Made by a program: the position numbers and the translations under genes. DNA of 64,000 nucleotides from Pontiellaceae bacterium B12219 (GTDB taxonomy: Bacteria > Verrucomicrobiota > Kiritimatiellia > Kiritimatiellales > Pontiellaceae), in assembly GCA_029432795.1 (NCBI GenBank), contig JARNMJ010000009.1, positions 1 to 64,000 of the forward strand, written 5' to 3'. Below, in pieces: positions 1 through 64,000 of this stretch. Under the pieces are notes generated by a model. That model saw nothing but the letters and a program-made list of their open reading frames with translations, made no database searches and was not told where the DNA came from. Position 1 is the stretch's first letter. Each line of letters begins with the position of its first letter.

Positions 1-292
1 TCATTGATTTCTATTTGAAGAATTGGTCTACCCATGCAAACCATCATACCATAACTTTTTGTAATGTAAATCTATTTACGGCTCAACACACTAGGCGGAA
101 ATGCTTTGCGGATGAGCGGACGGTTCATCGAACCGTCCCTGCCTTTGGCGCACTTCCGGCGCTGCCGGAAAAGGGTTCGTCCTCGGATTGAAGTATTTCG
201 GCAGGAATCGCGCGTTACGGTTTGGTAGCATCCCTTTTTCTGCATTTGCTCTTTTGCTTTTCAATCATTGGAAAAAATGATCTCTAGGGGAC
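1..292. other. Gene-free leader upstream of murD with two perfect hairpins
   Basis: No open frame of note is seen. Two perfect inverted repeats lie close together: GGACGGTTC-atc-GAACCGTCC at 118-138 and TTCCGGC-gct-GCCGGAA at 154-170. The right arm of the first hairpin (GAACC at 130) could instead pair with GGTTC near 174-178, enclosing the second hairpin, so two alternative folds are possible. Neither is followed by a T-tract. A one-mismatch copy of the dispersed palindrome lies at 259-273. The region probably carries the murD promoter, but I cannot place one with confidence. Confidence 0.5.
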
Positions 293-1582
293 ATGAATTA
301 CAGGACGTATAAGTCAGCATTGATTTTAGGATACGGCCGGTCGGGCAGGGCGGCGGAAAGGCTGTTGCAGGCCGAGGGGTGTGCAACGGCGGTTGCGACG
401 AACGATACGCATTCGGATGCCGAATTTTTCCAAGGATTGGAAACTTCGGATTTTGAAGTCTGTGTGGTGAGTCCGGGGTTCGGGCTTTCCAATCCCTGGG
501 TAAAAGCGGTGCAGGCGGCGGGTATTCCCTTGTTGTCGGAATTGGAGCTGGGTTGGTCGCGGCACCGGGGTAAAACGATTGCGGTGACCGGATCGAATGG
601 CAAAAGCACGGCGGTGAAGTGGATTTGCGAAAGTCTGGTAGCGGACGAAAAAACGGCGGCGATTGGCGGTAATTATGGAATTCCCGCCTGCGAGGTGGTG
701 CTGGAAAATCCCGACCTGCAATGGCTGGTACTGGAAGTAAGCTCTTTTCAGCTCGAAACGGTTCAGGACTTTCATGCGGATGTGGCGGTGGTGCTGAATG
801 TGCTGCCGAATCACTTGGACCGGCACGAAACCATGGAGTGCTATCTAAAAACCAAGGCGCGGATTTTCGGCTCTTCCGTATTAAGCGGGGCGTGCCTGGT
901 TCCTGCTCATCTCCTTGAAGAGTTTAAAAAAGATGTGGGGGGCGAACGCAATTGGATCACCTTCGGCGCTGACGGAGATTATCATTTTCGGGAAAGTCAG
1001 GTTTTCCAAGGATTGGAAATGGTATTAAATCTTGAGGGAACCTTGTTCGATTCTTCAATCATTGGAAGCTGCACGGGCGCGGCGATGGGAGCGATTGCGA
1101 CCGCGGCCCAACTTTCATTCGCTGCCGTTGAGCGGGCGGCAAAATGTTTTAATCCCTTGCGGCATCGGCTGCAACGGGTGGGTGAGTTTGCGGGGGTGGG
1201 CTTTGTAAACGACTCGAAAGCGACCAACCTTTCGGCAATGGCGGCGGCGCTGTCGGCCTGCGGGCGGAATATCCATTTGATAGCAGGTGGGTTGCCGAAG
1301 GAGTCAGACTATACTTTTGTTAAAGAAATACTGGCAGAACGGGTAAGGACTCTATACCTTATCGGGCAAGCATCTGAAGCGATGGATCAAGCTTGGAGTA
1401 CGGTTTGTCCATGTGTGGAATGCGGGACGTTGGAAGCGGCTTTCAGCCGGGCTGTAGAGGCTTCCAAGGCAGGGGATGTGATTCTTCTTTCTCCCGGTTG
1501 CGCAAGTTTCGATCAGTTCGGCAGTTTTGAAGAACGTGGAGATTGTTTCGAAAAACTGGTTCATGGTTTGAAACATGCTTAG
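293..1582 (+). CDS. murD: UDP-N-acetylmuramoyl-L-alanine--D-glutamate ligase MurD
   Basis: Cytoplasmic peptidoglycan ligase that adds D-glutamate to UDP-MurNAc-L-Ala using ATP. The 429-residue length is typical. The N-terminal Rossmann-like motif GYGRSG is at residues 13-18, the ATP-binding P-loop GSNGKST at 100-106, the Mur-ligase SSFQLE element at 150-155 and LPNHLDRH at 171-178; the C-terminal domain carries FVNDSKATN. AGGGG sits only two bases before the ATG, which is short but usable. Two in-frame copies of the dispersed palindrome (428-442 and 1004-1018) both encode Phe-Gln-Gly-Leu-Glu. The gene is followed by a LysM lipoprotein and ftsW, so this is a small cell-wall cluster; murG and murC are not adjacent. 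Confidence 0.95.
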   Translation: MNYRTYKSALILGYGRSGRAAERLLQAEGCATAVATNDTHSDAEFFQGLETSDFEVCVVSPGFGLSNPWVKAVQAAGIPLLSELELGWSRHRGKTIAVTGSNGKSTAVKWICESLVADEKTAAIGGNYGIPACEVVLENPDLQWLVLEVSSFQLETVQDFHADVAVVLNVLPNHLDRHETMECYLKTKARIFGSSVLSGACLVPAHLLEEFKKDVGGERNWITFGADGDYHFRESQVFQGLEMVLNLEGTLFDSSIIGSCTGAAMGAIATAAQLSFAAVERAAKCFNPLRHRLQRVGEFAGVGFVNDSKATNLSAMAAALSACGRNIHLIAGGLPKESDYTFVKEILAERVRTLYLIGQASEAMDQAWSTVCPCVECGTLEAAFSRAVEASKAGDVILLSPGCASFDQFGSFEERGDCFEKLVHGLKHA

Positions 1583-1645
1583 AGAATTGCTTCGTAAAAA
1601 GTTGAAAAGACGGCCGTCAGGGGCGCTGGAATAGGAGTTTTAAAA

Positions 1646-2608
1646 ATGAAGATCGGATCAGCAGTTTTTGCAGTACATGTTGCTGTAATAAGTATGTTTG
1701 CCCTTACGCAGGGTTGTGTGACCACCGAATCGCAGGGCAGTGGCCGCGGTGTTGGAGCAAAGCACAGAGGACCGTTTAAGCATGAGCATAAAGGAAAGAG
1801 TGCTTCTGATATGGAAGGCACCTCGGTTGCCATCGATCCTTACGGTGCCTATGAAGAAGATACGACAATGGTCTATGACGATGCCATTATCCTGGAATCC
1901 ACTTCGACCTATGTTGAACCTTCAAAATCCTCTGCTCCATACGGCCAGACCGAAATTTATATTGTTCAGAAGGGCGACATGCTTTCACAGCTGGCCGTTG
2001 ATTTTGATACCACAACGGCTACCCTGGTGGAAATGAACGGACTGTCCAATCCGGACGTTCTTTATGTGGGTCAGGAGCTGAGCGTTCCGGCCGGTCGTAA
2101 AAATTCAAAGACCACTTCCAAACCAACGGGAAGCGTTAAAAAGGGCGGAAGCTACATCATTCAAAAAGGCGATACCCTTTCTGAAATTGCACTGGCTGCA
2201 GGCGTTTCCATTGATGACCTCCGTTCTCTGAACGGCATCAAGGGCGATACGATCATGGCCGGTGAAGAACTTTCCATTCCTTCCTACGGTAAAGTACCGG
2301 CTGCTTCCCGCTCGAAGAAGAGCACAACAACGACAAAAACAAAGTCAACTCCGGCTAAAACAACGGAACCTGTTGCTCCGGCTCCGGAACCTGCCGCACC
2401 GGTTTTTGAACCTGCAGCCGCACCGGTTTCCGCCGCTCCGATGGAAGTGGACATGGTGGTTGATGATGTGATGTATCCGGGCGAAACGCTGGACGACAAA
2501 GCACGCAATTATGGTGTTAGCAAAGCGGAAATCATGCGTCTGAACGGCATCTCCAGCGAGTCTCAGGTTCGAGAAGGTATGACCATTCGTATTCCGGTTG
2601 CGGAGTAA
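1646..2608 (+). CDS. Lipoprotein with three LysM domains
   Basis: A 320-residue protein with an N-terminal hydrophobic segment and a lipobox-like LTQGC ending at Cys24, so probably a lipoprotein. LysM peptidoglycan-binding domains are at about residues 103-148, 168-212 and 272-317; each contains the usual G-D/E-T/M-L then N-G pattern. The third is separated by a long Thr/Lys and Pro/Ala-rich linker (about 222-268). No catalytic domain is seen, so the role is probably anchoring or scaffolding on the cell wall. Its position between murD and ftsW, with short spacing to both, suggests co-transcription with the septal wall-synthesis genes. The exact function is not known. Confidence 0.85.
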   Translation: MKIGSAVFAVHVAVISMFALTQGCVTTESQGSGRGVGAKHRGPFKHEHKGKSASDMEGTSVAIDPYGAYEEDTTMVYDDAIILESTSTYVEPSKSSAPYGQTEIYIVQKGDMLSQLAVDFDTTTATLVEMNGLSNPDVLYVGQELSVPAGRKNSKTTSKPTGSVKKGGSYIIQKGDTLSEIALAAGVSIDDLRSLNGIKGDTIMAGEELSIPSYGKVPAASRSKKSTTTTKTKSTPAKTTEPVAPAPEPAAPVFEPAAAPVSAAPMEVDMVVDDVMYPGETLDDKARNYGVSKAEIMRLNGISSESQVREGMTIRIPVAE

Positions 2609-2626
2609 TCCGATCGGCGGGAATCA

Positions 2627-3754
2627 ATGCGTAGAACGATTTCTCTGTTTATCGCCATCGTGTTGATTCTGGTCACCCTCGGTGTCCTCATTCTTGCGAG
2701 CGCCAGCTCGGCAAAATATGATGACGCTGCTTATTTTGTAAAGCGTCAGCTCATTTGGCTGGCGCTTTCCTTTTGTGCTGCAGCCTTCGCGGCGCGCCTC
2801 GACTATCGCCTCTATCAGAAAATGGCTATTCCGGCGGCGGTCATTGCGGTTTGCCTGCTGGTTCTGGTGCGGATTCCAGGCATTGGAACCATCATTAACG
2901 GCAGCTATCGCTGGTTGCGTATCGGTCCCATCACGGTCCAGCCTTCGGAACTTTCAAAGCTGGCGATTATCCTGCTGTTTTCCTGGTGGCTTTCCCGCAA
3001 CCAGCGCCGGATCGATGAGCTTAAACGTGGTATTCTGATTCCCTTCGCAATGCTTGGAACTTTTGCATTTCTGCTGGTGATTGAGCCTGACTTCGGGACA
3101 ACTATGCTCGTTTCTTCCGTTGCGGTTTCCATGATGTTTCTGGGAGGCGTCAGTGTGGCTCCGCTTTTGGTGACCGGACTGGTCGGCCTGCTGGGAGTCC
3201 TGGTTATGATTTTCAAGAACCCGGAACGCATGAGCCGGATTCTGGCCTTTCTCGATCCGCAGAAATATGAGCAGGACAAAGCCTGGCAGCTGATTAACTC
3301 GCTGCGCGCCTTTGCGGGCGGGGATATGGGCGGCGTTGGTTTCGGTAACAGCATGCAGAAATATCACTACCTGCCGGAGGCTCATACCGATTTTATTTTT
3401 CCAATCATTGGAGAAGAGTTGGGACTGGTGGCTTCGTTATCGGTTGTTTTTATGTATAGCATGTTATTCATTTTCGGGTTGCGTATTGCCTGGAATGCCC
3501 GCGACGATTTCGGCCGTCTGCTGGCTTACGGCATCACGCTGATGATTACCATTCAGGCCCTGATTAATTTTGCGGTGGTCACAGGTTGCGTTCCGACCAA
3601 AGGGCTGGCATTGCCCTTCATCAGTTATGGCGGATCAAGCCTGGTAGTCTCCGGGGTAATGATCGGCATTCTTGTGAATATTGCCCACGAAAGTATTAAG
3701 GCTCCGTCAAAAGGAGCCACCAACCCCTTTAAAGACCGGGTTAGGAAGGTCTGA
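2627..3754 (+). CDS. ftsW: Lipid II polymerase of the divisome, FtsW/RodA/SpoVE family
   Basis: Polytopic SEDS-family membrane glycosyltransferase, 375 residues, with about ten hydrophobic segments. Family landmarks include YRWLRIGPITVQPSELSKLA, AHTDFIFPIIGEELG and the C-terminal PFISYGGSSL motif. Its neighbours (murD and a LysM protein) favour FtsW over RodA. The start lies 18 bases after the upstream stop with GGCGGG nearby. One copy of the dispersed palindrome (2874-2888) lies within the gene, and a one-mismatch copy (3399-3413) coincides with the conserved PIIGEE codons. Confidence 0.93.
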   Translation: MRRTISLFIAIVLILVTLGVLILASASSAKYDDAAYFVKRQLIWLALSFCAAAFAARLDYRLYQKMAIPAAVIAVCLLVLVRIPGIGTIINGSYRWLRIGPITVQPSELSKLAIILLFSWWLSRNQRRIDELKRGILIPFAMLGTFAFLLVIEPDFGTTMLVSSVAVSMMFLGGVSVAPLLVTGLVGLLGVLVMIFKNPERMSRILAFLDPQKYEQDKAWQLINSLRAFAGGDMGGVGFGNSMQKYHYLPEAHTDFIFPIIGEELGLVASLSVVFMYSMLFIFGLRIAWNARDDFGRLLAYGITLMITIQALINFAVVTGCVPTKGLALPFISYGGSSLVVSGVMIGILVNIAHESIKAPSKGATNPFKDRVRKV

Positions 3755-3816
3755 CGTGAGGCGTGACGATTGAGCCGTGATTACAAATTTCACGACTCAC
3801 TGTTTCACGCATCACG
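3755..3816. repeat. Inverted array of CGTGA / TCACG words
   Basis: Directly after the ftsW stop, CGTGA occurs at 3755, 3762 and 3776, and its complement TCACG at 3790, 3805 and 3812. The spacings mirror each other (7 and 14 on the left, 15 and 7 on the right), so the element is an imperfect dyad with arms of about 26 bases. No transposase or gene is associated with it. Comparable word arrays with other words occur near 29.2, 31.6, 48.7, 51.8 and 53.3 kb. Confidence 0.75.
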
Positions 3817-3832
3817 AAAACGGAGTTTTACT

Positions 3833-4678
3833 ATGAAAGACGAATATGAACTGCTCGATAGCGGCGACGGAAAAAAACTCGAACGCTACGGTGAGATCAT
3901 TCTCGACCGCCCCTGTGCACAGGCCGTTTGGGAACCTCAGCATGCCAAACTTTGGGATAATGCCACGGCCCGCTTCGATCGGTCGGGGGGGCTGAACTGG
4001 GAAGGGCGGGGAAAAGTTTCCAAACCCTGGAATGTCGAGATAGCCGGAGTGGTGATGAAACTGTCAGCCACCGACTTCGGGCACATTGGGGTCTTTCCGG
4101 AAACCCGGGCCCTTTGGAAATGGATTCGGAAAACGCTTTCCGAGCAGGCAACAAAAAAGGGACGCACCTTAAAGTTTCTCAACCTGTTTGCCTATTCCGG
4201 CGGAGCCACGCTTGCGGCGGCACAGTCCGGCGCCGAATGCTGCCACCTGGATGCATCGAAAGGGATGGTTGACTGGGCGCGTGAAAATGCGGCGCTGAAT
4301 AAGCTGCAGGATGCGCCGATCCGCTGGATTGTCGATGATGTCATCAAATTTTTGCGCCGTGAAGTGAAGCGGGGGAATAAGTACGACGGCATTCTGCTGG
4401 ACCCTCCCTCGTTCGGGCGTGGAAAAAAAGGCGAGCTCTATAAAATTGAAGATCAGCTGATGACCACACTTGATTTGGTTCATGAGGTGTTGAGCGATGA
4501 TCCGGCTTTTGTGCTGCTCACGTCACACACCCCCGGCTTTTCTCCGATTGTGCTGAGCAACCTGCTGCGCCAGTATCATGCAACCGGTTGTTTTGAATGC
4601 GGCGAAATGCTGCTCACCGGCAAACCGGAAGTGAACCAGCTGCCGAACGGTAACTGGGCCCGCTGGATAAATGATTAA
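3833..4678 (+). CDS. Class I SAM-dependent methyltransferase, RlmI/RlmK-like (COG1092 type)
   Basis: Predicted RNA or protein methyltransferase of about 281 residues. The SAM-binding region reads [18 protein letters not shown], the acidic strand end [16 protein letters not shown], and the catalytic NPPY-like motif is [15 protein letters not shown] chose the ATG at 3833 because CGGAG lies seven bases upstream; an in-frame TTG at 3770 would add 21 residues made of repeat-derived sequence. It lacks the N-terminal PUA domain of E. coli RlmI, so the rRNA substrate is uncertain. One dispersed palindrome copy lies at 4018-4032. Confidence 0.8.
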
Positions 4679-4737
4679 AATGAACCACGGATACACAGAA
4701 TGTCATTTCTGGTTAGCTTCCGTGGTGAAATGTTCCG

Positions 4738-5454
4738 ATGAGCGATATTAAGTACAGTGCTTCAGAATTGAACCCGTTGATTCTATTTGCGGACAACCAT
4801 TTGCTGGCGGTGAATAAACCGGCGGGAATGTTGACGCAGGACAGTGGAACGGGGCTTCGCAATCTCGAAGACTGGGCGAGGGAATGGGTGCGGGTGGATA
4901 AAAATAAACCCGGTGATGTTTTTCTCAACGCGGTTCACCGTATTGATAAAGTTGTGAGCGGTGTGGTGCTGTTCGCCCGGACGAGCAAAGCGCTGACGCG
5001 GTTGAATGAAGAGGTGAGAAAGCGTAACTGTAAAAAAATATATCACGTCCTCGTGGAAGGTGAATTGAGCAAAGCTTCCGATACGCTGGTGCATTGGATG
5101 ACGCACGAAAATCATCGTGCACGTATTTGCAAAGAGGGTGCTAAGGGGACTCAGAAAGCGGTGCTGCATTATCGAACACTTCCTGTGGTTGGAAAATTCC
5201 AAGGTCTGGAAATCAATTTGGAAACCGGGCGGTATCATCAGATCCGCGCGCAGCTCTCAGCCATTGGGTGCCCGATTGCCGGCGATGCAAAATACGGGGC
5301 GAAGCATGTTGCCGACGCCGGCGAAATTGCGCTGCACAGCCGGGAGCTGCATATCACCCATCCAACCTTGAAAGAGCCCGTGAAAATTGAGGCTCCCTAT
5401 CCGGCTCACTCGCCGTGGTGGGGTTCGTCGTCCAGTTCAACCCGCAGGTCGTAG
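4738..5454 (+). CDS. RluA-family RNA pseudouridine synthase
   Basis: A 238-residue protein that isomerises uridine to pseudouridine in RNA. The catalytic motif HRIDKVVSGVVLFARTSKA (about residues 67-85) contains the invariant Asp of the HRxD signature; VNKPAGML lies at 27-34 and the later GRYHQIRAQLSAIGCPIAGDAKYG block is typical of the family. There is no N-terminal S4 domain, unlike RluC and RluD, so it resembles the shorter members (RluA/TruC type). The 3' end overlaps the convergent CotH gene by 49 bases. A dispersed palindrome at 5197-5211 encodes another Phe-Gln-Gly-Leu-Glu. Confidence 0.88.
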   Translation: MSDIKYSASELNPLILFADNHLLAVNKPAGMLTQDSGTGLRNLEDWAREWVRVDKNKPGDVFLNAVHRIDKVVSGVVLFARTSKALTRLNEEVRKRNCKKIYHVLVEGELSKASDTLVHWMTHENHRARICKEGAKGTQKAVLHYRTLPVVGKFQGLEINLETGRYHQIRAQLSAIGCPIAGDAKYGAKHVADAGEIALHSRELHITHPTLKEPVKIEAPYPAHSPWWGSSSSSTRRS

Positions 5455-8400
5455 AATCCTTCCTGCTGAACAGAGTGCACGGTGTCGGTATAGGCTTCCT
5501 GCGGAAAGGGCATCCAGGGGCTTAGCGGCCGAAACGGTTTGTTGAGGTCTTCGCTCCAGTGGACTCGGTAAACGCGGCCGGTGACGGCATCCCACTCAAG
5601 AATGACTCCAGCCGGGGATGATTGGGCCGATGTGAACCTAAGCACAGAGGCGGCGTTGGCGGGATCGGTTCCTGCAATGTATTCGCTCACATTATTCAGC
5701 AGATCGCCATCGCTATCGATTTCTGCCTTTGCATCGGCACTGGCAAAGTAACGGGATTCCCAGCTGTCCGGTAAGCCGTCGGCATCGAGGTCTCCGGGCA
5801 TTGGCATACGAACGAGAACGCGGTAATAACAACTCCCGTCGGCACTGTGTTCCGTGTCGGTGTAACTGTTTTGCGGATAGGCAATGCCGGTTTTTAAATA
5901 CTGGAATCCTTCGCCGAGACGCGGGGCCCAAAGCACGTCGTAGACGCGGTCGGGTGTGGCCTCCCAGCTGATTGTGAAATGCGGGTTTTCATTGTTTTCA
6001 TCGGCTTCCAGCATGAGGGCAAAACGGGAGTTTGCATTGGTGGGGTTTGTGCCGCTGATATATTCATCAAAGTTGGATTGGCCATCGAGATCGAAATCGC
6101 TCCCGGGACCTCCATTGGGATGGTTTGTTGAACTGAAATAGGTCAGTTCCCAATTATCGTCCAGGCCGTCATGATCGTTGTCAACAACCGTTGGGGAATC
6201 GGAGCCTGCAATGCCGGGGGTGCCTGTGCTGCTGCGCCAGTTGGCGGCATCATTTCCATACACGGTTGTGGTGATCCGTTCCAGTGACTGACCGGATCCA
6301 TCGGCTTCGGCGGGCCATGGCGCGTCATCGCTATAGGTTATGCGATCGATAATGATATAGGGCTCTTCTCCCGCATTGGAACCTGACCGAACAGGTTCAT
6401 CCGGAGCGCGAAGCGTGACGGATTCACCACTGTTAGACAGTTTCCCAGAGTAGCTGAAGATCTGAACATTGGCAGGAATGCTGTATTCGGACCGGAAGGC
6501 TTGTGGTGTGATCGAGTCCTGGATGAGCAGAATGATCTCTCCCGGACCGATGGAAATATTATTTTCCGGGAATTGGAAATCGATGCCGCCGACCTTCCAG
6601 ACATTGGAAGGTGTTGTGGTGTCGTATAATGGCACGCTGTTTTCCGAGATGTTTAGCAACTCAATATATTCGTGGCCGGAAGCGGTCGGGTTGTACATGA
6701 TTTCGGAGATAACCACCGGGCCGACGGCGGGGCCGGAATTGGCTGCCATGGGGGTGAATGATTGCTGCGAAGGGAAATGCTCTTCGCCCTGACTGGTTAG
6801 ATGGCGGCCGAAACTTATCCCGTTGTAGGCCCCTTCGAAGCTGAAACCGTGGCTGTAGCCGAGGGTTGGGGAAAAGAGATAGATGTTGTCACCGGCTGCA
6901 CTGAGGGAGAAGGCTGAGCCGAATTCGCTCTCGGTAAATTCCAGAACAGAATCAACATAATGACCTTCGTAGAGCACCTGATATCCGTTGGCGGGAATAA
7001 CGGTTCCGGTGGGGATCGTCCATTTTTGCGGAAGGTCTTCGTTATCCGTTAAAAACCATCCGCTAAGGTCTACCGCCTGATTGCCGGGGTTGTATAACTC
7101 AATGGTGTCGCGCTGCGGTTTGTCCGTATGTGTTAGTATTTCATTTACAACCACTTTGTTATTTTCAGGAAGCGGATCATCTGCGCCGGGAGAGCCGTGT
7201 GCCAGCGCTGAAGCACGCCATTCGCCAGCAATGTCCTGACTGCCTGATGGGTTGCTGTTGGTGGGGGTCAGCGAAAACCCATAGCCATCGGCCGGTAGAG
7301 GCCAGGGATCGCTGTCGCCGTATTCCACGGAAGTGATGACATCGAAAAAGTAAGCTTTTGCTCCCTGTGGTTCGGTAGGAAGGGATTCGTTCACAAAAAC
7401 GATATTTCCGTTTACTGATTTGATCGTGAACATCCGGTTGTTGCTGTAGTGGTCGGAAAGGCTGATTTGCATCCGGTCTCCGGGGCCGATGCTGGAGGGG
7501 ATGGTCTGTAGAAAAACAGCGCCGTTGCCTTCGCTCGTTGTGACGATTCCGTTTATGTCGTACCGAATATCCGTGGCCAACGCCAGTTCGAGTCGTTCGC
7601 CTTTGTTGTCGAGCGTGCTGGCCGGAAAGGACCCGATTGGGGGGATGGAAGGATAGCGTTGTTCAAAGTCCCATGGATTTCGGGCGAGCACAGCAAAGCC
7701 GCCGGGCGCGAGTGTTATTGCGTTGGGAAAGGTGTATTTTATGCCGCGAGTGAAGGTTACGCCGCTGAGAGGGAGGGGGCTTTCTCCGGTATTCTTGACC
7801 TCCACAAATTCATAGCGGTCGCCGTCGTATAAGAAATCGCAGGTCATCTCCCCCGAGTTTTCGTCAGCCAATGCTTCCGTCAGCAGCACTTCCTTGGTTC
7901 TGTTTTCGCCGATGGGACCTTCGTAGATCACCTTGGCAATCGTGAAGGTGCCGTTGTTGATTGGATTGGTTGCTCCGCTGATCCGCACCTTGTCACCGCC
8001 GGTCAGTACTACGGGAAGGGTGTCAGAAAAAATGAGGCGCGCGCGGTTGGTGTAGTTCGGGTTGATGAAGCCGGCATCGCCGGTGATGGAAGTAAGCGTT
8101 GCTCCCGAGGCCATCAGTGCATCCTGCGGATTGTACATGATTTCGGTAATTTTCAGATCGTTCCAGTCCCGTTCGACAAAAAAGAGGGTTTCATGCAGCG
8201 CGCTCCAGGTTTCGCCGTCTAGCGTTCGTGCTTTGACGCAGGTGGTCGTATTGAGCGTGATCGTGGTTCCGGTTCCGGCATCGATGCCCAGGGCCGCACC
8301 GCCTTCAGCGCGAGGGTCGGTGCCATTAATGGTGTAGTAGACGGTCCCCGCTGAACCGTCGCGATCGATGGTGAGGTCGAACCCGGCCGGAACTTCTTTG

Positions 8401-10169
8401 CGTGCGACATCGATTTCCGTTGTGCCGTCCAGGAAGAGCGGCGGATTGATGTCCGGGTACATCTCTGAACTGCGGAAGAGGGCTATCAGTCGGTCGCGTT
8501 TACCTGCTGTTCCGGAGGTTACCGCATCGCGAGCAGCAACCCATTGTTCATCGCGGGTGTATGTGGTGCCGGTTTCTGCTTCCCGCTCATCGCCCCAACG
8601 GGCTGATTCGGCAACCATAGCGCTATAGATGGTATCGCACAGACGGTTCCAGTTTTCGAGCACATGATCATCGGTCAGAGCTCCGCCGTTGAAGCAGGCT
8701 TTATAGATCCGGTCCACAAAGTTCATGCGGTATTCGGCATTATTATCCCACATGTTGTCGAACCCAGCGAAGCGATCATTACTGATGGTTGAAAGGGAGG
8801 GATTGTCGCCTTCCGAGCGACGGCTTCCTCCGCCCAGCGAATCCTCGGCATCCCAGTTAAAGAAGTAGACCTGTCCGCCGGGGTTGTTGCGGATGTCGGC
8901 ATAATATTGCGGGAAATCGGCGATGGCCGCATAGATACTGAACATGACCGAATCGGCATGATTATCGATATTGCAGTATTCAAGCAGCGTGGAAAGGTCC
9001 GGGCTTTTGGAAGCCGTATTGAGCCATTCATAGAAACGGGTATTGTTGCCTGCTGTGTTGCCGCCTTTTCCTTTGAAGCAGAAATAGTCCTGCTCGTTCC
9101 CGCCGAGGTAGCTGGCGGCAAAGGCATCGTCCTGCTTCTCGCAGGGATTGTAGAGTCCCCAGTAGATGCCGTTGAGGTAGAGATGAACAAATGAGCCGTG
9201 TCCGCCGATGCCGGTCATATCGATCTGCATATCGCGAGCAAGCTGGTCACGCGTATAGACCGTGTGTTCGGCGTCCCATAGCATTCCGTAGCTTTTATTA
9301 TGACCGGCGCGCAGGATAAGCTTATCGTAGGAGCCGGCTTCGCTGTTGCTGTTCAGGGGGGCGTGTTCGAAAAAAGGATAGTCGAGCTGGCCGTTTCCGT
9401 ATTCACGGCGGAAGCGCAGGCCGAAGGACTGTTTGTGGTCATAGCCGCCATAGCTGGGCATATAGTCGGAGGCTCCTTGGTTTTTAAGGCCGCAATCGAT
9501 CTGAAATCCACTGAAGCCGGCAAAGTGGGGTGTGTCCGGATAGATCAGTTCCAGCGAGCATGGCATTTCGGCTTCTTCATCCATCGTGTTGCTGCGGTGC
9601 ATGCCGGCGGGACCGAATAAATCCTCGTGGTTCATGACAATCGATAGGGAGGGGATGGATAGGAGCGCTTCGTCGAGTTCACCGGAATAGGCGGGATTAT
9701 TTACCACGTCGGGATCCATTTCTGTGGAGTTCCAGAATACGGTGTTGCCATCGGGGCGAATATCGCCCTGTGTCTGAACCTTGGAAATGAAGAGATAGGT
9801 GTGCGTGTCGACATTGCTCGGCAGCATACCTTCTTTGTGTGCATACGCCCGTACCATTACAGCCGGGGTCGGTTTCCATTTTCCGGTTCCGTTGTCGGGA
9901 TCGATCAATACGGTTGCCGGGGCTGTGCTTTGAAATGTGTTGGTTGATGTGCGCGGATCACTGCCATCCAATGTATAGCTGATGATTGATCCGATGGTGT
10001 CTGTTGAAATGACCAGGTTGGTTGCAACGGAGTAAAAACCGCGATTGATGCTGAATCGGGTATCGGCCACCTGTTCCTGTGCATGTGCAGCGGGTCCGAA
10101 AAATACCAAAAGAACCACGACGAAGTGTCGTGGTCCGATGACTTTTAACAATGAAAAAAAACGATTCAT
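5406..10169 (-). CDS. Giant secreted CotH-kinase / lamin-tail-domain protein
   Basis: A 1587-residue exported protein. The signal peptide is about residues 1-30 (hydrophobic FVVVLLVFF then AHA-Q). A chitobiase-like module (SYTLDGSDPR) covers about 35-130, and a CotH-like domain about 205-500 includes LKNQGASD, KLILRAGHNKSY and YLNGIYWGLYNPCEKQDD. A second chitobiase-like module (YYTINGTDPRAEGG) lies near 610-640. At least three lamin-tail domains follow, with hallmark KITEIMYNP, VVNEILTH and VISEIMYNP starts. Near the C-terminus are thrombospondin-type-3-like DxDxDGL calcium repeats. No C-terminal anchor or sorting signal is obvious. CotH proteins are atypical protein kinases in spore formers; here a role in surface protein modification or adhesion is only inference. 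The 3' end overlaps the RluA-type gene. Confidence 0.85.
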   Translation of the reverse strand: MNRFFSLLKVIGPRHFVVVLLVFFGPAAHAQEQVADTRFSINRGFYSVATNLVISTDTIGSIISYTLDGSDPRTSTNTFQSTAPATVLIDPDNGTGKWKPTPAVMVRAYAHKEGMLPSNVDTHTYLFISKVQTQGDIRPDGNTVFWNSTEMDPDVVNNPAYSGELDEALLSIPSLSIVMNHEDLFGPAGMHRSNTMDEEAEMPCSLELIYPDTPHFAGFSGFQIDCGLKNQGASDYMPSYGGYDHKQSFGLRFRREYGNGQLDYPFFEHAPLNSNSEAGSYDKLILRAGHNKSYGMLWDAEHTVYTRDQLARDMQIDMTGIGGHGSFVHLYLNGIYWGLYNPCEKQDDAFAASYLGGNEQDYFCFKGKGGNTAGNNTRFYEWLNTASKSPDLSTLLEYCNIDNHADSVMFSIYAAIADFPQYYADIRNNPGGQVYFFNWDAEDSLGGGSRRSEGDNPSLSTISNDRFAGFDNMWDNNAEYRMNFVDRIYKACFNGGALTDDHVLENWNRLCDTIYSAMVAESARWGDEREAETGTTYTRDEQWVAARDAVTSGTAGKRDRLIALFRSSEMYPDINPPLFLDGTTEIDVARKEVPAGFDLTIDRDGSAGTVYYTINGTDPRAEGGAALGIDAGTGTTITLNTTTCVKARTLDGETWSALHETLFFVERDWNDLKITEIMYNPQDALMASGATLTSITGDAGFINPNYTNRARLIFSDTLPVVLTGGDKVRISGATNPINNGTFTIAKVIYEGPIGENRTKEVLLTEALADENSGEMTCDFLYDGDRYEFVEVKNTGESPLPLSGVTFTRGIKYTFPNAITLAPGGFAVLARNPWDFEQRYPSIPPIGSFPASTLDNKGERLELALATDIRYDINGIVTTSEGNGAVFLQTIPSSIGPGDRMQISLSDHYSNNRMFTIKSVNGNIVFVNESLPTEPQGAKAYFFDVITSVEYGDSDPWPLPADGYGFSLTPTNSNPSGSQDIAGEWRASALAHGSPGADDPLPENNKVVVNEILTHTDKPQRDTIELYNPGNQAVDLSGWFLTDNEDLPQKWTIPTGTVIPANGYQVLYEGHYVDSVLEFTESEFGSAFSLSAAGDNIYLFSPTLGYSHGFSFEGAYNGISFGRHLTSQGEEHFPSQQSFTPMAANSGPAVGPVVISEIMYNPTASGHEYIELLNISENSVPLYDTTTPSNVWKVGGIDFQFPENNISIGPGEIILLIQDSITPQAFRSEYSIPANVQIFSYSGKLSNSGESVTLRAPDEPVRSGSNAGEEPYIIIDRITYSDDAPWPAEADGSGQSLERITTTVYGNDAANWRSSTGTPGIAGSDSPTVVDNDHDGLDDNWELTYFSSTNHPNGGPGSDFDLDGQSNFDEYISGTNPTNANSRFALMLEADENNENPHFTISWEATPDRVYDVLWAPRLGEGFQYLKTGIAYPQNSYTDTEHSADGSCYYRVLVRMPMPGDLDADGLPDSWESRYFASADAKAEIDSDGDLLNNVSEYIAGTDPANAASVLRFTSAQSSPAGVILEWDAVTGRVYRVHWSEDLNKPFRPLSPWMPFPQEAYTDTVHSVQQEGFYDLRVELDDEPHHGE
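10114..10134 (-). other. Hairpin within the CotH signal-peptide codons
   Basis: A perfect eight-base-pair stem, ACCACGAC-gaagt-GTCGTGGT, sits about 35-55 bases downstream of the CotH start codon. It would form in the mRNA over the codons of the signal peptide. There is no T-tract, so it is not a terminator. It may be fortuitous. Confidence 0.4.
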
Positions 10170-10237
10170 CAGTTGTCAGGCCCGTCAAATGGTAGTCGCT
10201 CAATCTCGAACGTGTTGTGGTACGGAGATACTTGTTT

Positions 10238-11674
10238 TTAATATGTTCGCTCGAAGCGTGCAACACTTTCAACATGATTGGTCTGCGGGAACATATCGAT
10301 GGGCTGGCAGGAAACCAGCTTGTATTGCCCTTCCGCGCAAAGCATTTGCCCATCGCGCGCCAATGAAGCGGGGTTGCAGCTGACGTAAATAATGACGGGC
10401 GGGGCGATTTCCAGCAGGGCTTCCACGGCCCGTGGGTTCATGCCGGCGCGGGGCGGGTCGGTGATGACGACGTCGGGAGCACCGAATTCGGCCATATCGT
10501 TCCGGATATGTTTAATGTCTTTGAGGTCGAGTCGGATAAATTCGCAGTTTTCAACTCCGTGTCGTTCCGCATTGGCGCGGGCATCGTTTACGGAGCTTTC
10601 GACGAGTTCAACTCCGAGTACCTTTTTACAATGTTTGGAAGCGAAGAGAGTGATTGATCCGGTACCGCAGAACAGGTCGTATACAATATCGGTCGGTTTG
10701 AGCTGTGCGGCTTCCAATATCTGGAAATAGAGCTTTTCGGCCTGCACGGTGTTGGTCTGGAAAAAGGAGTTGGCCGAGATGCGATAGTTATATTCACCAA
10801 GCCGATCGGTGATGTAGCCGGGACCGAACAGCACCTCTTCTTTTTCGCCGAAGGCGACGGTGTTTTTGGCCGAGGTGATGTTGTTGACAAAGGTGGTCAG
10901 CCTGTCGCCAAGCGCCTGCTGGAGTACAGCACTCAGTTTTTCCATCAGCTCCGCATTGTGGGAGGAGGTGACGAGGTTAACCATAAATTCGCCGGTCTGC
11001 CCGCCATGGCGGACCATCAGGTTGCGCAGTTCGCCGGTGTGGGAGCGGGTGGAGTAGATCGGGAGTTCATCCTGGTGCTCAAGGCAGAAGGCGCGCACGG
11101 TATTGAGTGCAATATTCATCTCCGGCGTTGAGAGGTCGCAGTGGTCGATGTCGATGGCTTTGGAGTAGCAGCCTGGCGCGTGGAAGCCGAGGGCGAAATC
11201 GAGCGGCTTGCTGTGGTCATCGGGGGCGATGTCCATTTCTTCGGGCGTGAGGTAGCGCAGGTCGGTGAATGAGAAATCCATTTTATTGCGATAGCCGAAC
11301 AGAGACGGCGCACCGATGCAGGGGGTGCATTCCACCCCCTGGAATCCGCCGATATGTTCAAGTGCATCCTGCACCTGTTTGCGTTTCAGGCGGAGCTGTT
11401 CGGTATATTCCATGTGTTGCCATTTGCAACCGCCGCATAGTCCGAAGTAGTGACAGATCGGGTCGATCCGATGGGGGGACGGTTTTACCAGCTCTATATA
11501 ACGGGCCACGAGATACTTCTTTTTGATCTTGAAGATCTCGGCTTTCACCACATCACCAACGGCGGCGGGGCCTTGAACGAAGATCGATATGCCATCTTCG
11601 AGTCGCCCGAAACTCTGGTTTTTGTCGCCCAGGTCGATAATTTCGACTTCCACAATCTGTTTCTTTTTATACAT
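10238..11674 (-). CDS. rlmD: 23S rRNA (uracil-5-)-methyltransferase RlmD (RumA family)
   Basis: A 478-residue enzyme that makes 5-methyluridine in 23S rRNA. The N-terminal TRAM-like domain spans about residues 1-65. The iron-sulfur cysteine pattern C-x5-C-x2-C (CHYFGLCGGC) lies near 73-82, with a later Cys in DIDHCDLS as the likely fourth ligand. The SAM-binding block is YDLFCGTGSITLFAS, followed by DPPRAGM, and the catalytic cysteine lies in YVSCNPASLARD. It could equally be a close paralogue of the RlmCD type; the target uridine cannot be read from the sequence. It is upstream of the CotH gene on the same strand, with a 68-base gap. Confidence 0.9.
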   Translation of the reverse strand: MYKKKQIVEVEIIDLGDKNQSFGRLEDGISIFVQGPAAVGDVVKAEIFKIKKKYLVARYIELVKPSPHRIDPICHYFGLCGGCKWQHMEYTEQLRLKRKQVQDALEHIGGFQGVECTPCIGAPSLFGYRNKMDFSFTDLRYLTPEEMDIAPDDHSKPLDFALGFHAPGCYSKAIDIDHCDLSTPEMNIALNTVRAFCLEHQDELPIYSTRSHTGELRNLMVRHGGQTGEFMVNLVTSSHNAELMEKLSAVLQQALGDRLTTFVNNITSAKNTVAFGEKEEVLFGPGYITDRLGEYNYRISANSFFQTNTVQAEKLYFQILEAAQLKPTDIVYDLFCGTGSITLFASKHCKKVLGVELVESSVNDARANAERHGVENCEFIRLDLKDIKHIRNDMAEFGAPDVVITDPPRAGMNPRAVEALLEIAPPVIIYVSCNPASLARDGQMLCAEGQYKLVSCQPIDMFPQTNHVESVARFERTY

Positions 11675-11787
11675 AGCCGCGGAACATAGAGGAGGGACGG
11701 GATTGAAGCAAAAATAAAGTCGGGTGTAATTCGAATTTGATGATGTCAGTTGAAGGCGTATTGTTCTCGTTTTCAGTTGGAGAGACT

Positions 11788-12294
11788 ATGGAAACAATAG
11801 ATGCGATTATGACAAGACGAAGTGTGCGTAGCTGGACTGAGGAGCCGGTTACGGATGAAAAACGGAAGCGTATTCTGGAAGCGGCAATGAATGCTCCTTC
11901 TGCCGCGGATGCAAGGCCGTGGCATTTTGTGGTGCTGGACGATCCGGAAATCATCAGGCAGTTTACCGAATTGGGGGGCACTGAGATGTTGGTGGAATCC
12001 ACCTTTATGGTCTTGGTTTGCGGAGATGTTTCAAAAGAAATTTATCCTGGATTCTGGCCGCAGGATTGTGCCTGTGCCGCGCAGAATATGCAGCTCGCCG
12101 CGCATGACAGCGGCATCGGTTGTGTTTGGATTGCCATTCATCCATTGGGAGAACGGGAGCGGGTGTGCCGGTCCGTATTGGATATTCCAGAAAATATCAC
12201 TCCGTTTGCTTTGCTGGCAATGGGGGTTCCCAATGAAGTGCATGAGCCGGAATACCGATTTGATCTGAAAAGAGTGCATCAGAACAAATGGTAA
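11788..12294 (+). CDS. Nitroreductase-family flavoprotein
   Basis: A small FMN-dependent oxidoreductase of about 168 residues. The N-terminus METIDAIMTRRSVRSWTEEPV carries the RRSxR FMN-phosphate motif; NAPSAADARPWHFVVLDD is the next family block, and the C-terminal half includes the typical A-M-G-P/E-like AMGVPNEV. The ATG at 11788 follows GGAGA by about five bases and starts directly before the family N-terminus; an upstream in-frame ATG at 11737 is less likely. The physiological substrate is unknown. It precedes thioredoxin by about 70 bases, and both are redox proteins. Confidence 0.85.
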   Translation: METIDAIMTRRSVRSWTEEPVTDEKRKRILEAAMNAPSAADARPWHFVVLDDPEIIRQFTELGGTEMLVESTFMVLVCGDVSKEIYPGFWPQDCACAAQNMQLAAHDSGIGCVWIAIHPLGERERVCRSVLDIPENITPFALLAMGVPNEVHEPEYRFDLKRVHQNKW

Positions 12295-12367
12295 TGATTT
12301 GGTATTTTATTTTTGAACACAACGTGGAATGATCCGTCTGATTTCAAAACAACATTGGAGAAGAAAA

Positions 12368-12688
12368 ATGGCAGAAGGCGTAATTGAACTGAGTGGCAGC
12401 AACTATGAAGAAAAAACAAAAAGCGGCGTAGTGCTGGTTGATTTCTGGGCTCCCTGGTGCGGCCCTTGCAAAATGCAGACTCCGATTCTGGAGAAGGTTT
12501 CTGCGGAAATCGGTGAAAAAGCTGTGATTGCAAAAGTGAATGTGGATGAAAATCCGGAACTGGCGGCCAAATATGGCATTCGCTCCATCCCGACACTGAT
12601 TCTTCTGAAAGACGGCGAAAATACACAGCAGTTTGTCGGTCTGCAGCAGCAGGCGGCATTGGTGTCTGCCATTGATGCAGCTCAGTAA
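12368..12688 (+). CDS. trxA: Thioredoxin
   Basis: A 106-residue thioredoxin with the WCGPCK active site at about residues 30-35 and the cis-Pro loop SIPTLILLK. It reduces cytoplasmic protein disulfides. The ATG at 12368 is preceded by GGAGAAG; an earlier in-frame start at 12329 has no ribosome-binding site and adds a non-family extension. No thioredoxin reductase gene is adjacent. Downstream come a dispersed palindrome and then a strong terminator. Confidence 0.95.
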   Translation: MAEGVIELSGSNYEEKTKSGVVLVDFWAPWCGPCKMQTPILEKVSAEIGEKAVIAKVNVDENPELAAKYGIRSIPTLILLKDGENTQQFVGLQQQAALVSAIDAAQ

Positions 12689-12693
12689 ATCCA

Positions 12694-12708
12694 TTCCAAT
12701 CATTGGAA
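12694..12708. repeat. Dispersed palindrome copy between trxA stop and terminator
   Basis: A perfect TTCCAATCATTGGAA copy, six bases after the trxA stop codon and just before the terminator hairpin. Confidence 0.85.
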
Positions 12709-12714
12709 TACAAA

Positions 12715-12740
12715 GGCGGCCATTGGGGCCGCCTTTTTTT
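12715..12740 (+). terminator. Rho-independent terminator of trxA
   Basis: The stem GGCGGCC-attgg-GGCCGCC is followed by seven T residues. Confidence 0.9.
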
Positions 12741-12807
12741 GATGGATAAAAGCGTGTGCTGTTGTGCCGGCACACTGCCTGGGGGAAGTCTTTGGTGCTA
12801 GAAACAT

Positions 12808-12834
12808 AAAACCCCGCCAGAAATGACGGGGTTT
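12808..12834. terminator. Terminator-like hairpin, possibly bidirectional
   Basis: The stem AAACCCCG/CGGGGTTT (12809-12816 with 12827-12834) has A and T ends on both strands. It lies between convergent trxA and the ferredoxin gene, so it could serve either. Confidence 0.65.
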
Positions 12835-12846
12835 ATCGGATCTGTT

Positions 12847-12869
12847 AAAACGGCACTTTGACCGTTTTT
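12847..12869 (-). terminator. Terminator of the ferredoxin gene
   Basis: The stem AAAACGG/CCGTTTT lies eight bases beyond the ferredoxin stop. Read on the minus strand the stem ends in a T-run. Confidence 0.65.
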
Positions 12870-12877
12870 AAGGCTGT

Positions 12878-13048
12878 TTAGCCTGCGGCAATCGCATCGA
12901 CCGGGCAGGAATCTGCACAGGCTCCGCAATCGGTGCAACTGTTGGCGTCGATGACAAACTGGTCGTCTCCCTGGCTGATTGCTTCAACGGGGCAGGTGGA
13001 TTCGCATGCGCCGCAGGAAATGCACTCGCTGGAAATTACATAGGCCAT
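12878..13048 (-). CDS. 2[4Fe-4S] ferredoxin, 56 residues
   Basis: Minus-strand frame beginning MAYVISSECISCGACESTCP. It contains two C-x2-C-x2-C-x3-CP motifs (Cys 9, 12, 15, 19 and 38, 41, 44, 48), the classic clostridial-type ferredoxin binding two [4Fe-4S] clusters. The 56-residue length is typical. GGAGA precedes the ATG at about five bases. It is transcribed divergently from the Fur-family gene. It is a plausible electron partner for the bifurcating [FeFe] hydrogenase encoded 12 kb away; that link is inference from known HydABC biochemistry, where reduced ferredoxin and NADH are co-substrates. Confidence 0.93.
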   Translation of the reverse strand: MAYVISSECISCGACESTCPVEAISQGDDQFVIDANSCTDCGACADSCPVDAIAAG

Positions 13049-13116
13049 GATGGTTCTCCTTCATTAGTTGTATTAAGTTTCTTTGCGTAAATTCGAGCAA
13101 TATACCAGTAAAAATC

Positions 13117-13129
13117 TTGATTACATCAA
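13117..13129. promoter_or_regulatory. Candidate operator TTGAT-TAC-ATCAA
   Basis: A perfect dyad with a three-base centre in the divergent promoter region between ferredoxin and the Fur-family gene. The arms equal those of FNR/CRP-type sites, but FNR sites have four central bases, so the binding factor is uncertain. Confidence 0.4.
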
Positions 13130-13191
13130 CAATTGTGGGCCATAAACGTGTTTATATATAGATTCAATTTAAAAAAGGAATACGCACAAAA

Positions 13192-13686
13192 ATGAGCTTT
13201 GATGAACTGCAGTTGCCGGAAGAGGTCAGGGAATCCGTTGAGGAAGCCTGGCCGCTGTTTGTGGACTTTCTGAAAAAGAAGGATGCTCGCATCACACAGG
13301 CTCGTAAAATTGTGCTGACTCAGGTTTTCATGCGCCATGATCATTTTTGCGCGGATGATCTGGCGGCTGAGCTTTCCAGCGGGATGAATCACGTCAGTCG
13401 TGGAACGGTATACCGTACATTAGCACTCATGGAGGAAGCGGGCCTTGTTCGGGTGATTCGGGACACGGATGTCCATGCGCACTATGAGCACACCTTTAAT
13501 CATCCGGATCATGAACATATGATCTGTGATAAGTGCGGTCAGTTCATCGAATTTTCCGATGATAAAATCACGGCGCTGATTGACGAAGCCTGCAAACGCA
13601 AGCAGTTCACAGAGCGGAATCACCGCATCGTCGTGTTCGGAACCTGCAAGGACTGCGCAAAGAAAGAGCAGTCAGAGGTGGCGTAA
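13192..13686 (+). CDS. Fur-family metal- or peroxide-responsive repressor
   Basis: A 164-residue regulator with an N-terminal winged helix (about 30-100; RITQARKIVLTQVF and HVSRGTVYRTLALMEEAGLV) and a C-terminal dimerisation and metal domain containing HPDHEHMICDKCGQFIEFSD and a second Cys pair (CKDCAKK). The H-x-H-x2-C-x2-C block and the final C-x2-C suggest a structural zinc site. It might be Fur, PerR or Zur; the sequence alone does not decide. AAGGAA precedes the ATG by 11 bases. A long acidic N-terminal extension (residues 1-25) is unusual for the family. Confidence 0.88.
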   Translation: MSFDELQLPEEVRESVEEAWPLFVDFLKKKDARITQARKIVLTQVFMRHDHFCADDLAAELSSGMNHVSRGTVYRTLALMEEAGLVRVIRDTDVHAHYEHTFNHPDHEHMICDKCGQFIEFSDDKITALIDEACKRKQFTERNHRIVVFGTCKDCAKKEQSEVA

Positions 13687-13704
13687 GCGTCTGTTCCTGC
13701 GGAA

Positions 13705-13914
13705 TTAAATCTGACGGGCTGCGGCAATTTCTGCTTTCAGCTCTTTCAGCTCACAGGACGGGCACATTACTTTTTCACCTTTGTAAACCACGCAATCATG
13801 GCTGCCGGAACAACCTGGTTGTTTTTTCCGAAGCAAATTAATACCGGCCAGAATGCCCATTGGAACTCCGACGAGGAGAACTGCGATTGAGAAAAGTGAG
13901 ATAAAATTCGTCAT
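13705..13914 (-). CDS. Small membrane protein with Cys pairs, unknown function
   Basis: A protein of about 69 residues beginning MTNFISLFSIAVLL. It has one N-terminal membrane segment (about residues 4-26) followed by Lys/Arg residues and four cysteines (one, then C after five residues, then C-x2-C), suggesting a metal or Fe-S site on the cytoplasmic face. I prefer the ATG at 13914, preceded by AGGA, over an in-frame TTG at 13929. It overlaps nothing and is convergent with the Fur-family gene. I do not recognise the family; a small assembly factor resembling the NqrM type is one possibility. Confidence 0.6.
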   Translation of the reverse strand: MTNFISLFSIAVLLVGVPMGILAGINLLRKKQPGCSGSHDCVVYKGEKVMCPSCELKELKAEIAAARQI

Positions 13915-14050
13915 GTTTTTTCCTGTCAATTAATCACTGCCTTACTAGAGCAGAACTTGACTCTTACCCTGAGCCGTTTAATACTTCAATCCCTTTATTT
14001 AGAGAAATATATATGTACCTGTTTTGGGTATATAAAGTGGAAACCTCCGT

Positions 14051-15325
14051 ATGAATCAAAAAAAGAAGACGAACAGCGCTCAGAAAACATCCAGTGGTTA
14101 CGACCATCTCGGTTCGGAATCCGACTTTTATTCGGGAGGGGCTCCGGTTGAGCAACCGCTGTATCAGGACCGTTTTGAATCCTCGGCTTCCAAAGTTCGG
14201 AAAACCGGTCGCCATCAGGCCGTTGCCGGCAGGCGAAAAGAAACGGTGGACCCGCGCGAAAAAATGGCATTGGTGGCCATTCTGAAATCCATGATTATGG
14301 TGCTGTTGCTGTTGATTGCCTTTTTCATGCTGTGGAAGGGGATTTCAATTTATGAAGAAAGTGTCTTCATGAAAACCCAGAGTGAAGAAGAGATTTCGCC
14401 GGTAATGCATGAAGTGGCGCTGGTTGAAGAGTTTGATATCGAAAATCAGAATTCCCGCGAACTGTTTGCTGAACGGATTGAAATGTGGAAGGAAGCAGAC
14501 CGTCTGATTCGCTCTGCTGAAGGGTTGTTAAAACGCAATAACTACGATCTGGCCATTGAGCGCTGTCAGGATGCATTGCGTGTTGATCCTTCTCATATGA
14601 AGGCCCTGGAGTATCTGGGAGCGCTTTATTATGAAAAAGGCATGTATGTGGAAGCCATCAACTCCTACATTCGTCTATTGAGTGTCGATCCGTCCCGTCT
14701 GGATCTTCAGCAAAAACTCATTCAGGCACTGGATGCCCGCGGAGATGCCAATGCGGTTGTCTTTATGAGCCGCTGGTATCTGGAGCAGAATGAATACGAT
14801 GAAGATGTTGGCCGTTATCTGGCGAATGCGCTCTTTATAAATGAACAGTACGAAGAGGCCGTCGAGGCCTATGCTCGTGTGGTGAAATATAATGCGAATG
14901 ATTTAGAGGCATTGGAGCAGCAGGCGAAAGCCTATATTATCCTTGAGGATTATGAGGAGGCGCTTGCATGTTTAAGCCTTCTTCGGGATAAGAACTATCG
15001 TGATCCGAATTACTATCGGCAGATTGCGGTTTGTCAGGCCCAATTAGGTAACGGCGTGGAAACCGTGCAGACGCTCGGAAAAGCAGCACATCTGTTTGGG
15101 CAGAATGTGGTTATCGGATGGGTCCAGGATCCGCGTCTTGATCCTGTTCGGGAAGACCGGACCTTTCAGGCTTTTGCCGACCGGGTAGGTGGAGAGGAAT
15201 TCCGCAAATGGCTCGAAAAAATGGCCCAGACCATGGATGGCGATACGCGGGAAGAGATTGCACCGCAGTTGACGCTTCCGAAAGAGGGGCTGAGACAACC
15301 GGAACTTCTGCGCCCGGGAAACTGA
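14051..15325 (+). CDS. Membrane-anchored TPR protein
   Basis: A 424-residue protein with a basic, disordered N-terminus (1-70), one membrane segment (about 75-96) and tetratricopeptide repeats over about 150-330, for example ALRVDPSHMKALEYLGALYYEKGMY with the consensus L-G-Y-A pattern. The TPR domain probably lies on the periplasmic side. Such proteins scaffold complexes; the partner is not evident. It is followed after 92 bases by the ComEC-like gene. Confidence 0.8.
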   Translation: MNQKKKTNSAQKTSSGYDHLGSESDFYSGGAPVEQPLYQDRFESSASKVRKTGRHQAVAGRRKETVDPREKMALVAILKSMIMVLLLLIAFFMLWKGISIYEESVFMKTQSEEEISPVMHEVALVEEFDIENQNSRELFAERIEMWKEADRLIRSAEGLLKRNNYDLAIERCQDALRVDPSHMKALEYLGALYYEKGMYVEAINSYIRLLSVDPSRLDLQQKLIQALDARGDANAVVFMSRWYLEQNEYDEDVGRYLANALFINEQYEEAVEAYARVVKYNANDLEALEQQAKAYIILEDYEEALACLSLLRDKNYRDPNYYRQIAVCQAQLGNGVETVQTLGKAAHLFGQNVVIGWVQDPRLDPVREDRTFQAFADRVGGEEFRKWLEKMAQTMDGDTREEIAPQLTLPKEGLRQPELLRPGN

Positions 15326-15417
15326 TTTATAATAATTTTAACCGGCTCCTGAAAGGGAGTTATGCAAGCGGGTAGGACTGAACAGCAAAGGGGGCTGTTA
15401 TTCAGCACTATATCTCA

Positions 15418-16938
15418 ATGCCGCGCCGTCCAATGGTTGGAATCGCATTAGCTGTTTCAGCCGGTATGCTTTTTGCGTCATTGCAGCTCATTCCTCCAAC
15501 GCTGTTGTTTTTCATGGCCGCATTTTGTCTGCTGTTGGCCTTTGCACTGAATCATTTTGTTTGTTCGTCCTATCTGGTCTATTCCACCGTTGCGCTGACT
15601 GCGGCCTGTCGTTTCTGGATTGCATTACCTGATATTGCAGTGGATTCCATTAACCGGATGCCGTTGACTGATCATCAACGGGTCAACCTGATCGGGAGAG
15701 TAAACGGTTTTCCTCGATTTTATGCACACGTTTCGAGAGATACTGGTTTGCTGATTTGTCCCCTGAATCTGAAATCCATCGGGACTTCCAATGATTGGAA
15801 ACGCGTACGTGGTGCAGTGGATCTGAAGATTCATGCAGCATCGCCGGATCTGGTACTGAAACCAGGCGATACACTGCAGCTGACCGGAACGCTTGAGCGG
15901 AATCGGTTTCCCGGAAGAAATATGTTTTCTGTGAATCTGAGGGAGAGGGACCTTCAAATAACACCGCCGAAAATTACATGGTCACCCATCGTATGGGGCA
16001 GAGCCTGGCGCGATTCTGTTGCTCCGCGACTGGGAAAAGGGTTGGATGGCCTTCCGGTGCAGGAGACTGTGCTGAAAGCTTTGGTGCTTGGATATCGCAA
16101 AGAAATGCCGCCGGAAATTACGGACGTATTCAGGAGAACGGGTTCGCTGCATATTTTTGCCATCTCCGGACTGCACGTCGGTATTGTCGGGATTCTGCTG
16201 ATCGTTGTGCTTAAAACGCTGGGCATTCCCCGGGATAAGTTCGGGGTTTTCCTGATTCCGCTTTTAGGGTTTTATGTCGTTTCAACGGGAATGAAATCAT
16301 CTGCCGTGAGGGCTCTGCTGATGGCGGCCGTTTTTATTCTGGCACCATTACTGCGTCGAAAACCGGATATACCAACTTCGGTATCGTTCGCAGCGATCCT
16401 GATTCTCTTTTTCCAGCCCCTGGAAATTCTGTCCGCGGGTTTCATTTTTTCATTCACCGTTGTGGCCTTTCTGGTGATGGCCTTTTCAGTGGTTCCCGAG
16501 CAATGGGTAAAAGGGCCGTGGATCCGGTCTTATTCGGTCTCACTTGTCATTACATCGGTCGCCGCCGGATTGGCATCCATTCCGTTGGCCGCCCTGTTTT
16601 TCGGAATCTTTTCGCCGATCGCCTTTGTTGGAAACCTGATTGTTGTTCCTTTAACCTTCTGCATTGTGCTGTGTGGATGGCTTTCCATTCTGTTGCCGAT
16701 TGCATCGGAAATATTCAACCATGCGGCGGTGGTATTTATTGATCTTCTGCTGGGAAGCGTTCAGGGCCTGGACCGTATTCCCGGTTCCTGCTGGGCCGTC
16801 GAACCTCCACCGCTATTGGCGGTTTTACTGTGGTACGTTTGTCTTACGGCCCTCCTGGTCGGCTGCACACAGGCCAGACAGCGGTGGATGGCCGCCGGAG
16901 GATTGGGGTGCGCAATGCTACTGGCGCTTCTTGGATAG
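15418..16938 (+). CDS. ComEC/Rec2-family DNA-uptake channel, short form
   Basis: A 506-residue polytopic membrane protein. The N-terminal soluble region (about 45-190) matches the DUF4131-like part, and the Competence domain carries the signature [21 protein letters not shown] near 237-257, followed by many hydrophobic helices. ComEC channels pass single-stranded DNA across the inner membrane during transformation. The C-terminal metallo-beta-lactamase-like nuclease domain of full-length ComEC (700-800 residues) is absent here, as in some short homologues. The start codon has no clear ribosome-binding site. The 3' end overlaps the convergent trhO gene by 21 bases. Palindrome copies lie at 15786 and 16411. 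Confidence 0.85.
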
Positions 16939-17907
16939 TGCCGCCGCCTCACGTTGCTTCTTTTTTTCCTGGCGTCGTTTTTTGACCGTTTTCAGCACGG
17001 AACCGCCGATATGCTCTTCCCCGCGGGCGCGGGCGAGTTCCACCTGACGTTCACGCTCTGCGAAACGGGCTTTTCGTTCTTCGGAGTATTTCTCGTAGCA
17101 ATGGGGGCAGCTAACGCCTTTTTCATACCGTTCGCTCTGCTTATCCTCTTCCGTAATCGGCATACGGCAGGCATGGCATTGATCGTATTCACTTTTTTCA
17201 AGGTTATGTTTTACGGCGACCCGGTTATCGAAAACAAAACATTCGCCTTCCCACATCGATTCTTCCGCAGGAATTTCTTCCAGATATTTCAGAATGCCGC
17301 CTTTAAGGTGATAAACGTCATCAAAACCGAGTTCTTTCAGATAGGCTGTGGATTTTTCGCAACGGATTCCGCCCGTACAAAACATGGCTACTTTCCGATG
17401 TTTGGAAGGATCGAGATTTTTTTCCACATATTTCGGAAATTCGCGGAAGCTTTCCGTTCCGGGATTAACCGCATTTTTAAACGTGCCGATCTGAATTTCG
17501 TAATCATTACGCGTATCAATCAATACGGTTTCCGGATCACTGATCAGTTCGTTCCACTGTTTGGGGTCCACATAGGTTCCAACCGTTTGCAGCGGATCAA
17601 TGCCCTCAACGCCCAGCGTTACAATTTCTTTTTTTAACCGGACTTTAGTGCGGTAAAAGGGGTTGGTGTCGTCGAACGATTCTTTGTGGTCGAGCGTTGC
17701 CAGACGCGGGTCCGATTTCAGATAGGCCAGCATTTCATCAATGGCGGTCCGACTGCCCGCCACGGTTCCGTTAATCCCTTCGCCGGCCAACAGGAGCGTG
17801 CCGCGAATATCCCGTTCGGTCAGAAAGTCATATAAAGGCTGACGGATCGTTTTATAGTCCGGCAACGCAGTGAATTTATAGAGTGCACAAACAACAATAG
17901 GTTTCAT
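16918..17907 (-). CDS. trhO: tRNA uridine(34) hydroxylase TrhO (rhodanese family)
   Basis: A 329-residue member of the YceA/UPF0176 family, which hydroxylates U34 of certain tRNAs in an oxygen-dependent step toward 5-alkoxyuridine. An N-terminal ferredoxin-like domain (about 1-95) is followed by a rhodanese domain (about 120-220) with the active-site loop [15 protein letters not shown], then a C-terminal zinc-binding region with C-x2-C pairs (QCHACRMP and CPHCYEKY) and a charged tail. An oxygen-using enzyme is slightly unexpected beside an anaerobe-type hydrogenase; prephenate-dependent U34 modification by TrhP is the alternative pathway in other bacteria. Confidence 0.9.
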
Positions 17908-17967
17908 GGCGGTGGTGTATATCTTTGCAGGAAAGTAATTTCAAATAACAATAGGATAAATTTTCGC

Positions 17968-18630
17968 CTATCCGTGGAAGAAGACCTCGCGGTGAATCCG
18001 GCTGAGTGCAACACCGTTTTGCTGCAGCCATTCCGACACCTCGTTCACCATGCTTTCGAGTCCGCAGCAGTAATAGTGCATATTTTCGTGTTGCGGAAGT
18101 TCCGGAAGCAGTTCGGTCAGCCGACCGTGATGATGCTCCGTCTTTTCGCGGGAAACAGCGAGCCGGATGGGGCAAAAGTTTCGAAGTTCGGAAAAACCGA
18201 TGGCATCTTCCTCCTGCCGAACGCCGTAAAGGCAGGCCGCCGGCGGGCGTTCAAAGGTATTCATATATGCGATAAACGGAGCAATACCGGTTCCGGTGGC
18301 CAGAAAAATGAACGGGGCTTCCCCGATGTCCTGCCCCGGACGAAACCAGCCAAAGGGCGGGGTGATGCGAAGAATATCGCCCGGTTTGCGGCTCATCAGC
18401 CAGGGCGAGACTTCGCCGCCGTCCATCATACGGATCACAAAACGAAGCTCATTTTCATTGGAGCCGGACGCAATGCTGTAAGGGCGCGATTTATCATGTT
18501 CGGTATAAATCGCCACGCAGTCGCCCGGAATAAATTCCATGCCGTTCCGTTCAACGGAGAGAATAAACAAGTCATTATTCACGCAGGAAACGGCGCGTAC
18601 GGGATGTTCGGAATAATCCAGATTAATCAT
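17968..18630 (-). CDS. Ferredoxin/flavodoxin--NADP reductase-like flavoprotein
   Basis: A 220-residue FAD/NAD(P)-binding oxidoreductase. The FAD-binding barrel includes SRPYSIAS (the RxYS motif, about residues 49-56) and the nucleotide domain starts with FLATGTGIAPFIAYM (about 110-124); the C-terminus reads YYCCGLESMVNEV followed by an aromatic-rich end (REVFFHG). It probably transfers electrons between NAD(P)H and a ferredoxin or similar carrier. It lies downstream of panE on the same strand, with a 58-base gap. Confidence 0.85.
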   Translation of the reverse strand: MINLDYSEHPVRAVSCVNNDLFILSVERNGMEFIPGDCVAIYTEHDKSRPYSIASGSNENELRFVIRMMDGGEVSPWLMSRKPGDILRITPPFGWFRPGQDIGEAPFIFLATGTGIAPFIAYMNTFERPPAACLYGVRQEEDAIGFSELRNFCPIRLAVSREKTEHHHGRLTELLPELPQHENMHYYCCGLESMVNEVSEWLQQNGVALSRIHREVFFHG

Positions 18631-18688
18631 TAAAACCTCTCAGAAAGCGGAAGGTTATCCCTTATTTTGGTCGCTAATGCAACTCTGT

Positions 18689-19624
18689 CTAAACAACGGG
18701 ATTCAGTGCGAGCAATTGTTCATAAAGTTTGCGGGTTTCCGGCATATCGATTCCGGCGGCTTCCGCAGCCCGTAGCGGGTTTCCGTAAATGGCCTCAATT
18801 TCCATCGGATTTCCCCGGTCGAAGTCGAGCTTCATACTGGGGGCATAGGGTTGCATCTTTTCAGTATCCGACATCATTTTATCAAGAAATTCGGGTTCAA
18901 TAGGGCGGCAGCAGGCGTTGGCCGCAGCGGCTGTTTCCTGCATTAAGGTTGCGCATAAGGAACGGGTTTCCGGATTTTTAATCAGCTGATCGGTCAATTC
19001 ATTGCGTACAACGGAAAGCCCGTTAAACGGAATATTCCAAACCAGTTTTTTCCAGCGCGCCCAAGCCAGATCTTCCACCGTCCGGATGGGAATACCCGCC
19101 GTTTCCATTTGTGCGGCAATTCGGTTGAGGCGCGGGGTAATTCCGCCGGCACTTCCATCGGCCCGGTATTCACCGAGCGTGATGAGACCGTAATCGAGAT
19201 GGTGAATATGCCCGGGCCCGATTTTATTGGAGCAGAGAAAGCAGAGGCCGCCGAGCACGCGCTCCGGCCCAACAATATCTGCAATTTCTTTTTCAATACC
19301 CAGGCCATTCTGCAGCGTAAGAACCACGCCATCCTCTTTAACAAGATGGGGCAGCATTTCTTTTAATACAGCGTTGGAGGTGGTTTTTAGCGTCACCAGA
19401 ACCACATCGCATCGGGGCATTTCCCGGGCATCTGAATAGGCCTGAACGGTGGGCAGCAAAAGAGTTTTACCGCCGGAATCAATGCGAAGCCCGTTCGTTC
19501 GTACGTGTTCAGCATCGCGATTAAGAAGAAAGTGAACATCAAAACCCGCTTGCTGGAGCAGGCCACCGTAGTAACCGCCCACCGCTCCGGTGCCGACAAT
19601 AGAAAACTGATTTTTATTCTGCAT
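18689..19624 (-). CDS. panE: 2-dehydropantoate 2-reductase PanE/ApbA
   Basis: A 311-residue NADPH-dependent ketopantoate reductase for pantothenate and hence CoA synthesis. The Rossmann motif VGTGAVGGYYGGLL lies at about residues 10-23 and ALTLQNGLGIEKEI-like VVLTLQNGLG near 103-112; the C-terminal domain has ARWKKLVWNIPFNGLSVV with the catalytic Lys, then NACCRPIEPEF and FDRGNPMEIEAIYG. No other pantothenate genes are near. The start is given by the family N-terminus. Confidence 0.92.
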   Translation of the reverse strand: MQNKNQFSIVGTGAVGGYYGGLLQQAGFDVHFLLNRDAEHVRTNGLRIDSGGKTLLLPTVQAYSDAREMPRCDVVLVTLKTTSNAVLKEMLPHLVKEDGVVLTLQNGLGIEKEIADIVGPERVLGGLCFLCSNKIGPGHIHHLDYGLITLGEYRADGSAGGITPRLNRIAAQMETAGIPIRTVEDLAWARWKKLVWNIPFNGLSVVRNELTDQLIKNPETRSLCATLMQETAAAANACCRPIEPEFLDKMMSDTEKMQPYAPSMKLDFDRGNPMEIEAIYGNPLRAAEAAGIDMPETRKLYEQLLALNPVV

Positions 19625-19651
19625 GCCTTAAGAATGCACAACTCGCGCGGA

Positions 19652-19690
19652 TGAAAAAACAAAAAAACCGGCTCCTCCCGGATGCCGGCT
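19652..19690 (-). terminator. Rho-independent terminator of the ribbon-helix-helix gene
   Basis: On the minus strand, CCGGC and GCCGG arms (with inner TCC/GGA pairs) are followed by a T-rich tract. It lies 28 bases beyond the small gene and separates it from panE. Confidence 0.8.
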
Positions 19691-19716
19691 TCTCATTTCA
19701 ACATGTAGTGAATATC

Positions 19717-19896
19717 TCAGGACTCCTGCAACTTCAGTTTCTGTCCTGTGCGAATCCATTCGCCCAGAATGATTTTGCAGTATGCTCCTGTTGATATTTG
19801 CATCGAAGCCGCTCGACGTTCGAGCTCCTTGGCCATCTCCATTTTCATGTTTATGCCAATTGTCTTCGTACCTTTTCCTGCCGGATTGGTAGCCAT
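19717..19896 (-). CDS. Ribbon-helix-helix DNA-binding protein, 59 residues
   Basis: Minus-strand frame with a very strong AGGAGGT seven bases before the ATG. The N-terminal strand TKTIGINMKMEMAKEL and the following helices (ELERRAASMQISTGAYCKIILGEWI) fit the Arc/MetJ/CopG fold, in which the strand reads DNA. Such small proteins are often antitoxins or plasmid-copy regulators, but no toxin-like gene is adjacent. It has its own terminator and an AT-rich upstream region with overlapping inverted repeats, consistent with autoregulation (inference). Confidence 0.75.
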   Translation of the reverse strand: MATNPAGKGTKTIGINMKMEMAKELERRAASMQISTGAYCKIILGEWIRTGQKLKLQES

Positions 19897-20084
19897 ATGC
19901 CTACCTCCTTTCGCTGTTGATGAGTATTAATTTTGTTTTGAGTATTTGCAATAAGAGTTTTTGATTAATTAAAAAATATATTCATTAATTCGATCGATTA
20001 ACTCTTTCGGGACCTATGACAGGTTTTCCGGCGACGCGTTGAATTCTTTTGCAAAAATTTAACGAGAAAGGAGGTTTTTAGGGG
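19897..20084. promoter_or_regulatory. AT-rich promoter region of the ribbon-helix-helix gene
   Basis: Very AT-rich, with dyad-like segments around ATTAATTCGATCGATTAA near 19985-20001 that could be operator sites. An AAGGAGG at 20068-20074 on the plus strand has no start codon at a useful distance. Confidence 0.35.
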
Positions 20085-20897
20085 TTATTTCGTTTTGCGA
20101 CGCTGACGAACGGCTTCATAAAGCAGAATCGCTGCAGCGGTGGAGACATTGAGCGAATCATTTTTTCCAAGCATGGGAATGCCGACTTTTCGATTTGCCG
20201 CCACTTTCCAGGCTTCGGAAAGTCCTTCATCTTCGGCCCCGACCACAATGGCGGTTCCGCCGCGCATATCCACATCGGTATATTCTTCCGTTGCACCGGG
20301 CACCGCCGCAAGCGACTGAATGCCGCGTTTTTCCAACCATTGGAACATTTCTTTCGTAGTGGCTTCGGCCACGGGCATAAAGAAAATGGTGCCGATACTG
20401 GCGCGGATTACGTTGGGATTATTCAGATCAGTTTTGTGGTCGCAGGCAATCACGGCATCCACTCCGGTGGCATCGGCTGTTCGCAAAATCGTTCCCAGAT
20501 TACCCGGTTTTTCCAAATCCTCGGCAATCAGCAATAACGGATTTTCCGGTAATTGAAGTTCCTCAAGTTTTTTGCCGACCAGCGGCGAAAGAGCCATCAG
20601 CCCGTCCGGGGTGTCCCGATACGACATTTTACGGAATGCCGTTTCCGAACATTGGAAAACCGGAGTGCCGGACTGCTGCATGTTTTTCACGAGAGTTTGT
20701 GTATCCGGGTCAAGATAGAGTTCCGGGCAGAAATAGAGTTCAATAAAGGGCCAGCCACTGTCGAACGCCCGCCCGATTTCGCGGAACCCTTCCACCAGCG
20801 TCTGTTTCAATTCAGTTCGTACTTTGCTTTTGCGCAGTTTAACGGCGGTTTTCACGCGCGGGTTCTGAGCACTTTCAATTATCCGTGTATTTTCCAT
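20085..20897 (-). CDS. SpoU/TrmH-family RNA 2'-O-methyltransferase
   Basis: A 270-residue RNA ribose methyltransferase. The N-terminal substrate-binding domain (about 1-105) begins SAQNPRVKTAVKLRKSKVR; the SPOUT trefoil-knot domain shows the three family motifs: ENPGNLGTILRTADATG-like KPGNLGTILRTADATG, AIVVGAEDEGLS and IPMLGKNDSLNVSTAAAILLYEA. The target may be rRNA (RlmB-like) or tRNA. The start overlaps the murC stop by 19 bases, so the two are probably co-transcribed and translationally coupled. Confidence 0.88.
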   Translation of the reverse strand: MENTRIIESAQNPRVKTAVKLRKSKVRTELKQTLVEGFREIGRAFDSGWPFIELYFCPELYLDPDTQTLVKNMQQSGTPVFQCSETAFRKMSYRDTPDGLMALSPLVGKKLEELQLPENPLLLIAEDLEKPGNLGTILRTADATGVDAVIACDHKTDLNNPNVIRASIGTIFFMPVAEATTKEMFQWLEKRGIQSLAAVPGATEEYTDVDMRGGTAIVVGAEDEGLSEAWKVAANRKVGIPMLGKNDSLNVSTAAAILLYEAVRQRRKTK

Positions 20898-22126
20898 TCT
20901 TCAACCAATTGTCGGGAAAAAAGAGGGAGCTCGGGATCGCGTGCGCCCATTCCAAGAATGGCATCGCCCGATGCGGCAACGGCACGAAGCTCCGTTTTTA
21001 ATGCGGTGTAATCTGGCACAAGGCGAGCGGGGACTCCAGCGGAATTCAGGCGCGCCACCAATTCATCTGACGACACGTTTCGTGTGGTTGTTCCGCCGGC
21101 ATAATAGACCGGGAGAATAAAAATTGATCCGCCGGCGGTTTTCCAATGGTTGGAAAAAACGGATGTGAAATCTTCCAGCCCCTGGAAAAGCGGGGCGAAC
21201 CCGTGCGGCCGCCAGAAGGCGTGGACTGTATTGAATTTGTCGGCAACGGCATTGAGCGATGCGGCGATTTTGGCTGGGTTGTGCGCGTAATCGTCGATGA
21301 CGGTGATGTTGTTTGCGGTTCCGGTAATTTCCAGGCGGCGTTCAATGCCGTTAAACCGGGCAATGGCGGCTTTCACTTCTTCCGGATCAAACCCGAGTTC
21401 GCAACAGAGGGCCAGCGCGCAGCGCGCGTTTTCTTCGTTGTGTTTTCCAAGCATTGGAACCGGCAGTTTCCGGGGGGGCAGTTGATCCCCGCGGATGGTA
21501 AGGCCGCTGGTCTGTTTTTCGAACTGATCGAACATGGCGTGGAGTTCATCGAGCTCAAAATGGTCTTTGGAAATATTGGTGATGATCGAGTGGGTCGGGT
21601 TGAAGGTGAGAAAGGAGCGATCGGATTCGTCGGCTTCGATGATCCAAAGGTTGGAACGGCCTTTACGGATGTTTCCAAGCGCGTGTCCTTTTTTCCAGTT
21701 GAGCACCGCTGCGCCGTTGTACACCGAGGGATCGTTGCCCAGGCATTGGAAAATCCAGCCGAGCAAACCGGTTGTAGTTGTTTTTCCGGCGGTGCCGGCG
21801 ACGGCAATGAGTTCGTCATTCCCGATCAATTGTTTCAGGAATTCGGAGCGGTGGAGCAGGGGGATGCCCAGGGCTTTGGATTGTTGAAGATCCGGATTGT
21901 CGGATTCAATGGCAGTACTGAAAGCAACCTGTTGTGTGGTTGTATCAAGTCCCGATCCGTCCTGATTGAAAATGGAAATGCCGAGGTTTTCCAAGCCCTG
22001 GAAAACTTCGGCATCGGGCGTATAAGCCCGGTCTGAGCCGGTGACGGTGTAGCCGGACAGAGCGGCCAGCTGAGCGAGGCCGTTCATTCCAACCCCGCCG
22101 ATTCCAATAAAGTGAACGCTCCGCAT
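20879..22126 (-). CDS. murC: UDP-N-acetylmuramate--L-alanine ligase (MurC, Mpl possible)
   Basis: Cytoplasmic Mur ligase of about 415 residues. The N-terminus HFIGIGGVGMNGLAQL is the UDP-binding Rossmann motif, the P-loop is GTAGKTTTT (Ala where most MurC have His), EADESDRSF follows, then the GIERRLE segment and DDYAHNPAKI, where MurC usually has GHHP. These differences and the shorter length leave Mpl as an alternative. I chose the ATG at 22126, directly before the Rossmann strand and 10 bases after the secretin stop; an ATG at 22165 overlaps the secretin end. Four dispersed palindromes lie in this gene. Confidence 0.8.
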   Translation of the reverse strand: MRSVHFIGIGGVGMNGLAQLAALSGYTVTGSDRAYTPDAEVFQGLENLGISIFNQDGSGLDTTTQQVAFSTAIESDNPDLQQSKALGIPLLHRSEFLKQLIGNDELIAVAGTAGKTTTTGLLGWIFQCLGNDPSVYNGAAVLNWKKGHALGNIRKGRSNLWIIEADESDRSFLTFNPTHSIITNISKDHFELDELHAMFDQFEKQTSGLTIRGDQLPPRKLPVPMLGKHNEENARCALALCCELGFDPEEVKAAIARFNGIERRLEITGTANNITVIDDYAHNPAKIAASLNAVADKFNTVHAFWRPHGFAPLFQGLEDFTSVFSNHWKTAGGSIFILPVYYAGGTTTRNVSSDELVARLNSAGVPARLVPDYTALKTELRAVAASGDAILGMGARDPELPLFSRQLVEEWKIHG

Positions 22127-22136
22127 GAATCGAACG

Positions 22137-24521
22137 CTAGTTGATGGACGTTGTGTCCAAATCATTCAGCATTTTCAGCATTTCATCCATTTCATGTGGA
22201 GTCTGATCGGTTTCTTGCAGATTTGCTGCCGGTCCTATGGCAGGCCCGCCGTCGAAATCGGCATCCTCTGCCGGATCAGGAATATCGCGCAGTTTACTTT
22301 CGGACCAGCTTCCATTCCAGCTTTCCTGTCGCAGGTTGGTACCGCGATACAGGCGCTCGGTTTCCGATTTTAACTGATGCAGATCGGTCATAACATAGGG
22401 GGTCATAAGAACAACCAGCTCGCGTTGCACCTCACTCTCACTAACGGAACTGAAGAGATAGCGTCCGATAAAGGGGATATCGCCGAGTAACGGAATTTTC
22501 GTGATGCTGTCCGATTTTTCGGTTTGCACCAGTCCGCCGAGAGCAACCGTTCCGCCGTCGGGAACTGCAATGGAGGCTTCGAATTCGCGGTTAAGAATGA
22601 TCGGAACTTCATTGCCGTCAATGGTGACGTTTCCGCCAATCTGGTCGGCCTTCTGCACGACTTCCATTACCACAAAACGTTGCGGATTAATGCGGGGCGT
22701 AACGGTCAGCTGAATGCCGATATCCTTGTATTCATAGTTTGAACGCAAGGATCCGCCTGTACTTGAAAAGGAATCGGTGGAGGTGACAACCGGACGCTGT
22801 TCGCCGATGCTGAGAATGGCTTCGGTGTTATCGGTTGTCATAATGACCGGAGTGGAAAGCAGTTTGACGTCGTTATCGGTTGCGGCCAGATTAATGGCCA
22901 CTTCGGTATTTATTCCGCTTACATTCTGATAATAGGTGAGTGCGCCGGCTGCGACGGTTCCAAGCCCGTTCGTTGATCCGATGAGACTCTGCCCATCCCA
23001 TCCCCCAATCTTGGTGTTGTCAGTTGCTCTGTAGAGCCAATCCATCCCGTGGCGTAACGATTCGGTGAGGCCGATTTCAAAGATCGCGGCTTCAATCACA
23101 ACCTGTTCGAGCATGACGTCGAGGGTTTTAATGACTTCTTTAATGGCGGCAATATCACCTTTACTGCCCATCAGCAGAATGGAGTTTGAGCGTTCGTCGG
23201 CGAGAATTTTGGTGTCTTCGGAGAGACGGTTCAGGTTTTCAATGGCGGGTGCACCTGAGGGGACCGCGTTAGGAGTCACACTGGCACCGCCACCGGGAGC
23301 ATTCGAGGTTCTGCCCGATGAGGTGGAAGAGCGGGATGTGGATCCGCCTGCGCTCGAGGAGCCTGAACGGGAGCCGCTGCTGGCCACGCCGATTAAATCA
23401 TTCAGTGTTCCGGATAGGTCCAGTGCGTCGGCATATTCAAGATTAATGACTTCGAAGGTGGTTGCCGGTTCCACAATGATGTCGAGTACTTTGATGATTT
23501 CATCAAAGAAGACGAAGTTTTCTTCCTGTGAGAAAATCAGAATAATATTGGTCCGTTCATCGGCAAGCACTTTCACTGTGCCGTGGATAATGGTGGTGGC
23601 GGCCCCTTCGGTTTGCGAGATCGCCGCCTGAGAAGGAGTTTGGGGGGAACTCGCACGAATGACGCCGGGCGGGGTGCGGGCATAGCGGTTTCCAACCACA
23701 GTCGGGGCGGTTTCGGTATCCTGGGCGGCATCAATGATTTCTTTCAGTTTGGTGGCAATTTCCTGCGCATCGGCATGCTGAATCTGGTAGATACGGGATT
23801 CGATACCGGCCGTCGCCTGGTCAATGAAATCAATGATTTCCAGCGCACGTTTCACATTGGCTTCGGTGTCTGTAATCATCAGGCTGTTGCTGCGCTGAAG
23901 TCCCATGATTTTTCCATACGAATGCATGACATGCTGTACCGCAGCCTGCACTTCGGGAATTTCGACATTGTTGAGCTGAACAATTTTGGTAACAAACTGG
24001 TCGCTGTTTGAGAGTTCGCCATCCACTCCGATTTCGATGGGGAGACCTTGTCCGGTGAGGTCGGCGGCGGTGGCCTGGATCACTTTAACGTATTTTTCAC
24101 CCATCGGAACGAGTGCAATATTGTTCATGGCCAGAATGGCTTCGACCACATTGATGCTTTCCTGTGTGGTCAGTTTATCAGCTTTCAGCGTGATCGTTGC
24201 AGTGACGGCATCGGTCTTGAGATAAATTTTATCCGTCCAGCGGCAGTATTCCTCCATGACCACTTCAAGCGGTGCACCTTCAAACGAGAAGGTTTGCAAC
24301 TGATTGAGCTGGGACGGAGCCGCTTTATTCACCGGAGGCGCGGCCGCACGTTCAACCGCAGGAGCGGCCGCTGTGGGGGCCGGTATTGAACGGGGGGCTG
24401 CTGAAGGAGCTGACGGTCCGCGGGAGGGGCGGGATGCGGGCGGTTGACCCTGTCCGAAAACGGGTGGTGAAGTCAGCGCAGCAGTTGATAGAGCCAGTAA
24501 AAAGAGATTTCTAAAGTTCAT
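22137..24521 (-). CDS. Secretin (GspD/PilQ family outer-membrane channel)
   Basis: A 794-residue exported protein with a signal peptide (about 1-23), a Pro/Ala-rich linker, several N-domains (about 70-440, including a Ser/Gly-rich insert near 375-400) and a C-terminal secretin barrel (about 520-755). Barrel hallmarks are VPDGGTVALGGLVQTE and IPLLGDIPFIGRYLF. Secretins form the outer-membrane pore of type II secretion or type IV pilus systems. No other secretion or pilus gene is adjacent; instead murC follows after 10 bases. An acidic C-terminal tail could bind a pilotin. Start confirmed by the signal peptide. Confidence 0.92.
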   Translation of the reverse strand: MNFRNLFLLALSTAALTSPPVFGQGQPPASRPSRGPSAPSAAPRSIPAPTAAAPAVERAAAPPVNKAAPSQLNQLQTFSFEGAPLEVVMEEYCRWTDKIYLKTDAVTATITLKADKLTTQESINVVEAILAMNNIALVPMGEKYVKVIQATAADLTGQGLPIEIGVDGELSNSDQFVTKIVQLNNVEIPEVQAAVQHVMHSYGKIMGLQRSNSLMITDTEANVKRALEIIDFIDQATAGIESRIYQIQHADAQEIATKLKEIIDAAQDTETAPTVVGNRYARTPPGVIRASSPQTPSQAAISQTEGAATTIIHGTVKVLADERTNIILIFSQEENFVFFDEIIKVLDIIVEPATTFEVINLEYADALDLSGTLNDLIGVASSGSRSGSSSAGGSTSRSSTSSGRTSNAPGGGASVTPNAVPSGAPAIENLNRLSEDTKILADERSNSILLMGSKGDIAAIKEVIKTLDVMLEQVVIEAAIFEIGLTESLRHGMDWLYRATDNTKIGGWDGQSLIGSTNGLGTVAAGALTYYQNVSGINTEVAINLAATDNDVKLLSTPVIMTTDNTEAILSIGEQRPVVTSTDSFSSTGGSLRSNYEYKDIGIQLTVTPRINPQRFVVMEVVQKADQIGGNVTIDGNEVPIILNREFEASIAVPDGGTVALGGLVQTEKSDSITKIPLLGDIPFIGRYLFSSVSESEVQRELVVLMTPYVMTDLHQLKSETERLYRGTNLRQESWNGSWSESKLRDIPDPAEDADFDGGPAIGPAANLQETDQTPHEMDEMLKMLNDLDTTSIN

Positions 24522-24596
24522 AGGTGCAATATAACCCTGTAGTTGTCGATTTATTGCAGTCTAGTTGCCTTAATGAATAAAGCAAGGCACGGACAC

Positions 24597-24628
24597 AAAA
24601 AAACCGCACCTCAAGCGGGTGCGGTTTT
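24597..24628 (-). terminator. Terminator of the hydrogenase operon
   Basis: Stem AACCGCACC-tcaagcg-GGTGCGGTT with a T-run of about six on the minus strand, 20 bases past the hydA stop. On the plus strand it also ends in TTTT, but no plus-strand gene enters it. Confidence 0.85.
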
Positions 24629-24647
24629 CAGACCCTGGAAGGGGCAG

Positions 24648-26396
24648 TCAGCGCTGATAGAGCGGGCGCTGGTGATAGGTTGTATGCAGTAATTCATGTG
24701 CTTTATGGCTCAGCGGTTTTCCGAGGAATTCCTCGTAGACCCGGGTGATTTCCGGATTGTGGTGTGAGCAGCGCAAGACCGATTTTTCATCGTCGGTATA
24801 TATGCCTTGCGTGCGCTTCGCCCGGATTTCGTCAGTTGCGCCGTGGGGTTGTCCGCCCCCGCCGATGCATCCGCCGCGACAGGCCATCACTTCGATAAAG
24901 TGGAATGGAAGTTCTTCTCCTTTTTCACGAGCTTCGCGAACCTGATCAATCACCGCCTGGCAATTGCCCAGCTGATGAGCAACCGCAATGCGCACTTTGG
25001 TTCCCTTAATATCGATCTCAGCAGATTTAACCCCTTGCATGCCGCGAACGGCCTGGAATTCCACCTGTTCGAGATCTTCTTTTGTAATCAGATAATACGC
25101 GGAGCGCAAGGCGGCTTCCATGACGCCGCCGGTTACTCCGAAGATGGTACCGGCGCCGGTATAGTTGCCGAGCAGGCTGTCGACGTCAGAATCGGGCAGG
25201 TTTACAAAGTCGATGCCGGCCTGCTTGATCATGCGCGCCAGTTCCCGGGTGGTGATGGAGAAGTCAATATCCTGATAGCCCGAAGCAAACATTTCTTCGG
25301 AGCGACTGATTTCGAATTTTTTCGAAGTGCAGGGCATAACCGAAACCATGGTCATGTTTTTCGGATCAATACCGGCTTTTTCGGCGTAGTAGGTCTTTGC
25401 CATCGACCCCAGCATGGATTGCGGCGATTTGGCCGATGAAAAATTATCCACAAAATCGGGCGCAAATTTTTCCATATAATCCGTCCAGGAGGGGCAGCAG
25501 CTGGTAATCAAAGGAAGGGGACCATCGCCGGTGAAGCGTTTCACAAACTCGGAGCCTTCTTCCATAATCGTCAGGTCGGCAGCCCAGTTGGTATCGAACA
25601 CGGCATCAAACCCAAGACGGCGAAGTGCGGTATAGATTTTACCGGTTACGATGGAACCCGGTTCCATGCCGAAGGCTTCGCCGAGTGCCACACGAACGGC
25701 CGGAGCAATCTGAACGACCACGTGTTTTTTGTCGTTCTTGATTTCGTCCCAGACCGATTTGGTGTCATCTTTTTCGTAGATGGCGCCAACCGGGCAGTGC
25801 GCTGAGCACTGACCGCATTTAACACAGGGACTTTCTTCGAGGGTGACATCTGCGGCCGGAGCCAAACGGGTTCCATCGCCGCGCCCGATAAATTCAAGGG
25901 CATAAACACCCTGCATTTCCTGACAGACCAGTACACACCGGCCGCATTTTATGCATTTTTCCGGATTCAGCACGATGGAGGTGGTGGAGGTGTCGGGTTC
26001 GATTTTTTCGACCCGTTCTTCAAATGGAATTTCCCGAATGCCGAAGTCGGCGGCAAGTGTCTGCAGTTCGCAGTTTCCGGAGCGGCCGCATTTCAGGCAG
26101 TCGTTGGGGTGAGTGGAAAGAATCAATTCCAATACGGTGCGGCGGACTTCGACCACTTCGGGGTCGTGGGTGAGCACTTTCATGCCGGGAGCAACTGCCG
26201 TCGCACAGGCCCGCAGCATTTTCGGCGAGCCTTCCACTTTCACCACGCAGATACCACAGGCCGCCCATGCTTCCAGATCGCTGTGGTAGCACAGCTTCGG
26301 AATTTGCACGCCCACTTCCATTGCAGCATCGAGGATACTGGTTCCTTCTGCGACGCTTACGGGGATTCCATTGATTTCGCATTCAATCATTGCCAT
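24648..26396 (-). CDS. hydA: [FeFe] hydrogenase catalytic subunit (HydA/HndD type)
   Basis: A 582-residue catalytic subunit of a multimeric NAD(P)-linked hydrogenase. An N-terminal [2Fe-2S] domain has Cys 36, 47, 50 and 64; a His-Cys3 [4Fe-4S] site has His 96 and Cys 100, 103, 109; two [4Fe-4S] clusters use Cys 148-158 and 191-201. The H-cluster motifs are TSCCPSW (Cys300), MPCTSKKFE (Cys356) and MACRGGCIGGGGQP. In relatives the trimer or tetramer couples H2 to ferredoxin and NADH by electron bifurcation. No HydEFG maturases lie in the window. It is the last gene of the operon, 11 bases after hydB. Confidence 0.95.
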   Translation of the reverse strand: MAMIECEINGIPVSVAEGTSILDAAMEVGVQIPKLCYHSDLEAWAACGICVVKVEGSPKMLRACATAVAPGMKVLTHDPEVVEVRRTVLELILSTHPNDCLKCGRSGNCELQTLAADFGIREIPFEERVEKIEPDTSTTSIVLNPEKCIKCGRCVLVCQEMQGVYALEFIGRGDGTRLAPAADVTLEESPCVKCGQCSAHCPVGAIYEKDDTKSVWDEIKNDKKHVVVQIAPAVRVALGEAFGMEPGSIVTGKIYTALRRLGFDAVFDTNWAADLTIMEEGSEFVKRFTGDGPLPLITSCCPSWTDYMEKFAPDFVDNFSSAKSPQSMLGSMAKTYYAEKAGIDPKNMTMVSVMPCTSKKFEISRSEEMFASGYQDIDFSITTRELARMIKQAGIDFVNLPDSDVDSLLGNYTGAGTIFGVTGGVMEAALRSAYYLITKEDLEQVEFQAVRGMQGVKSAEIDIKGTKVRIAVAHQLGNCQAVIDQVREAREKGEELPFHFIEVMACRGGCIGGGGQPHGATDEIRAKRTQGIYTDDEKSVLRCSHHNPEITRVYEEFLGKPLSHKAHELLHTTYHQRPLYQR

Positions 26397-26407
26397 TGTT
26401 TTACTCC

Positions 26408-28192
26408 TTATCCCTTGTGGATTGCGTCAAATTTACACTTGTCGAAGCACTGCCCGCACTTGATGCATTGATCCTGATTGATCACATGGGCGACTTTGAC
26501 TTCGCCGCTGATGCAACTGACCGGGCAGACCCGGGCACAGGCCGTGCAACCGATACATTTTTCTTCAATCACGGTGTAGGACAGCAGATCTTTGCACTTA
26601 CCGGCGGGGCAGCGTTTATCATTGATGTGGGCCAGATATTCATCTTCAAAGAAATTGATGGTGGACATGATCGGATTCGGCGAAGTCTGTCCCAACCCGC
26701 AGAGCGAGGCCTTACGCATGGCCTGTGCAATTGTTTTGAGTTTGTCCAGATCTTCAGGACATCCCTGACCTTTCGATATTTTATCGAGAATGTTGTAGTT
26801 CGTGCGTCCGCCGATACGGCAGGGAGCACATTTCCCGCAGGATTCATCGACGGTGAATTCAAGATAGAATTTGGTGACATCGATCATGCAATCGTCTTCG
26901 TCCATCACGATCATTCCGCCGGAGCCCATCATGGAACCGATGGACATGAGGCTTTCGTAATCAATCGGGGTATCGAGGAATTCTGCGGTAATCACACCGC
27001 CGGAGGGACCGCCGGTCTGCGCTGCTTTAAATTTTTTGCCGCCGCGGATTCCGCCGCCGATGTCATAAATAATTTCGCGCAGGGTGGTTCCCATCGGGAC
27101 TTCGATCAGGCCGGAGTTATTAATTTTACCCGTGAGAGCAAAAACCTTGGTGCCCTTGGAGGTTTCGGTTCCGATGCTGCTGTACCAGGCCGCACCCTTG
27201 AGGATAATCATTGGAATATTGGCCCAGGTTTCCACGTTGTTAATGACGGTCGGTTTTCCCCAGAGCCCTTTAACGGCGGGGAAGGGCGGGCGGGGAATCG
27301 GCATGCCGCGTTTTCCTTCGATGGAAGCGAGCAGGGCGGTTTCTTCTCCGCAGACAAATGCTCCGGCGCCGAGGCGCAGCTCGATGTCGAAGCTGAAATC
27401 CGACCCCAGAATATTTTTTCCCAACAGGCCGTATTCCCGGGCTTGTCCGATGGCATTTTCCAGCCGCTCAATGGCGAGCGGGTATTCCGCACGAATGTAG
27501 ATGAATCCCTGATCCGCTCCGACGGTATGGCCGGCAATGGTCATGGCTTCCAGCACAGAATGGGGGTCGCCTTCACAGGTCGAACGGTCCATGTAGGCCC
27601 CGGGATCGCCTTCGTCGGCATTGCACACCACATATTTCTGATCGCCTGCGGCATTTTTGGTGAAGCCCCATTTCAGGCCGGTCGGGAATCCGGCACCGCC
27701 GCGTCCGCGCAATCCGGCATCCTTAAGTTCCTGAATGACTTCATCCGGTGTCATCTCGAAGATCACTTTTTCCAGTGCGGCATAGCCGTCGCGGGCGATA
27801 TATTCGTCGATCAGTTCCGGATTAATTACACCGCAGTTTCGCAAAACAATGCGCTGCTGTTTCTGATAGAAGGCAATGTTGTCGGCGCTGGCTCCTGAAG
27901 ACTGATTTTTATCGTAGAGCAGTTCTTTGACTTGACGCCCTTTAATGATGTGCTCCGCGACAATCTGTTGCGCATGCTCCGGACCGACTTTGACGTAGAA
28001 CGATTCGTCGGGCAGAATTTTAACGATCGGGCCCTGTTCGCAGAAGCCGAAGCAACCGGTTTTCACGAGCTGCGCTTCCGTATCAGCACCCTGAGCTTTG
28101 AGTTCTTTTTCAAGCGCCTCGTAAAGCGCAACCCCTTTGCTGGACTCACAAGCTGTTCCAGCACAAACAAGAATGTAGTTTTTAAATGCCAT
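26408..28192 (-). CDS. hydB: NADH-binding flavoprotein subunit of the hydrogenase (NuoF/HydB/HndC)
   Basis: A 594-residue subunit. An N-terminal thioredoxin-like [2Fe-2S] domain (about 1-90, C-x-CESSKG and CFGFCEQGP) precedes the NuoF-like FMN/NADH domain with GLRGRGGAGFPTGLKW and VCNADEGDPGAYMDR, a SLBB region and the [4Fe-4S] motif ESCGKCAPCRIG. A C-terminal 2[4Fe-4S] ferredoxin domain (CIGCTACARVCP and CIKCGQCFDKC) completes it. This layout is that of the HydB subunit of bifurcating hydrogenases. It oxidises or reduces NAD(H) at FMN and passes electrons to HydA. Confidence 0.94.
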   Translation of the reverse strand: MAFKNYILVCAGTACESSKGVALYEALEKELKAQGADTEAQLVKTGCFGFCEQGPIVKILPDESFYVKVGPEHAQQIVAEHIIKGRQVKELLYDKNQSSGASADNIAFYQKQQRIVLRNCGVINPELIDEYIARDGYAALEKVIFEMTPDEVIQELKDAGLRGRGGAGFPTGLKWGFTKNAAGDQKYVVCNADEGDPGAYMDRSTCEGDPHSVLEAMTIAGHTVGADQGFIYIRAEYPLAIERLENAIGQAREYGLLGKNILGSDFSFDIELRLGAGAFVCGEETALLASIEGKRGMPIPRPPFPAVKGLWGKPTVINNVETWANIPMIILKGAAWYSSIGTETSKGTKVFALTGKINNSGLIEVPMGTTLREIIYDIGGGIRGGKKFKAAQTGGPSGGVITAEFLDTPIDYESLMSIGSMMGSGGMIVMDEDDCMIDVTKFYLEFTVDESCGKCAPCRIGGRTNYNILDKISKGQGCPEDLDKLKTIAQAMRKASLCGLGQTSPNPIMSTINFFEDEYLAHINDKRCPAGKCKDLLSYTVIEEKCIGCTACARVCPVSCISGEVKVAHVINQDQCIKCGQCFDKCKFDAIHKG

Positions 28193-28203
28193 GATTCGCC
28201 TGC

Positions 28204-28590
28204 CTATTTAATGATGTCCTGTGCGGGTTTGTCGAAAATGTGGTCAGAAACCAGCGATTTTCCCAGAATGTGTTCGCGAACGATGCGCCGGGCCACCTGA
28301 GCATCCACATTTCCGTAGATGACGCGCGGCATATCCGGAACGGCCACTTCGACGGTTGGCTCCGAAAAGCAGAGCCCCATGCAACCGGTCTGCGTGATCC
28401 GGGTGTCTTTAACATCGTTATGGTTCAGCTCGTCCAGAAAGGCATCAAACGCATCCTTGGCTCCCGCAGCGATTCCGCAGGTTCCCATTCCAATAACGAT
28501 CTGGGCACATTTGTCGCCATCTCGCTGCGTCATTTCTTTCTTTTTCGAGCCACGCAGGTTACGCAGTTCTTCGAGTGTCATTTTAGCCAT
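28204..28590 (-). CDS. Thioredoxin-like [2Fe-2S] ferredoxin subunit (HndB type)
   Basis: A protein of about 128 residues. The fold has C-x4-C-like GMGTCGIAAGAKD and, later, TGCMGLCFSEP, giving the four cysteines of a thioredoxin-like [2Fe-2S] ferredoxin, as in HndB of NADP-reducing hydrogenase operons. I chose the ATG at 28590, with AGGTGGG upstream; a GTG at 28599 lies inside that site. It presumably shuttles electrons between subunits. It is 11 bases upstream of hydB. Confidence 0.88.
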   Translation of the reverse strand: MAKMTLEELRNLRGSKKKEMTQRDGDKCAQIVIGMGTCGIAAGAKDAFDAFLDELNHNDVKDTRITQTGCMGLCFSEPTVEVAVPDMPRVIYGNVDAQVARRIVREHILGKSLVSDHIFDKPAQDIIK

Positions 28591-28605
28591 AGTTCCCACC
28601 TTTCT

Positions 28606-29166
28606 TTATAAAATATCAGAATCGTTGTGGTTCAGTTCTTCTTCGTTGCTTTCAACAAACGCTTTGAGCAGGGTCAGGCTCTCCAGATCGTTCAGATCGC
28701 CCAGTGCATCGGCCAGTTCATTCCTGCTGAGGGTGTAGCGCATCCCGTTTCTGCTTCGTTCAATCGTTAGGTTTCCCTTAAATCCGTAGGTCATCAGTGT
28801 GATGGCGGCCGTGGTGAAGTTTCCAAACACCGGAAGGTCCACATGGGTCGGATCGAAGTGGAAGGTTACCGTGGTCCCCAGACCTTCCTGCGAGTCAATC
28901 TCGACGCGGCCGTTGGTCATTTCCGAGGTTTGGAAGAGGAAGGGGAGTCCGAGCCCGACGTTGCGGTGCCTGTGCTTCCGGCCGTCTGACCAGAACGGAT
29001 CTTTGGCCTTTTCGAGTGTTTCCGCACTCATTCCTTTTCCGTTGTCCTGAATGACCACCTTTAGATTTTTTTCAGTCTCTTCAACGTTAAGTTTAATTTC
29101 CGTAGCATCCGCCTCAAACGCATTCTGGACCAGGTCCGTAATTAAATCGCAAAGAGTGGCGTGCAT
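28606..29166 (-). CDS. Stand-alone HATPase (histidine-kinase-like ATP-binding) protein
   Basis: A 186-residue protein with GHKL ATPase motifs: the N-box DLVQNAFEADAT (about residues 11-22), G1 box DNGKGMS (about 41-47) and G2-like RNVGLGLPFL. There is no phospho-acceptor His domain, sensor or membrane segment. The C-terminal 70 residues match nothing I know. Genes of this kind are found within [FeFe]-hydrogenase operons of several anaerobes, where the role is not established to my knowledge. A Ser/Thr-kinase (RsbW-like) or signalling role is possible. It lies 15 bases upstream of the HndB-type gene. Confidence 0.8.
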   Translation of the reverse strand: MHATLCDLITDLVQNAFEADATEIKLNVEETEKNLKVVIQDNGKGMSAETLEKAKDPFWSDGRKHRHRNVGLGLPFLFQTSEMTNGRVEIDSQEGLGTTVTFHFDPTHVDLPVFGNFTTAAITLMTYGFKGNLTIERSRNGMRYTLSRNELADALGDLNDLESLTLLKAFVESNEEELNHNDSDIL

Positions 29167-29174
29167 AGGCGTAC

Positions 29175-29224
29175 TTCGTAATCCGTAATGCGTAATTGCT
29201 GCGAATTACGCATTCTTCGTTACG
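29175..29224. repeat. Inverted array of CGTAAT / ATTACG words
   Basis: CGTAAT occurs at 29177, 29184 and 29191; after a six-base loop the complement AATTACG (29204) and a weaker CGTTACG follow. The inner 11 bases (AATGCGTAATT) are a perfect inverted repeat. It interrupts the hydrogenase operon between the nuoE-like and HATPase genes. Confidence 0.75.
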
Positions 29225-29233
29225 TCCCTGTTT

Positions 29234-29710
29234 TTATTCAAACTGGTCGATGATTTTGGCGATGCTTTTGGTTCCGACGGTACCGAACACTTCGCCGTTA
29301 ACCGTCAGAACCGGAGCGAGGCCGCAGCAGCCGATGCAGCGGACCGCTTCCACCGAAAACTCTCCGTCTTCTGTGACCGTATTGAGTCCGACGCCCAGTT
29401 TGCGTTCGCACTCGTCGATCAGGTCCTGCCCTCCTTTAAGGTAGCAGGCCGTTCCCATACAGACTGCAATCTGGTTTCTGCCCGGTTTCGTCAATTTGAA
29501 GAAGTGATAAAATGTAATGACGCCGTAAATTTTGGCCACTGGAACGCCGAGTGCCGCGGCCACTTCGAAAGCGGCCTGACGCGGAATGTAGGAAAACTCC
29601 TCCTGAACGCGGTGCAACACCATGATCAGATTGCCGGGTTTGTCCTTCCATTTTTCAATAAAAGCATCAATTTCCGGTGAGAGCATGCGTTCTTCAGCAG
29701 TAGCGGTCAT
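29234..29710 (-). CDS. hydC: NuoE-like [2Fe-2S] subunit of the hydrogenase (HydC/HndA)
   Basis: A subunit of about 158 residues. The C-terminal thioredoxin-like [2Fe-2S] domain has the NuoE cysteine set C-x4-C ... C-x3-C (VCMGTACYLKGG and RCIGCCGLAP). The N-terminal helices (IDAFIEKWKDKPGNLIMVLHRVQEEF, then YGVITFYHFF) fit NuoE. The ATG at 29710 has GGAGG nine bases upstream; a TTG at 29725 overlaps that site. It is the first gene of the operon and is divergent from rex. Confidence 0.92.
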   Translation of the reverse strand: MTATAEERMLSPEIDAFIEKWKDKPGNLIMVLHRVQEEFSYIPRQAAFEVAAALGVPVAKIYGVITFYHFFKLTKPGRNQIAVCMGTACYLKGGQDLIDECERKLGVGLNTVTEDGEFSVEAVRCIGCCGLAPVLTVNGEVFGTVGTKSIAKIIDQFE

Positions 29711-29725
29711 ACTGTAATCCTCCAA

Positions 29726-30010
29726 ATAAGATGTCTTTTATTCTGTAAAACAGCCTTCCCCTGGCTAGTTCCCTGGTCAGGAACCCGGTAACCCCCCGGT
29801 TTCCGGCGCGATATTTATCTGTTTCGGAACCCCTTCCGATATCGCATTTCGTTCTCTGAGAGTTATGAGCAATAAATACATACGACCTGTAGGTAAATAA
29901 AAAAAATGCCTTCTACGTTGTTTATACGTGATGTAGGTAATATTAATTACAATATTTAGTTATGTAATTTAAAAATACGTTACAATCGTAACAATAAATA
30001 AGGCGGATCT
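29726..30010. promoter_or_regulatory. Divergent hydrogenase operon / rex control region
   Basis: A 285-base region. The half next to the hydrogenase operon is GC-rich with hairpin potential (AACCGGGG...CCCGGTT and GTTCC...GGAAC arms, 29775-29805), probably a structured leader. The half next to rex is very AT-rich and contains the candidate Rex site. Precise promoters are not placed. Confidence 0.5.
29978..29995. promoter_or_regulatory. Candidate Rex operator
   Basis: GTTAC-aatc-GTAAC at 29979-29992, flanked to read ATTGTTACGATTGTAACG on the minus strand. This resembles the known Rex site TTGTTAnnnnnnTAACAA, with 10 of its 12 specified bases matching by eye. It lies 16 bases before the rex start. 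Confidence 0.65.
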
Positions 30011-30652
30011 ATGAATGCAAATCAGGAGGTAATTCGGCGCTTGTCAAAATACCGCAATATAATGCGAAAAATGAGGGCGTTAGGGTTGATTAAGGTCTTT
30101 TCCGATAATCTCGGTGATGCGTTGGGGGTGTCGCCCTCGCTCGTGCGCAAAGATTTTTCCATGTTCAATCTGACCGGTAATAAACGCGGGGGGTATCAGA
30201 TTGATGATCTGGTGAGTAAGCTCAATGTTCTGCTTGGGAAAGATAAGAAACAAACGATTATAGTTATCGGATGCGGGAAACTCGGGCGGGCGCTGATGAA
30301 CCATAACGGATTTCCAAGGGTTGGAATTCGGGTGGTGGCCGCCTTTGATTCGGATCCGGAGGTGCTCGCTCCGGATTCTGCCATTCCGATTCTGCATATT
30401 AAAGAGATGCAGCAATTCATCGAAGAAAATCAGATTCGGGTTGCCGCGCTCACCGTGCCGGAAGCCGCAGCGCAGGCGATGGTTGATATCCTCAAAAAAA
30501 CCAGCGTCAAAGGCATCATCAACTTTGCTCCCGTTGTGCTCAAAAGTTCAGAAGATTTTCTGATCCACAATATAAATATCGAGCAGGAAATCGAAAATCT
30601 GTTTTACAACATTCATTTTTCCGAAACACAAACGCGGAAAATGAATGCGTGA
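30011..30652 (+). CDS. rex: Redox-sensing transcriptional repressor Rex
   Basis: A 213-residue NADH-sensing repressor: at high NADH/NAD+ it leaves DNA and fermentative genes are expressed. The N-terminal winged helix (about 1-75) carries SLVRKDFSMF and the conserved RGGYQIDDLVSKLNVLLG; the Rossmann domain begins IIVIGCGKLGRALM and includes VVAAFDSDPEVL, then the domain-swapped C-terminal helix (NINIEQEIENLFYNIHF). Its divergence from a NAD-linked hydrogenase operon strongly suggests that it controls that operon and itself. The dispersed palindrome at 30312-30326 encodes part of the loop before AAFD. Confidence 0.95.
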   Translation: MNANQEVIRRLSKYRNIMRKMRALGLIKVFSDNLGDALGVSPSLVRKDFSMFNLTGNKRGGYQIDDLVSKLNVLLGKDKKQTIIVIGCGKLGRALMNHNGFPRVGIRVVAAFDSDPEVLAPDSAIPILHIKEMQQFIEENQIRVAALTVPEAAAQAMVDILKKTSVKGIINFAPVVLKSSEDFLIHNINIEQEIENLFYNIHFSETQTRKMNA

Positions 30653-30851
30653 GTATTTGTCAAATTAAAGCGGAACGGAACATATCGAGCACATTGTTTA
30701 ATGAGGTTCTTTCAATGGCAGGAATGCCTTTTCGGAATGCGTTTAGAGGGGGGTGTGGGTAAAGATATTATTTGTCGACTATCTTACAGCTTGGTTTCAG
30801 CGCGTGATTTAGGCAGTATTCGCGGCTTAATTCTTTTCAAGGGGAGCATGT

Positions 30852-31580
30852 ATGGCTGGGTTGAATGATACTGGTGGCGGTATTCCTACATTGAATATTC
30901 CAAAATCTGACGCGTCTGGTGGCGGAGGAGGAACATCAAATAAAGATCTGATGGCGGAGGCGCGGGAATCGCTGTCTGGAAACTGGGGCATGGGTGTGCT
31001 GGGGTATGTGCTCTTTACTGCATTTTCCATGAGTATTTCATTTTTCATTATCGCCGCGGCTGTGTTTGTGGGGGCGGTTTCAGGGATTGCGGAGGGTAAT
31101 GCGGAATTAGCTGCAAGTGCGATGAATGGGGTGGCCCAGATTTTCCAGCTGTTAATCAGCGGTGCTCTTCTGGTTGGTTTTTACGGCTATTATCTGGGGA
31201 TTGCGCAGGAAGATGAGGCTCGGCTGGAATTGCTTTTTGTCGGTTTCCGCCGTTTCTGGAAATCGTTCGGCGTCTATTTCTTCTATATGCTGTTTTATTT
31301 TCTCTGGTTCCTGTTGTTCATCATTCCGGGGATTATTGCTTTGTTCCGCTATGCGATGGCCTTTTTTATTATTGCCGATGATGAGGATTGCGGTCCGTTG
31401 GAGGCCATTACCCGCAGTAAAGAGATGATGAAGGGCAATAAATGGAAGTTTTTCTGCCTGAACTGCCGATTCATTGGGTGGAGTCTGTTGGCGACATTCT
31501 TCACGCTCGGAATCGGATTCCTTTGGGTGGTGCCCTACATGCAGACGGCGCAGGCTAAATTCTACGAAGATATTCGGTAA
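30852..31580 (+). CDS. DUF975-type integral membrane protein
   Basis: A 242-residue protein with a Gly-rich cytoplasmic N-terminus (1-32) and about five hydrophobic segments. LMAEARESLSGNWGMGVLGYVL and the C-terminal RSKEMMKGNKWKFF block fit DUF975, whose function is unknown. GGGGAG precedes the ATG. It ends about 39 bases before tgt, in a stretch of repeat words. Confidence 0.7.
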   Translation: MAGLNDTGGGIPTLNIPKSDASGGGGGTSNKDLMAEARESLSGNWGMGVLGYVLFTAFSMSISFFIIAAAVFVGAVSGIAEGNAELAASAMNGVAQIFQLLISGALLVGFYGYYLGIAQEDEARLELLFVGFRRFWKSFGVYFFYMLFYFLWFLLFIIPGIIALFRYAMAFFIIADDEDCGPLEAITRSKEMMKGNKWKFFCLNCRFIGWSLLATFFTLGIGFLWVVPYMQTAQAKFYEDIR

Positions 31581-31581
31581 A

Positions 31582-31640
31582 ACCGACAACCGAAAACCAG
31601 AAAACTGAAATTGGAAATGTGAAATTGGATATTGGAAAAT
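31582..31640. repeat. Degenerate word array before tgt
   Basis: Runs of ACCGA/ACCGAAA and GAAATTGGA/GAAATGTGA-like words (for example GAAATTGGAAATGTGAAATTGGATATTGG). This makes the tgt start codon difficult to place, since the initiator GTG at 31619 lies inside the array. Confidence 0.55.
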
Positions 31641-32776
31641 TTGAACTGTTGGGAACGGATCCATCGTGTAACGCGCGGCGGGGTCGGTTTCATACGAAAC
31701 ACGGAAAAGTGGAAACACCGGTTTTTATGCCGGTGGGTACACAGGCAACCGTGAAGGGAATGTCTCCGCGGGAAATGCATGAGCTGGATGGCGAGATTCT
31801 GCTCGGGAATACCTATCATTTGAATGATCGGCCGGGACCGGATCTGATTGAACAGCTGGGCGGACTCCATGAATTCATGGGGTGGGACCGGGCGATTCTG
31901 ACGGACAGCGGCGGCTATCAGGTATTCAGTCTGGGGTCGATGAACAAAATCACCGATGAAGGAGTTTCATTCCGGTCGCATTCCGATGGTCGGAAACATT
32001 TTATCGGCCCGAAGGAATCGATGGAGATTCAGCGGAAGCTGGGGTCGGATATTGCGATGGTTTTTGACGAATGTCCGCCGTATCCGAGCGAAAAGGATTA
32101 CGCTTGCAAAGCCGTACGCAGAACCCTAGATTGGGCGGCTATTTGCAGGGAAGCGCCTCGGGCGGATGGCCAACTTTATTTTGGTATTGCTCAGGGCAGT
32201 GTGTATGCGGATTTGCGCGAAGAGTGCGCCAAGGGGCTCGTCGAGATGGATTTCGACGGATATGCCATTGGCGGCGTGAGCGTCGGGGAGCCGGATGAAC
32301 TGATCATTCGGGGGGTGGAGGATACGGTTGATTTTCTGCCCCGGGAAAAGCCCCGCTATCTGATGGGCGTGGGAGAAATGGCCCAGATGGTGGAATCGGT
32401 TGCGCGCGGAGTGGATATGTTCGATTGTGTGATGCCGACGCGGCAGGCGCGCAACGGAACGGTTTCGACTCGGCGTGGACGCTACCCGGTGAAAGCGGCC
32501 CTCTATAAGGAGGATACCCGCCCGTTGGAGGAAGGATGTTCGTGTTATGCGTGTGCAAACTTTACACGCGCCTATGTACGCCATCTCATCAACGTCGGCG
32601 AGATTCTCGGGCTGAGACTGATAACGATGCATAACCTGCACTGCTATCTTGAATTTATGAGAGATATGAGAAAGTCGATTGAAGAAGGCCGGTTTAATGA
32701 ATTCCGCAAGGAATTTCATGCCGGTTATTCCGTTGTTGCGGAAGAACATACTTTAAACGTAAAGGAGAATAACTAG
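31619..32776 (+). CDS. tgt: tRNA-guanine(34) transglycosylase (Tgt)
   Basis: A 385-residue enzyme that exchanges guanine-34 for preQ1 in queuosine tRNAs. Motifs are RRGRFHTKHGKVETPVFMPVGT, LTDSGGYQVFSL with the substrate Asp, IAQGSVYADLR, GGVSVGEPDE, YLMGVGE and VDMFDCVMPTR, then the zinc site (CSCYAC ... H near the C-terminus). I accept the GTG at 31619 with moderate confidence because it lies in repeat words with no clear ribosome-binding site. It precedes yajC and secDF, a common bacterial order. Confidence 0.92.
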   Translation: MKLDIGKFELLGTDPSCNARRGRFHTKHGKVETPVFMPVGTQATVKGMSPREMHELDGEILLGNTYHLNDRPGPDLIEQLGGLHEFMGWDRAILTDSGGYQVFSLGSMNKITDEGVSFRSHSDGRKHFIGPKESMEIQRKLGSDIAMVFDECPPYPSEKDYACKAVRRTLDWAAICREAPRADGQLYFGIAQGSVYADLREECAKGLVEMDFDGYAIGGVSVGEPDELIIRGVEDTVDFLPREKPRYLMGVGEMAQMVESVARGVDMFDCVMPTRQARNGTVSTRRGRYPVKAALYKEDTRPLEEGCSCYACANFTRAYVRHLINVGEILGLRLITMHNLHCYLEFMRDMRKSIEEGRFNEFRKEFHAGYSVVAEEHTLNVKENN

Positions 32777-32777
32777 T

Positions 32778-33125
32778 ATGAACCTATTACCCCTGACCAT
32801 CGCTGAGGCAGCTCCGGCGGCCGCGCCTGGTGGATCCCCGCTCCAGTTTCCCATCATGATGGTGATTCTGTTTGCGATTATGTATTTCATGATGATCCGA
32901 CCGCAAAAGCGTAAAGAAAAAGAACGCAAGGAAATGATCAATGCGGTTAAGAGCGGAGAACGCGTTCTGCTGACCAGCGGGATTATCGGCGAAGTTGTTA
33001 ATGTTAAAGAAAGCACGTTGGTGGTTCGTATTGCTGAAAACACCAAAGTGGAATGTGTTCGTGCGGCTATTTCCCAGATTTTGGAAAAAGGCGAAACTCC
33101 GGACGCGATTGAACCGTCTAAGTAA
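32778..33125 (+). CDS. yajC: Preprotein translocase subunit YajC
   Basis: A 115-residue membrane protein with one helix (about 25-42), followed by the conserved MMIRPQKRKEKERKEMINAVKSGERVLLTSGIIGEV. YajC binds SecDF and supports Sec-dependent export. GGAGAA lies inside the end of tgt, only one base separates the genes, and coupling is likely. Confidence 0.93.
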   Translation: MNLLPLTIAEAAPAAAPGGSPLQFPIMMVILFAIMYFMMIRPQKRKEKERKEMINAVKSGERVLLTSGIIGEVVNVKESTLVVRIAENTKVECVRAAISQILEKGETPDAIEPSK

Positions 33126-33140
33126 GAAAGGCTTGCTGTA

Positions 33141-35591
33141 ATGGATAAAAATAAACTTTGGAAGTGGATGCTGCTGGCCCTGTTGGTCATTTGGTCCTTC
33201 GCACTGGTTACTCCGCTGGATCAAAAGGTGAAACTGGGTCTCGACCTTAAGGGTGGGTCCAGTTTTGTTGTTGAGGTCGATGCGCTCGATGTTGCCAGAA
33301 AAATGGTAGAATCCGGAGAAGCGGAATCGATTGAGTCGATCAGCGAAGCGAAACTGAAGGAGCAGGTGACTGCCGTTCAGGAAATTGCGGTGGAAGTCAT
33401 TCGCAACCGTATTGACGTGCTGGGAACGTCCGAGCCGGAAATCTATCCGGAAGGTGAAGCCCGTATTGTGGTTCGCCTGCCGGGCGCTGATGCTGAAACC
33501 CGCGCCGAAGCCAAGGGACAGATTTCCCGCGATGCCGTATTGAGCTTTAAACTGGTTCATACGGAAAGTGATGCATGGGTCAGCGAGCTGCAGTCATCCG
33601 GTAAGGTTCCGCTGGGATATATTGTGGCCGGACAGGACCGCACCGGCCCGTTCTATATCCGCGACCATGCCGCTGTGCACGATGATCAGATCGACCGCGC
33701 ATTCCGCGAACGCCTGAAACGTTTTGGAAATAAAAGCGCAGATTTCATGTTGATGAGCGATAAGCTGCAGGATGGTTCCACGGTTTATCGCCCCGTCTAT
33801 GTTGAACGCCGCCGTCAACTGGGTGGAGACACCGTTAAGGACGCATTTGTGGCCTACGATCAGATGACAGGGGTGCCCGAGATTTCACTCGAGTTTAATG
33901 CTGAAGGTAAAAAAGAATTCGGCCGCGTTACGGAAGAAAATGTTAACCGTCAGCTGGCTGTTATTCTTGACGACACCCTTTATTCCGCGCCGAACATTAA
34001 TGAAGCCATTTACGGCAATGCATCCATTTCGGGTAACTTTTCCGTACCGGAAGCCCGCCGTTTGGTGAATGTGCTGCGCGCCGGTGCACTGCCGGGCCGT
34101 GTTACCATTGTTGAGGAACGCACGGTTGCTCCGACACTGGGACAGGATTCGATTGATAGCGGCATGAAGGCCATTATTTACGGTGGAGTTTCGGTGCTGG
34201 TTTTTATGGCGCTGTATTATCTGGTGCCGGGTATGATTGCCAACCTCTCCCTGTTCTTTGTGCTGTTGCTCCTGCCGGTCGGTATGGTGCTTTCGGCCGG
34301 ATTCCTCGGTGTTATTTCCGGAACCCTTGAAGGGTCCAACGTAGGTCTGCCGACACTGACACTGTACGGTATTGCCGGCATCGTGCTCACCGTCGGTATG
34401 GCGGTTGACGCCAACGTGCTTATTTTCGAGCGTATGCGGGAAGAGTGGAAAGTGGGTAAATCCATTTCCGGTTCGATCAATGCGGGATACAACAAAGCGT
34501 TCAGTACCATTCTGGATGCCAATGTAACGACGCTGCTGACGGCCATTATTCTCTTCTGGCAGGGTTCAGGTCCGATTCGCGGTTTTGCGGTCACGTTGAG
34601 CGCCGGTATTCTGGTCAGTATGTTTATCGTACTGGTTATGACGCGCCTGTTCTTTAACACGCTGGCCGACTCGAATATGCTCAAGTCGCTGAAAATGATG
34701 TCTATTCCGTTCCTGCAGAATGCAAATTTCAACATTCTCGGCGGACGCAAGGTTGCGGCGGTTGTTTCAGTCCTGGTCATCATTGGTACCTGGGGATTAT
34801 TCCTGAAGAAGGGCGATGCCAACTTCGGTGTAGACTTTACCGGTGGATCGGTCATCACGTTCGAATTTGATCAGAAACAGGATGTTGAAGTCATTCGCAG
34901 CGCGTTGAGTGATGCTGGATTCGATACGGCCAATATTGCCCATCAGGCAACACTGGAAGGCGACGAGTTTCTGCAGGTGAAAGTCGGTGCATCCGGTGAA
35001 GAAGCTGATGTTGCATTGCTTGCGGTTAAAGGGCTTCCCGGTAATTATGTCGATATTCAAAACGACAGTGTCGGTTCGCAGATCGGTGCCGAGCTCAAGA
35101 GCAAGGGCATGTGGGCTATTATCTGGTCGCTGGTTGGAATCATTATCTACATTTCCATTCGGTTTGAGTTCGCTTATGCGATGGGAGCCATCACGGCTTT
35201 GGCGCATGACGTACTGATTACGGTCGGTATCTTCTGTGCGATGGGCTATGAACTCAGTATGCCGATTATCGCCGCGTTGTTAACGATCGTCGGTTACTCG
35301 GTGAACGATACCATTGTGGTGTTCGACCGAATTCGCGAAGATATCAAGCTGGAGAAAGGCATGTCCTATAAGGAGATTGCCAACCTTTCCATCAACCAGA
35401 CCCTCAGTCGTACTGTGCTGACCTCGCTGACCACATTGCTGACGGTTGTCATGCTGCTGGTTTTCGGCGGCGGTGCGGTGAAGGACTTTGCTCTGGCATT
35501 GTTTATCGGTATTCTGGTGGGTACTTATTCATCCATCTTCGTGGCCACGCCGGTTGCGCTGCTGTGGCATAAGGAGGAGAAGGTTAAGTAG
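33141..35591 (+). CDS. secDF: Fused protein-export membrane protein SecDF
   Basis: An 816-residue RND-fold protein joining SecD and SecF in one chain. The SecD half (about 1-520) has the first membrane helix, LGLDLKGGSSFVVEVD, the periplasmic P1 domain and AGIVLTVGMAVDANVLIFERMREEW; the SecF half (about 540-816) has FGVDFTGGSVITFEF and VGYSVNDTIVVFDRIREDI. SecDF uses proton or sodium motive force to pull exported proteins through SecYEG. Fused SecDF is common in several phyla. The operon ends in a terminator built on the dispersed palindrome. Confidence 0.96.
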   Translation: MDKNKLWKWMLLALLVIWSFALVTPLDQKVKLGLDLKGGSSFVVEVDALDVARKMVESGEAESIESISEAKLKEQVTAVQEIAVEVIRNRIDVLGTSEPEIYPEGEARIVVRLPGADAETRAEAKGQISRDAVLSFKLVHTESDAWVSELQSSGKVPLGYIVAGQDRTGPFYIRDHAAVHDDQIDRAFRERLKRFGNKSADFMLMSDKLQDGSTVYRPVYVERRRQLGGDTVKDAFVAYDQMTGVPEISLEFNAEGKKEFGRVTEENVNRQLAVILDDTLYSAPNINEAIYGNASISGNFSVPEARRLVNVLRAGALPGRVTIVEERTVAPTLGQDSIDSGMKAIIYGGVSVLVFMALYYLVPGMIANLSLFFVLLLLPVGMVLSAGFLGVISGTLEGSNVGLPTLTLYGIAGIVLTVGMAVDANVLIFERMREEWKVGKSISGSINAGYNKAFSTILDANVTTLLTAIILFWQGSGPIRGFAVTLSAGILVSMFIVLVMTRLFFNTLADSNMLKSLKMMSIPFLQNANFNILGGRKVAAVVSVLVIIGTWGLFLKKGDANFGVDFTGGSVITFEFDQKQDVEVIRSALSDAGFDTANIAHQATLEGDEFLQVKVGASGEEADVALLAVKGLPGNYVDIQNDSVGSQIGAELKSKGMWAIIWSLVGIIIYISIRFEFAYAMGAITALAHDVLITVGIFCAMGYELSMPIIAALLTIVGYSVNDTIVVFDRIREDIKLEKGMSYKEIANLSINQTLSRTVLTSLTTLLTVVMLLVFGGGAVKDFALALFIGILVGTYSSIFVATPVALLWHKEEKVK

Positions 35592-35592
35592 A

Positions 35593-35607
35593 CTTCCAAA
35601 CCTTGGA
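35593..35607. repeat. Dispersed palindrome copy directly after secDF stop
   Basis: TTCCAAACCTTGGAA, starting two bases after the secDF stop codon. A second copy follows 20 bases on. Confidence 0.85.
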
Positions 35608-35621
35608 AAGTTTATGATGCC

Positions 35622-35654
35622 GGGCGTTCCAATCATTGGAACGCCCATTTTTTT
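35622..35654 (+). terminator. Terminator of the tgt-yajC-secDF operon, built on a palindrome copy
   Basis: The stem GGGCGTTCCAA-tca-TTGGAACGCCC has 11 perfect pairs and a three-base loop, then A and seven T residues. The inner 15 bases (35627-35641) are a full copy of the dispersed palindrome. The T-tract abuts the first possible start codon of the next gene. Confidence 0.9.
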
Positions 35655-36908
35655 ATGAATAAGAAAAATCACAGTTTACCATTTCCTCTCATGAACTTCC
35701 TGCTGCAGCGGGTGGTGGTGCAGAATCTTCCGGCGGACAGCCATGATAACCGGACGCGCCTCGGGATGCTGGCCGGATGGACCAGCGCGATTATGAGTGC
35801 GTTCATGGCGGCGGCAAAATTCTGGCTGGGCCTGGCTTCCGGCTCTGTTTCGATGATTGCGGATGCCACAAATAATCTAACCGATATGGGCAGTTCGCTT
35901 GTGATTGCTCTGGGGTTTCAGTGGTCCCGTAAACCGCGGGATGAAGATCATCCTTTCGGCCATGGTCGGATTGAAGCGGTTGCGACGCTGGTATTGGCGA
36001 TTGCGCTGATTCTTGTGGGGATGGAGGTGGCCCGCTCGGGCATTTCCCGTCTGGTCAGCCCGAAGCCGATTGATGCGCCGGCCTGGTTGCTGGTTGCGGT
36101 GGGGGTTACTGTTCTGGTGAAGGCCTGGATGGCTGTGTTTGCGCGGGAGCTGGCCAAACTCTCCAAATCCCAGGTGTTGGAGGCGGATGCCTGGAACCAT
36201 ACTTTCGATATTTTATCGACGCTGCTGGTGGTGGTGGCACTGATCAGTTCCAAGTTCGGTTGGGGGGCGGTGGATGGCTGGTCGGCGGTGGCGGTGGCGG
36301 CATTCATCCTGTATACGGGGATCGCCTATGCGCGGGAGGCCATTGATATTCTGCTGGGGCAGAAACCGGATTGTTCCGAGGTGCGGAAAATTTTTGAAAC
36401 CGTTGTGGCGGTGGATGGAGTCATGGGGGCGCATGAGATTATGGTGCATCAATACGGCGACGTGAAGATGGTGTCGTTTCATATTGAGGTGGATGCCAAA
36501 ATGAGTTTGGTGGAAGCGCACGAGATCTCTGAAATGGCGGAACATGTTGTGGAGAAAAAAATGCGTTGGCGTGCGTTGGCGCATGTGGATCCGGTTGATC
36601 GTTCCCACCCGTTTTTTGAAGAACTCAACCGGATTATTCACACGTATATTTCCGGCGAATCCAGGCTGGTGGATGTGCACGATCTGCGGGCCGAAGGCGA
36701 AGAAGCTCCCTATAAAGTATCGTTCGATCTGGTAACCGATATGGCCACGGCCCGAAGCGATTATGCTGCAATTTATCAGGATTGCCTTTCCAAGGTCGGG
36801 GATTCTTTTGCGGGGCGGGTGAATGTGGTGGAAATCGGTATTGAAGCCGCCATTGAAAGCGCACCGATGGCTCGTAAGCAGTTTGTGCTTCCAGCCTCTG
36901 GAAAATGA
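35655..36908 (+). CDS. Cation diffusion facilitator (CDF) metal transporter
   Basis: A protein of up to 417 residues that exports divalent metals (Zn, Fe, Mn or similar) in exchange for protons. The membrane part (about 35-230) contains the metal-site motif SMIADATNNLTDMGSS and DEDHPFGHGRIE; helix five carries DAWNHTFDILST, the second D/H site. The cytoplasmic C-terminal domain (about 235-400) is longer than in small CDFs and has His/Asp residues. The ATG at 35655 follows the terminator directly, so the ATG at 35691 may be the real start; neither has a clear ribosome-binding site. Palindrome copy at 36889-36903, just before the stop. Confidence 0.88.
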   Translation: MNKKNHSLPFPLMNFLLQRVVVQNLPADSHDNRTRLGMLAGWTSAIMSAFMAAAKFWLGLASGSVSMIADATNNLTDMGSSLVIALGFQWSRKPRDEDHPFGHGRIEAVATLVLAIALILVGMEVARSGISRLVSPKPIDAPAWLLVAVGVTVLVKAWMAVFARELAKLSKSQVLEADAWNHTFDILSTLLVVVALISSKFGWGAVDGWSAVAVAAFILYTGIAYAREAIDILLGQKPDCSEVRKIFETVVAVDGVMGAHEIMVHQYGDVKMVSFHIEVDAKMSLVEAHEISEMAEHVVEKKMRWRALAHVDPVDRSHPFFEELNRIIHTYISGESRLVDVHDLRAEGEEAPYKVSFDLVTDMATARSDYAAIYQDCLSKVGDSFAGRVNVVEIGIEAAIESAPMARKQFVLPASGK

Positions 36909-36989
36909 TCGACTGCGGATTTGCCACCCCCTTCAATAGTGCTATGATTTAAAAACGTTAGATATGCTGATTTTTGTGGAGATACCCCT

Positions 36990-37340
36990 ATGGCGAATAT
37001 ACTCGGAAATACGGAATGGGTTGCAGATTTGGTCCCCGAGCTGAATGCTCGAAAAATTCAATTTATGGTTGATACCGACGAAGTGGACGATGAGTTGATT
37101 GAGGTTTTTGTTGATGAGCTGAAACGGCTGGCAGGGGAGTTGCAGGAAGGTTTGAAGCATTCAGATGCTGATATGGTACGTATGGCAGCTCATTCCATTA
37201 AAGGAATGGGCGGAACCATTGGTTTGCCGGAAATTTCTGTGCTGGGTCTCGAAATTGAACTCCTTGCCAGAGATAATGAACTTCTCCCGATTATTCCATT
37301 TGTCGAGGCGCTGGCGGCCTGGATCAAAACAATAGGTTGA
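36990..37340 (+). CDS. Histidine phosphotransfer (Hpt) domain protein
   Basis: A 116-residue four-helix Hpt protein with HSIKGMGG; the phospho-acceptor would be His68. GTGGAG lies upstream. It ends eight bases before the REC-PP2C-HATPase gene, so it probably passes phosphate to that protein's receiver Asp, or removes it. No hybrid histidine kinase is in the window, so the phosphate source must be encoded elsewhere. Confidence 0.85.
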   Translation: MANILGNTEWVADLVPELNARKIQFMVDTDEVDDELIEVFVDELKRLAGELQEGLKHSDADMVRMAAHSIKGMGGTIGLPEISVLGLEIELLARDNELLPIIPFVEALAAWIKTIG

Positions 37341-37347
37341 TCAGCTG

Positions 37348-38985
37348 ATGGTTTCAGAGGAACAATCCCAGAAAGCTGACCTGCCGACCTCCCGTCTGGT
37401 GCAGCCGCTGTCCGGCCGTGTGCTGGTGGTGGATGATGAACTTCCCAACCGGCTGTATCTTCGCAAACTGCTGGAGACCCGCGGATGTGAAGTGTTTGAT
37501 GCCGCGGATGGATTTACGGCATTGGAAATTGCATTGCGAAAAGCGCCGGAATTGATTCTGGTGGATGTCATCATGCCGAAAATGGACGGATTTGAGCTGT
37601 GCGGCAAGTTGCGCAGCGATGCGCGTACGGCCGCGATTCCGGTTATTATGGTAACGGCTAAATCGAAGATTGAAGACATTGAAACGGGATTTGAACTCGG
37701 AGCGATGGACTACATTCGGAAGCCGTTCAATCCGCGGGAACTGGTGCTGCGAGTGGGTAATGCGCTGGCCCTTAAAAAGAGCAATGATGAACTCACGGTC
37801 TGGAATAACCGCGTGTCGCGGGATCTGGAATTGGCGGGATCGATTCAGCGCTCGCTCTTTTCAGACATCCCGCATTTCACCCGGCGGTTCGAAGTTCGCA
37901 TTGCCTATCGTCCGTGTATGGATGTGGGCGGGGACGCCTTTGATATTATCGCGCTGCCGAATGGCAAATATGCCATGTATGTGGCGGACGTTTCCGGACA
38001 TGGCGTGGCTCCGGCCATGATTTCTTCATTACTGAAAGCCACCGCCAGCGAAATGATTCATCGCTATGTGGATAAAGGTCCGGCTGAAATCTGCAATGCG
38101 CTGAACATTGTGTTTCGACGCCGTATTGATAATCCATCCTATTTTGCGACCCTGTTTCTTGCTGTGCATGATCCCGACACGCTGGAATGGCGCTGTATGA
38201 ATTGCGGCCATCCGAATCCGGTGTTGGTGCGAAACGGAGAAATTGTGGAGCTGCATCAGTTCGACAGCAAGGGCGGCGTGCCGATCGGTTTCCCCTTCGG
38301 TTCGGAGCGGCCGTATGTGCCGGAAGATGAAGTGACGTTCAAGGATGAGGGCAATTCGAGCCTGTTGCTGTATACCGACGGTTTAATCGAGGCGCGCCAT
38401 CGGAAGACCGGTGAAGAATGCGGAGACCGGATGGCGGAAGCTTATCGCAGGATTGTCGAAAATCCTCTTTCCCCCGATAAATCGGTCAAATTGCTGGATG
38501 TGTTGTCGGAACAGTATGATGTTGCGGTGGATGACTGCACGGCGATTTCCATTCAAATGCTGGAACCTTCCAGAATTGTACTCGAACAAACTGTTCTCAG
38601 AAATATTGAACTGGTTTCCGAGGTTGCCCGAGAGGCCGAGCTGGCGGTGATTTCTCAGAAAATTTCACCAGAAACAGCCGTGATGCTGCGGCTGCTGGTG
38701 ATGGAACTCGGCGCGAACCTGGTGGATCATGGAGGTTTAAACGAAGGTGATTCGTTCTGGCTTCAAATTCGCGTTGACGGCAATGTCTGCCAAGTGGTGC
38801 TTCGCGATGAAGGTATGGAGTGGGATCTCGAGGAAGCTTTGAACCGTGAACTTGATGAAGCGTATATGGGAGAACGCGGTCGCGGACTGGCCATCACGAA
38901 CTCGATTGCGGATCGGATTGAGCGATATCGGGTGCAGATGCAGAATCTGACTTATTGCACGATTATTGACGAGGAGGCTGACTGA
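37348..38985 (+). CDS. Response regulator with PP2C phosphatase and anti-sigma-type HATPase domains
   Basis: A 545-residue three-module protein. The REC domain (about 25-145) has VVDDE, phospho-acceptor Asp in LVDVIMPKMDG and Lys in YIRKPF. The SpoIIE/RsbU-like PP2C domain (about 165-390) has metal-binding Asp in VGGDAFD, ADVSGHG and YTDGLIEA. The C-terminal RsbW-like HATPase (about 400-545) has ELGANLVDHGG, DEGM and GERGRGLAITN. Phosphatase and kinase arms of a partner-switching system are thus on one chain, under receiver control. The likely substrate is the STAS protein encoded two genes downstream. Confidence 0.9.
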   Translation: MVSEEQSQKADLPTSRLVQPLSGRVLVVDDELPNRLYLRKLLETRGCEVFDAADGFTALEIALRKAPELILVDVIMPKMDGFELCGKLRSDARTAAIPVIMVTAKSKIEDIETGFELGAMDYIRKPFNPRELVLRVGNALALKKSNDELTVWNNRVSRDLELAGSIQRSLFSDIPHFTRRFEVRIAYRPCMDVGGDAFDIIALPNGKYAMYVADVSGHGVAPAMISSLLKATASEMIHRYVDKGPAEICNALNIVFRRRIDNPSYFATLFLAVHDPDTLEWRCMNCGHPNPVLVRNGEIVELHQFDSKGGVPIGFPFGSERPYVPEDEVTFKDEGNSSLLLYTDGLIEARHRKTGEECGDRMAEAYRRIVENPLSPDKSVKLLDVLSEQYDVAVDDCTAISIQMLEPSRIVLEQTVLRNIELVSEVAREAELAVISQKISPETAVMLRLLVMELGANLVDHGGLNEGDSFWLQIRVDGNVCQVVLRDEGMEWDLEEALNRELDEAYMGERGRGLAITNSIADRIERYRVQMQNLTYCTIIDEEAD

Positions 38986-38987
38986 TA

Positions 38988-39722
38988 ATGGAACGTCCGG
39001 TCTATAAAGCGCGGAGGGAGCTGTTCAACCGAATGGATATTCCGGTAACCCGTGCCGATGTGCATATTCTGAAATGGAAACAGCGTTCGCGGCTGTTGTT
39101 CTGGGAAGGCATGTTGCGAAGCCTGATGCTCGTAAAACGTTTCGTGGATATCGCCGTCAGTCTGGTTGCGATCTTTATTCTGCTCCCGGTGTTTGCATTG
39201 GTGGCGCTCTGCATTCTGGTGGAGGACGGTTTCCCCGTGATCTATATTCAAAAACGCGTTGGGCTAAACGGGCGTGAATTCCGCTTTTATAAATTCCGTA
39301 CAATGGTGCGTAATGCCGATGAACTGCGTAAAGGGCTGGAAGCTCAGAACGAATCGAAGGACGGCGTTACGTTTAAAATGAAAAATGACCCGCGTCTGTT
39401 GCGGTGCGGCCGTTTTCTGCGCCGCTTTAGTCTGGATGAAATTCCGCAGTTTTTTAATGTGCTGGCGGGCGATTTATCGGTGGTTGGTCCGCGCCCGCCT
39501 CTTCCGGAAGAGGTTAAAGCCTATTCGCTGGGCGAGCGCAAACGGCTCCACGCAAAGCCCGGTTTGACCTGCCTTTGGCAGATTCATGGGCGGGCTGATA
39601 TTCCGTTCAGTGAGCAGGTCGGACTGGATATGCAGTACATTCAGAGCCAGAGTATTTTTAAAGATGTAATGATTATGTTGAAAACCATTCCGGCTGTGCT
39701 GTTCGGCCGCGGGGCGTATTAG
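38988..39722 (+). CDS. Undecaprenyl-phosphate sugar phosphotransferase (bacterial sugar transferase)
   Basis: A 244-residue membrane enzyme that starts surface polysaccharide assembly by placing a sugar-1-phosphate on undecaprenyl phosphate. One N-terminal hydrophobic hairpin (about 43-72, VKRFVDIAVSLVAIFILLPVFALVALCI) is followed by the catalytic region YIQKRVGLNGREFRFYKFRTM and RRFSLDEIPQFFNVLAGDLSVVGPRP, with DE and PRP landmarks. It is of the short WbaP/PglC-like catalytic-core type. Its start lies two bases after the upstream stop, with GAGGAGG inside the preceding gene, so translation is probably coupled to the signalling protein. Confidence 0.9.
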   Translation: MERPVYKARRELFNRMDIPVTRADVHILKWKQRSRLLFWEGMLRSLMLVKRFVDIAVSLVAIFILLPVFALVALCILVEDGFPVIYIQKRVGLNGREFRFYKFRTMVRNADELRKGLEAQNESKDGVTFKMKNDPRLLRCGRFLRRFSLDEIPQFFNVLAGDLSVVGPRPPLPEEVKAYSLGERKRLHAKPGLTCLWQIHGRADIPFSEQVGLDMQYIQSQSIFKDVMIMLKTIPAVLFGRGAY

Positions 39723-39732
39723 GGAGAATATC

Positions 39733-40074
39733 ATGATGGTGAGTTGTACTAAAATAAATGACGTAGGAGTGGTGCAGGTGAATAAAGCGCTCACGGCGGC
39801 AACCGTGGATGCTTTTCGCGATCAGCTGGGCACGTGGCAGGAAGCTGAACCAACGGTGAAAGATTTCGTGATTGATCTGCGCAATGTGGATTTCATGGAT
39901 TCTGCGGGGCTGGGAACGCTCATTGCCGTTTTGAAGCGTATTACAGAACGCAAAGGCGACATGAAAATTGCCAATCTCCAGAAAAAACCGCGCATGGTTT
40001 TCGAGATTACCCGGGCATATAAGGTTTTCGAAATCTATGAATCCGTTGAGGATGCCATCAAGGGATTTGATTAA
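39733..40074 (+). CDS. STAS-domain anti-sigma-factor antagonist
   Basis: A 113-residue SpoIIAA/RsbV-like protein. The motif DFMDSAGLGTLIAVLKR places the regulatory phospho-acceptor at Ser57. AGGGAGA precedes the start. In known partner switches the unphosphorylated STAS protein binds the HATPase kinase. Here it lies between two sugar-transferase genes, so it may act on polysaccharide synthesis and not on a sigma factor; that is inference. Confidence 0.9.
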   Translation: MMVSCTKINDVGVVQVNKALTAATVDAFRDQLGTWQEAEPTVKDFVIDLRNVDFMDSAGLGTLIAVLKRITERKGDMKIANLQKKPRMVFEITRAYKVFEIYESVEDAIKGFD

Positions 40075-40088
40075 ACCCCTAACAATCA

Positions 40089-41507
40089 ATGATTGCCGTA
40101 ATCAATACTGCCTCTGCCTGTTCCTGGGTGGAGGGGCTGGGCGAGGTTCCGTGGGCATTGCTGCCCGTGGCGAATCGTCCGATTGTGGATTACTGGCTGG
40201 AAGCCTGTACCGAATTCGGAGTGCGTTCGGTTCACATCATTCTCGGCGACGAAGCCAAACAGATTGAAGATTACATTGCATCCGGAAGCCGATGGAATGT
40301 GGTGGTGGAATATATTTTCCCCCGCAAGAATGAAAGTGCGGTTGAGTACATAAAGTCGATTTCCGACTATTGGAAAAACGGCCTGCTCTATTTCGGTGGA
40401 CCGTTTTTTATGCGTAGAAGGCAGGGGTTTCGTACCGAGCGGATCAAGGAGTTGAAGACCTGTTGTCATGAACTTGATTCTGAACCCTATTTTATCTATG
40501 GGAAAAACGGTGATGAACTCATGGGCCTGCTCGAAGGCTGCAACGAGCCGAACCGGGGGCTGGAAACGATTCATGTGCACCCGTACATTATGACCTCGCT
40601 CAACGACTATTTTGAGTTGAACATGAAAATGGTTAAGGCGGAATTCTCGCGCTATGTTACGGCCGGGTTTTCCAGTAAGGACGGCAGTTCAATGGGCTGC
40701 AATGTGCGAACGCCTCCATCCAGCCACCTGCAGGCTCCCATTCTGGTGGGCGACGATTGCCGCTTTGGCGCCATGACCACGATCGGCCCCCATGCAGTGA
40801 TCGGCAACCACGTGATTGTTGATGCATTCAGCGAACTGATCGATTGTCTGATTCTCTGCGATACCTATATCGGCCGAAACCTGGAAATCCGGAACAAAAT
40901 CGTTTCCGGAAACCGGGTCATCGATCCGCTGGATGGAACCACCATTCAAATTGACGATTCCTGGCTGATTGCCCGCAACCGGCCGGAGCTGCGTACGGAG
41001 GATGTTGTTCGGTATATCATTCTTTGGGGGGTGGCTTTATTGATTGCAATGGTTCAGCTGATTCCATTCCTTCTGTTCATGCCGCTGATCCGGTTGAGCG
41101 GCATTGCGCATTTCAGAAAGCGGCAATATCACGATCCGCATACCGGCTATATTGCACTTCCCGACTTTGAAAAGAGAAAGGACCGTAAATCCATTATTTA
41201 CCGTGTTTTCCGCGCTCTTTCGCTGGACCGTTTTCCACGCATACTTCTCGTGCTTCGCGGGCGGATGTTTCTCTGCGGTCAACCGCCGATGCGGCACCCG
41301 GAAGATGACGGAATCATTAAAGAGCTGAAACAGTATTACCCTGGCGTTTTTTGCTATCAGGACTACAACCGGGATTCCGACCGGTTGGTCGATTCTCTTT
41401 GGTATGTTCATATCCGTTCTCTTTACGAAGATATTAAGATTCTGATCAAGGCGCTGGTGAGTCGATTCCTTACCGTCGGGCGAAAAACTTCCATGGATGG
41501 TAAATAG
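40089..41507 (+). CDS. Nucleotidyltransferase / sugar-transferase fusion
   Basis: A 472-residue composite. The N-terminal part (about 1-205) resembles NDP-sugar nucleotidyltransferases (PWALLPVANRPIVDYWLEAC). A left-handed beta-helix-like segment (about 213-285) has hexapeptide repeats such as ILVGDDCRFGAMTTIGPHAVIGNHVIV. A membrane segment lies at about 305-340, and the C-terminal part resembles the end of bacterial sugar transferases (SLDRFPRILLVLRGRMFLCGQPPM in place of SLDE-P...GDMSLVGPRP). The catalytic Asp-Glu of active transferases is not conserved there, so that half may be non-catalytic or regulatory. Confidence 0.75.
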   Translation: MIAVINTASACSWVEGLGEVPWALLPVANRPIVDYWLEACTEFGVRSVHIILGDEAKQIEDYIASGSRWNVVVEYIFPRKNESAVEYIKSISDYWKNGLLYFGGPFFMRRRQGFRTERIKELKTCCHELDSEPYFIYGKNGDELMGLLEGCNEPNRGLETIHVHPYIMTSLNDYFELNMKMVKAEFSRYVTAGFSSKDGSSMGCNVRTPPSSHLQAPILVGDDCRFGAMTTIGPHAVIGNHVIVDAFSELIDCLILCDTYIGRNLEIRNKIVSGNRVIDPLDGTTIQIDDSWLIARNRPELRTEDVVRYIILWGVALLIAMVQLIPFLLFMPLIRLSGIAHFRKRQYHDPHTGYIALPDFEKRKDRKSIIYRVFRALSLDRFPRILLVLRGRMFLCGQPPMRHPEDDGIIKELKQYYPGVFCYQDYNRDSDRLVDSLWYVHIRSLYEDIKILIKALVSRFLTVGRKTSMDGK

Positions 41508-41509
41508 CA

Positions 41510-42763
41510 ATGGCTTCCAAGCATTGGAATATTCGTACTGCCGATGAAAACCGTGTCCATGAATTAAGCCTGAAATGCGGGCTCCCGACACCGATCGCGC
41601 GCATTCTGGTTCAGCGCGGATTCCGGACTGCCGCCGAAGCGGAAGCATTTATGAACCCGCGTTTGGCTGATCTGTCCGATCCCTATCTGCTGCCGGATAT
41701 GGAAAAGGCGGTTTCCAGACTTTGGAAAGCCATCGATGCGCAGGAAACCATTACGGTCTTTGGCGATTACGATGTGGATGGCGTCACCTCGGCATCGTTG
41801 CTCACCCGGATATTCAGAGCACTTGGGGCGCAGGTGAAACCGTTCATTCCTGATCGTCTTGATGAAGGGTATGGCCTCTCTGCCGATGCACTGCAGCGCT
41901 GCCTCGGTGAGCATGGATCCTCTGTTGTTGTATCGGTCGACTGCGGGGTTAATTCGGTTGAAAGCGTACAGGCTGCGCAGGCGCAGGGCGTTGACGTGAT
42001 TGTTACCGACCATCACGAACCCGAAACTCAGACCGCTCCGGCATTTGCACTGATTAATCCAAAGCTTGGGACCGTTCCATCTCTTGAAATTCTGTCCGGC
42101 GTTGGAGTGGCCTTCAAACTGGCCCACGGCATGGTGAAGCTGGGGCGGGAGCTGAAGCAGCCGAGTGCGGCGGTTCTCGATCTTCGGGACTATCTGGATA
42201 TTGTTGCGCTCGGAACCGTGGCAGACATTGTTCCGCTCATGGATGAAAACCGTATTCTTGTGCGTTACGGACTTCAGCAATTGGATGAAACCAAATGGGT
42301 GGGACTGGAAGAGCTGAAGCGTATTGCATCGGTGAAAGGTGAAGCGAATACCTATCATTTGGGCTTTCAACTTGGTCCGCGCATTAATGCCGCGGGGCGA
42401 ATCGGAGAGCCGATGCAGGCGCTGGAATTGCTGACGACGGTAAGCCGGTCCGCTGCGCAGCGGATTGCCAATCTATTGAACGAAACGAATGCGGAGCGGC
42501 GGCGTATTGAGCGGGAGATGGCTGATGAAGCCTTTTCCGAAATTGATGCGTATTTTGATCCGAAGCAACACTTCGGGCTGGTGGTGGCCAAAGAGGGCTG
42601 GCATCCCGGGGTGGTTGGAATTGTGGCCTCACGCGTTTCCCGGCATTACAACCGACCCGCCATTATTATGGGCATTGAGGCCGACGGCAGTGCACGCGGT
42701 TCGTGCCGCAGCATCGAGGAATACAATATGCTCGATGGCCTGCAGGCCTGTGAAAAAAACTGA
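41510..42763 (+). CDS. recJ: Single-strand-specific exonuclease RecJ, N-terminal part (frame broken)
   Basis: 417 residues of a 5'-3' single-strand exonuclease for recombination and mismatch repair. The DHH-family motifs are present: VFGDYDVDGVTSASLL, SVDCGVN, VTDHHEP, GPRINAAGRIGEP and, in DHHA1, KEGWHPGVVGIVASRV. The frame stops at TGA 42761-42763, after GSCRSIEEYNMLDGLQACEKN. The next expected residues (L-x-K-F-G-G-H-x-M-A-A-G) continue in the -1 frame. The start lies three bases after the previous stop; a palindrome copy overlaps codons 2-7 (41515-41529), and another is at 41713. Confidence 0.9.
   Translation: MASKHWNIRTADENRVHELSLKCGLPTPIARILVQRGFRTAAEAEAFMNPRLADLSDPYLLPDMEKAVSRLWKAIDAQETITVFGDYDVDGVTSASLLTRIFRALGAQVKPFIPDRLDEGYGLSADALQRCLGEHGSSVVVSVDCGVNSVESVQAAQAQGVDVIVTDHHEPETQTAPAFALINPKLGTVPSLEILSGVGVAFKLAHGMVKLGRELKQPSAAVLDLRDYLDIVALGTVADIVPLMDENRILVRYGLQQLDETKWVGLEELKRIASVKGEANTYHLGFQLGPRINAAGRIGEPMQALELLTTVSRSAAQRIANLLNETNAERRRIEREMADEAFSEIDAYFDPKQHFGLVVAKEGWHPGVVGIVASRVSRHYNRPAIIMGIEADGSARGSCRSIEEYNMLDGLQACEKN
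42754..42760 (+). other. A AAA AAC slippery heptamer at the recJ frame break
   Basis: In the recJ reading frame the codons are TGT GAA AAA AAC TGA, so A AAA AAC has the exact phase of a canonical -1 slippery site, followed at once by the stop. A -1 slip gives CTG AAT AAA TTC GGC GGG, restoring the family sequence. A perfect palindrome GGCCTGCAGGCC lies at 42737-42748, just upstream. A single-base loss in an A8 run would give the same picture. Confidence 0.8.
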
Positions 42764-42783
42764 ATAAATTCGGCGGGCATAAA

Positions 42784-43227
42784 ATGGCGGCGGGGCTGGA
42801 AGTAAAGCCGGGTGAGCTCGATGCCTTTAAAACAGAATTTAACCAGGCTGTTGCTCAGGAACTTTCTAAAGTGGATCTTTCTCCGGTGCAGCACATCGAT
42901 TCGGTGGTCGAAGCGGATGTAGTGACTTTTGATTTTCTGAAGCAGCTCAAACAGCTCCAGCCGTTTGGGCAGAATCATCCGGAACCGGTCTGGGTCATGA
43001 AAAACCTTTCCGTTTCCGGATCGCCCCGAGTGGTTGGATCGACTCATTTGAAACTCGAACTGGTTTCCAAAGGTCGGAAGTTTGAGGCGATTGCCTTTAA
43101 CTATCCGCTCAGTCAACTGCCTGCCGGAAAGCTCGATGTGGCCTTTACGCTGAAGGAAAATAACTGGATGGGAAATAAGACGCTGCAGTTGGATGTTAAA
43201 GATATTCATGCGGCTGATCCGGGCTGA
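42784..43227 (+). CDS. recJ: RecJ C-terminal part, -1 frame
   Basis: This frame, open from before 42760, carries NKFGGHKMAAGLEV (the conserved end of DHHA1) and then the RecJ OB domain (LQPFGQNHPEPVWVMKNLSVSG ... LKLELVSKGRKFEAIAFNY ... DVAFTLKENNWMGNKTLQLDVKDI). Joined with the upstream part by a -1 shift, the product is about 573 residues, normal RecJ length. It has no credible start of its own: the ATG at 42784 is within a conserved motif and lacks a ribosome-binding site. Confidence 0.88.
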   Translation: MAAGLEVKPGELDAFKTEFNQAVAQELSKVDLSPVQHIDSVVEADVVTFDFLKQLKQLQPFGQNHPEPVWVMKNLSVSGSPRVVGSTHLKLELVSKGRKFEAIAFNYPLSQLPAGKLDVAFTLKENNWMGNKTLQLDVKDIHAADPG

Positions 43228-43343
43228 CCGGACGTGTGAATCTTAATTGAATATTGAGATTATGTCCTGATTACTTGCCTTGTCTTGCGGTCTTTGCCAG
43301 AATTTCAGGCATTCGCAACTGTGCAGTTTATGAAGGGGCTATT

Positions 43344-45062
43344 TTGGAAGCATTGAAACAGATTTTCGATTCCATCCTGCATACGGGTCAACTCAGCCCG
43401 TTCCTGGTGGTCGGTATTTTAATTCTGGCCGGATTTGCCGGCGGGTGGGTGGCTAAACTCCTGCGTTTACCGCACGTGACCGGGAATATTCTTGGCGGCG
43501 TCGTGGTGGGTCCTGCCTGTCTCGGCCTGATCGGAACGCATGAGCAACTGCACGCTCTTCAGCCGCTTTCCACTTTTGCGATGAGTCTGGTTGCCGTCAG
43601 TATCGGCGGGCATCTTTCCTACCGCCGGATTCATAATTCCATCCGCCGCATTATTTCCATTTCAATTTTCGAAGTCGGTTGTTCTGTTGTTTCGGTGGTG
43701 ATTGCCTCCCGGTTGTTCGGAATGAACTGGCCAACCACGCTGCTGCTGGGCGGAATTGCGGCGTCAACCGCCCCGGCCACCACCATTGCGCTCATTCGTG
43801 AAATGCGTGCAAAAGGGCCCTTTGTTAAAACGCTGATCTCGGCGGTCGCGCTGAATAATATTCTGGCGATTTTATTGTTCGTGATGATGCGTACCTTTGT
43901 GGCGGCCTATTTTGAGAGTGGCGAAACCACGGGTAAAATTGACGATGCTCTGATTCTTTCAACCTATCATTTTTTCGGTGCCCTTCTGCTGGGACTCGGT
44001 GCAGGTTGGATTTGCAGGATTCTGGTGAGCAAACCCAAGTTTCACGACTTTACCACCATTCTGCTGGCAATCATGCTGTTGGATGGTTTGGCAGCCTATC
44101 TGCAGCTCAGCCCGCTTCTCGTGAATCTGTTTTTCGGGGTTTATCTGGGCAACAGCTCGGAAGTTGCGGAGCGGCAGCTCACCACGCTCGTTCCGCTGGA
44201 ACCGGTTCTCTATGTCATCTTTTTCACGCTGGCCGGTGTTTCGCTGCATCTTGATGCGATGCTGGCGGTCGGGCTGGTGGCCATGGTTTATTTCGGTGCC
44301 CGCGTACTGGGAAAAACCATTGGATCCATTCTGGGCGGTATCATCGGAAGAACCACAAAACGGATGTGGCAGAATATGGCTTATGCGCTTTATCCGCAGT
44401 CGGGCATTGCGATTGGTCTGGTGATTCTGCTTAGCAACGATGCATTTATTCCGGAAGATATCAAACAGGCGGTCAGTGCCATTATTCTGGCCGGAGTAAC
44501 CATTGCTGAAATTCTAGGGCCGTTCTGTACCAAAGCCGCGCTGGTCCGTTCCGGCGAAGCGAATCGCGATCGCCAGCGGCTGGTCGAATTTCTGGCGGAA
44601 GAATTTATCATTGTTGATCTCAAGGCGATGGATAAGTGGGATGCTATTCGGCAGATGGTGGCCTTCTTGATGAAAACACATCGAGTGGAGCATATCAGCC
44701 AGGAAGAGCTTTATCAGTCGGTGGTGAGCCGGGAAAAGGATATGTCGACGGCCATGGGGCACGGAATTGCAATTCCTCACGGACACATTGAAAAAGGGGT
44801 TGCGATTCAGGGGGTCATGGCGATTATCCGGGAAGGTATTGATTTTGATGCACCGGATAACGAACCGGTAAAGCTGATCATGCTGATTGTTACGCCGAAG
44901 GATAAAAAAGATCTGCATCTGAAGGTGCTATCCAGTTTGTCGTCGATGATTTCCGATGCCGCGATTCGTGATCGGTTAATGGCCGCCATCAGTCCGGAAG
45001 ATGCCATGGAAGTGATCGAATCCAAAGAGGCGCGTGACTACAATTATTTTCTCGAACAGTAG
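43344..45062 (+). CDS. Cation/proton antiporter (CPA2-like) fused to a PTS EIIA domain
   Basis: A protein of about 572 residues. The membrane part (about 10-390) has a dozen hydrophobic segments of the monovalent cation:proton antiporter fold, with GNILGGVVVGPACLGL and the NN motif in SAVALNNILAIL. The C-terminal EIIA domain (about 425-565; fructose/mannitol class) carries the active-site pattern STAMGHGIAIPHGHIEKG with His phospho-acceptor. The fusion suggests control of ion flow by PTS phosphorylation (inference). I prefer the TTG at 43344 with GAAGGGG upstream; another TTG at 43254 gives an unlikely Cys-rich extension. Confidence 0.85.
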   Translation: MEALKQIFDSILHTGQLSPFLVVGILILAGFAGGWVAKLLRLPHVTGNILGGVVVGPACLGLIGTHEQLHALQPLSTFAMSLVAVSIGGHLSYRRIHNSIRRIISISIFEVGCSVVSVVIASRLFGMNWPTTLLLGGIAASTAPATTIALIREMRAKGPFVKTLISAVALNNILAILLFVMMRTFVAAYFESGETTGKIDDALILSTYHFFGALLLGLGAGWICRILVSKPKFHDFTTILLAIMLLDGLAAYLQLSPLLVNLFFGVYLGNSSEVAERQLTTLVPLEPVLYVIFFTLAGVSLHLDAMLAVGLVAMVYFGARVLGKTIGSILGGIIGRTTKRMWQNMAYALYPQSGIAIGLVILLSNDAFIPEDIKQAVSAIILAGVTIAEILGPFCTKAALVRSGEANRDRQRLVEFLAEEFIIVDLKAMDKWDAIRQMVAFLMKTHRVEHISQEELYQSVVSREKDMSTAMGHGIAIPHGHIEKGVAIQGVMAIIREGIDFDAPDNEPVKLIMLIVTPKDKKDLHLKVLSSLSSMISDAAIRDRLMAAISPEDAMEVIESKEARDYNYFLEQ

Positions 45063-45120
45063 GCTGAGTATCAGTCTTCCCAGAGCCGCGTTCGAAATTT
45101 ACAGGGTCCGGAAAAGGAGA

Positions 45121-45157
45121 ACGGCGCAAGGAAAAGAGGAGGAAAACCTTGCGCCGT
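45121..45157 (+). terminator. Long hairpin after the antiporter gene
   Basis: The 11-bp perfect stem ACGGCGCAAGG/CCTTGCGCCGT has a 15-base purine-rich loop containing GAGGAGG, and only TTTAG follows. It may be a weak terminator or a structured RNA element. Confidence 0.55.
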
Positions 45158-45159
45158 TT

Positions 45160-45184
45160 AGTAAGCATCCCGCGGGATCTTACT
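45160..45184. repeat. Near-perfect 25-base palindrome
   Basis: AGTAAG-c-ATCCCGCGGGAT-CTTACT, complete dyad symmetry except for a single extra C. It directly follows the hairpin at 45121-45157, in the space between two convergent genes. It may be an operator or part of a paired RNA structure. Confidence 0.6.
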
Positions 45185-45235
45185 TACCCACCTGACGGCT
45201 GTCGTGACGAAGAATGGACATTATCCGTAATTTTT

Positions 45236-45250
45236 TTCCAGGATCTGGAA
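45236..45250. repeat. Dispersed palindrome copy at a gene end
   Basis: TTCCAGGATCTGGAA, ending exactly one base before the stop codon of the minus-strand 125-residue gene. Confidence 0.85.
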
Positions 45251-45628
45251 TTATTTTTCCGGGAAGACGTGATTCCAGACGGAGGTTCCGTTCAACAGAA
45301 AGTCAATGCGATCGGAAGTTGTGCTCCACTGTAAATCGGGGTGGTGCAATTCCGGCGGAGAGTTGGTGTAGGCCGGGAGGTGGTAGAGAGGTAACCACGC
45401 GGGTTTTCCGGTTTCATGGCAATCAATTTTATAAGAAGGCTGATTATCCAAATAGTAAAACGTCCGAAGCCGTGCTGTTTTTGATCCGTCTGGAGCAGTT
45501 GTCCGCACTGTCTCGTCGCTGGGAGGCGTCAGGATTTTGAACGCAATATAGGCAATGAAAAGCGCGAAACAGAATTGTCCCAGTCGTTTAGCATCAAACA
45601 GGGACGTTTTTCTATAGGTCCTTTTCAT
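45251..45628 (-). CDS. Small anchored protein of unknown function
   Basis: A 125-residue protein with a positive N-terminus, one membrane segment (about 17-33, GQFCFALFIAYIAFKIL) and a polar external part of about 90 residues rich in aromatic residues, with one Cys. It lies 15 bases downstream of rseP on the same strand and may be co-transcribed. I do not recognise the family. Confidence 0.6.
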   Translation of the reverse strand: MKRTYRKTSLFDAKRLGQFCFALFIAYIAFKILTPPSDETVRTTAPDGSKTARLRTFYYLDNQPSYKIDCHETGKPAWLPLYHLPAYTNSPPELHHPDLQWSTTSDRIDFLLNGTSVWNHVFPEK

Positions 45629-45643
45629 ATTTTCTGCGTTGGA

Positions 45644-47062
45644 TTATTCCGCAGTACCCTGTTCGTCTGGAGCTGTTTGCGAAGCTTCTTCGGTTTGTTC
45701 AACAGGGGCTTTTTTGAAGAAGCGGCTGATGTTGAAGATGCGGTCGGTGTCGCGCCAGGAAAGGAAGACCATCGCCGTCAGCAGCAGGATGGCAAAAACA
45801 TTCACCAGTGAGGCCACCACTTTCGGGTGTACTTTGCGTTTCGTAATCATTTCCCAGAGGGCGAAACAGATGTGTCCGCCGTCCAGTACCGGAAGCGGAA
45901 GCAGATTGAGCACAGCCAGATTGATATTGATAAAACGAATCAGACCGATGGCGGTAATCAGGCTCATCTGCAACGAAATAAAGATCATCTGGAAAATGGC
46001 AACGGGGCCGCCTAAACCACTTGCCGCCTGTTTGGATTCGCTGGGGGTAACGAGGGCCTTCAACAGACGAAAGATGGAGGATGCATCGGAATAAATCTGT
46101 TCAAAGGGATTTCCTTGCAGGGTCCAGGGCAGGGAGAGTGCGCCGCCAAACTGAATGCCGATCATGACCATATCATTTTCTTCGCTGTATTCAGGTGTAA
46201 CCGGAAGAATCAGCTGTTCACCGCTACGTTCAATCAACAACGAAATTTCGGTGTCAGGATTTTCCTGGACCACCTCGATGAAGTGGTCGGAACTCTGAAT
46301 CATTTCCTGATTAATACTGATCAGCACATCATCGGGTTCAAGCCCGGCCTTTTCAGCCGGACTGCCGGCCACCACCTGCAGCACCTGGCATGGGGATGCC
46401 TGATAAACTCCATCGATCAGCACTTCTGATTGATCCGGATGATTCACAGCAACCTGTACATTGCGTTCGCCATCGGCGGCATTGAACAGAGTCAGATTTA
46501 CCTGTTGTTCGGAACCGCCGCCCAGCAGGCATTCAACACGGGTGTCGTACCAGCTGCTGACGGCATTCCCGTTCACAGCACGAATTTCGTCGCCGCTTTT
46601 AATGCCGGCATCCGCAGCGGCGCTGTCGGTTTCAACATCGGCAATAAACACGCCGGTCTCTTCCACATGCTCCGACTTCGAACCGGAAACAACGATCAGT
46701 GCGAGCAGCAGCGCGAAAATAATATTGCAGAGCGGACCGGCAACTGCGACCGCTATTTTTTTTGCAGGGGTGACGTCGGGCAGTGTATTGCGATCGGCTT
46801 CATTGTTGTCGCCCTGAATCTTTTCCATGCCGGCGGGATCGAGCTGGGGCAGGGATACATAGCCCCCGATGGGAAAAGCTCCGATTTTATAAACGATGCC
46901 GTCGACCTCTTTTTTCCAAAGGGCCGGACCCATGCCGATGGAGAAGGCTTCGATGACGAGGCCGCAGCGTTTTGCGACATAGAAGTGTCCCCACTCATGA
47001 ACAAAAATGGTGATGCCGAACAGGAAAATCATCATGATGATGATGAAGAGAATTTCTAACAT
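45644..47062 (-). CDS. rseP: Site-2 intramembrane metalloprotease RseP family
   Basis: A 472-residue membrane protease. The zinc motif HEWGHF lies at about residues 22-27 in the first membrane helix, with the partner motif near the C-terminus (NLLPLPVLDGGHI). Two PDZ-like domains lie between (about 125-210 and 215-300, with IADVETDSAAADAGIKSGDEI and VVAGSPAEKAGLEPDDVLISIN). RseP cuts anti-sigma factors and signal peptide remnants within the membrane. The gene order uppS-cdsA-rseP is widely conserved. Start by the first helix and AAGGAG upstream. Confidence 0.93.
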   Translation of the reverse strand: MLEILFIIIMMIFLFGITIFVHEWGHFYVAKRCGLVIEAFSIGMGPALWKKEVDGIVYKIGAFPIGGYVSLPQLDPAGMEKIQGDNNEADRNTLPDVTPAKKIAVAVAGPLCNIIFALLLALIVVSGSKSEHVEETGVFIADVETDSAAADAGIKSGDEIRAVNGNAVSSWYDTRVECLLGGGSEQQVNLTLFNAADGERNVQVAVNHPDQSEVLIDGVYQASPCQVLQVVAGSPAEKAGLEPDDVLISINQEMIQSSDHFIEVVQENPDTEISLLIERSGEQLILPVTPEYSEENDMVMIGIQFGGALSLPWTLQGNPFEQIYSDASSIFRLLKALVTPSESKQAASGLGGPVAIFQMIFISLQMSLITAIGLIRFININLAVLNLLPLPVLDGGHICFALWEMITKRKVHPKVVASLVNVFAILLLTAMVFLSWRDTDRIFNISRFFKKAPVEQTEEASQTAPDEQGTAE

Positions 47063-47080
47063 AAGGAGATCCTTGGGAAG

Positions 47081-47950
47081 TTATTTGAGGAAGAGTTCAA
47101 TATAGATAAAAAGCATGGGGGCGGCGAACAGAATACTGTCCACCATGTCGAGAATTCCACCCAGGCCATAAATTTTGTTGGAATCTTTCACGTCGACGGC
47201 GCGTTTAAACATGGATTCCACCAAATCCCCGACGGTTCCAATGACTGGAAAAAGAAAACCGAGGATAATAGCGTGGGCGAGGGAAAAAGGAACGGCGCTG
47301 TTGATGTGGCCTTTTGAAATAATCCACCAGGCAATATTTACAACTACGCAGAAAACCACGCCCCCGGCCAGTCCTTCCCAGCTCTTTTTAGGAGAGATTG
47401 CGGGGGCGAGTTTATTTTTTCCAAACCGGGTACCGAAGAAGTAGCCGCCGGAATCAGCCATTTTCATGCAGAGAATCACATAAAAGGCCGCCCAGCCGGG
47501 CTTGGATAGATCGCCGAGTAGAAAGAGGCGTACAACAAAACTCCAGAGCAGCGGAACGTAGACGAGCCCGAGAATGGTGCCCATGCAGCTTTCCAATCCT
47601 TTACGTAAATCGGGATAGGCCAGAATACGGAAAAAGTTGGCAAGGATTACGATGAGCAGTACGCACCAAAGCGCGTTATTCGATACGCCGAAGCCATTGT
47701 ATGCCGGATGATGCTGCTCCAGTGCATTAAACCACGTGGCTGCAACAAAGACCAAGCCGCTGCTGATGCCCCATTTCATCGAAGCGTTGATGCCGCCCGC
47801 CTTCAGCAATCCGTAAAACTCCCACGAGCCCACACCGGCAAAGATCAGCATGCCGATCAGGCCGATCGGCCATTTACAGGGGACAAGGCTGAATGCGGGA
47901 ATGAGAACCGCCGCGATACAGAGTGCAATTATGATCCGTTTTTTATCCAT
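47081..47950 (-). CDS. cdsA: Phosphatidate cytidylyltransferase CdsA
   Basis: A 289-residue membrane enzyme that makes CDP-diacylglycerol from phosphatidate and CTP. Several hydrophobic helices are followed by the catalytic region: DSGGYFFGTRFGKNKLAPAISPKKSWEGLAGG and the C-terminal signature GTVGDLVESMFKRAVDVKDSNKIYGLGGILDMVDS. It lies between rseP and uppS on one strand with short gaps. A palindrome copy at 47236-47250 is in the codons for the start of this C-terminal signature. Confidence 0.95.
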   Translation of the reverse strand: MDKKRIIIALCIAAVLIPAFSLVPCKWPIGLIGMLIFAGVGSWEFYGLLKAGGINASMKWGISSGLVFVAATWFNALEQHHPAYNGFGVSNNALWCVLLIVILANFFRILAYPDLRKGLESCMGTILGLVYVPLLWSFVVRLFLLGDLSKPGWAAFYVILCMKMADSGGYFFGTRFGKNKLAPAISPKKSWEGLAGGVVFCVVVNIAWWIISKGHINSAVPFSLAHAIILGFLFPVIGTVGDLVESMFKRAVDVKDSNKIYGLGGILDMVDSILFAAPMLFIYIELFLK

Positions 47951-47959
47951 AGTCTTCCG

Positions 47960-48691
47960 CTATTTATTATCGACACCACCATACCTACGATCGCGTCCGT
48001 TGAAAGCTTCCAATGCATGGAAAAATTCTTCTTCACGGAAGTCGGGCCAGTAGACGTCGGTAATATAAAACTCGGCATAGGATAGCTGCCAGAGCAGAAA
48101 GTTGCTCAGCCGCAATTCCCCACTGGTACGGATCATCAATTCCGGATCAGGTACATCGGGCAGGTAAAGGTGTTCGGTCAGCGTCTGCTCATTAATCTGC
48201 GAAGGCTTCATCGTGCCGGCTTTGACTTTTTCAGCCATTTTGCGTGTGGCATCAGCAATCTCTGTCCGGGAGCCGTAACTCAGGGCGATAATCAGCGTGT
48301 GGCCGGTATAGTGTGCGGTGGCGTCCATCGTTTTCTGCAGTCGCATACGAACGGGAAGAGGCAGGCGTTCGAACTGACCCATCACCCGCAGGCGGATGCC
48401 GTTATCGTGCAGTTCCTGCTCATATTCATTCAGGGAATGAATGAGCAGTTTCATCAGGCCGTCGATTTCGGCCGGCGGGCGTTTCCAGTTTTCGGTGCTG
48501 AACGCGTAGACGGTTATGAACTCAACGCCGGCCTGGGCGGCCGCCCGCAAAACCGCCCGTACCGACTGCGCACCTTCCTTATGCCCTTCGATGCGCGAAA
48601 GCCCCCGCTTCTGCGCCCAACGTCCGTTGCCATCCATGATAAGGGCAACGTGACGCGGGATTTTTTCCAGACCTTGGAAGTTTTTGCTCAT
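47960..48691 (-). CDS. uppS: Undecaprenyl diphosphate synthase (cis-prenyltransferase)
   Basis: A 243-residue enzyme that makes the C55 lipid carrier for peptidoglycan and surface glycans. The N-terminal catalytic motif is VALIMDGNGRWAQKRG with the essential Asp; FSTENWKRP and the C-terminal PDPELMIRTSGELRLSNFLLWQLSYAEFYI follow. The product supplies the sugar transferases and FtsW encoded elsewhere in this window. A palindrome copy (48665-48679) encodes the N-terminal Phe-Gln-Gly-Leu-Glu just before the conserved part, and another (48009-48023) lies near the C-terminus. Confidence 0.95.
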   Translation of the reverse strand: MSKNFQGLEKIPRHVALIMDGNGRWAQKRGLSRIEGHKEGAQSVRAVLRAAAQAGVEFITVYAFSTENWKRPPAEIDGLMKLLIHSLNEYEQELHDNGIRLRVMGQFERLPLPVRMRLQKTMDATAHYTGHTLIIALSYGSRTEIADATRKMAEKVKAGTMKPSQINEQTLTEHLYLPDVPDPELMIRTSGELRLSNFLLWQLSYAEFYITDVYWPDFREEEFFHALEAFNGRDRRYGGVDNK

Positions 48692-48700
48692 TTGGTAGAG

Positions 48701-48811
48701 GGATGAAAGATGAAGGATGAAAGATGAAAATGGAAATCAATCGGCGTTGGCCTCTTTCTGGGAAGCATCGCAGACCAAATTTCATAATTCATAATTCATC
48801 TCTCATTATTT
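48701..48811. repeat. Paired GATGAA / TTCATC word arrays
   Basis: The left arm (48701-48730) repeats GATGAA-type words four times; the right arm (48781-48811) repeats TTCATAA and TTCATC in the opposite sense. About 50 bases of unrelated sequence lie between. The element separates purA from uppS. Confidence 0.7.
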
Positions 48812-48813
48812 GT

Positions 48814-50091
48814 TTAGCGGTCGAGCATCAGGGTACTGGACCGTTTCGGGCCAACCGAGAGAATGCTTACTTTAACGCCGGTGATTTCTTCGATGTATTC
48901 GATGTATTTCTGCGCCTGTTCCGGAAGTTCTTCCCAACTGGTGCATTCGGTGGTCGGCGTGTTCCAGCCTTTGAAATCTTCATAGATCGGTTTGCAGCGT
49001 GCGAGTCTGCTGATGGAAGCCGGAACGTTGTCGATTCGCTCTCCGTCACATTCATAGCCGACACAGACTTTGATAGTTTCAACGTCGTCGAGCACGTCGA
49101 GTTTCATCAGCGCCCATTCGTTGATTCCACCGACCATCGCGGAATATTTTGCGATCACGGCATCGAACCAGCCGCAACGACGCGGACGTCCTGTGGTGGC
49201 ACCGAATTCGTGGCCGACTTTGGCAATATGCGCACCCATATCGTCGAACAATTCGGTCGGGAAGGGGCCTTCGCCAACACGGGTGGTGTAGGCCTTAACG
49301 ATTCCAACCACGCGATCGATGGCATTCGGAGGAATGCCGGAACCGGACGGAGCTCCGCCCGCGCCGGTGTTGGATGAGGTGACAAAGGGGTAGGTGCCGA
49401 AGTCGACGTCGAGCATAACGCCCTGAGCGCCTTCGAACAGAATCTCGTCGTCATTCTTGACGGCTTCATGCATCAGCGGGATGGTGTCGCAGATGAACGG
49501 TTTGAGATAGTCAGCTGCTTCTTTAATTTCAGAAACGACTGTTTCAACATCCAGGGCTTCGCCGCCGATGGATTCGATGATGGCATTTTTGGAAATGGTC
49601 AGAGCACGAACCCGATCGATAAAATCGGCTTCGAGAATATCGCCCATGCGCAGGCCGATACGGTCGGCTTTGTCGATATAGCAGGGGCCGATGCCGCGTT
49701 TGGTGGTTCCAATCTTTTTGCCTTCACCAAGGTTGCCTTCTTTGGCACCGTCGAGGGCTTTGTGATAATGCAGAACGATGTGGGCGCGGTCGGAAATGAA
49801 GAGACGGTCCTTGAGGGTGATGCCGCGCTCGACCAGCTCGGTGAGCTCGTTCATCAGGCCGATCAGGTCAACCACCAGACCGTTACCGATGACGCATTTG
49901 CACGATTCGCGCAGAATGCCGGACGGGGTGAGGTGGAGAACGTATTTCTGGTCGCCGATTTCGACGGTGTGGCCTGCATTATTGCCGCCCTGATACCGTA
50001 CAACCCAGTCCGCATTGGCGGTGAGTACATCGATGATTTTACCTTTGCCTTCGTCGCCCCACTGCGACCCGATAAGTACTGTTTTCGACAT
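48814..50091 (-). CDS. purA: Adenylosuccinate synthase
   Basis: A 425-residue GTP-dependent enzyme for the first committed step to AMP (IMP plus aspartate). Motifs are GSQWGDEGKGKIIDVL at the N-terminus, with the catalytic Asp and Lys, NAGHTVEIGDQKYVLHLTPSG, GTTKRGIGPCYIDK, EGAQGVMLDVDFGTYPFVTSSNT and the C-terminal SVGPKRSSTLML. CAGGAG lies about nine bases before the ATG. No other purine genes are near. A structured leader precedes it. Confidence 0.96.
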   Translation of the reverse strand: MSKTVLIGSQWGDEGKGKIIDVLTANADWVVRYQGGNNAGHTVEIGDQKYVLHLTPSGILRESCKCVIGNGLVVDLIGLMNELTELVERGITLKDRLFISDRAHIVLHYHKALDGAKEGNLGEGKKIGTTKRGIGPCYIDKADRIGLRMGDILEADFIDRVRALTISKNAIIESIGGEALDVETVVSEIKEAADYLKPFICDTIPLMHEAVKNDDEILFEGAQGVMLDVDFGTYPFVTSSNTGAGGAPSGSGIPPNAIDRVVGIVKAYTTRVGEGPFPTELFDDMGAHIAKVGHEFGATTGRPRRCGWFDAVIAKYSAMVGGINEWALMKLDVLDDVETIKVCVGYECDGERIDNVPASISRLARCKPIYEDFKGWNTPTTECTSWEELPEQAQKYIEYIEEITGVKVSILSVGPKRSSTLMLDR

Positions 50092-50271
50092 GTTTTTAAC
50101 ACTCCTGGTAGTATTTATCGGTTATCGGAAGATCCGCACTTGTCCGCCTTTTTTCGGATAACCATTTAAAAAGCCCGCTTTCGCAAGGAGGCTTATTGAA
50201 GCGGGGAAATTAGGGAAAGGGGATTGCCGCGTCAAGCCATCACGAAATGTAATGGCCAACTCCGAAACCTT

Positions 50272-50286
50272 TTCCAACCCTTGGAA
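50272..50286. repeat. Dispersed palindrome copy in a promoter region
   Basis: TTCCAACCCTTGGAA, 20 bases upstream of the -35 box at 50306. Confidence 0.85.
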
Positions 50287-50305
50287 AGTTTTTTGCGGTT
50301 GGGGG

Positions 50306-50334
50306 TGGACAAGGTGTAAGGGCGGCTATATAAG
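50306..50334 (+). promoter_or_regulatory. Sigma-70-type promoter of the 82-residue gene
   Basis: TGGACA at 50306-50311 and TATAAG at 50329-50334 with exactly 17 bases between; each box has five of six consensus bases. Confidence 0.65.
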
Positions 50335-50416
50335 ACCGGCCTTTTTACGGAATGTCCGTGTTCAGGAATTTTAATTCCGCGGATTTTTCAAAGGTACAAC
50401 ATAGAAGGAGAATCAC

Positions 50417-50665
50417 ATGTTCCTCGAAGTATATGCAGTCAATCTGAATAACTACAGCGAAGATACAGAAGTCTCTAAGGTTCCGGAAAACCGCCGATTG
50501 GTGGAAATGACCGGTGCCCGCATCCGCTATTCGGATAAGTTTCCGGATCGCGCTGAAATCATTCTCGCGAATGATGAAATTCTGCTGGCCGCCGGAAGTT
50601 ATGATGATCTCGTTGGCCGAATCGAAGCCACGGATAATTATAAAATTGCCCGCGTAGACGGCTAG
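50417..50665 (+). CDS. Small protein of unknown function, 82 residues
   Basis: An acidic soluble protein beginning MFLEVYAVNLNNYSEDTEVS, with mixed alpha/beta character and no Cys or His clusters. GAAGGAGA precedes the ATG by about six bases, and the gene has its own promoter and terminator, so it is a well-formed monocistronic unit. I do not recognise a family. Confidence 0.75.
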   Translation: MFLEVYAVNLNNYSEDTEVSKVPENRRLVEMTGARIRYSDKFPDRAEIILANDEILLAAGSYDDLVGRIEATDNYKIARVDG

Positions 50666-50690
50666 TTTTTCCACCAGAGCAAATGAATGA

Positions 50691-50719
50691 GGTCAGCCCG
50701 GCAGGGCTGGCCTTTTTTT
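50691..50719 (+). terminator. Terminator of the 82-residue gene
   Basis: Stem GGTCAGCCC/GGGCTGGCC (one G-T pair) followed by seven T residues, 25 bases after the stop. Confidence 0.9.
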
Positions 50720-50954
50720 GTCTGAGATGATTTTATACGGTTTTTTTTCGACCGGTGTTTAAGTGTGGAACCTGAATCGCACTGCGTTATGCCGTCTTAG
50801 GTGACAGGGAGTGAGCGGGGGTAATATGGGGTGTTGATATTCAGTTTTTCCTTATTCCTGAGAGAAAGAGTACTGAGCAGATGGGCCGGAAGGTGCCGCC
50901 TGCTCAATCAGTCCGGCTCTGCAATCCTGAACCTATGCGTCTTTGCGAGGTGCC
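50720..50954. other. Gene-free stretch between convergent genes
   Basis: No credible frame is seen. The part at about 50870-50945 can fold (GAGCAG...CTGCTC arms around 50876-50906) and could be an RNA, but nothing known was recognised. Confidence 0.3.
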
Positions 50955-51188
50955 CTAATTGTTTTTAAACAGGGAGAATATCCGGGTAAAACGGTGTTGT
51001 GATCTGCGGGCCATATAATCGAGCTGGAGGGGATAACTGGACTGGAAGGGAACCGTGCGGCGGCCTTGTTCGGCTTCGCGGTATTTCAGATTTCTGGAGT
51101 TTTGGAGGGTATTGCGTTCGCCAAAATAGGCCTCCAGACAGTGGTGGAGGGCGTTGTAGGTGGTCTCGTGGTGTTTAACGGCTCTCAT
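50955..51188 (-). CDS. Small basic protein downstream of lexA, unknown
   Basis: A 77-residue protein beginning MRAVKHHETTYNALHHCLE, with GGAGA about seven bases before the ATG. It is rich in Arg, His and aromatic residues and ends with FSLFKNN. It starts 20 bases after the lexA stop, so it is probably co-transcribed and thus SOS-inducible. I know no family; a longer in-frame start inside lexA lacks support. Confidence 0.6.
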   Translation of the reverse strand: MRAVKHHETTYNALHHCLEAYFGERNTLQNSRNLKYREAEQGRRTVPFQSSYPLQLDYMARRSQHRFTRIFSLFKNN

Positions 51189-51207
51189 GGTTTTCTCCTT
51201 ATAAAAA

Positions 51208-51798
51208 TCAGGTGTTGTATTTCCGGATGACTGCGTTGACGACGCCGCCGATGGAAAAGGAGCGCTCGGGGCGCATTCGGCTGAAGTTTGCGTTGGCGGG
51301 ATCGAGGTAGATGCCGTCAGCATCTCTTCCGAAATATTTCAGCGTCCATTCGCCGTCGATATGCGCCACAACGATATCGTTTTGCTTTGGGATGCGATCT
51401 TTTTCCACCAGCACGAGATCTCCGGGCTGGATGCCGGCCTCAATCATGGATTCTCCGTTGACCGTCAGCAGAAAGGTGGCTTCCGGTCGGCGAACCAGAT
51501 ATTTATCCATATTAATGGTATCGACCAATTCCTCCTCGGCCGGTGAAGGGAAACCGGCCTGGATGGATCCGAGCAGTTTGGTGGAGCCGGTGATTTTCTG
51601 GGTAAACTGAATGCTGTTATTGCTGCCGCGTTCGAGGTAGCCGAGGTCCATTAGTTTGTTGATCGGGCCGTAGACCGCATTTTTGGATTTATAGCCGAAC
51701 AGCTCTGCCATTTCAGCGTAGCTCGGTGCGCGCCCTTCTGCTTCGTAGAAGGAGCGGAGTTGATCAATTTTTTCAGTTAGATTTATTTTTCGCGGCAT
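51208..51798 (-). CDS. lexA: SOS repressor LexA
   Basis: A repressor of about 196 residues. The N-terminal winged helix (about 1-65: TEKIDQLRSFYEAEGRAPSYAEMAELFGYKSKNAVYGPINKL) precedes the autocleavage domain with the scissile Ala-Gly in GSIQAGFPSPAE, catalytic Ser in NGESMIEAGI and Lys in WTLKYF. The ATG at 51798 (MPRKINL) fits the family; the first in-frame codon at 51840 lies in repeat words. A perfect SOS palindrome lies upstream, so it is autoregulated. Divergence from consensus LexA in the recognition helix is moderate. Confidence 0.92.
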   Translation of the reverse strand: MPRKINLTEKIDQLRSFYEAEGRAPSYAEMAELFGYKSKNAVYGPINKLMDLGYLERGSNNSIQFTQKITGSTKLLGSIQAGFPSPAEEELVDTINMDKYLVRRPEATFLLTVNGESMIEAGIQPGDLVLVEKDRIPKQNDIVVAHIDGEWTLKYFGRDADGIYLDPANANFSRMRPERSFSIGGVVNAVIRKYNT

Positions 51799-51849
51799 GG
51801 GTCCGTAATTCGTAACGAGTGATGCGTAATTTATTTCCAATGTCTGGAA
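51799..51849. repeat. CGTAAT word run followed by a dispersed palindrome copy
   Basis: CCGTAATTCGTAACGAGTGATGCGTAATTT-type words (51803-51833) lie directly upstream of lexA, followed by TTCCAATGTCTGGAA (51835-51849). Here both element classes abut. Confidence 0.7.
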
Positions 51850-51858
51850 AAGGTATAA

Positions 51859-51874
51859 CTGTACGATCGTACAG
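51859..51874 (-). promoter_or_regulatory. SOS box (LexA operator)
   Basis: CTGTACGATCGTACAG, a perfect 16-base palindrome with the CTGT-N8-ACAG form of the E. coli-type SOS box, about 60 bases upstream of the lexA start. Confidence 0.85.
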
Positions 51875-51925
51875 CAACAAGGCTAAAAAGCTACCAATGG
51901 CTGGAATGTGCGATTTTGTTAAGGT

Positions 51926-53242
51926 TTAACCCTGTTTTCTCTTGGGGTTGTTGCGGACGTTTTTCCGTGGACCGGTTGCTTTGGTATGGAGTTTTTTGGC
52001 TGCGCCGGGGGCGAGGCGCCAGGTGGTCTGCTCGCGGATTTTGCTGACGTGTTTCTTTTTGTCGGGGGTGTGTTTTGATTTTACGTTGCCGGAATAGGTG
52101 GCCACCTGTTCGCTGTGGAAGGGGTGGTCCTCGATGATGTCGAGGTCTTCGCCGAGGTGGGTGATGATGTCGCGCAGGTAGCCTTTTTCGGTGGGATCGC
52201 AGAAGCTGATGGCGATGCCGGAAGCACCGGCGCGGGCGGTGCGGCCGATGCGGTGCACGAAGGTTTCGGTTTCGTTCGGCAGATCGAAATTAATAATGTG
52301 GGAGATGTTTTCGATATCGATGCCTCGGGCGGCGAGATCGGTGGCAATCAGGATCGGGGTTTCGCCGGATTTGAAGGCTTCGAGGAGGTCCTGCCGGTGA
52401 CTTTGCTCTTTTTCGCCGTGCAGGACATCAACAGGGAGATCCTGTTTTTTCATGCTTTCGGTCAGGCGGTCGGCCCCGCGGCGGGTGCGGCAGAAGATGA
52501 GTACCCGTTCATATTCCAGCCGTTGGAGAATCCAGCTGAGAAGGACGTTTTTATTGTTTTTTTCCACATAGTAGAGTTGTTTGGTGATGTTTTCTGCGGC
52601 CGCCGAGGCGGGATCGGATGAAATATGCATCGGTTTGCGAAGAATGCCGGTGGCGAGGGATAGGGCTTCGCGGGGCATGGTGGCGGAAAAGAAGAGGGCC
52701 TGCCGGGTTTGCGGCAGCATCGGGGCAATTTTGCGGATGTCGGGTGCAAAGCCCATATCCAGCATGCGATCGGCTTCATCGACCACAAATACTTCAACCT
52801 GGTCCAGGCTGAGCGCCTTTCGTTCGATCAGGTCGAGCATACGTCCGGGGGTGGCAATGAGAATGTCGACACCTTCGCGCAGGGTCATAATCTGATTTTC
52901 ATATTCGGTGCCGCCGTGAACAAGCAGGGTGGTCAGTTCGGTGTGGGCCGCAAACATTTTAATGGTTGATGCCAGTTGGATGGCCAGCTCGCGGGTGGGA
53001 GACAGGATGAGGGAGCGCGCGCGAATTTCACGCGTAGCAGTCCATGAATCTTCCAGTCGCTGGATAAGGGGCAGGGCGAAGGCCGCGGTCTTGCCGGTTC
53101 CGGTGCGGGCGCAGCCGATGATGTCGCGTCCGGTTCCAATGGCTGGAATGGCTTCGGCCTGGATCGGGGTTGGTTTTTTAAAGCCGCAGTCAGAGATGGC
53201 GCGGAGAATTTTGTCGTTTTGAATGAGGTCTGAAAATTGCAT
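51926..53242 (-). CDS. DEAD-box RNA helicase, RhlE-like
   Basis: An ATP-dependent RNA helicase of about 438 residues. Motifs in order are Q (GFKKPTPIQAEAIP), I (ARTGTGKT), Ia (PTRELA), Ib (TPGRMLD), II (DEAD), III (SAT), V (TDLAARGIDI) and VI (HRIGRTARAG); a basic tail of about 70 residues follows, as in RhlE and SrmB. The start at 53242 (MQFSDLI) fits the family; the longer frame up to 53455 runs through repeat words. A likely role is ribosome assembly or RNA turnover. Palindrome copy at 53134-53148. Confidence 0.92.
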   Translation of the reverse strand: MQFSDLIQNDKILRAISDCGFKKPTPIQAEAIPAIGTGRDIIGCARTGTGKTAAFALPLIQRLEDSWTATREIRARSLILSPTRELAIQLASTIKMFAAHTELTTLLVHGGTEYENQIMTLREGVDILIATPGRMLDLIERKALSLDQVEVFVVDEADRMLDMGFAPDIRKIAPMLPQTRQALFFSATMPREALSLATGILRKPMHISSDPASAAAENITKQLYYVEKNNKNVLLSWILQRLEYERVLIFCRTRRGADRLTESMKKQDLPVDVLHGEKEQSHRQDLLEAFKSGETPILIATDLAARGIDIENISHIINFDLPNETETFVHRIGRTARAGASGIAISFCDPTEKGYLRDIITHLGEDLDIIEDHPFHSEQVATYSGNVKSKHTPDKKKHVSKIREQTTWRLAPGAAKKLHTKATGPRKNVRNNPKRKQG

Positions 53243-53264
53243 GCGGGGAACGTAGCGTGGAAAC

Positions 53265-53290
53265 GTGAAACTTGAAACTTGAAACTTGAA
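53265..53290. repeat. CTTGAAA tandem words
   Basis: Three consecutive units of CTTGAAA/CTTGAA after GTGAAA, between the divergent helicase and yceD genes. No inverted arm is seen. Confidence 0.65.
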
Positions 53291-53338
53291 TCCATTCCGA
53301 CTCACTATTCTCGAACTAAGCGACAGGCAGGAGTGGTT

Positions 53339-53800
53339 ATGAAGATATTGGTGGCACGAATTCCGGAAGAAGGTTCCAACTATGAGGGCGATGAGCCGGG
53401 ATCGATCATTCAGGCGGAGCAGGAGCAGTTTCTTCAAAATCCGAGGGATGTGCACTATACGCTGTATGTTCAGCGGGTTTCGGATGAACTGGTGGTTAGG
53501 GGAGCATTGGATGTGGATGTGGATCTGCAGTGCGCAAGATGTTCTGAATTTTTCTCGACAACGGTAAGCGTATCCGATTTTCTACGCGCTTATCCCGCCC
53601 CAGATGGCACCGATTCGGTGGATATTACGGATGATTTGCGGGAGGAAATTCTGCTGCATGTGCCGGGTTTTCCGGTTTGCAGTGAAGAATGTGAAGGGGT
53701 TTGTCCCCAGTGTGGAGTCGATTTAAATAAGGGCTCCTGCGAATGTAAGAAAGAAGATGGACCAACGGCCTGGTCGGCGTTGGACGGATTGAATTTATAG
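53339..53800 (+). CDS. yceD: DUF177/YceD family protein
   Basis: A protein of about 153 residues with the family's C-terminal cysteine pattern: CARCSEFF, then CSEECEGVCPQCGVDLNKGSC, and the final WSALDGL. YceD helps 23S rRNA accumulate, and its gene nearly always precedes rpmF, as here. CAGGAG lies before the ATG at 53339; the longer in-frame start at 53279 lies in repeat words. Confidence 0.88.
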   Translation: MKILVARIPEEGSNYEGDEPGSIIQAEQEQFLQNPRDVHYTLYVQRVSDELVVRGALDVDVDLQCARCSEFFSTTVSVSDFLRAYPAPDGTDSVDITDDLREEILLHVPGFPVCSEECEGVCPQCGVDLNKGSCECKKEDGPTAWSALDGLNL

Positions 53801-53818
53801 CACGTAAGGAGGATTGCG

Positions 53819-54007
53819 ATGGCAGTTCCAAAAAGAAAAACTTCGAAGAGTAAAACCGCAAGCCGCAAGGCTCAGAACACCAAGAAGCCAATTGCCCGCG
53901 CTTCTTCCTGCTCCCAGTGTGGAGCCCCGGCTCAGCCGCATCATGCGTGCAAGAGCTGTGGATACTACAACGGACGCCAGGTGCTCACGGTCGCTACTGA
54001 AGAGTAG
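53819..54007 (+). CDS. rpmF: 50S ribosomal protein L32
   Basis: A 62-residue zinc-ribbon ribosomal protein: MAVPKRKTSKSKTASRKAQ at the start, then CSQCGAPAQPHHACKSCGYY with the C-x2-C ... C-x2-C zinc site. AAGGAGG precedes the ATG. The order yceD-rpmF-plsX is widely conserved. Confidence 0.96.
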   Translation: MAVPKRKTSKSKTASRKAQNTKKPIARASSCSQCGAPAQPHHACKSCGYYNGRQVLTVATEE

Positions 54008-54012
54008 AAACC

Positions 54013-55023
54013 ATGCGTATCTCAATAGATGCGATGGGGGGCGATTTCGCCCCTCAGGAAATTGTTGCCGGAACGCTCCAGGCTGCTGAAAAACTTCAGG
54101 GTCTGGAAAAACTTTTTCTGGTAGGCGACGAAACCGCGATTAAAGCTGAACTTGCAAAACACAAGGGACCGGTTCCTTCGTGTATTGAAATTGTTCATTG
54201 CACGGAAGTGGTTGGAATGGGGGAGTCTCCGGCTGTGGCTATTCGCCGCAAAAAGGATTCTTCTATTACCCGTTCTGTCATGCTTGTGAAAGATGGGTTG
54301 GCTGATGCGGTCTTTTCTGCTGGAAACACCGGAGCAGCTGTTGCGGCTGCAACGTTGAAGCTTCGCACTTTGAAGGGGGTGGATCGCCCGGCTATCGCCG
54401 CGCTTCTGCCGACGCCTGATAAACCGTTTCTTTTGCTCGATGCCGGTGCAAACCCGGACAGCACGCCGGAAATGATTCAGCAGTACGCGGTGATGGGCAG
54501 CATTTATTCCCGCGAAATTCTCGGGGTGAAAAGTCCTAAAGTCGGCCTGCTCAGCATCGGTGAAGAGGCTGCCAAGGGAAATGAGACCACCAAGAAAACC
54601 TTTGGTTTGCTTGAAAAGACGCCGATTAACTTTATCGGGAACGTTGAAAGTCGGGATCTTTACGGCGGCAAGGTCAGCGTGGCGGTCTGCGATGGTTTCG
54701 TTGGAAATGTGGTGCTGAAGACCAGCGAAGCGGTGGCCAGCATGATTTCCGGATGGCTGAAGATGATGTTTAAAAAGAATATCGTTCGCATTCTGGGCTA
54801 CTTTTTTTCCCGTGGTGTTTTTAAAGAAATGCGGTCGCATGCCGATCCGTCCAGTACCGGTGGGGCACCGCTGTTGGGTGCAAACGGGATTGTAATTATC
54901 GGCCATGGCTCTTCAAACGCTTTTGCTACCTTTAATGGAATCCGTGTGGCATCGGAGGCAATTGATCACGACCTAAACCATTTGATTGAAGCTGAACTTC
55001 AGCGTATAAATCTCGAAACGTAG
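54013..55023 (+). CDS. plsX: Phosphate acyltransferase PlsX
   Basis: A 336-residue enzyme that converts acyl-ACP to acyl-phosphate for phospholipid synthesis. Family blocks are RISIDAMGGDFAPQEIVAG at the N-terminus, FSAGNTGAAVAAA, LLDAGANPD, SIGEEAAKGNE and AVCDGFVGNVVLKTSEA. It begins five bases after rpmF. A shortened palindrome-like sequence at about 54092-54105 encodes Gln-Gly-Leu-Glu. Confidence 0.95.
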   Translation: MRISIDAMGGDFAPQEIVAGTLQAAEKLQGLEKLFLVGDETAIKAELAKHKGPVPSCIEIVHCTEVVGMGESPAVAIRRKKDSSITRSVMLVKDGLADAVFSAGNTGAAVAAATLKLRTLKGVDRPAIAALLPTPDKPFLLLDAGANPDSTPEMIQQYAVMGSIYSREILGVKSPKVGLLSIGEEAAKGNETTKKTFGLLEKTPINFIGNVESRDLYGGKVSVAVCDGFVGNVVLKTSEAVASMISGWLKMMFKKNIVRILGYFFSRGVFKEMRSHADPSSTGGAPLLGANGIVIIGHGSSNAFATFNGIRVASEAIDHDLNHLIEAELQRINLET

Positions 55024-55043
55024 TAATTTCACGGAACGCTTGC

Positions 55044-56036
55044 ATGGAACCGATACGGAAAGTTTCAATCATTGGAACAGGATCTTACGTGCCCGAAAAG
55101 GTACTGACCAATAAAGATCTTGAAAGCATTGTCGATACAACCGACGAGTGGATTTATTCCCGAACCGGTATGCGAGAACGGCATATTGCTGCTGCCGATC
55201 AGGCAGCATCAGATCTGGGAGCGGAGGCGGCTAGAAAAGCGATTGATGATGCCGGAATTTCTGCGGAAGACGTGGATCTGATTATTGTCGCCACCCTTTC
55301 TCCCGATATGTTTTTCCCGAGCACGGCCTGTTTTGTGCAGGAAAAAATCGGTGCCAAAAATGCCTTTTGCTACGATTTAGGAGCTGCCTGCTCCGGATTT
55401 CTTTATGCCATGGACACCGCACGGGCACAGATCGCCTGCGGCGCGGTTGAAACGGTTCTGGTTATCGGAACCGAAAAGATGAGCACGTTCATCGATTGGG
55501 AAGATCGAAGCACCTGCATTCTTTTCGGGGATGGGGCCGGGGCAGTTGTCTTGCAGGCCGGCGGTGAAGGCCGCGGCGTGATGCAGTCGGTGATGGGTTC
55601 CGACGGTTCCCTGGCTCACCTGCTTTCCACACCGGGCGGCGGAAGCCGTAATCCCATTTCGCATGAAATGATTGATCAGAAGCAGCACTTCCTGAAAATG
55701 GAGGGTCGCGATGTGTTCAAACATGCTGTGAAACGCATGGGCGACACCGTTCTTCAGGCATTGGAAAAGAACGGTATCTCATCGGATGAGGTGGGCTGTT
55801 TTATTCCGCATCAGGCGAATATACGCATTATTGATGCAATTTCCAAGCGGCTTGGCGTGGCCGATCGCATGTATTCCAATGTTGAAAAATATGCAAATAC
55901 ATCTTCGGCAGCTCTGGCTATTGCGCTGGACGAGGCCGTTAAGGATGGAACAATTTCTAAAGGCGATCTGGTGGTGCTGACCGTGTTTGGCGGCGGTTTT
56001 ACCTGGGGCGCTAATGTTTTGGAGTGGGGTAAATAA
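55044..56036 (+). CDS. fabH: 3-oxoacyl-ACP synthase III FabH
   Basis: A 330-residue ketosynthase that starts fatty acid synthesis from acetyl-CoA and malonyl-ACP. Catalytic residues: Cys in DLGAACSGFLYAM, His in IPHQANIRI and Asn in YANTSSAAL. The stop overlaps the fabD start by one base (TAATG). A one-mismatch palindrome copy (55063-55077) coincides with the conserved SIIGTGSYVPE codons, probably natural. Confidence 0.96.
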   Translation: MEPIRKVSIIGTGSYVPEKVLTNKDLESIVDTTDEWIYSRTGMRERHIAAADQAASDLGAEAARKAIDDAGISAEDVDLIIVATLSPDMFFPSTACFVQEKIGAKNAFCYDLGAACSGFLYAMDTARAQIACGAVETVLVIGTEKMSTFIDWEDRSTCILFGDGAGAVVLQAGGEGRGVMQSVMGSDGSLAHLLSTPGGGSRNPISHEMIDQKQHFLKMEGRDVFKHAVKRMGDTVLQALEKNGISSDEVGCFIPHQANIRIIDAISKRLGVADRMYSNVEKYANTSSAALAIALDEAVKDGTISKGDLVVLTVFGGGFTWGANVLEWGK

Positions 56037-56935
56037 TGAAAAGAGCAATCGTATTTCCCGGTCAGGGTTCGCAAGTGGTTGGAATGGGGAAGGATTTGGC
56101 GGATGCCATTCCGGAATGCAAAGCCCTCTTTGATCAGGCCAATGAGATTCTGGGTTATGATTTGACGTCGATCTGTTTTGAAGGTCCGCAGGAAGAACTG
56201 AATAAATCCAATCATGCTCAGCTCGGTATTTTTGTGGCCAGCGCGGCCGCATTTCAGGCATTGAAACTGAAACAGCCCGACTTTGAATTCGATGTGTTGG
56301 CTGGGCATAGTCTCGGCGAATGGACTGCGCTTTATGTGGCCGGTGTTGTGAGTTTCGAGGATACAATTAAAATTTTAAAAGCCCGCGGTGAGTTTATGCA
56401 GGCCGCCTGCGAAGAAAATCCGGGCGCCATGCTGGCGGTGATGAATCTTGATGGCGATAAGCTGGTTGAAATCGCTGCGGAAGCCGGATGTTATGTGGCG
56501 AACTTTAACTCGCTGTCCCAGACGGTTCTTTCCGGTACGGCCGAATCGATTGATAAGGCGGAAGTGCTTTGTAAAGAGGCCGGAGCGAAGCGCGCAATTC
56601 GTCTGCCGGTGGCGGGAGCGTTTCATTCTCCGCTAATGCAGCCTGCTGCAGATAAAATGAATGATTTTCTGGCTGATATCAGGTTGGGAGCATCGAATAA
56701 ACCGGTGCTTTCCAATGTGACTGCTGAAGTCCATGCTGATGCCGCTGTCCAGAGCAATATGGTTAAACAGATTACCTCCTCAGTACAGTGGGTGGCTTCG
56801 GTTCAGAAGCTGGCCGCCGATGGAGTTGAGGAAATTGTTGAATGCGGTCCGGGTAAGGTCCTTGCAGGTCTTATAAAGCGTATTGACAAGGCCGTTGGAG
56901 TTCGTAACATCGGACTGCTTACGGATCTCGATTAA
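56036..56935 (+). CDS. fabD: Malonyl-CoA:ACP transacylase FabD
   Basis: A 299-residue enzyme that loads malonyl groups on ACP. The N-terminal FPGQGSQVVGMGK, the nucleophile motif GHSLGEWTAL (catalytic Ser) and the GAFHSPLM His motif are all present. Translationally coupled to fabH through the overlapping stop and start. Confidence 0.96.
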   Translation: MKRAIVFPGQGSQVVGMGKDLADAIPECKALFDQANEILGYDLTSICFEGPQEELNKSNHAQLGIFVASAAAFQALKLKQPDFEFDVLAGHSLGEWTALYVAGVVSFEDTIKILKARGEFMQAACEENPGAMLAVMNLDGDKLVEIAAEAGCYVANFNSLSQTVLSGTAESIDKAEVLCKEAGAKRAIRLPVAGAFHSPLMQPAADKMNDFLADIRLGASNKPVLSNVTAEVHADAAVQSNMVKQITSSVQWVASVQKLAADGVEEIVECGPGKVLAGLIKRIDKAVGVRNIGLLTDLD

Positions 56936-56952
56936 TTAATTAGAGGAACGAC

Positions 56953-57696
56953 ATGTTTGAATTGAACGATAGAGTCGCCATGATTACCGGTGCCGCACGC
57001 GGTCTCGGGCAGGCAATTGCCGTGAAGCTTGCTGAAGCCGGTGCTGATATTGCACTGTGCGATCTCGATGCCGCATGGCTGGAAGAAACCGCCGGCAAGG
57101 TCAAGGCGCTCGGCCGCAGGGTTGAATGCTACGGCGTAAATGTGGCTGATGGCGAAAGTGTGACTGTAGGTGTAAAAGCCATCACAAAAGATTTCGGTAA
57201 GATTGATGTACTGGTGAATAATGCCGGCATTACCAAGGATGGATTGCTCATGAGAATGAGTGAGGACGACTGGGATGCGGTGCTGGATGTGAATCTCAAA
57301 GGTGTATTCCTGTGCACGAAAGCTGCTATGCGCGGCATGATGAAGCAGCGCTCCGGTACGATTGTAAATATTGCTTCGGTTATCGGGCTGATGGGTAATG
57401 CCGGTCAGGCCAACTACGCCGCCTCCAAGGGGGGGGTGATTTCTTTCAGCAAGACGGTGGCAAAGGAGCTGGCTTCCCGCAACGTTCGCTGCAATGCCGT
57501 TGCGCCGGGATTCATTCGGACTGCAATGACCGATAAACTGGACGAAGACGTTCAGAACAAGATGAAAGAGCTGATTCCGTTGAGCCGTTTTGGTGAACCG
57601 GAAGATGTCGCGAATGTTGTATTGTTTTTGGCAAGTGATGCTTCCGCATATGTTACAGGGCAAGTCCTCTCGACATGCGGCGGCATGGTAATGTAA
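56953..57696 (+). CDS. fabG: 3-oxoacyl-ACP reductase FabG
   Basis: A 247-residue NADPH-dependent short-chain reductase. The cofactor motif is [12 protein letters not shown], with NNAG in [14 protein letters not shown], and the Ser-Tyr-Lys catalytic residues in [34 protein letters not shown] precedes the start. Confidence 0.96.
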
Positions 57697-57734
57697 GTTT
57701 ATTAAGTGTAAACCTAGTATAAAGGAGATAGAAC

Positions 57735-57971
57735 ATGGCACTTGAAGATAAAGTAAAAGATATCATCGTTGAACAGCTTGGTGTTAATGCCGATCAGGTA
57801 ACGACTGAAGCATCTTTCATTGAAGACCTCGGCGCAGACTCACTCGATACCGTCGAGCTGGTTATGGCTTTTGAAGAAGAATTCGGTGCTGAAATTCCGG
57901 ACGAAGATGCTGAAAAGCTGACTTCCGTTGGCGGCGTTATCAGCTACCTGAAGGAAAAAGGTTTCGAGTAA
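57735..57971 (+). CDS. acpP: Acyl carrier protein
   Basis: A 78-residue acidic carrier protein. The 4'-phosphopantetheine site is Ser36 in [22 protein letters not shown] lies eight bases upstream. A strong hairpin follows before fabF, which may set relative expression, since ACP is normally made in large excess. Confidence 0.97.
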
Positions 57972-57991
57972 ACCGACTCGATAACTTTCTG

Positions 57992-58030
57992 AATGGCCGG
58001 AACTGCTTCAGCACGGGGCTTCCGGCCATT
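57992..58030 (+). other. Intercistronic hairpin between acpP and fabF
   Basis: A perfect 11-bp stem AATGGCCGGAA/TTCCGGCCATT with a 17-base loop starts 20 bases after acpP. There is no T-tract, so it is more likely an mRNA stabiliser or partial terminator than a full terminator. Confidence 0.65.
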
Positions 58031-58058
58031 TGAATATCAAGCAGAGCGAGGTGGCGCA

Positions 58059-59303
58059 ATGAGTGGACGCAAAGTAGTAGTAACCGGATTGGGTGTTGTA
58101 TCTCCGGTCGCAAGTGAACTGAATGCTTTCTGGGAAGGCATCGTAAATGGAAAATCAGGCATTGGTCAGGTTCAGCAGATGGCTGATATCGCGGAATATC
58201 CAGTGACCATCGCCGGCGAAGTCCGCGACCTCGATATTGAACGATTTGTAGATAGAAAAGATGCCCGAAAGATGGATCCGTTTTCCATTTTCGGATTGGC
58301 CGCAGCAGTCATGGCGATTGAAGATTCCGGGTTGGATGTTTCAAAGGTTGATCTGGAACGTGTCGGTGTAATTGCCAGTTCCGGCATCGGTGGAATGCAG
58401 GTAATGCAGAACGAATGTCTGAAGGCTTATGAAAAAGGGCCGAGGCGCGTTTCTCCGCAGCTCATTCCCCAGATGATTGTGAATATTCTTTCAGGATATG
58501 TTTCCATCAGATACGGATTTAAGGGCCCTAACTTCTGTGTCACCAGTGCCTGTGCATCCGGTACGCACTCGATTGGGGAAGCCATGCGTATTATTCAGTA
58601 TGGCGATGCGGACGTTATGATTGCCGGCGGTTCTGAAGCGTCGGTTGCTATGCTGGGTGTTGCCGGGTTTGCCGCGCTTCGTGCCACGAGCCGCCGCAAT
58701 GATGATCCGGAAGGCGCATCCCGCCCGTTTGATAAAGAGCGTGATGGTTTTGTGATGTCGGAAGGTGCCGGAATACTGGTGCTGGAATCCGAAGAACATG
58801 CTCTGGCCCGCGGGGCAACTATTTATTGTGAAGCCGCCGGATATGGACGTACCGGCGATGCGTATCACGTGACAGCTCCGGCCGAAGAGGCTGATCAGGC
58901 TGCCCGCGGTATGAAACTCGCAATTAAAGATGCCGGTCTTACGCCGGATGATATTGACTATGTTAATGCGCACGGCACTTCGACCTATTACAACGATAAA
59001 GGCGAAACCATCGCGATCAAGAAAGCGCTGGGCGAAGAAAAGGCCTATAAAACAGCCGTGAGTTCCACGAAGTCGATGACCGGTCATATGCTTGGAGCAG
59101 CCGGTGGAGTTGAGGCCGCAATTTGTGCGCTGGCGATTCGCGACGGTGTTGCACCGCCGACGATCAACTACACCACACCCGATCCGGAGTGCGATCTGGA
59201 CTATGTTCCGAATGTGGCTCGTAAAATGGAAATCAATGCAGCGCTGAGCAACTCGCTGGGTTTCGGTGGTCACAATGCCACCTTATGCTTCAAGAAAAAC
59301 TAG
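58059..59303 (+). CDS. fabF: 3-oxoacyl-ACP synthase II FabF
   Basis: A condensing enzyme of about 414 residues for chain elongation. The catalytic triad is Cys in VTSACASGTHSIGE, His in NAHGTSTYYND and His in KSMTGHMLGAAGGVEA. The ATG at 58059 has GAGGTGG upstream; the longer frame from 57993 runs through the hairpin. Last gene of the fatty-acid operon, followed by a terminator. Confidence 0.95.
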   Translation: MSGRKVVVTGLGVVSPVASELNAFWEGIVNGKSGIGQVQQMADIAEYPVTIAGEVRDLDIERFVDRKDARKMDPFSIFGLAAAVMAIEDSGLDVSKVDLERVGVIASSGIGGMQVMQNECLKAYEKGPRRVSPQLIPQMIVNILSGYVSIRYGFKGPNFCVTSACASGTHSIGEAMRIIQYGDADVMIAGGSEASVAMLGVAGFAALRATSRRNDDPEGASRPFDKERDGFVMSEGAGILVLESEEHALARGATIYCEAAGYGRTGDAYHVTAPAEEADQAARGMKLAIKDAGLTPDDIDYVNAHGTSTYYNDKGETIAIKKALGEEKAYKTAVSSTKSMTGHMLGAAGGVEAAICALAIRDGVAPPTINYTTPDPECDLDYVPNVARKMEINAALSNSLGFGGHNATLCFKKN

Positions 59304-59326
59304 CATTTTCAGCGATTGAAAGTGAT

Positions 59327-59372
59327 GGGGCGGGAAGGGTCGACGATGTTGACTTTCTCGCCCTTTTTATTT
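59327..59372 (+). terminator. Terminator of the fatty-acid operon
   Basis: The imperfect long stem GGGCGGGAAGGGTCGAC/GTTGACTTTCTCGCCC is followed by TTTTTATTTG, about 25 bases after the fabF stop. Confidence 0.8.
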
Positions 59373-59419
59373 GTGATCGAGTGATCTGGCGCGGCGTTCC
59401 GCCTTTATTATTTTCCGGC

Positions 59420-59486
59420 TTCCAATGATTGGAAGAAAACGCCATGTTTTCCGAACCTTGGAAACAGTGGTTTCCAATCATTGGAA
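59420..59486. repeat. Cluster of three dispersed palindromes
   Basis: TTCCAATGATTGGAA (59420-59434), TTCCGAACCTTGGAA (59449-59463, one arm change) and TTCCAATCATTGGAA (59472-59486) lie within 67 bases just upstream of the heptose adenylyltransferase gene. Centre-to-centre spacings are 29 and 23 bases. Confidence 0.85.
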
Positions 59487-59494
59487 GAGAGTTT

Positions 59495-59998
59495 ATGAGA
59501 AAATTAGAAAATAAAATTCTGACGAAAGAGCAGATGCTGATTGAACGGGCGCGATTAAAAGAGCAGGGGCAGGTGGTTTCGTTCACCAATGGCTGTTTCG
59601 ATATTCTGCACCCAGGCCATGTGACCTATTTGCAGTTTGCCCGCGAGCAGGGCGATGTGCTGGTGCTCGGAATGAATTCCGATTCATCTGTGAAGCGCAA
59701 CAAGGGCGATGATCGCCCGATCGTTTGCGAGGAAGATCGTGCCAAGGTGATTGCGGCGCTGGAGTGCATTGATTATGTAGTTTTGTTCGATGAGGACGAG
59801 CCGCGCGAACTGATTGCGGAATTGCTTCCGGATGTGCTGGTGAAGGGCGAGGACTGGGCGCACTACGTTTCCGGCCGTGAAGAAGTGGAGGCTGCCGGCG
59901 GTAAAGTGGTGTTGGCAAAGATGGTTGAAGGCCGTTCCACCACCAACGTAATTGGTCGCATTTTAGAAGTTTACGGAAAAGAGCAGGCAAACCACTAG
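59495..59998 (+). CDS. rfaE2: D-glycero-beta-D-manno-heptose 1-phosphate adenylyltransferase
   Basis: A 167-residue nucleotidyltransferase that corresponds to the C-terminal half of E. coli HldE. The motif TNGCFDILHPGHVTYLQFAREQGD carries the HxGH signature; later blocks are NSDSSVKRNKGDDRPI and EGRSTTNVIGRI. It makes ADP-heptose for the LPS inner core. I chose the ATG at 59495 with GGAAGAGAG upstream; the longer frame from 59429 would translate the palindrome cluster. The separate kinase half is not in the window. Confidence 0.93.
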   Translation: MRKLENKILTKEQMLIERARLKEQGQVVSFTNGCFDILHPGHVTYLQFAREQGDVLVLGMNSDSSVKRNKGDDRPIVCEEDRAKVIAALECIDYVVLFDEDEPRELIAELLPDVLVKGEDWAHYVSGREEVEAAGGKVVLAKMVEGRSTTNVIGRILEVYGKEQANH

Positions 59999-60073
59999 TT
60001 TCTGCTAATTCACACTGATGGTCGGAGTGCGGGGAATCAGAGAGTATTAGTGGTTAAAAAATGGACGAAATTT

Positions 60074-61042
60074 ATGAGTATTAAATACATTGTTACGGGC
60101 GGGGCCGGGTTTATCGGCAGCAACATCGTGAAAGAGCTGAATGCGCGGGGTGAAGACGATATTCTAATTGTCGATTCACTGGGCATGGGCGAAAAGTGGA
60201 AAAACCTTGTCGGTTTGCGCTATGAAGATTACCTCGATAAGGGCGATCTGTTTACGGTGCTGGCCGACGGTATTCTTGCGAACGTGGAAGCCGTTTATCA
60301 CTTAGGTGCCTGCAGTGCGACGACGGAGCGCGATGCCGATTATCTGATGGAAAATAATTACGGCTACACGCGTGCGTTATGTGAAGAGTGTTTGGCGCAT
60401 GATGTGCGGTTTGTTTATGCTTCCAGCGCGGCAACTTATGGTGATGGTAATCTGGGCTATTCGGATGCCGATGATAAGACTCCGGGTTATAAACCGCTGA
60501 ATATGTATGGCTATTCAAAGCATATGTTTGATCTGTGGGCGCTGAAGGCGGGGATTGCAGATAAAATTGCGGGCATGAAATATTTTAATGTCTATGGGCC
60601 GGGCGAGGGGCATAAAGATGATATGCGTTCCGTGATTCATAAATCCTATTTCCAGATTTTGGAAACCGGGGAGGTGAAGCTCTTTAAATCGCATCGTCCG
60701 GATTATAAGGACGGTGAGCAGGTTCGCGATTTTGTTTATGTAAAAGATGCCGTAAAAGAGACGCTTTGGTTTGGTGAAAATCGCGAGGTTGGCGGAGTGT
60801 TTAATTGCGGAACCGGAACGCCGCGTACCTGGGTGGATCTGGTTTCTGCTGTCTTTAAGGCGATGGGCCGCGAGCCGAATATCACCTTCATCGACATGCC
60901 GGAGCATCTGCAGGGGAAATATCAGTATCACACGCAGGCCGATCTCACGAAACTGCGGTCGGTGGGCTATGATGCGGAATTTACTGCGCTGGAAGACGGT
61001 GTGGCTGACTATGTTCAGAACTATTTAATGAATGAAGAATGA
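60074..61042 (+). CDS. hldD: ADP-glyceromanno-heptose 6-epimerase
   Basis: An extended short-chain dehydrogenase of about 322 residues that epimerises ADP-heptose at C6 for LPS core synthesis. The cofactor motif is VTGGAGFIGSNIVKEL, the active site is in YASSAATYG and YGYSKHMFD (Tyr and Lys), and FNVYGPGEGHKDDMRSV is the HldD-type block. I prefer the ATG at 60074; an upstream GTG at 60050 adds eight basic residues. It pairs functionally with the preceding adenylyltransferase. Palindrome copy at 60650-60664. Confidence 0.93.
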   Translation: MSIKYIVTGGAGFIGSNIVKELNARGEDDILIVDSLGMGEKWKNLVGLRYEDYLDKGDLFTVLADGILANVEAVYHLGACSATTERDADYLMENNYGYTRALCEECLAHDVRFVYASSAATYGDGNLGYSDADDKTPGYKPLNMYGYSKHMFDLWALKAGIADKIAGMKYFNVYGPGEGHKDDMRSVIHKSYFQILETGEVKLFKSHRPDYKDGEQVRDFVYVKDAVKETLWFGENREVGGVFNCGTGTPRTWVDLVSAVFKAMGREPNITFIDMPEHLQGKYQYHTQADLTKLRSVGYDAEFTALEDGVADYVQNYLMNEE

Positions 61043-61153
61043 TGATGATTTCAGAATATAGAATGGATGGTCTGCGACAGTTTAATGAAAAGCAATGCCG
61101 GTGCGGCCTGAGTTCCTGTATTCCCGATTCTGAAATCTTAATTCTTAATTGTC

Positions 61154-62404
61154 ATGGCTGTTAGCATTGCCGAGATGATCCTGCTGGGTTTGCTGGCGGA
61201 TTGGGTGTTCCGCAAAATGCGGATGCCCGGCCTGCTGGGCATGCTTTTGCTGGGGGTCGTTTTCGGTCCGTATGTGCTGAACCTGCTGGAGCTCGGATTT
61301 CTGGAGGCCTCTTCCGATCTCCGGATGATTGCACTGATTATTATCCTGCTGCGGGCTGGTTTTGAATTGAGCCGGGATGTACTCAATCGGGTGGGAGTTC
61401 AGGCTTTGTTGTTGTCATTTATTCCCGGCATTCTGGAAGGGGGAACCATTGCGCTTGTTGGGCCGTATTTTCTCCCGTTGACCCATTTGGAATCTGCGAT
61501 GCTCGGGTTTATTATTGCGGCCGTTTCCCCGGCCGTTGTGGTGCCCATGATGATCAGTTTCATTGAGCGGAAAATGGGTGCAAAAAAAGGTATTCCGACG
61601 ATGATTCTTGCGGCGGCATCGCTGGATGATGTGGTCGCCATCGTTCTTTTCAGCGTTTTTCTCGGGTTTTACACCGGATCTGCCGAACATATTCTGCTGA
61701 AGGTTGCCGGTATTCCTTTTTCGATTGTTGCCGGGATCGGAGTCGGATTGCTTTCGGGGCTGTTGCTGCTGAAGCTGTTTGAGCAATTTAATCCGCGGGC
61801 GACGAAACGGACCATGATTGTGATCGGCGTGTCGATTTTACTGGTACGATTTCAGCAGCTGCTGGAAGGGTACGGGATTCCTTTTGCGGCGTTGCTGGCT
61901 GTGATGGGGACCGGTTTTATTATTCTCGAAAAAAGAGAACAGATGGCGCATGAGATTTCTTCCAAGCTTGGGAAACTCTGGGTCTTTGCTTCGATCATGC
62001 TTTTTACTCTGGTTGGAGCGCAGGTGGATATTACGCTGGCCTGGCATACGGGGTTGGCCGGTTTAGGGGTCATTGCCTGCGGTTTGGCGGCTCGAAGTGT
62101 CGGTGTTTTGCTGGCCTTGATCAAAAGTCCGCTCACGATGAAGGAGCGTCTGTTTTCTGTGGTTGCTTATTGGCCGAAAGCCACCGTTCAAGCCGCAATG
62201 GGGGCGGTTCCTTTGGCGGCCATGCAGGCTGCAGGTATGGATTTGGGACCGGGTAATGTCATTCTTGCTGTTGCTGTACTGAGCATTATTTTCACTGCTC
62301 CACTCGGTGCTGTGGCAATTAAGATGGTGGGCGAACGCGTGCTCGTTAAGGCCGATTCGGGCTGTTCGTTGGCGGCGGCTGCAGCGATTTCCTCGAGTAA
62401 ATAA
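61154..62404 (+). CDS. Cation:proton antiporter (CPA family)
   Basis: A 416-residue membrane protein with about 12 hydrophobic segments. MRMPGLLGMLLLGVVFGPYVLNLLELG at the N-terminus, the antiporter core SLDDVVAIVLF (paired Asp) and AAVSPAVVVPMMISF are typical of Na+/H+ or K+/H+ exchangers. It has no regulatory C-terminal domain, unlike the other antiporter near 44 kb. The preceding gap (61043-61153) holds TTAATTCTTAATT words. Confidence 0.88.
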   Translation: MAVSIAEMILLGLLADWVFRKMRMPGLLGMLLLGVVFGPYVLNLLELGFLEASSDLRMIALIIILLRAGFELSRDVLNRVGVQALLLSFIPGILEGGTIALVGPYFLPLTHLESAMLGFIIAAVSPAVVVPMMISFIERKMGAKKGIPTMILAAASLDDVVAIVLFSVFLGFYTGSAEHILLKVAGIPFSIVAGIGVGLLSGLLLLKLFEQFNPRATKRTMIVIGVSILLVRFQQLLEGYGIPFAALLAVMGTGFIILEKREQMAHEISSKLGKLWVFASIMLFTLVGAQVDITLAWHTGLAGLGVIACGLAARSVGVLLALIKSPLTMKERLFSVVAYWPKATVQAAMGAVPLAAMQAAGMDLGPGNVILAVAVLSIIFTAPLGAVAIKMVGERVLVKADSGCSLAAAAAISSSK

Positions 62405-62855
62405 TACGTACACCATTACAAGTCCGGGTATTGCGCGGTCTCTTTTTCAGAAAATAAACGCTGAAACGCATCGGCGATAAAAGGGTGATTCACTTTTAAA
62501 TTCTGATTTTTGTTCCGTCAGTATTTTCAATGCAGATTGTTCCGGTCCTGTATTCGATCCTGTTGATTTTAAAAGAGATACGGATTGAATGGGTCCTCTT
62601 ATTAAAAGTCGGTTCAAAACGGCCTGATAATTGCTTTAGTTTATGAGTGCATTTTTATGGTTCCGCAAAGGGTAAATTACCGGTTCGAAATCGCTTTTTT
62701 ACGGTTATTGGCTTGAAATGTTTCTCATGGGTAATAGTCTGTTACGAATCGCAATTATTATGCGTGTAACGTCATAAGACACGTGTATTACGTGAGTGAA
62801 GGTGGTCGTTATTGACCGCCCTGATTTTTGTTACTGTGTGACGAGGGGTAAGTAT
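62405..62855. other. AT-rich gene-free region before the TPR gene
   Basis: Over 450 bases without a credible gene. A hairpin GGTGGTC-gttatt-GACCGCC (62801-62820), followed by CTGATTTTTG, lies 36 bases before the next start and may be a leader element or weak terminator. AAAAGGGTGATT and other AT-rich stretches could be promoters, but none fits well. No palindrome copy or known riboswitch was seen. Confidence 0.4.
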
Positions 62856-64000
62856 ATGAAGTTTTGTTTCCGTTCTTTTGGACGCGCTGTAAAAGTTTCC
62901 GTTATGGTTGCTGCGTTCTCTTCCTGTGCAGCAATTGCTCAGGATTATTCATCCATGGGGATTACGGATCTGGTTGGTTCTGCTGACCGGATGCTGCAAC
63001 GCGGTGATTATCGGGCTGCGCTTCCCGCCCTTCAGGAAGTGATTAATCGTACGGCTTCCTTAACCGATCCGCAGGGAAGAGATACGGCTCAGACCTGCCG
63101 TTTCCAACTGGCCCGCGCGTACTATCAGGTTGGTGATACGACTGCCGGTGTTAAAATTCTGGAAGAATATCTCGCCAATGAACCCTGTAAAGAAGAACGC
63201 GTGGCCTTGCGTATGATGGCTCAGGGATTCTTTGACACCCAGGACTGGGCACGGATTGAGGAAATTTCCCTCCGCCTGCTGGCAATGTCTAATCTGGAAA
63301 AGGAAGATATTTATAACGGGAACCTCCTCTTGGGGCAGGCTCGTTTCCGTCAGGAAAAATGGGCGGAGTCGGTTGAACCGCTAAGTGTTGCTGCAAAAAT
63401 GGCCAAGGAACCCCGAATTGTCGGGCTGTGTCAGATCATGATTGTACGGGCGCTCGTTGAAGCGGAAAGCTGGCGCGAACTCTTCGGATGGATTCCGCAG
63501 ATTTACCGGACCGATTCCAAATACGATATAACACTGAACCTTACCTTGATGAAGGCCGGCAAGGCTCGTTTCGAAGATGGGGACTATCTCAATGCCTTGC
63601 TGCTGTACCGCATGGTGCTTCCTCGCGAAGAGCTGTTGAATTTTGCCGATTCAAATCTTCAGGAACTGGCCGTTAAGCTGGAAGCCGACATGAAGCGCGG
63701 GATTACCGAGGCGGAAATTGAAGAACGGCGCAATGAAATCACTGATATTCAGGAATCTAAAAAAACCTTGGAAGAACTCCCTCCGTATGAAGATGAAGTA
63801 ACTTTCCGGATCGGGCAGATCTATGCGGAGGTAAAACGCTATTGGGAAGGGTATGTTCTGTTTGACAGCCTTTATCAGAAGGACCGAAACAGTGAAATCG
63901 GTGAAGCCTCCATGCTTCAATCCGTTCTTATTCTTTACGATGTGGAGCAGATCAACCGCGCTGAAGAACGCATCCTGCTTTATCTGGACGAAAAGCCGGA
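62856..64000 (+). CDS. Secreted TPR-like protein, partial (runs off the window)
   Basis: An open frame of 381 codons that continues past the window end. It starts MKFCFRSFGRAVKVSVMVAA, with a clear signal peptide (cleavage probably near AIAQ, about residue 26). The rest is alpha-helical with tetratricopeptide-like units (ALQEVINRTASL, RFQLARAYYQVGDTTAGVKILEEYLA, LNALLLYRMVL). A periplasmic or outer-membrane scaffold role is likely; the specific function is unknown. AGGGGTAAG precedes the ATG. Confidence 0.75.
   Translation, partial: MKFCFRSFGRAVKVSVMVAAFSSCAAIAQDYSSMGITDLVGSADRMLQRGDYRAALPALQEVINRTASLTDPQGRDTAQTCRFQLARAYYQVGDTTAGVKILEEYLANEPCKEERVALRMMAQGFFDTQDWARIEEISLRLLAMSNLEKEDIYNGNLLLGQARFRQEKWAESVEPLSVAAKMAKEPRIVGLCQIMIVRALVEAESWRELFGWIPQIYRTDSKYDITLNLTLMKAGKARFEDGDYLNALLLYRMVLPREELLNFADSNLQELAVKLEADMKRGITEAEIEERRNEITDIQESKKTLEELPPYEDEVTFRIGQIYAEVKRYWEGYVLFDSLYQKDRNSEIGEASMLQSVLILYDVEQINRAEERILLYLDEKP

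Follow-up and report, generated by a model that had tools for sequence, protein, structure and literature searches.

The recJ Locus

The window, i.e., the whole 64,000-nucleotide stretch of Pontiellaceae bacterium B12219 DNA analysed here, belongs to a draft genome of 4.75 Mb in 273 contigs. It contains a gene predicted to encode RecJ, a single-strand-specific 5'-3' exonuclease of DNA repair, which appears to carry a one-base frameshift at an A7-C stretch and is divided over two overlapping reading frames. The features of the locus are:

41510..42763, plus strand: 5' part of recJ, 417 aa in the 0 frame, with DHH and the first part of DHHA1; TIGR00644 positions 3-387 at 404.7 bits, PF01368 and partial PF02272; 82% identity to the relative G001
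42737..42748, plus strand: palindrome GGCCTGCAGGCC, read as codons GGC CTG CAG GCC (G-L-Q-A) and no signal
42753-42759, plus strand: A7 run containing the heptamer, read from the sequence
42754..42760, plus strand: A AAA AAC heptamer at the frame break, in the 0 frame, read from the sequence
42761..42763, plus strand: TGA closing the 0 frame, from the sequence and the ORF
42760..43227, plus strand: 3' part of recJ in the -1 frame, with the end of DHHA1 including motif VII (FGGHKMAAG) and the OB domain; TIGR00644 positions 393-546, PF17768 RecJ_OB (6.5e-28) and the rest of PF02272; aligns with Deinococcus radiodurans RecJ from residue 391

The gene is followed by a sodium/hydrogen exchanger that carries a fused PTS EIIA type 2 domain (43254-45062) and preceded by a nucleotidyltransferase-like and hexapeptide part joined to a partial bacterial sugar transferase domain (40089-41507).

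The 0 frame ends GAA AAA AAC TGA, and the -1 frame picks up at CTG 42760 (LNKFGGHKMAAG...) and continues to a stop at 43225-43227. The stop at 42761-42763 precludes a single uninterrupted frame. The two pieces cover consecutive stretches of TIGR00644, and the RecJ domain order DHH, DHHA1, OB is complete across the two frames by TIGR00644 and Pfam. The assembly does contain the frame change. The earlier note had described recJ as leaving its frame exactly at A AAA AAC followed by TGA, and a -1 slip as rejoining the conserved RecJ sequence with zero residues lost; its coordinates and description are correct on both points, and the palindrome that it placed upstream of the A run is present as well. 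In register, A AAA AAC occurs 22 times in 135,379 sampled codons of the host genome, or about once per 6,000, and A runs are themselves prone to indels, so that a break on this heptamer is unremarkable.

The Same Site in Related Genomes

By RecJ identity, the nearest named relatives are Pontiellaceae bacterium B1224 (82%) and Pontiella sulfatireligans (75%). All relatives with a full-length recJ match (42 of 42) have a single open frame of at least 566 aa through the site, with no internal stop; the recJ matches of the other relatives are partial, or lie in shorter, truncated frames or at contig ends. The DNA preceding the FGGHKMAAG motif was read directly in 25 relatives, and 49 occurrences of the motif, including the window's own and some duplicates, were scanned for any XXXYYYZ heptamer within 63 bases. 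Neither the direct reading nor the scan revealed A AAA AAC in a relative. The equivalent codons are non-slippery, as in the closest relative (82% protein identity), where TGC GAG GAG TAT CTG AAT AAA TTC stands in place of TGT GAA AAA AAC TGA ATA AAT TC in the window. Across 388 genomes of the phylum, the combined pattern of heptamer, stop and motif was matched by the window alone; the pattern was strict on the codons after the stop and tests the exact arrangement rather than every variant.

Age and Background of the Break

Over the 155 residues after the break, recJ shares 63-69% identity with four intact relatives, which share 62-66% among themselves when the close pair G024/G027 (83%) is left out. 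In all comparisons of this downstream part, dN is far below the nearly saturated dS. The similar identity and the low dN relative to dS indicate that the 3' part of recJ has accumulated no decay. Its undecayed state is what an error or very recent mutation would leave, and a bypassed frame would fit too; by this comparison of sequences, the break would thus be recent, artefactual or bypassed.

For an estimate of the background, 464 kb of the host genome were set against parts of three relatives' genomes, which yielded about 95 intervals fit for comparison. Besides recJ, this sample contains one convincing frame break, near position 2290 of contig C196, with no long homopolymer. That apparent one-base break (L073, G000:C196, about 2200-2310) affects a gene resembling those of Na+/H+ antiporters; its G024 homologue is such an antiporter (PF03553). 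The small number of other breaks in the 464-kb sample indicates that the host assembly is not grossly error-ridden. The single-contig assembly G024 contains about four one-base breaks, some of them at G runs; those at L056 and L093, such as the one that a lipB-like gene has at a G run, resemble long-read consensus errors. A member of the same class, G321, shows a recJ frame change at another place (L142, about 2290), a GC-rich site in the GPRLNAAGR motif that has no such heptamer. The breaks in the C196 gene, in the G024 genes and in the G321 recJ show that one-base breaks in good genes are part of the ordinary background in such assemblies.

Origin of the Frame Change

The recJ gene is very probably an ordinary RecJ gene with a lone one-base indel at an A homopolymer, confined to this assembly and due to an error or a recent mutation. 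Of the two readings offered by the earlier note, the one in which mutation or a sequencing error removed a base at the A run has the support of the open frame in the relatives and the intact constraint downstream. A one-base change in the A-rich stretch before CTGAAT would put a stop directly past the heptamer and give the site its slippery look. Three points speak against this account: the break coincides exactly with a textbook X XXY YYZ site, a -1 slip restores the protein with no residue lost, and the host assembly is not grossly error-ridden. Here and below, the probabilities attached to the readings are our own judgement. Most likely is an error of sequencing or consensus at the A7-C stretch, or an indel there that is very recent or at the level of the strain; of these, an error or a consensus of mixed strains would probably be the source.

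The same indel may also be a genuine recent change in the cell, which we put forward tentatively and which would turn this strain's recJ into a pseudogene or a phase-variable gene. No sequence feature opposes a recent event, and homopolymers are hot spots of replication slippage. However, almost every genome of the phylum has recJ (363 of 388), and its loss should therefore be costly; phase variation is further disfavoured by the shortness of the A7 run and by the relatives, which have no tract there. If real in the cell, the indel would leave an inactive protein truncated ahead of motif VII. A small amount of full-length RecJ might still leak through by occasional slippage at the A's, and nothing indicates selection for such a leak.

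The likely fate of a short product can be judged from D. radiodurans RecJ, in which His397 of motif VII was proposed to be the general acid. Replacing this residue by alanine strongly impairs the enzyme, and the nuclease core is much less active once the OB fold is removed (PMC4846377). In the alignment, the -1-frame part starts at residue 391 of that protein, and the histidine of its GGH is equivalent to His397. The 0-frame product would be unlikely to serve as a useful isoform, since it stops in the middle of DHHA1, just before motif VII, and lacks both this motif and the OB domain.

Bypass and Recoding

A real frameshift could also be bypassed if transcription slipped on the A run, and the gene would then still work. 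The intact downstream constraint is consistent with such a bypass, and the rescue of broken ORFs by slippage on poly-A has been described in bacteria (PMC1088944). Selection against poly-A slippage is evident at length nine in a large share of genomes (PMC1088944), compared with the seven A's present here, and the host genome has many tracts of eight A or T (48 in 464 kb). Transcriptional slippage is very unlikely to account for the split gene.

Programmed -1 ribosomal frameshifting at A AAA AAC, the other reading of the earlier note, would yield a short RecJ fragment and the full-length nuclease, in the way that dnaX gives two subunits. The site itself has what such a reading calls for, namely the right heptamer (X XXY YYZ in the 0 frame at the break, 42754-42760), the right register, an immediate stop and a -1 slip that restores the protein exactly. 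In contrast, neither the site nor the overlapping frames are conserved in any relative. The earlier note had itself named an unbroken frame in relatives, with no slippery site, as the observation that would count against programming, and this is how their recJ is built. GeneTack, a survey that takes conservation of the site as the mark of programming, makes no mention of recJ in its text (PMC3711429). Stimulatory elements do not stand out either. The 87 bases past the stop fold no better than shuffled sequences (z = 0.57; 139 of 200 shuffles equal or better), which places any downstream structure within chance. Upstream, the hairpin formed by GGCCTGCAGGCC (-8.6 kcal/mol, z = -1.77), a sequence found once in the window, encodes G-L-Q-A inside the conserved stretch DGLQAC, and G027 has the identical 12-mer in an intact recJ with no slippery site. 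The palindrome is ordinary coding sequence, and its candidacy as an upstream stimulator was rejected as a coincidence of codons. Furthermore, the break cuts into a domain, before motif VII, instead of falling at a domain boundary. With no conservation, no stimulators and a cut inside a domain, programmed frameshifting was rejected as highly improbable.

We give equally little credence to a species-specific, newly arisen -1 frameshift that would set the amount of full-length RecJ. A search of literature text for recJ together with programmed frameshifting returned nothing relevant. We know of no earlier programmed case in RecJ, and if the reading were true, the recJ described here would be the first. 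Two further ideas were rejected: a second recJ copy that would make the split one dispensable, as the host genome has just one match to the recJ query and one further DHH-family protein, and a recurrent recJ break at one place in the phylum, as the only case near the same place (G158) is found close to a stretch of N's in its record, and the positions of the other same-contig breaks that were read are different.

Comparison with Known Systems

Compared with the RecJ family (TIGR00644; DHH, DHHA1, RecJ_OB), both pieces correspond to consecutive parts of the model in the usual domain order, and the difference is a split by one base in this assembly only. The -1 frameshifting of dnaX, which involves A AAA AAG, an upstream Shine-Dalgarno-like element and a downstream hairpin, shares with recJ an A-rich heptamer in the same register. 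It differs in that the recJ heptamer is A AAA AAC, that recJ lacks both conservation of the site and a hairpin beyond chance, and that its break lies inside a domain. The shorter dnaX subunit is a functional protein, in contrast to what is predicted for the recJ fragment. Without conservation, even a perfect slippery heptamer at the point where a frame breaks is no evidence of programming, and caution is warranted with such sites. In the GeneTack survey, programmed cases group into clusters that share a conserved site, and a singleton is taken for a pseudogene or an error (PMC3711429). It is such a singleton, i.e., a homopolymer indel or a gene-fragmenting assembly error, that recJ resembles, with one genome, one base, a homopolymer and a gene that is otherwise intact.
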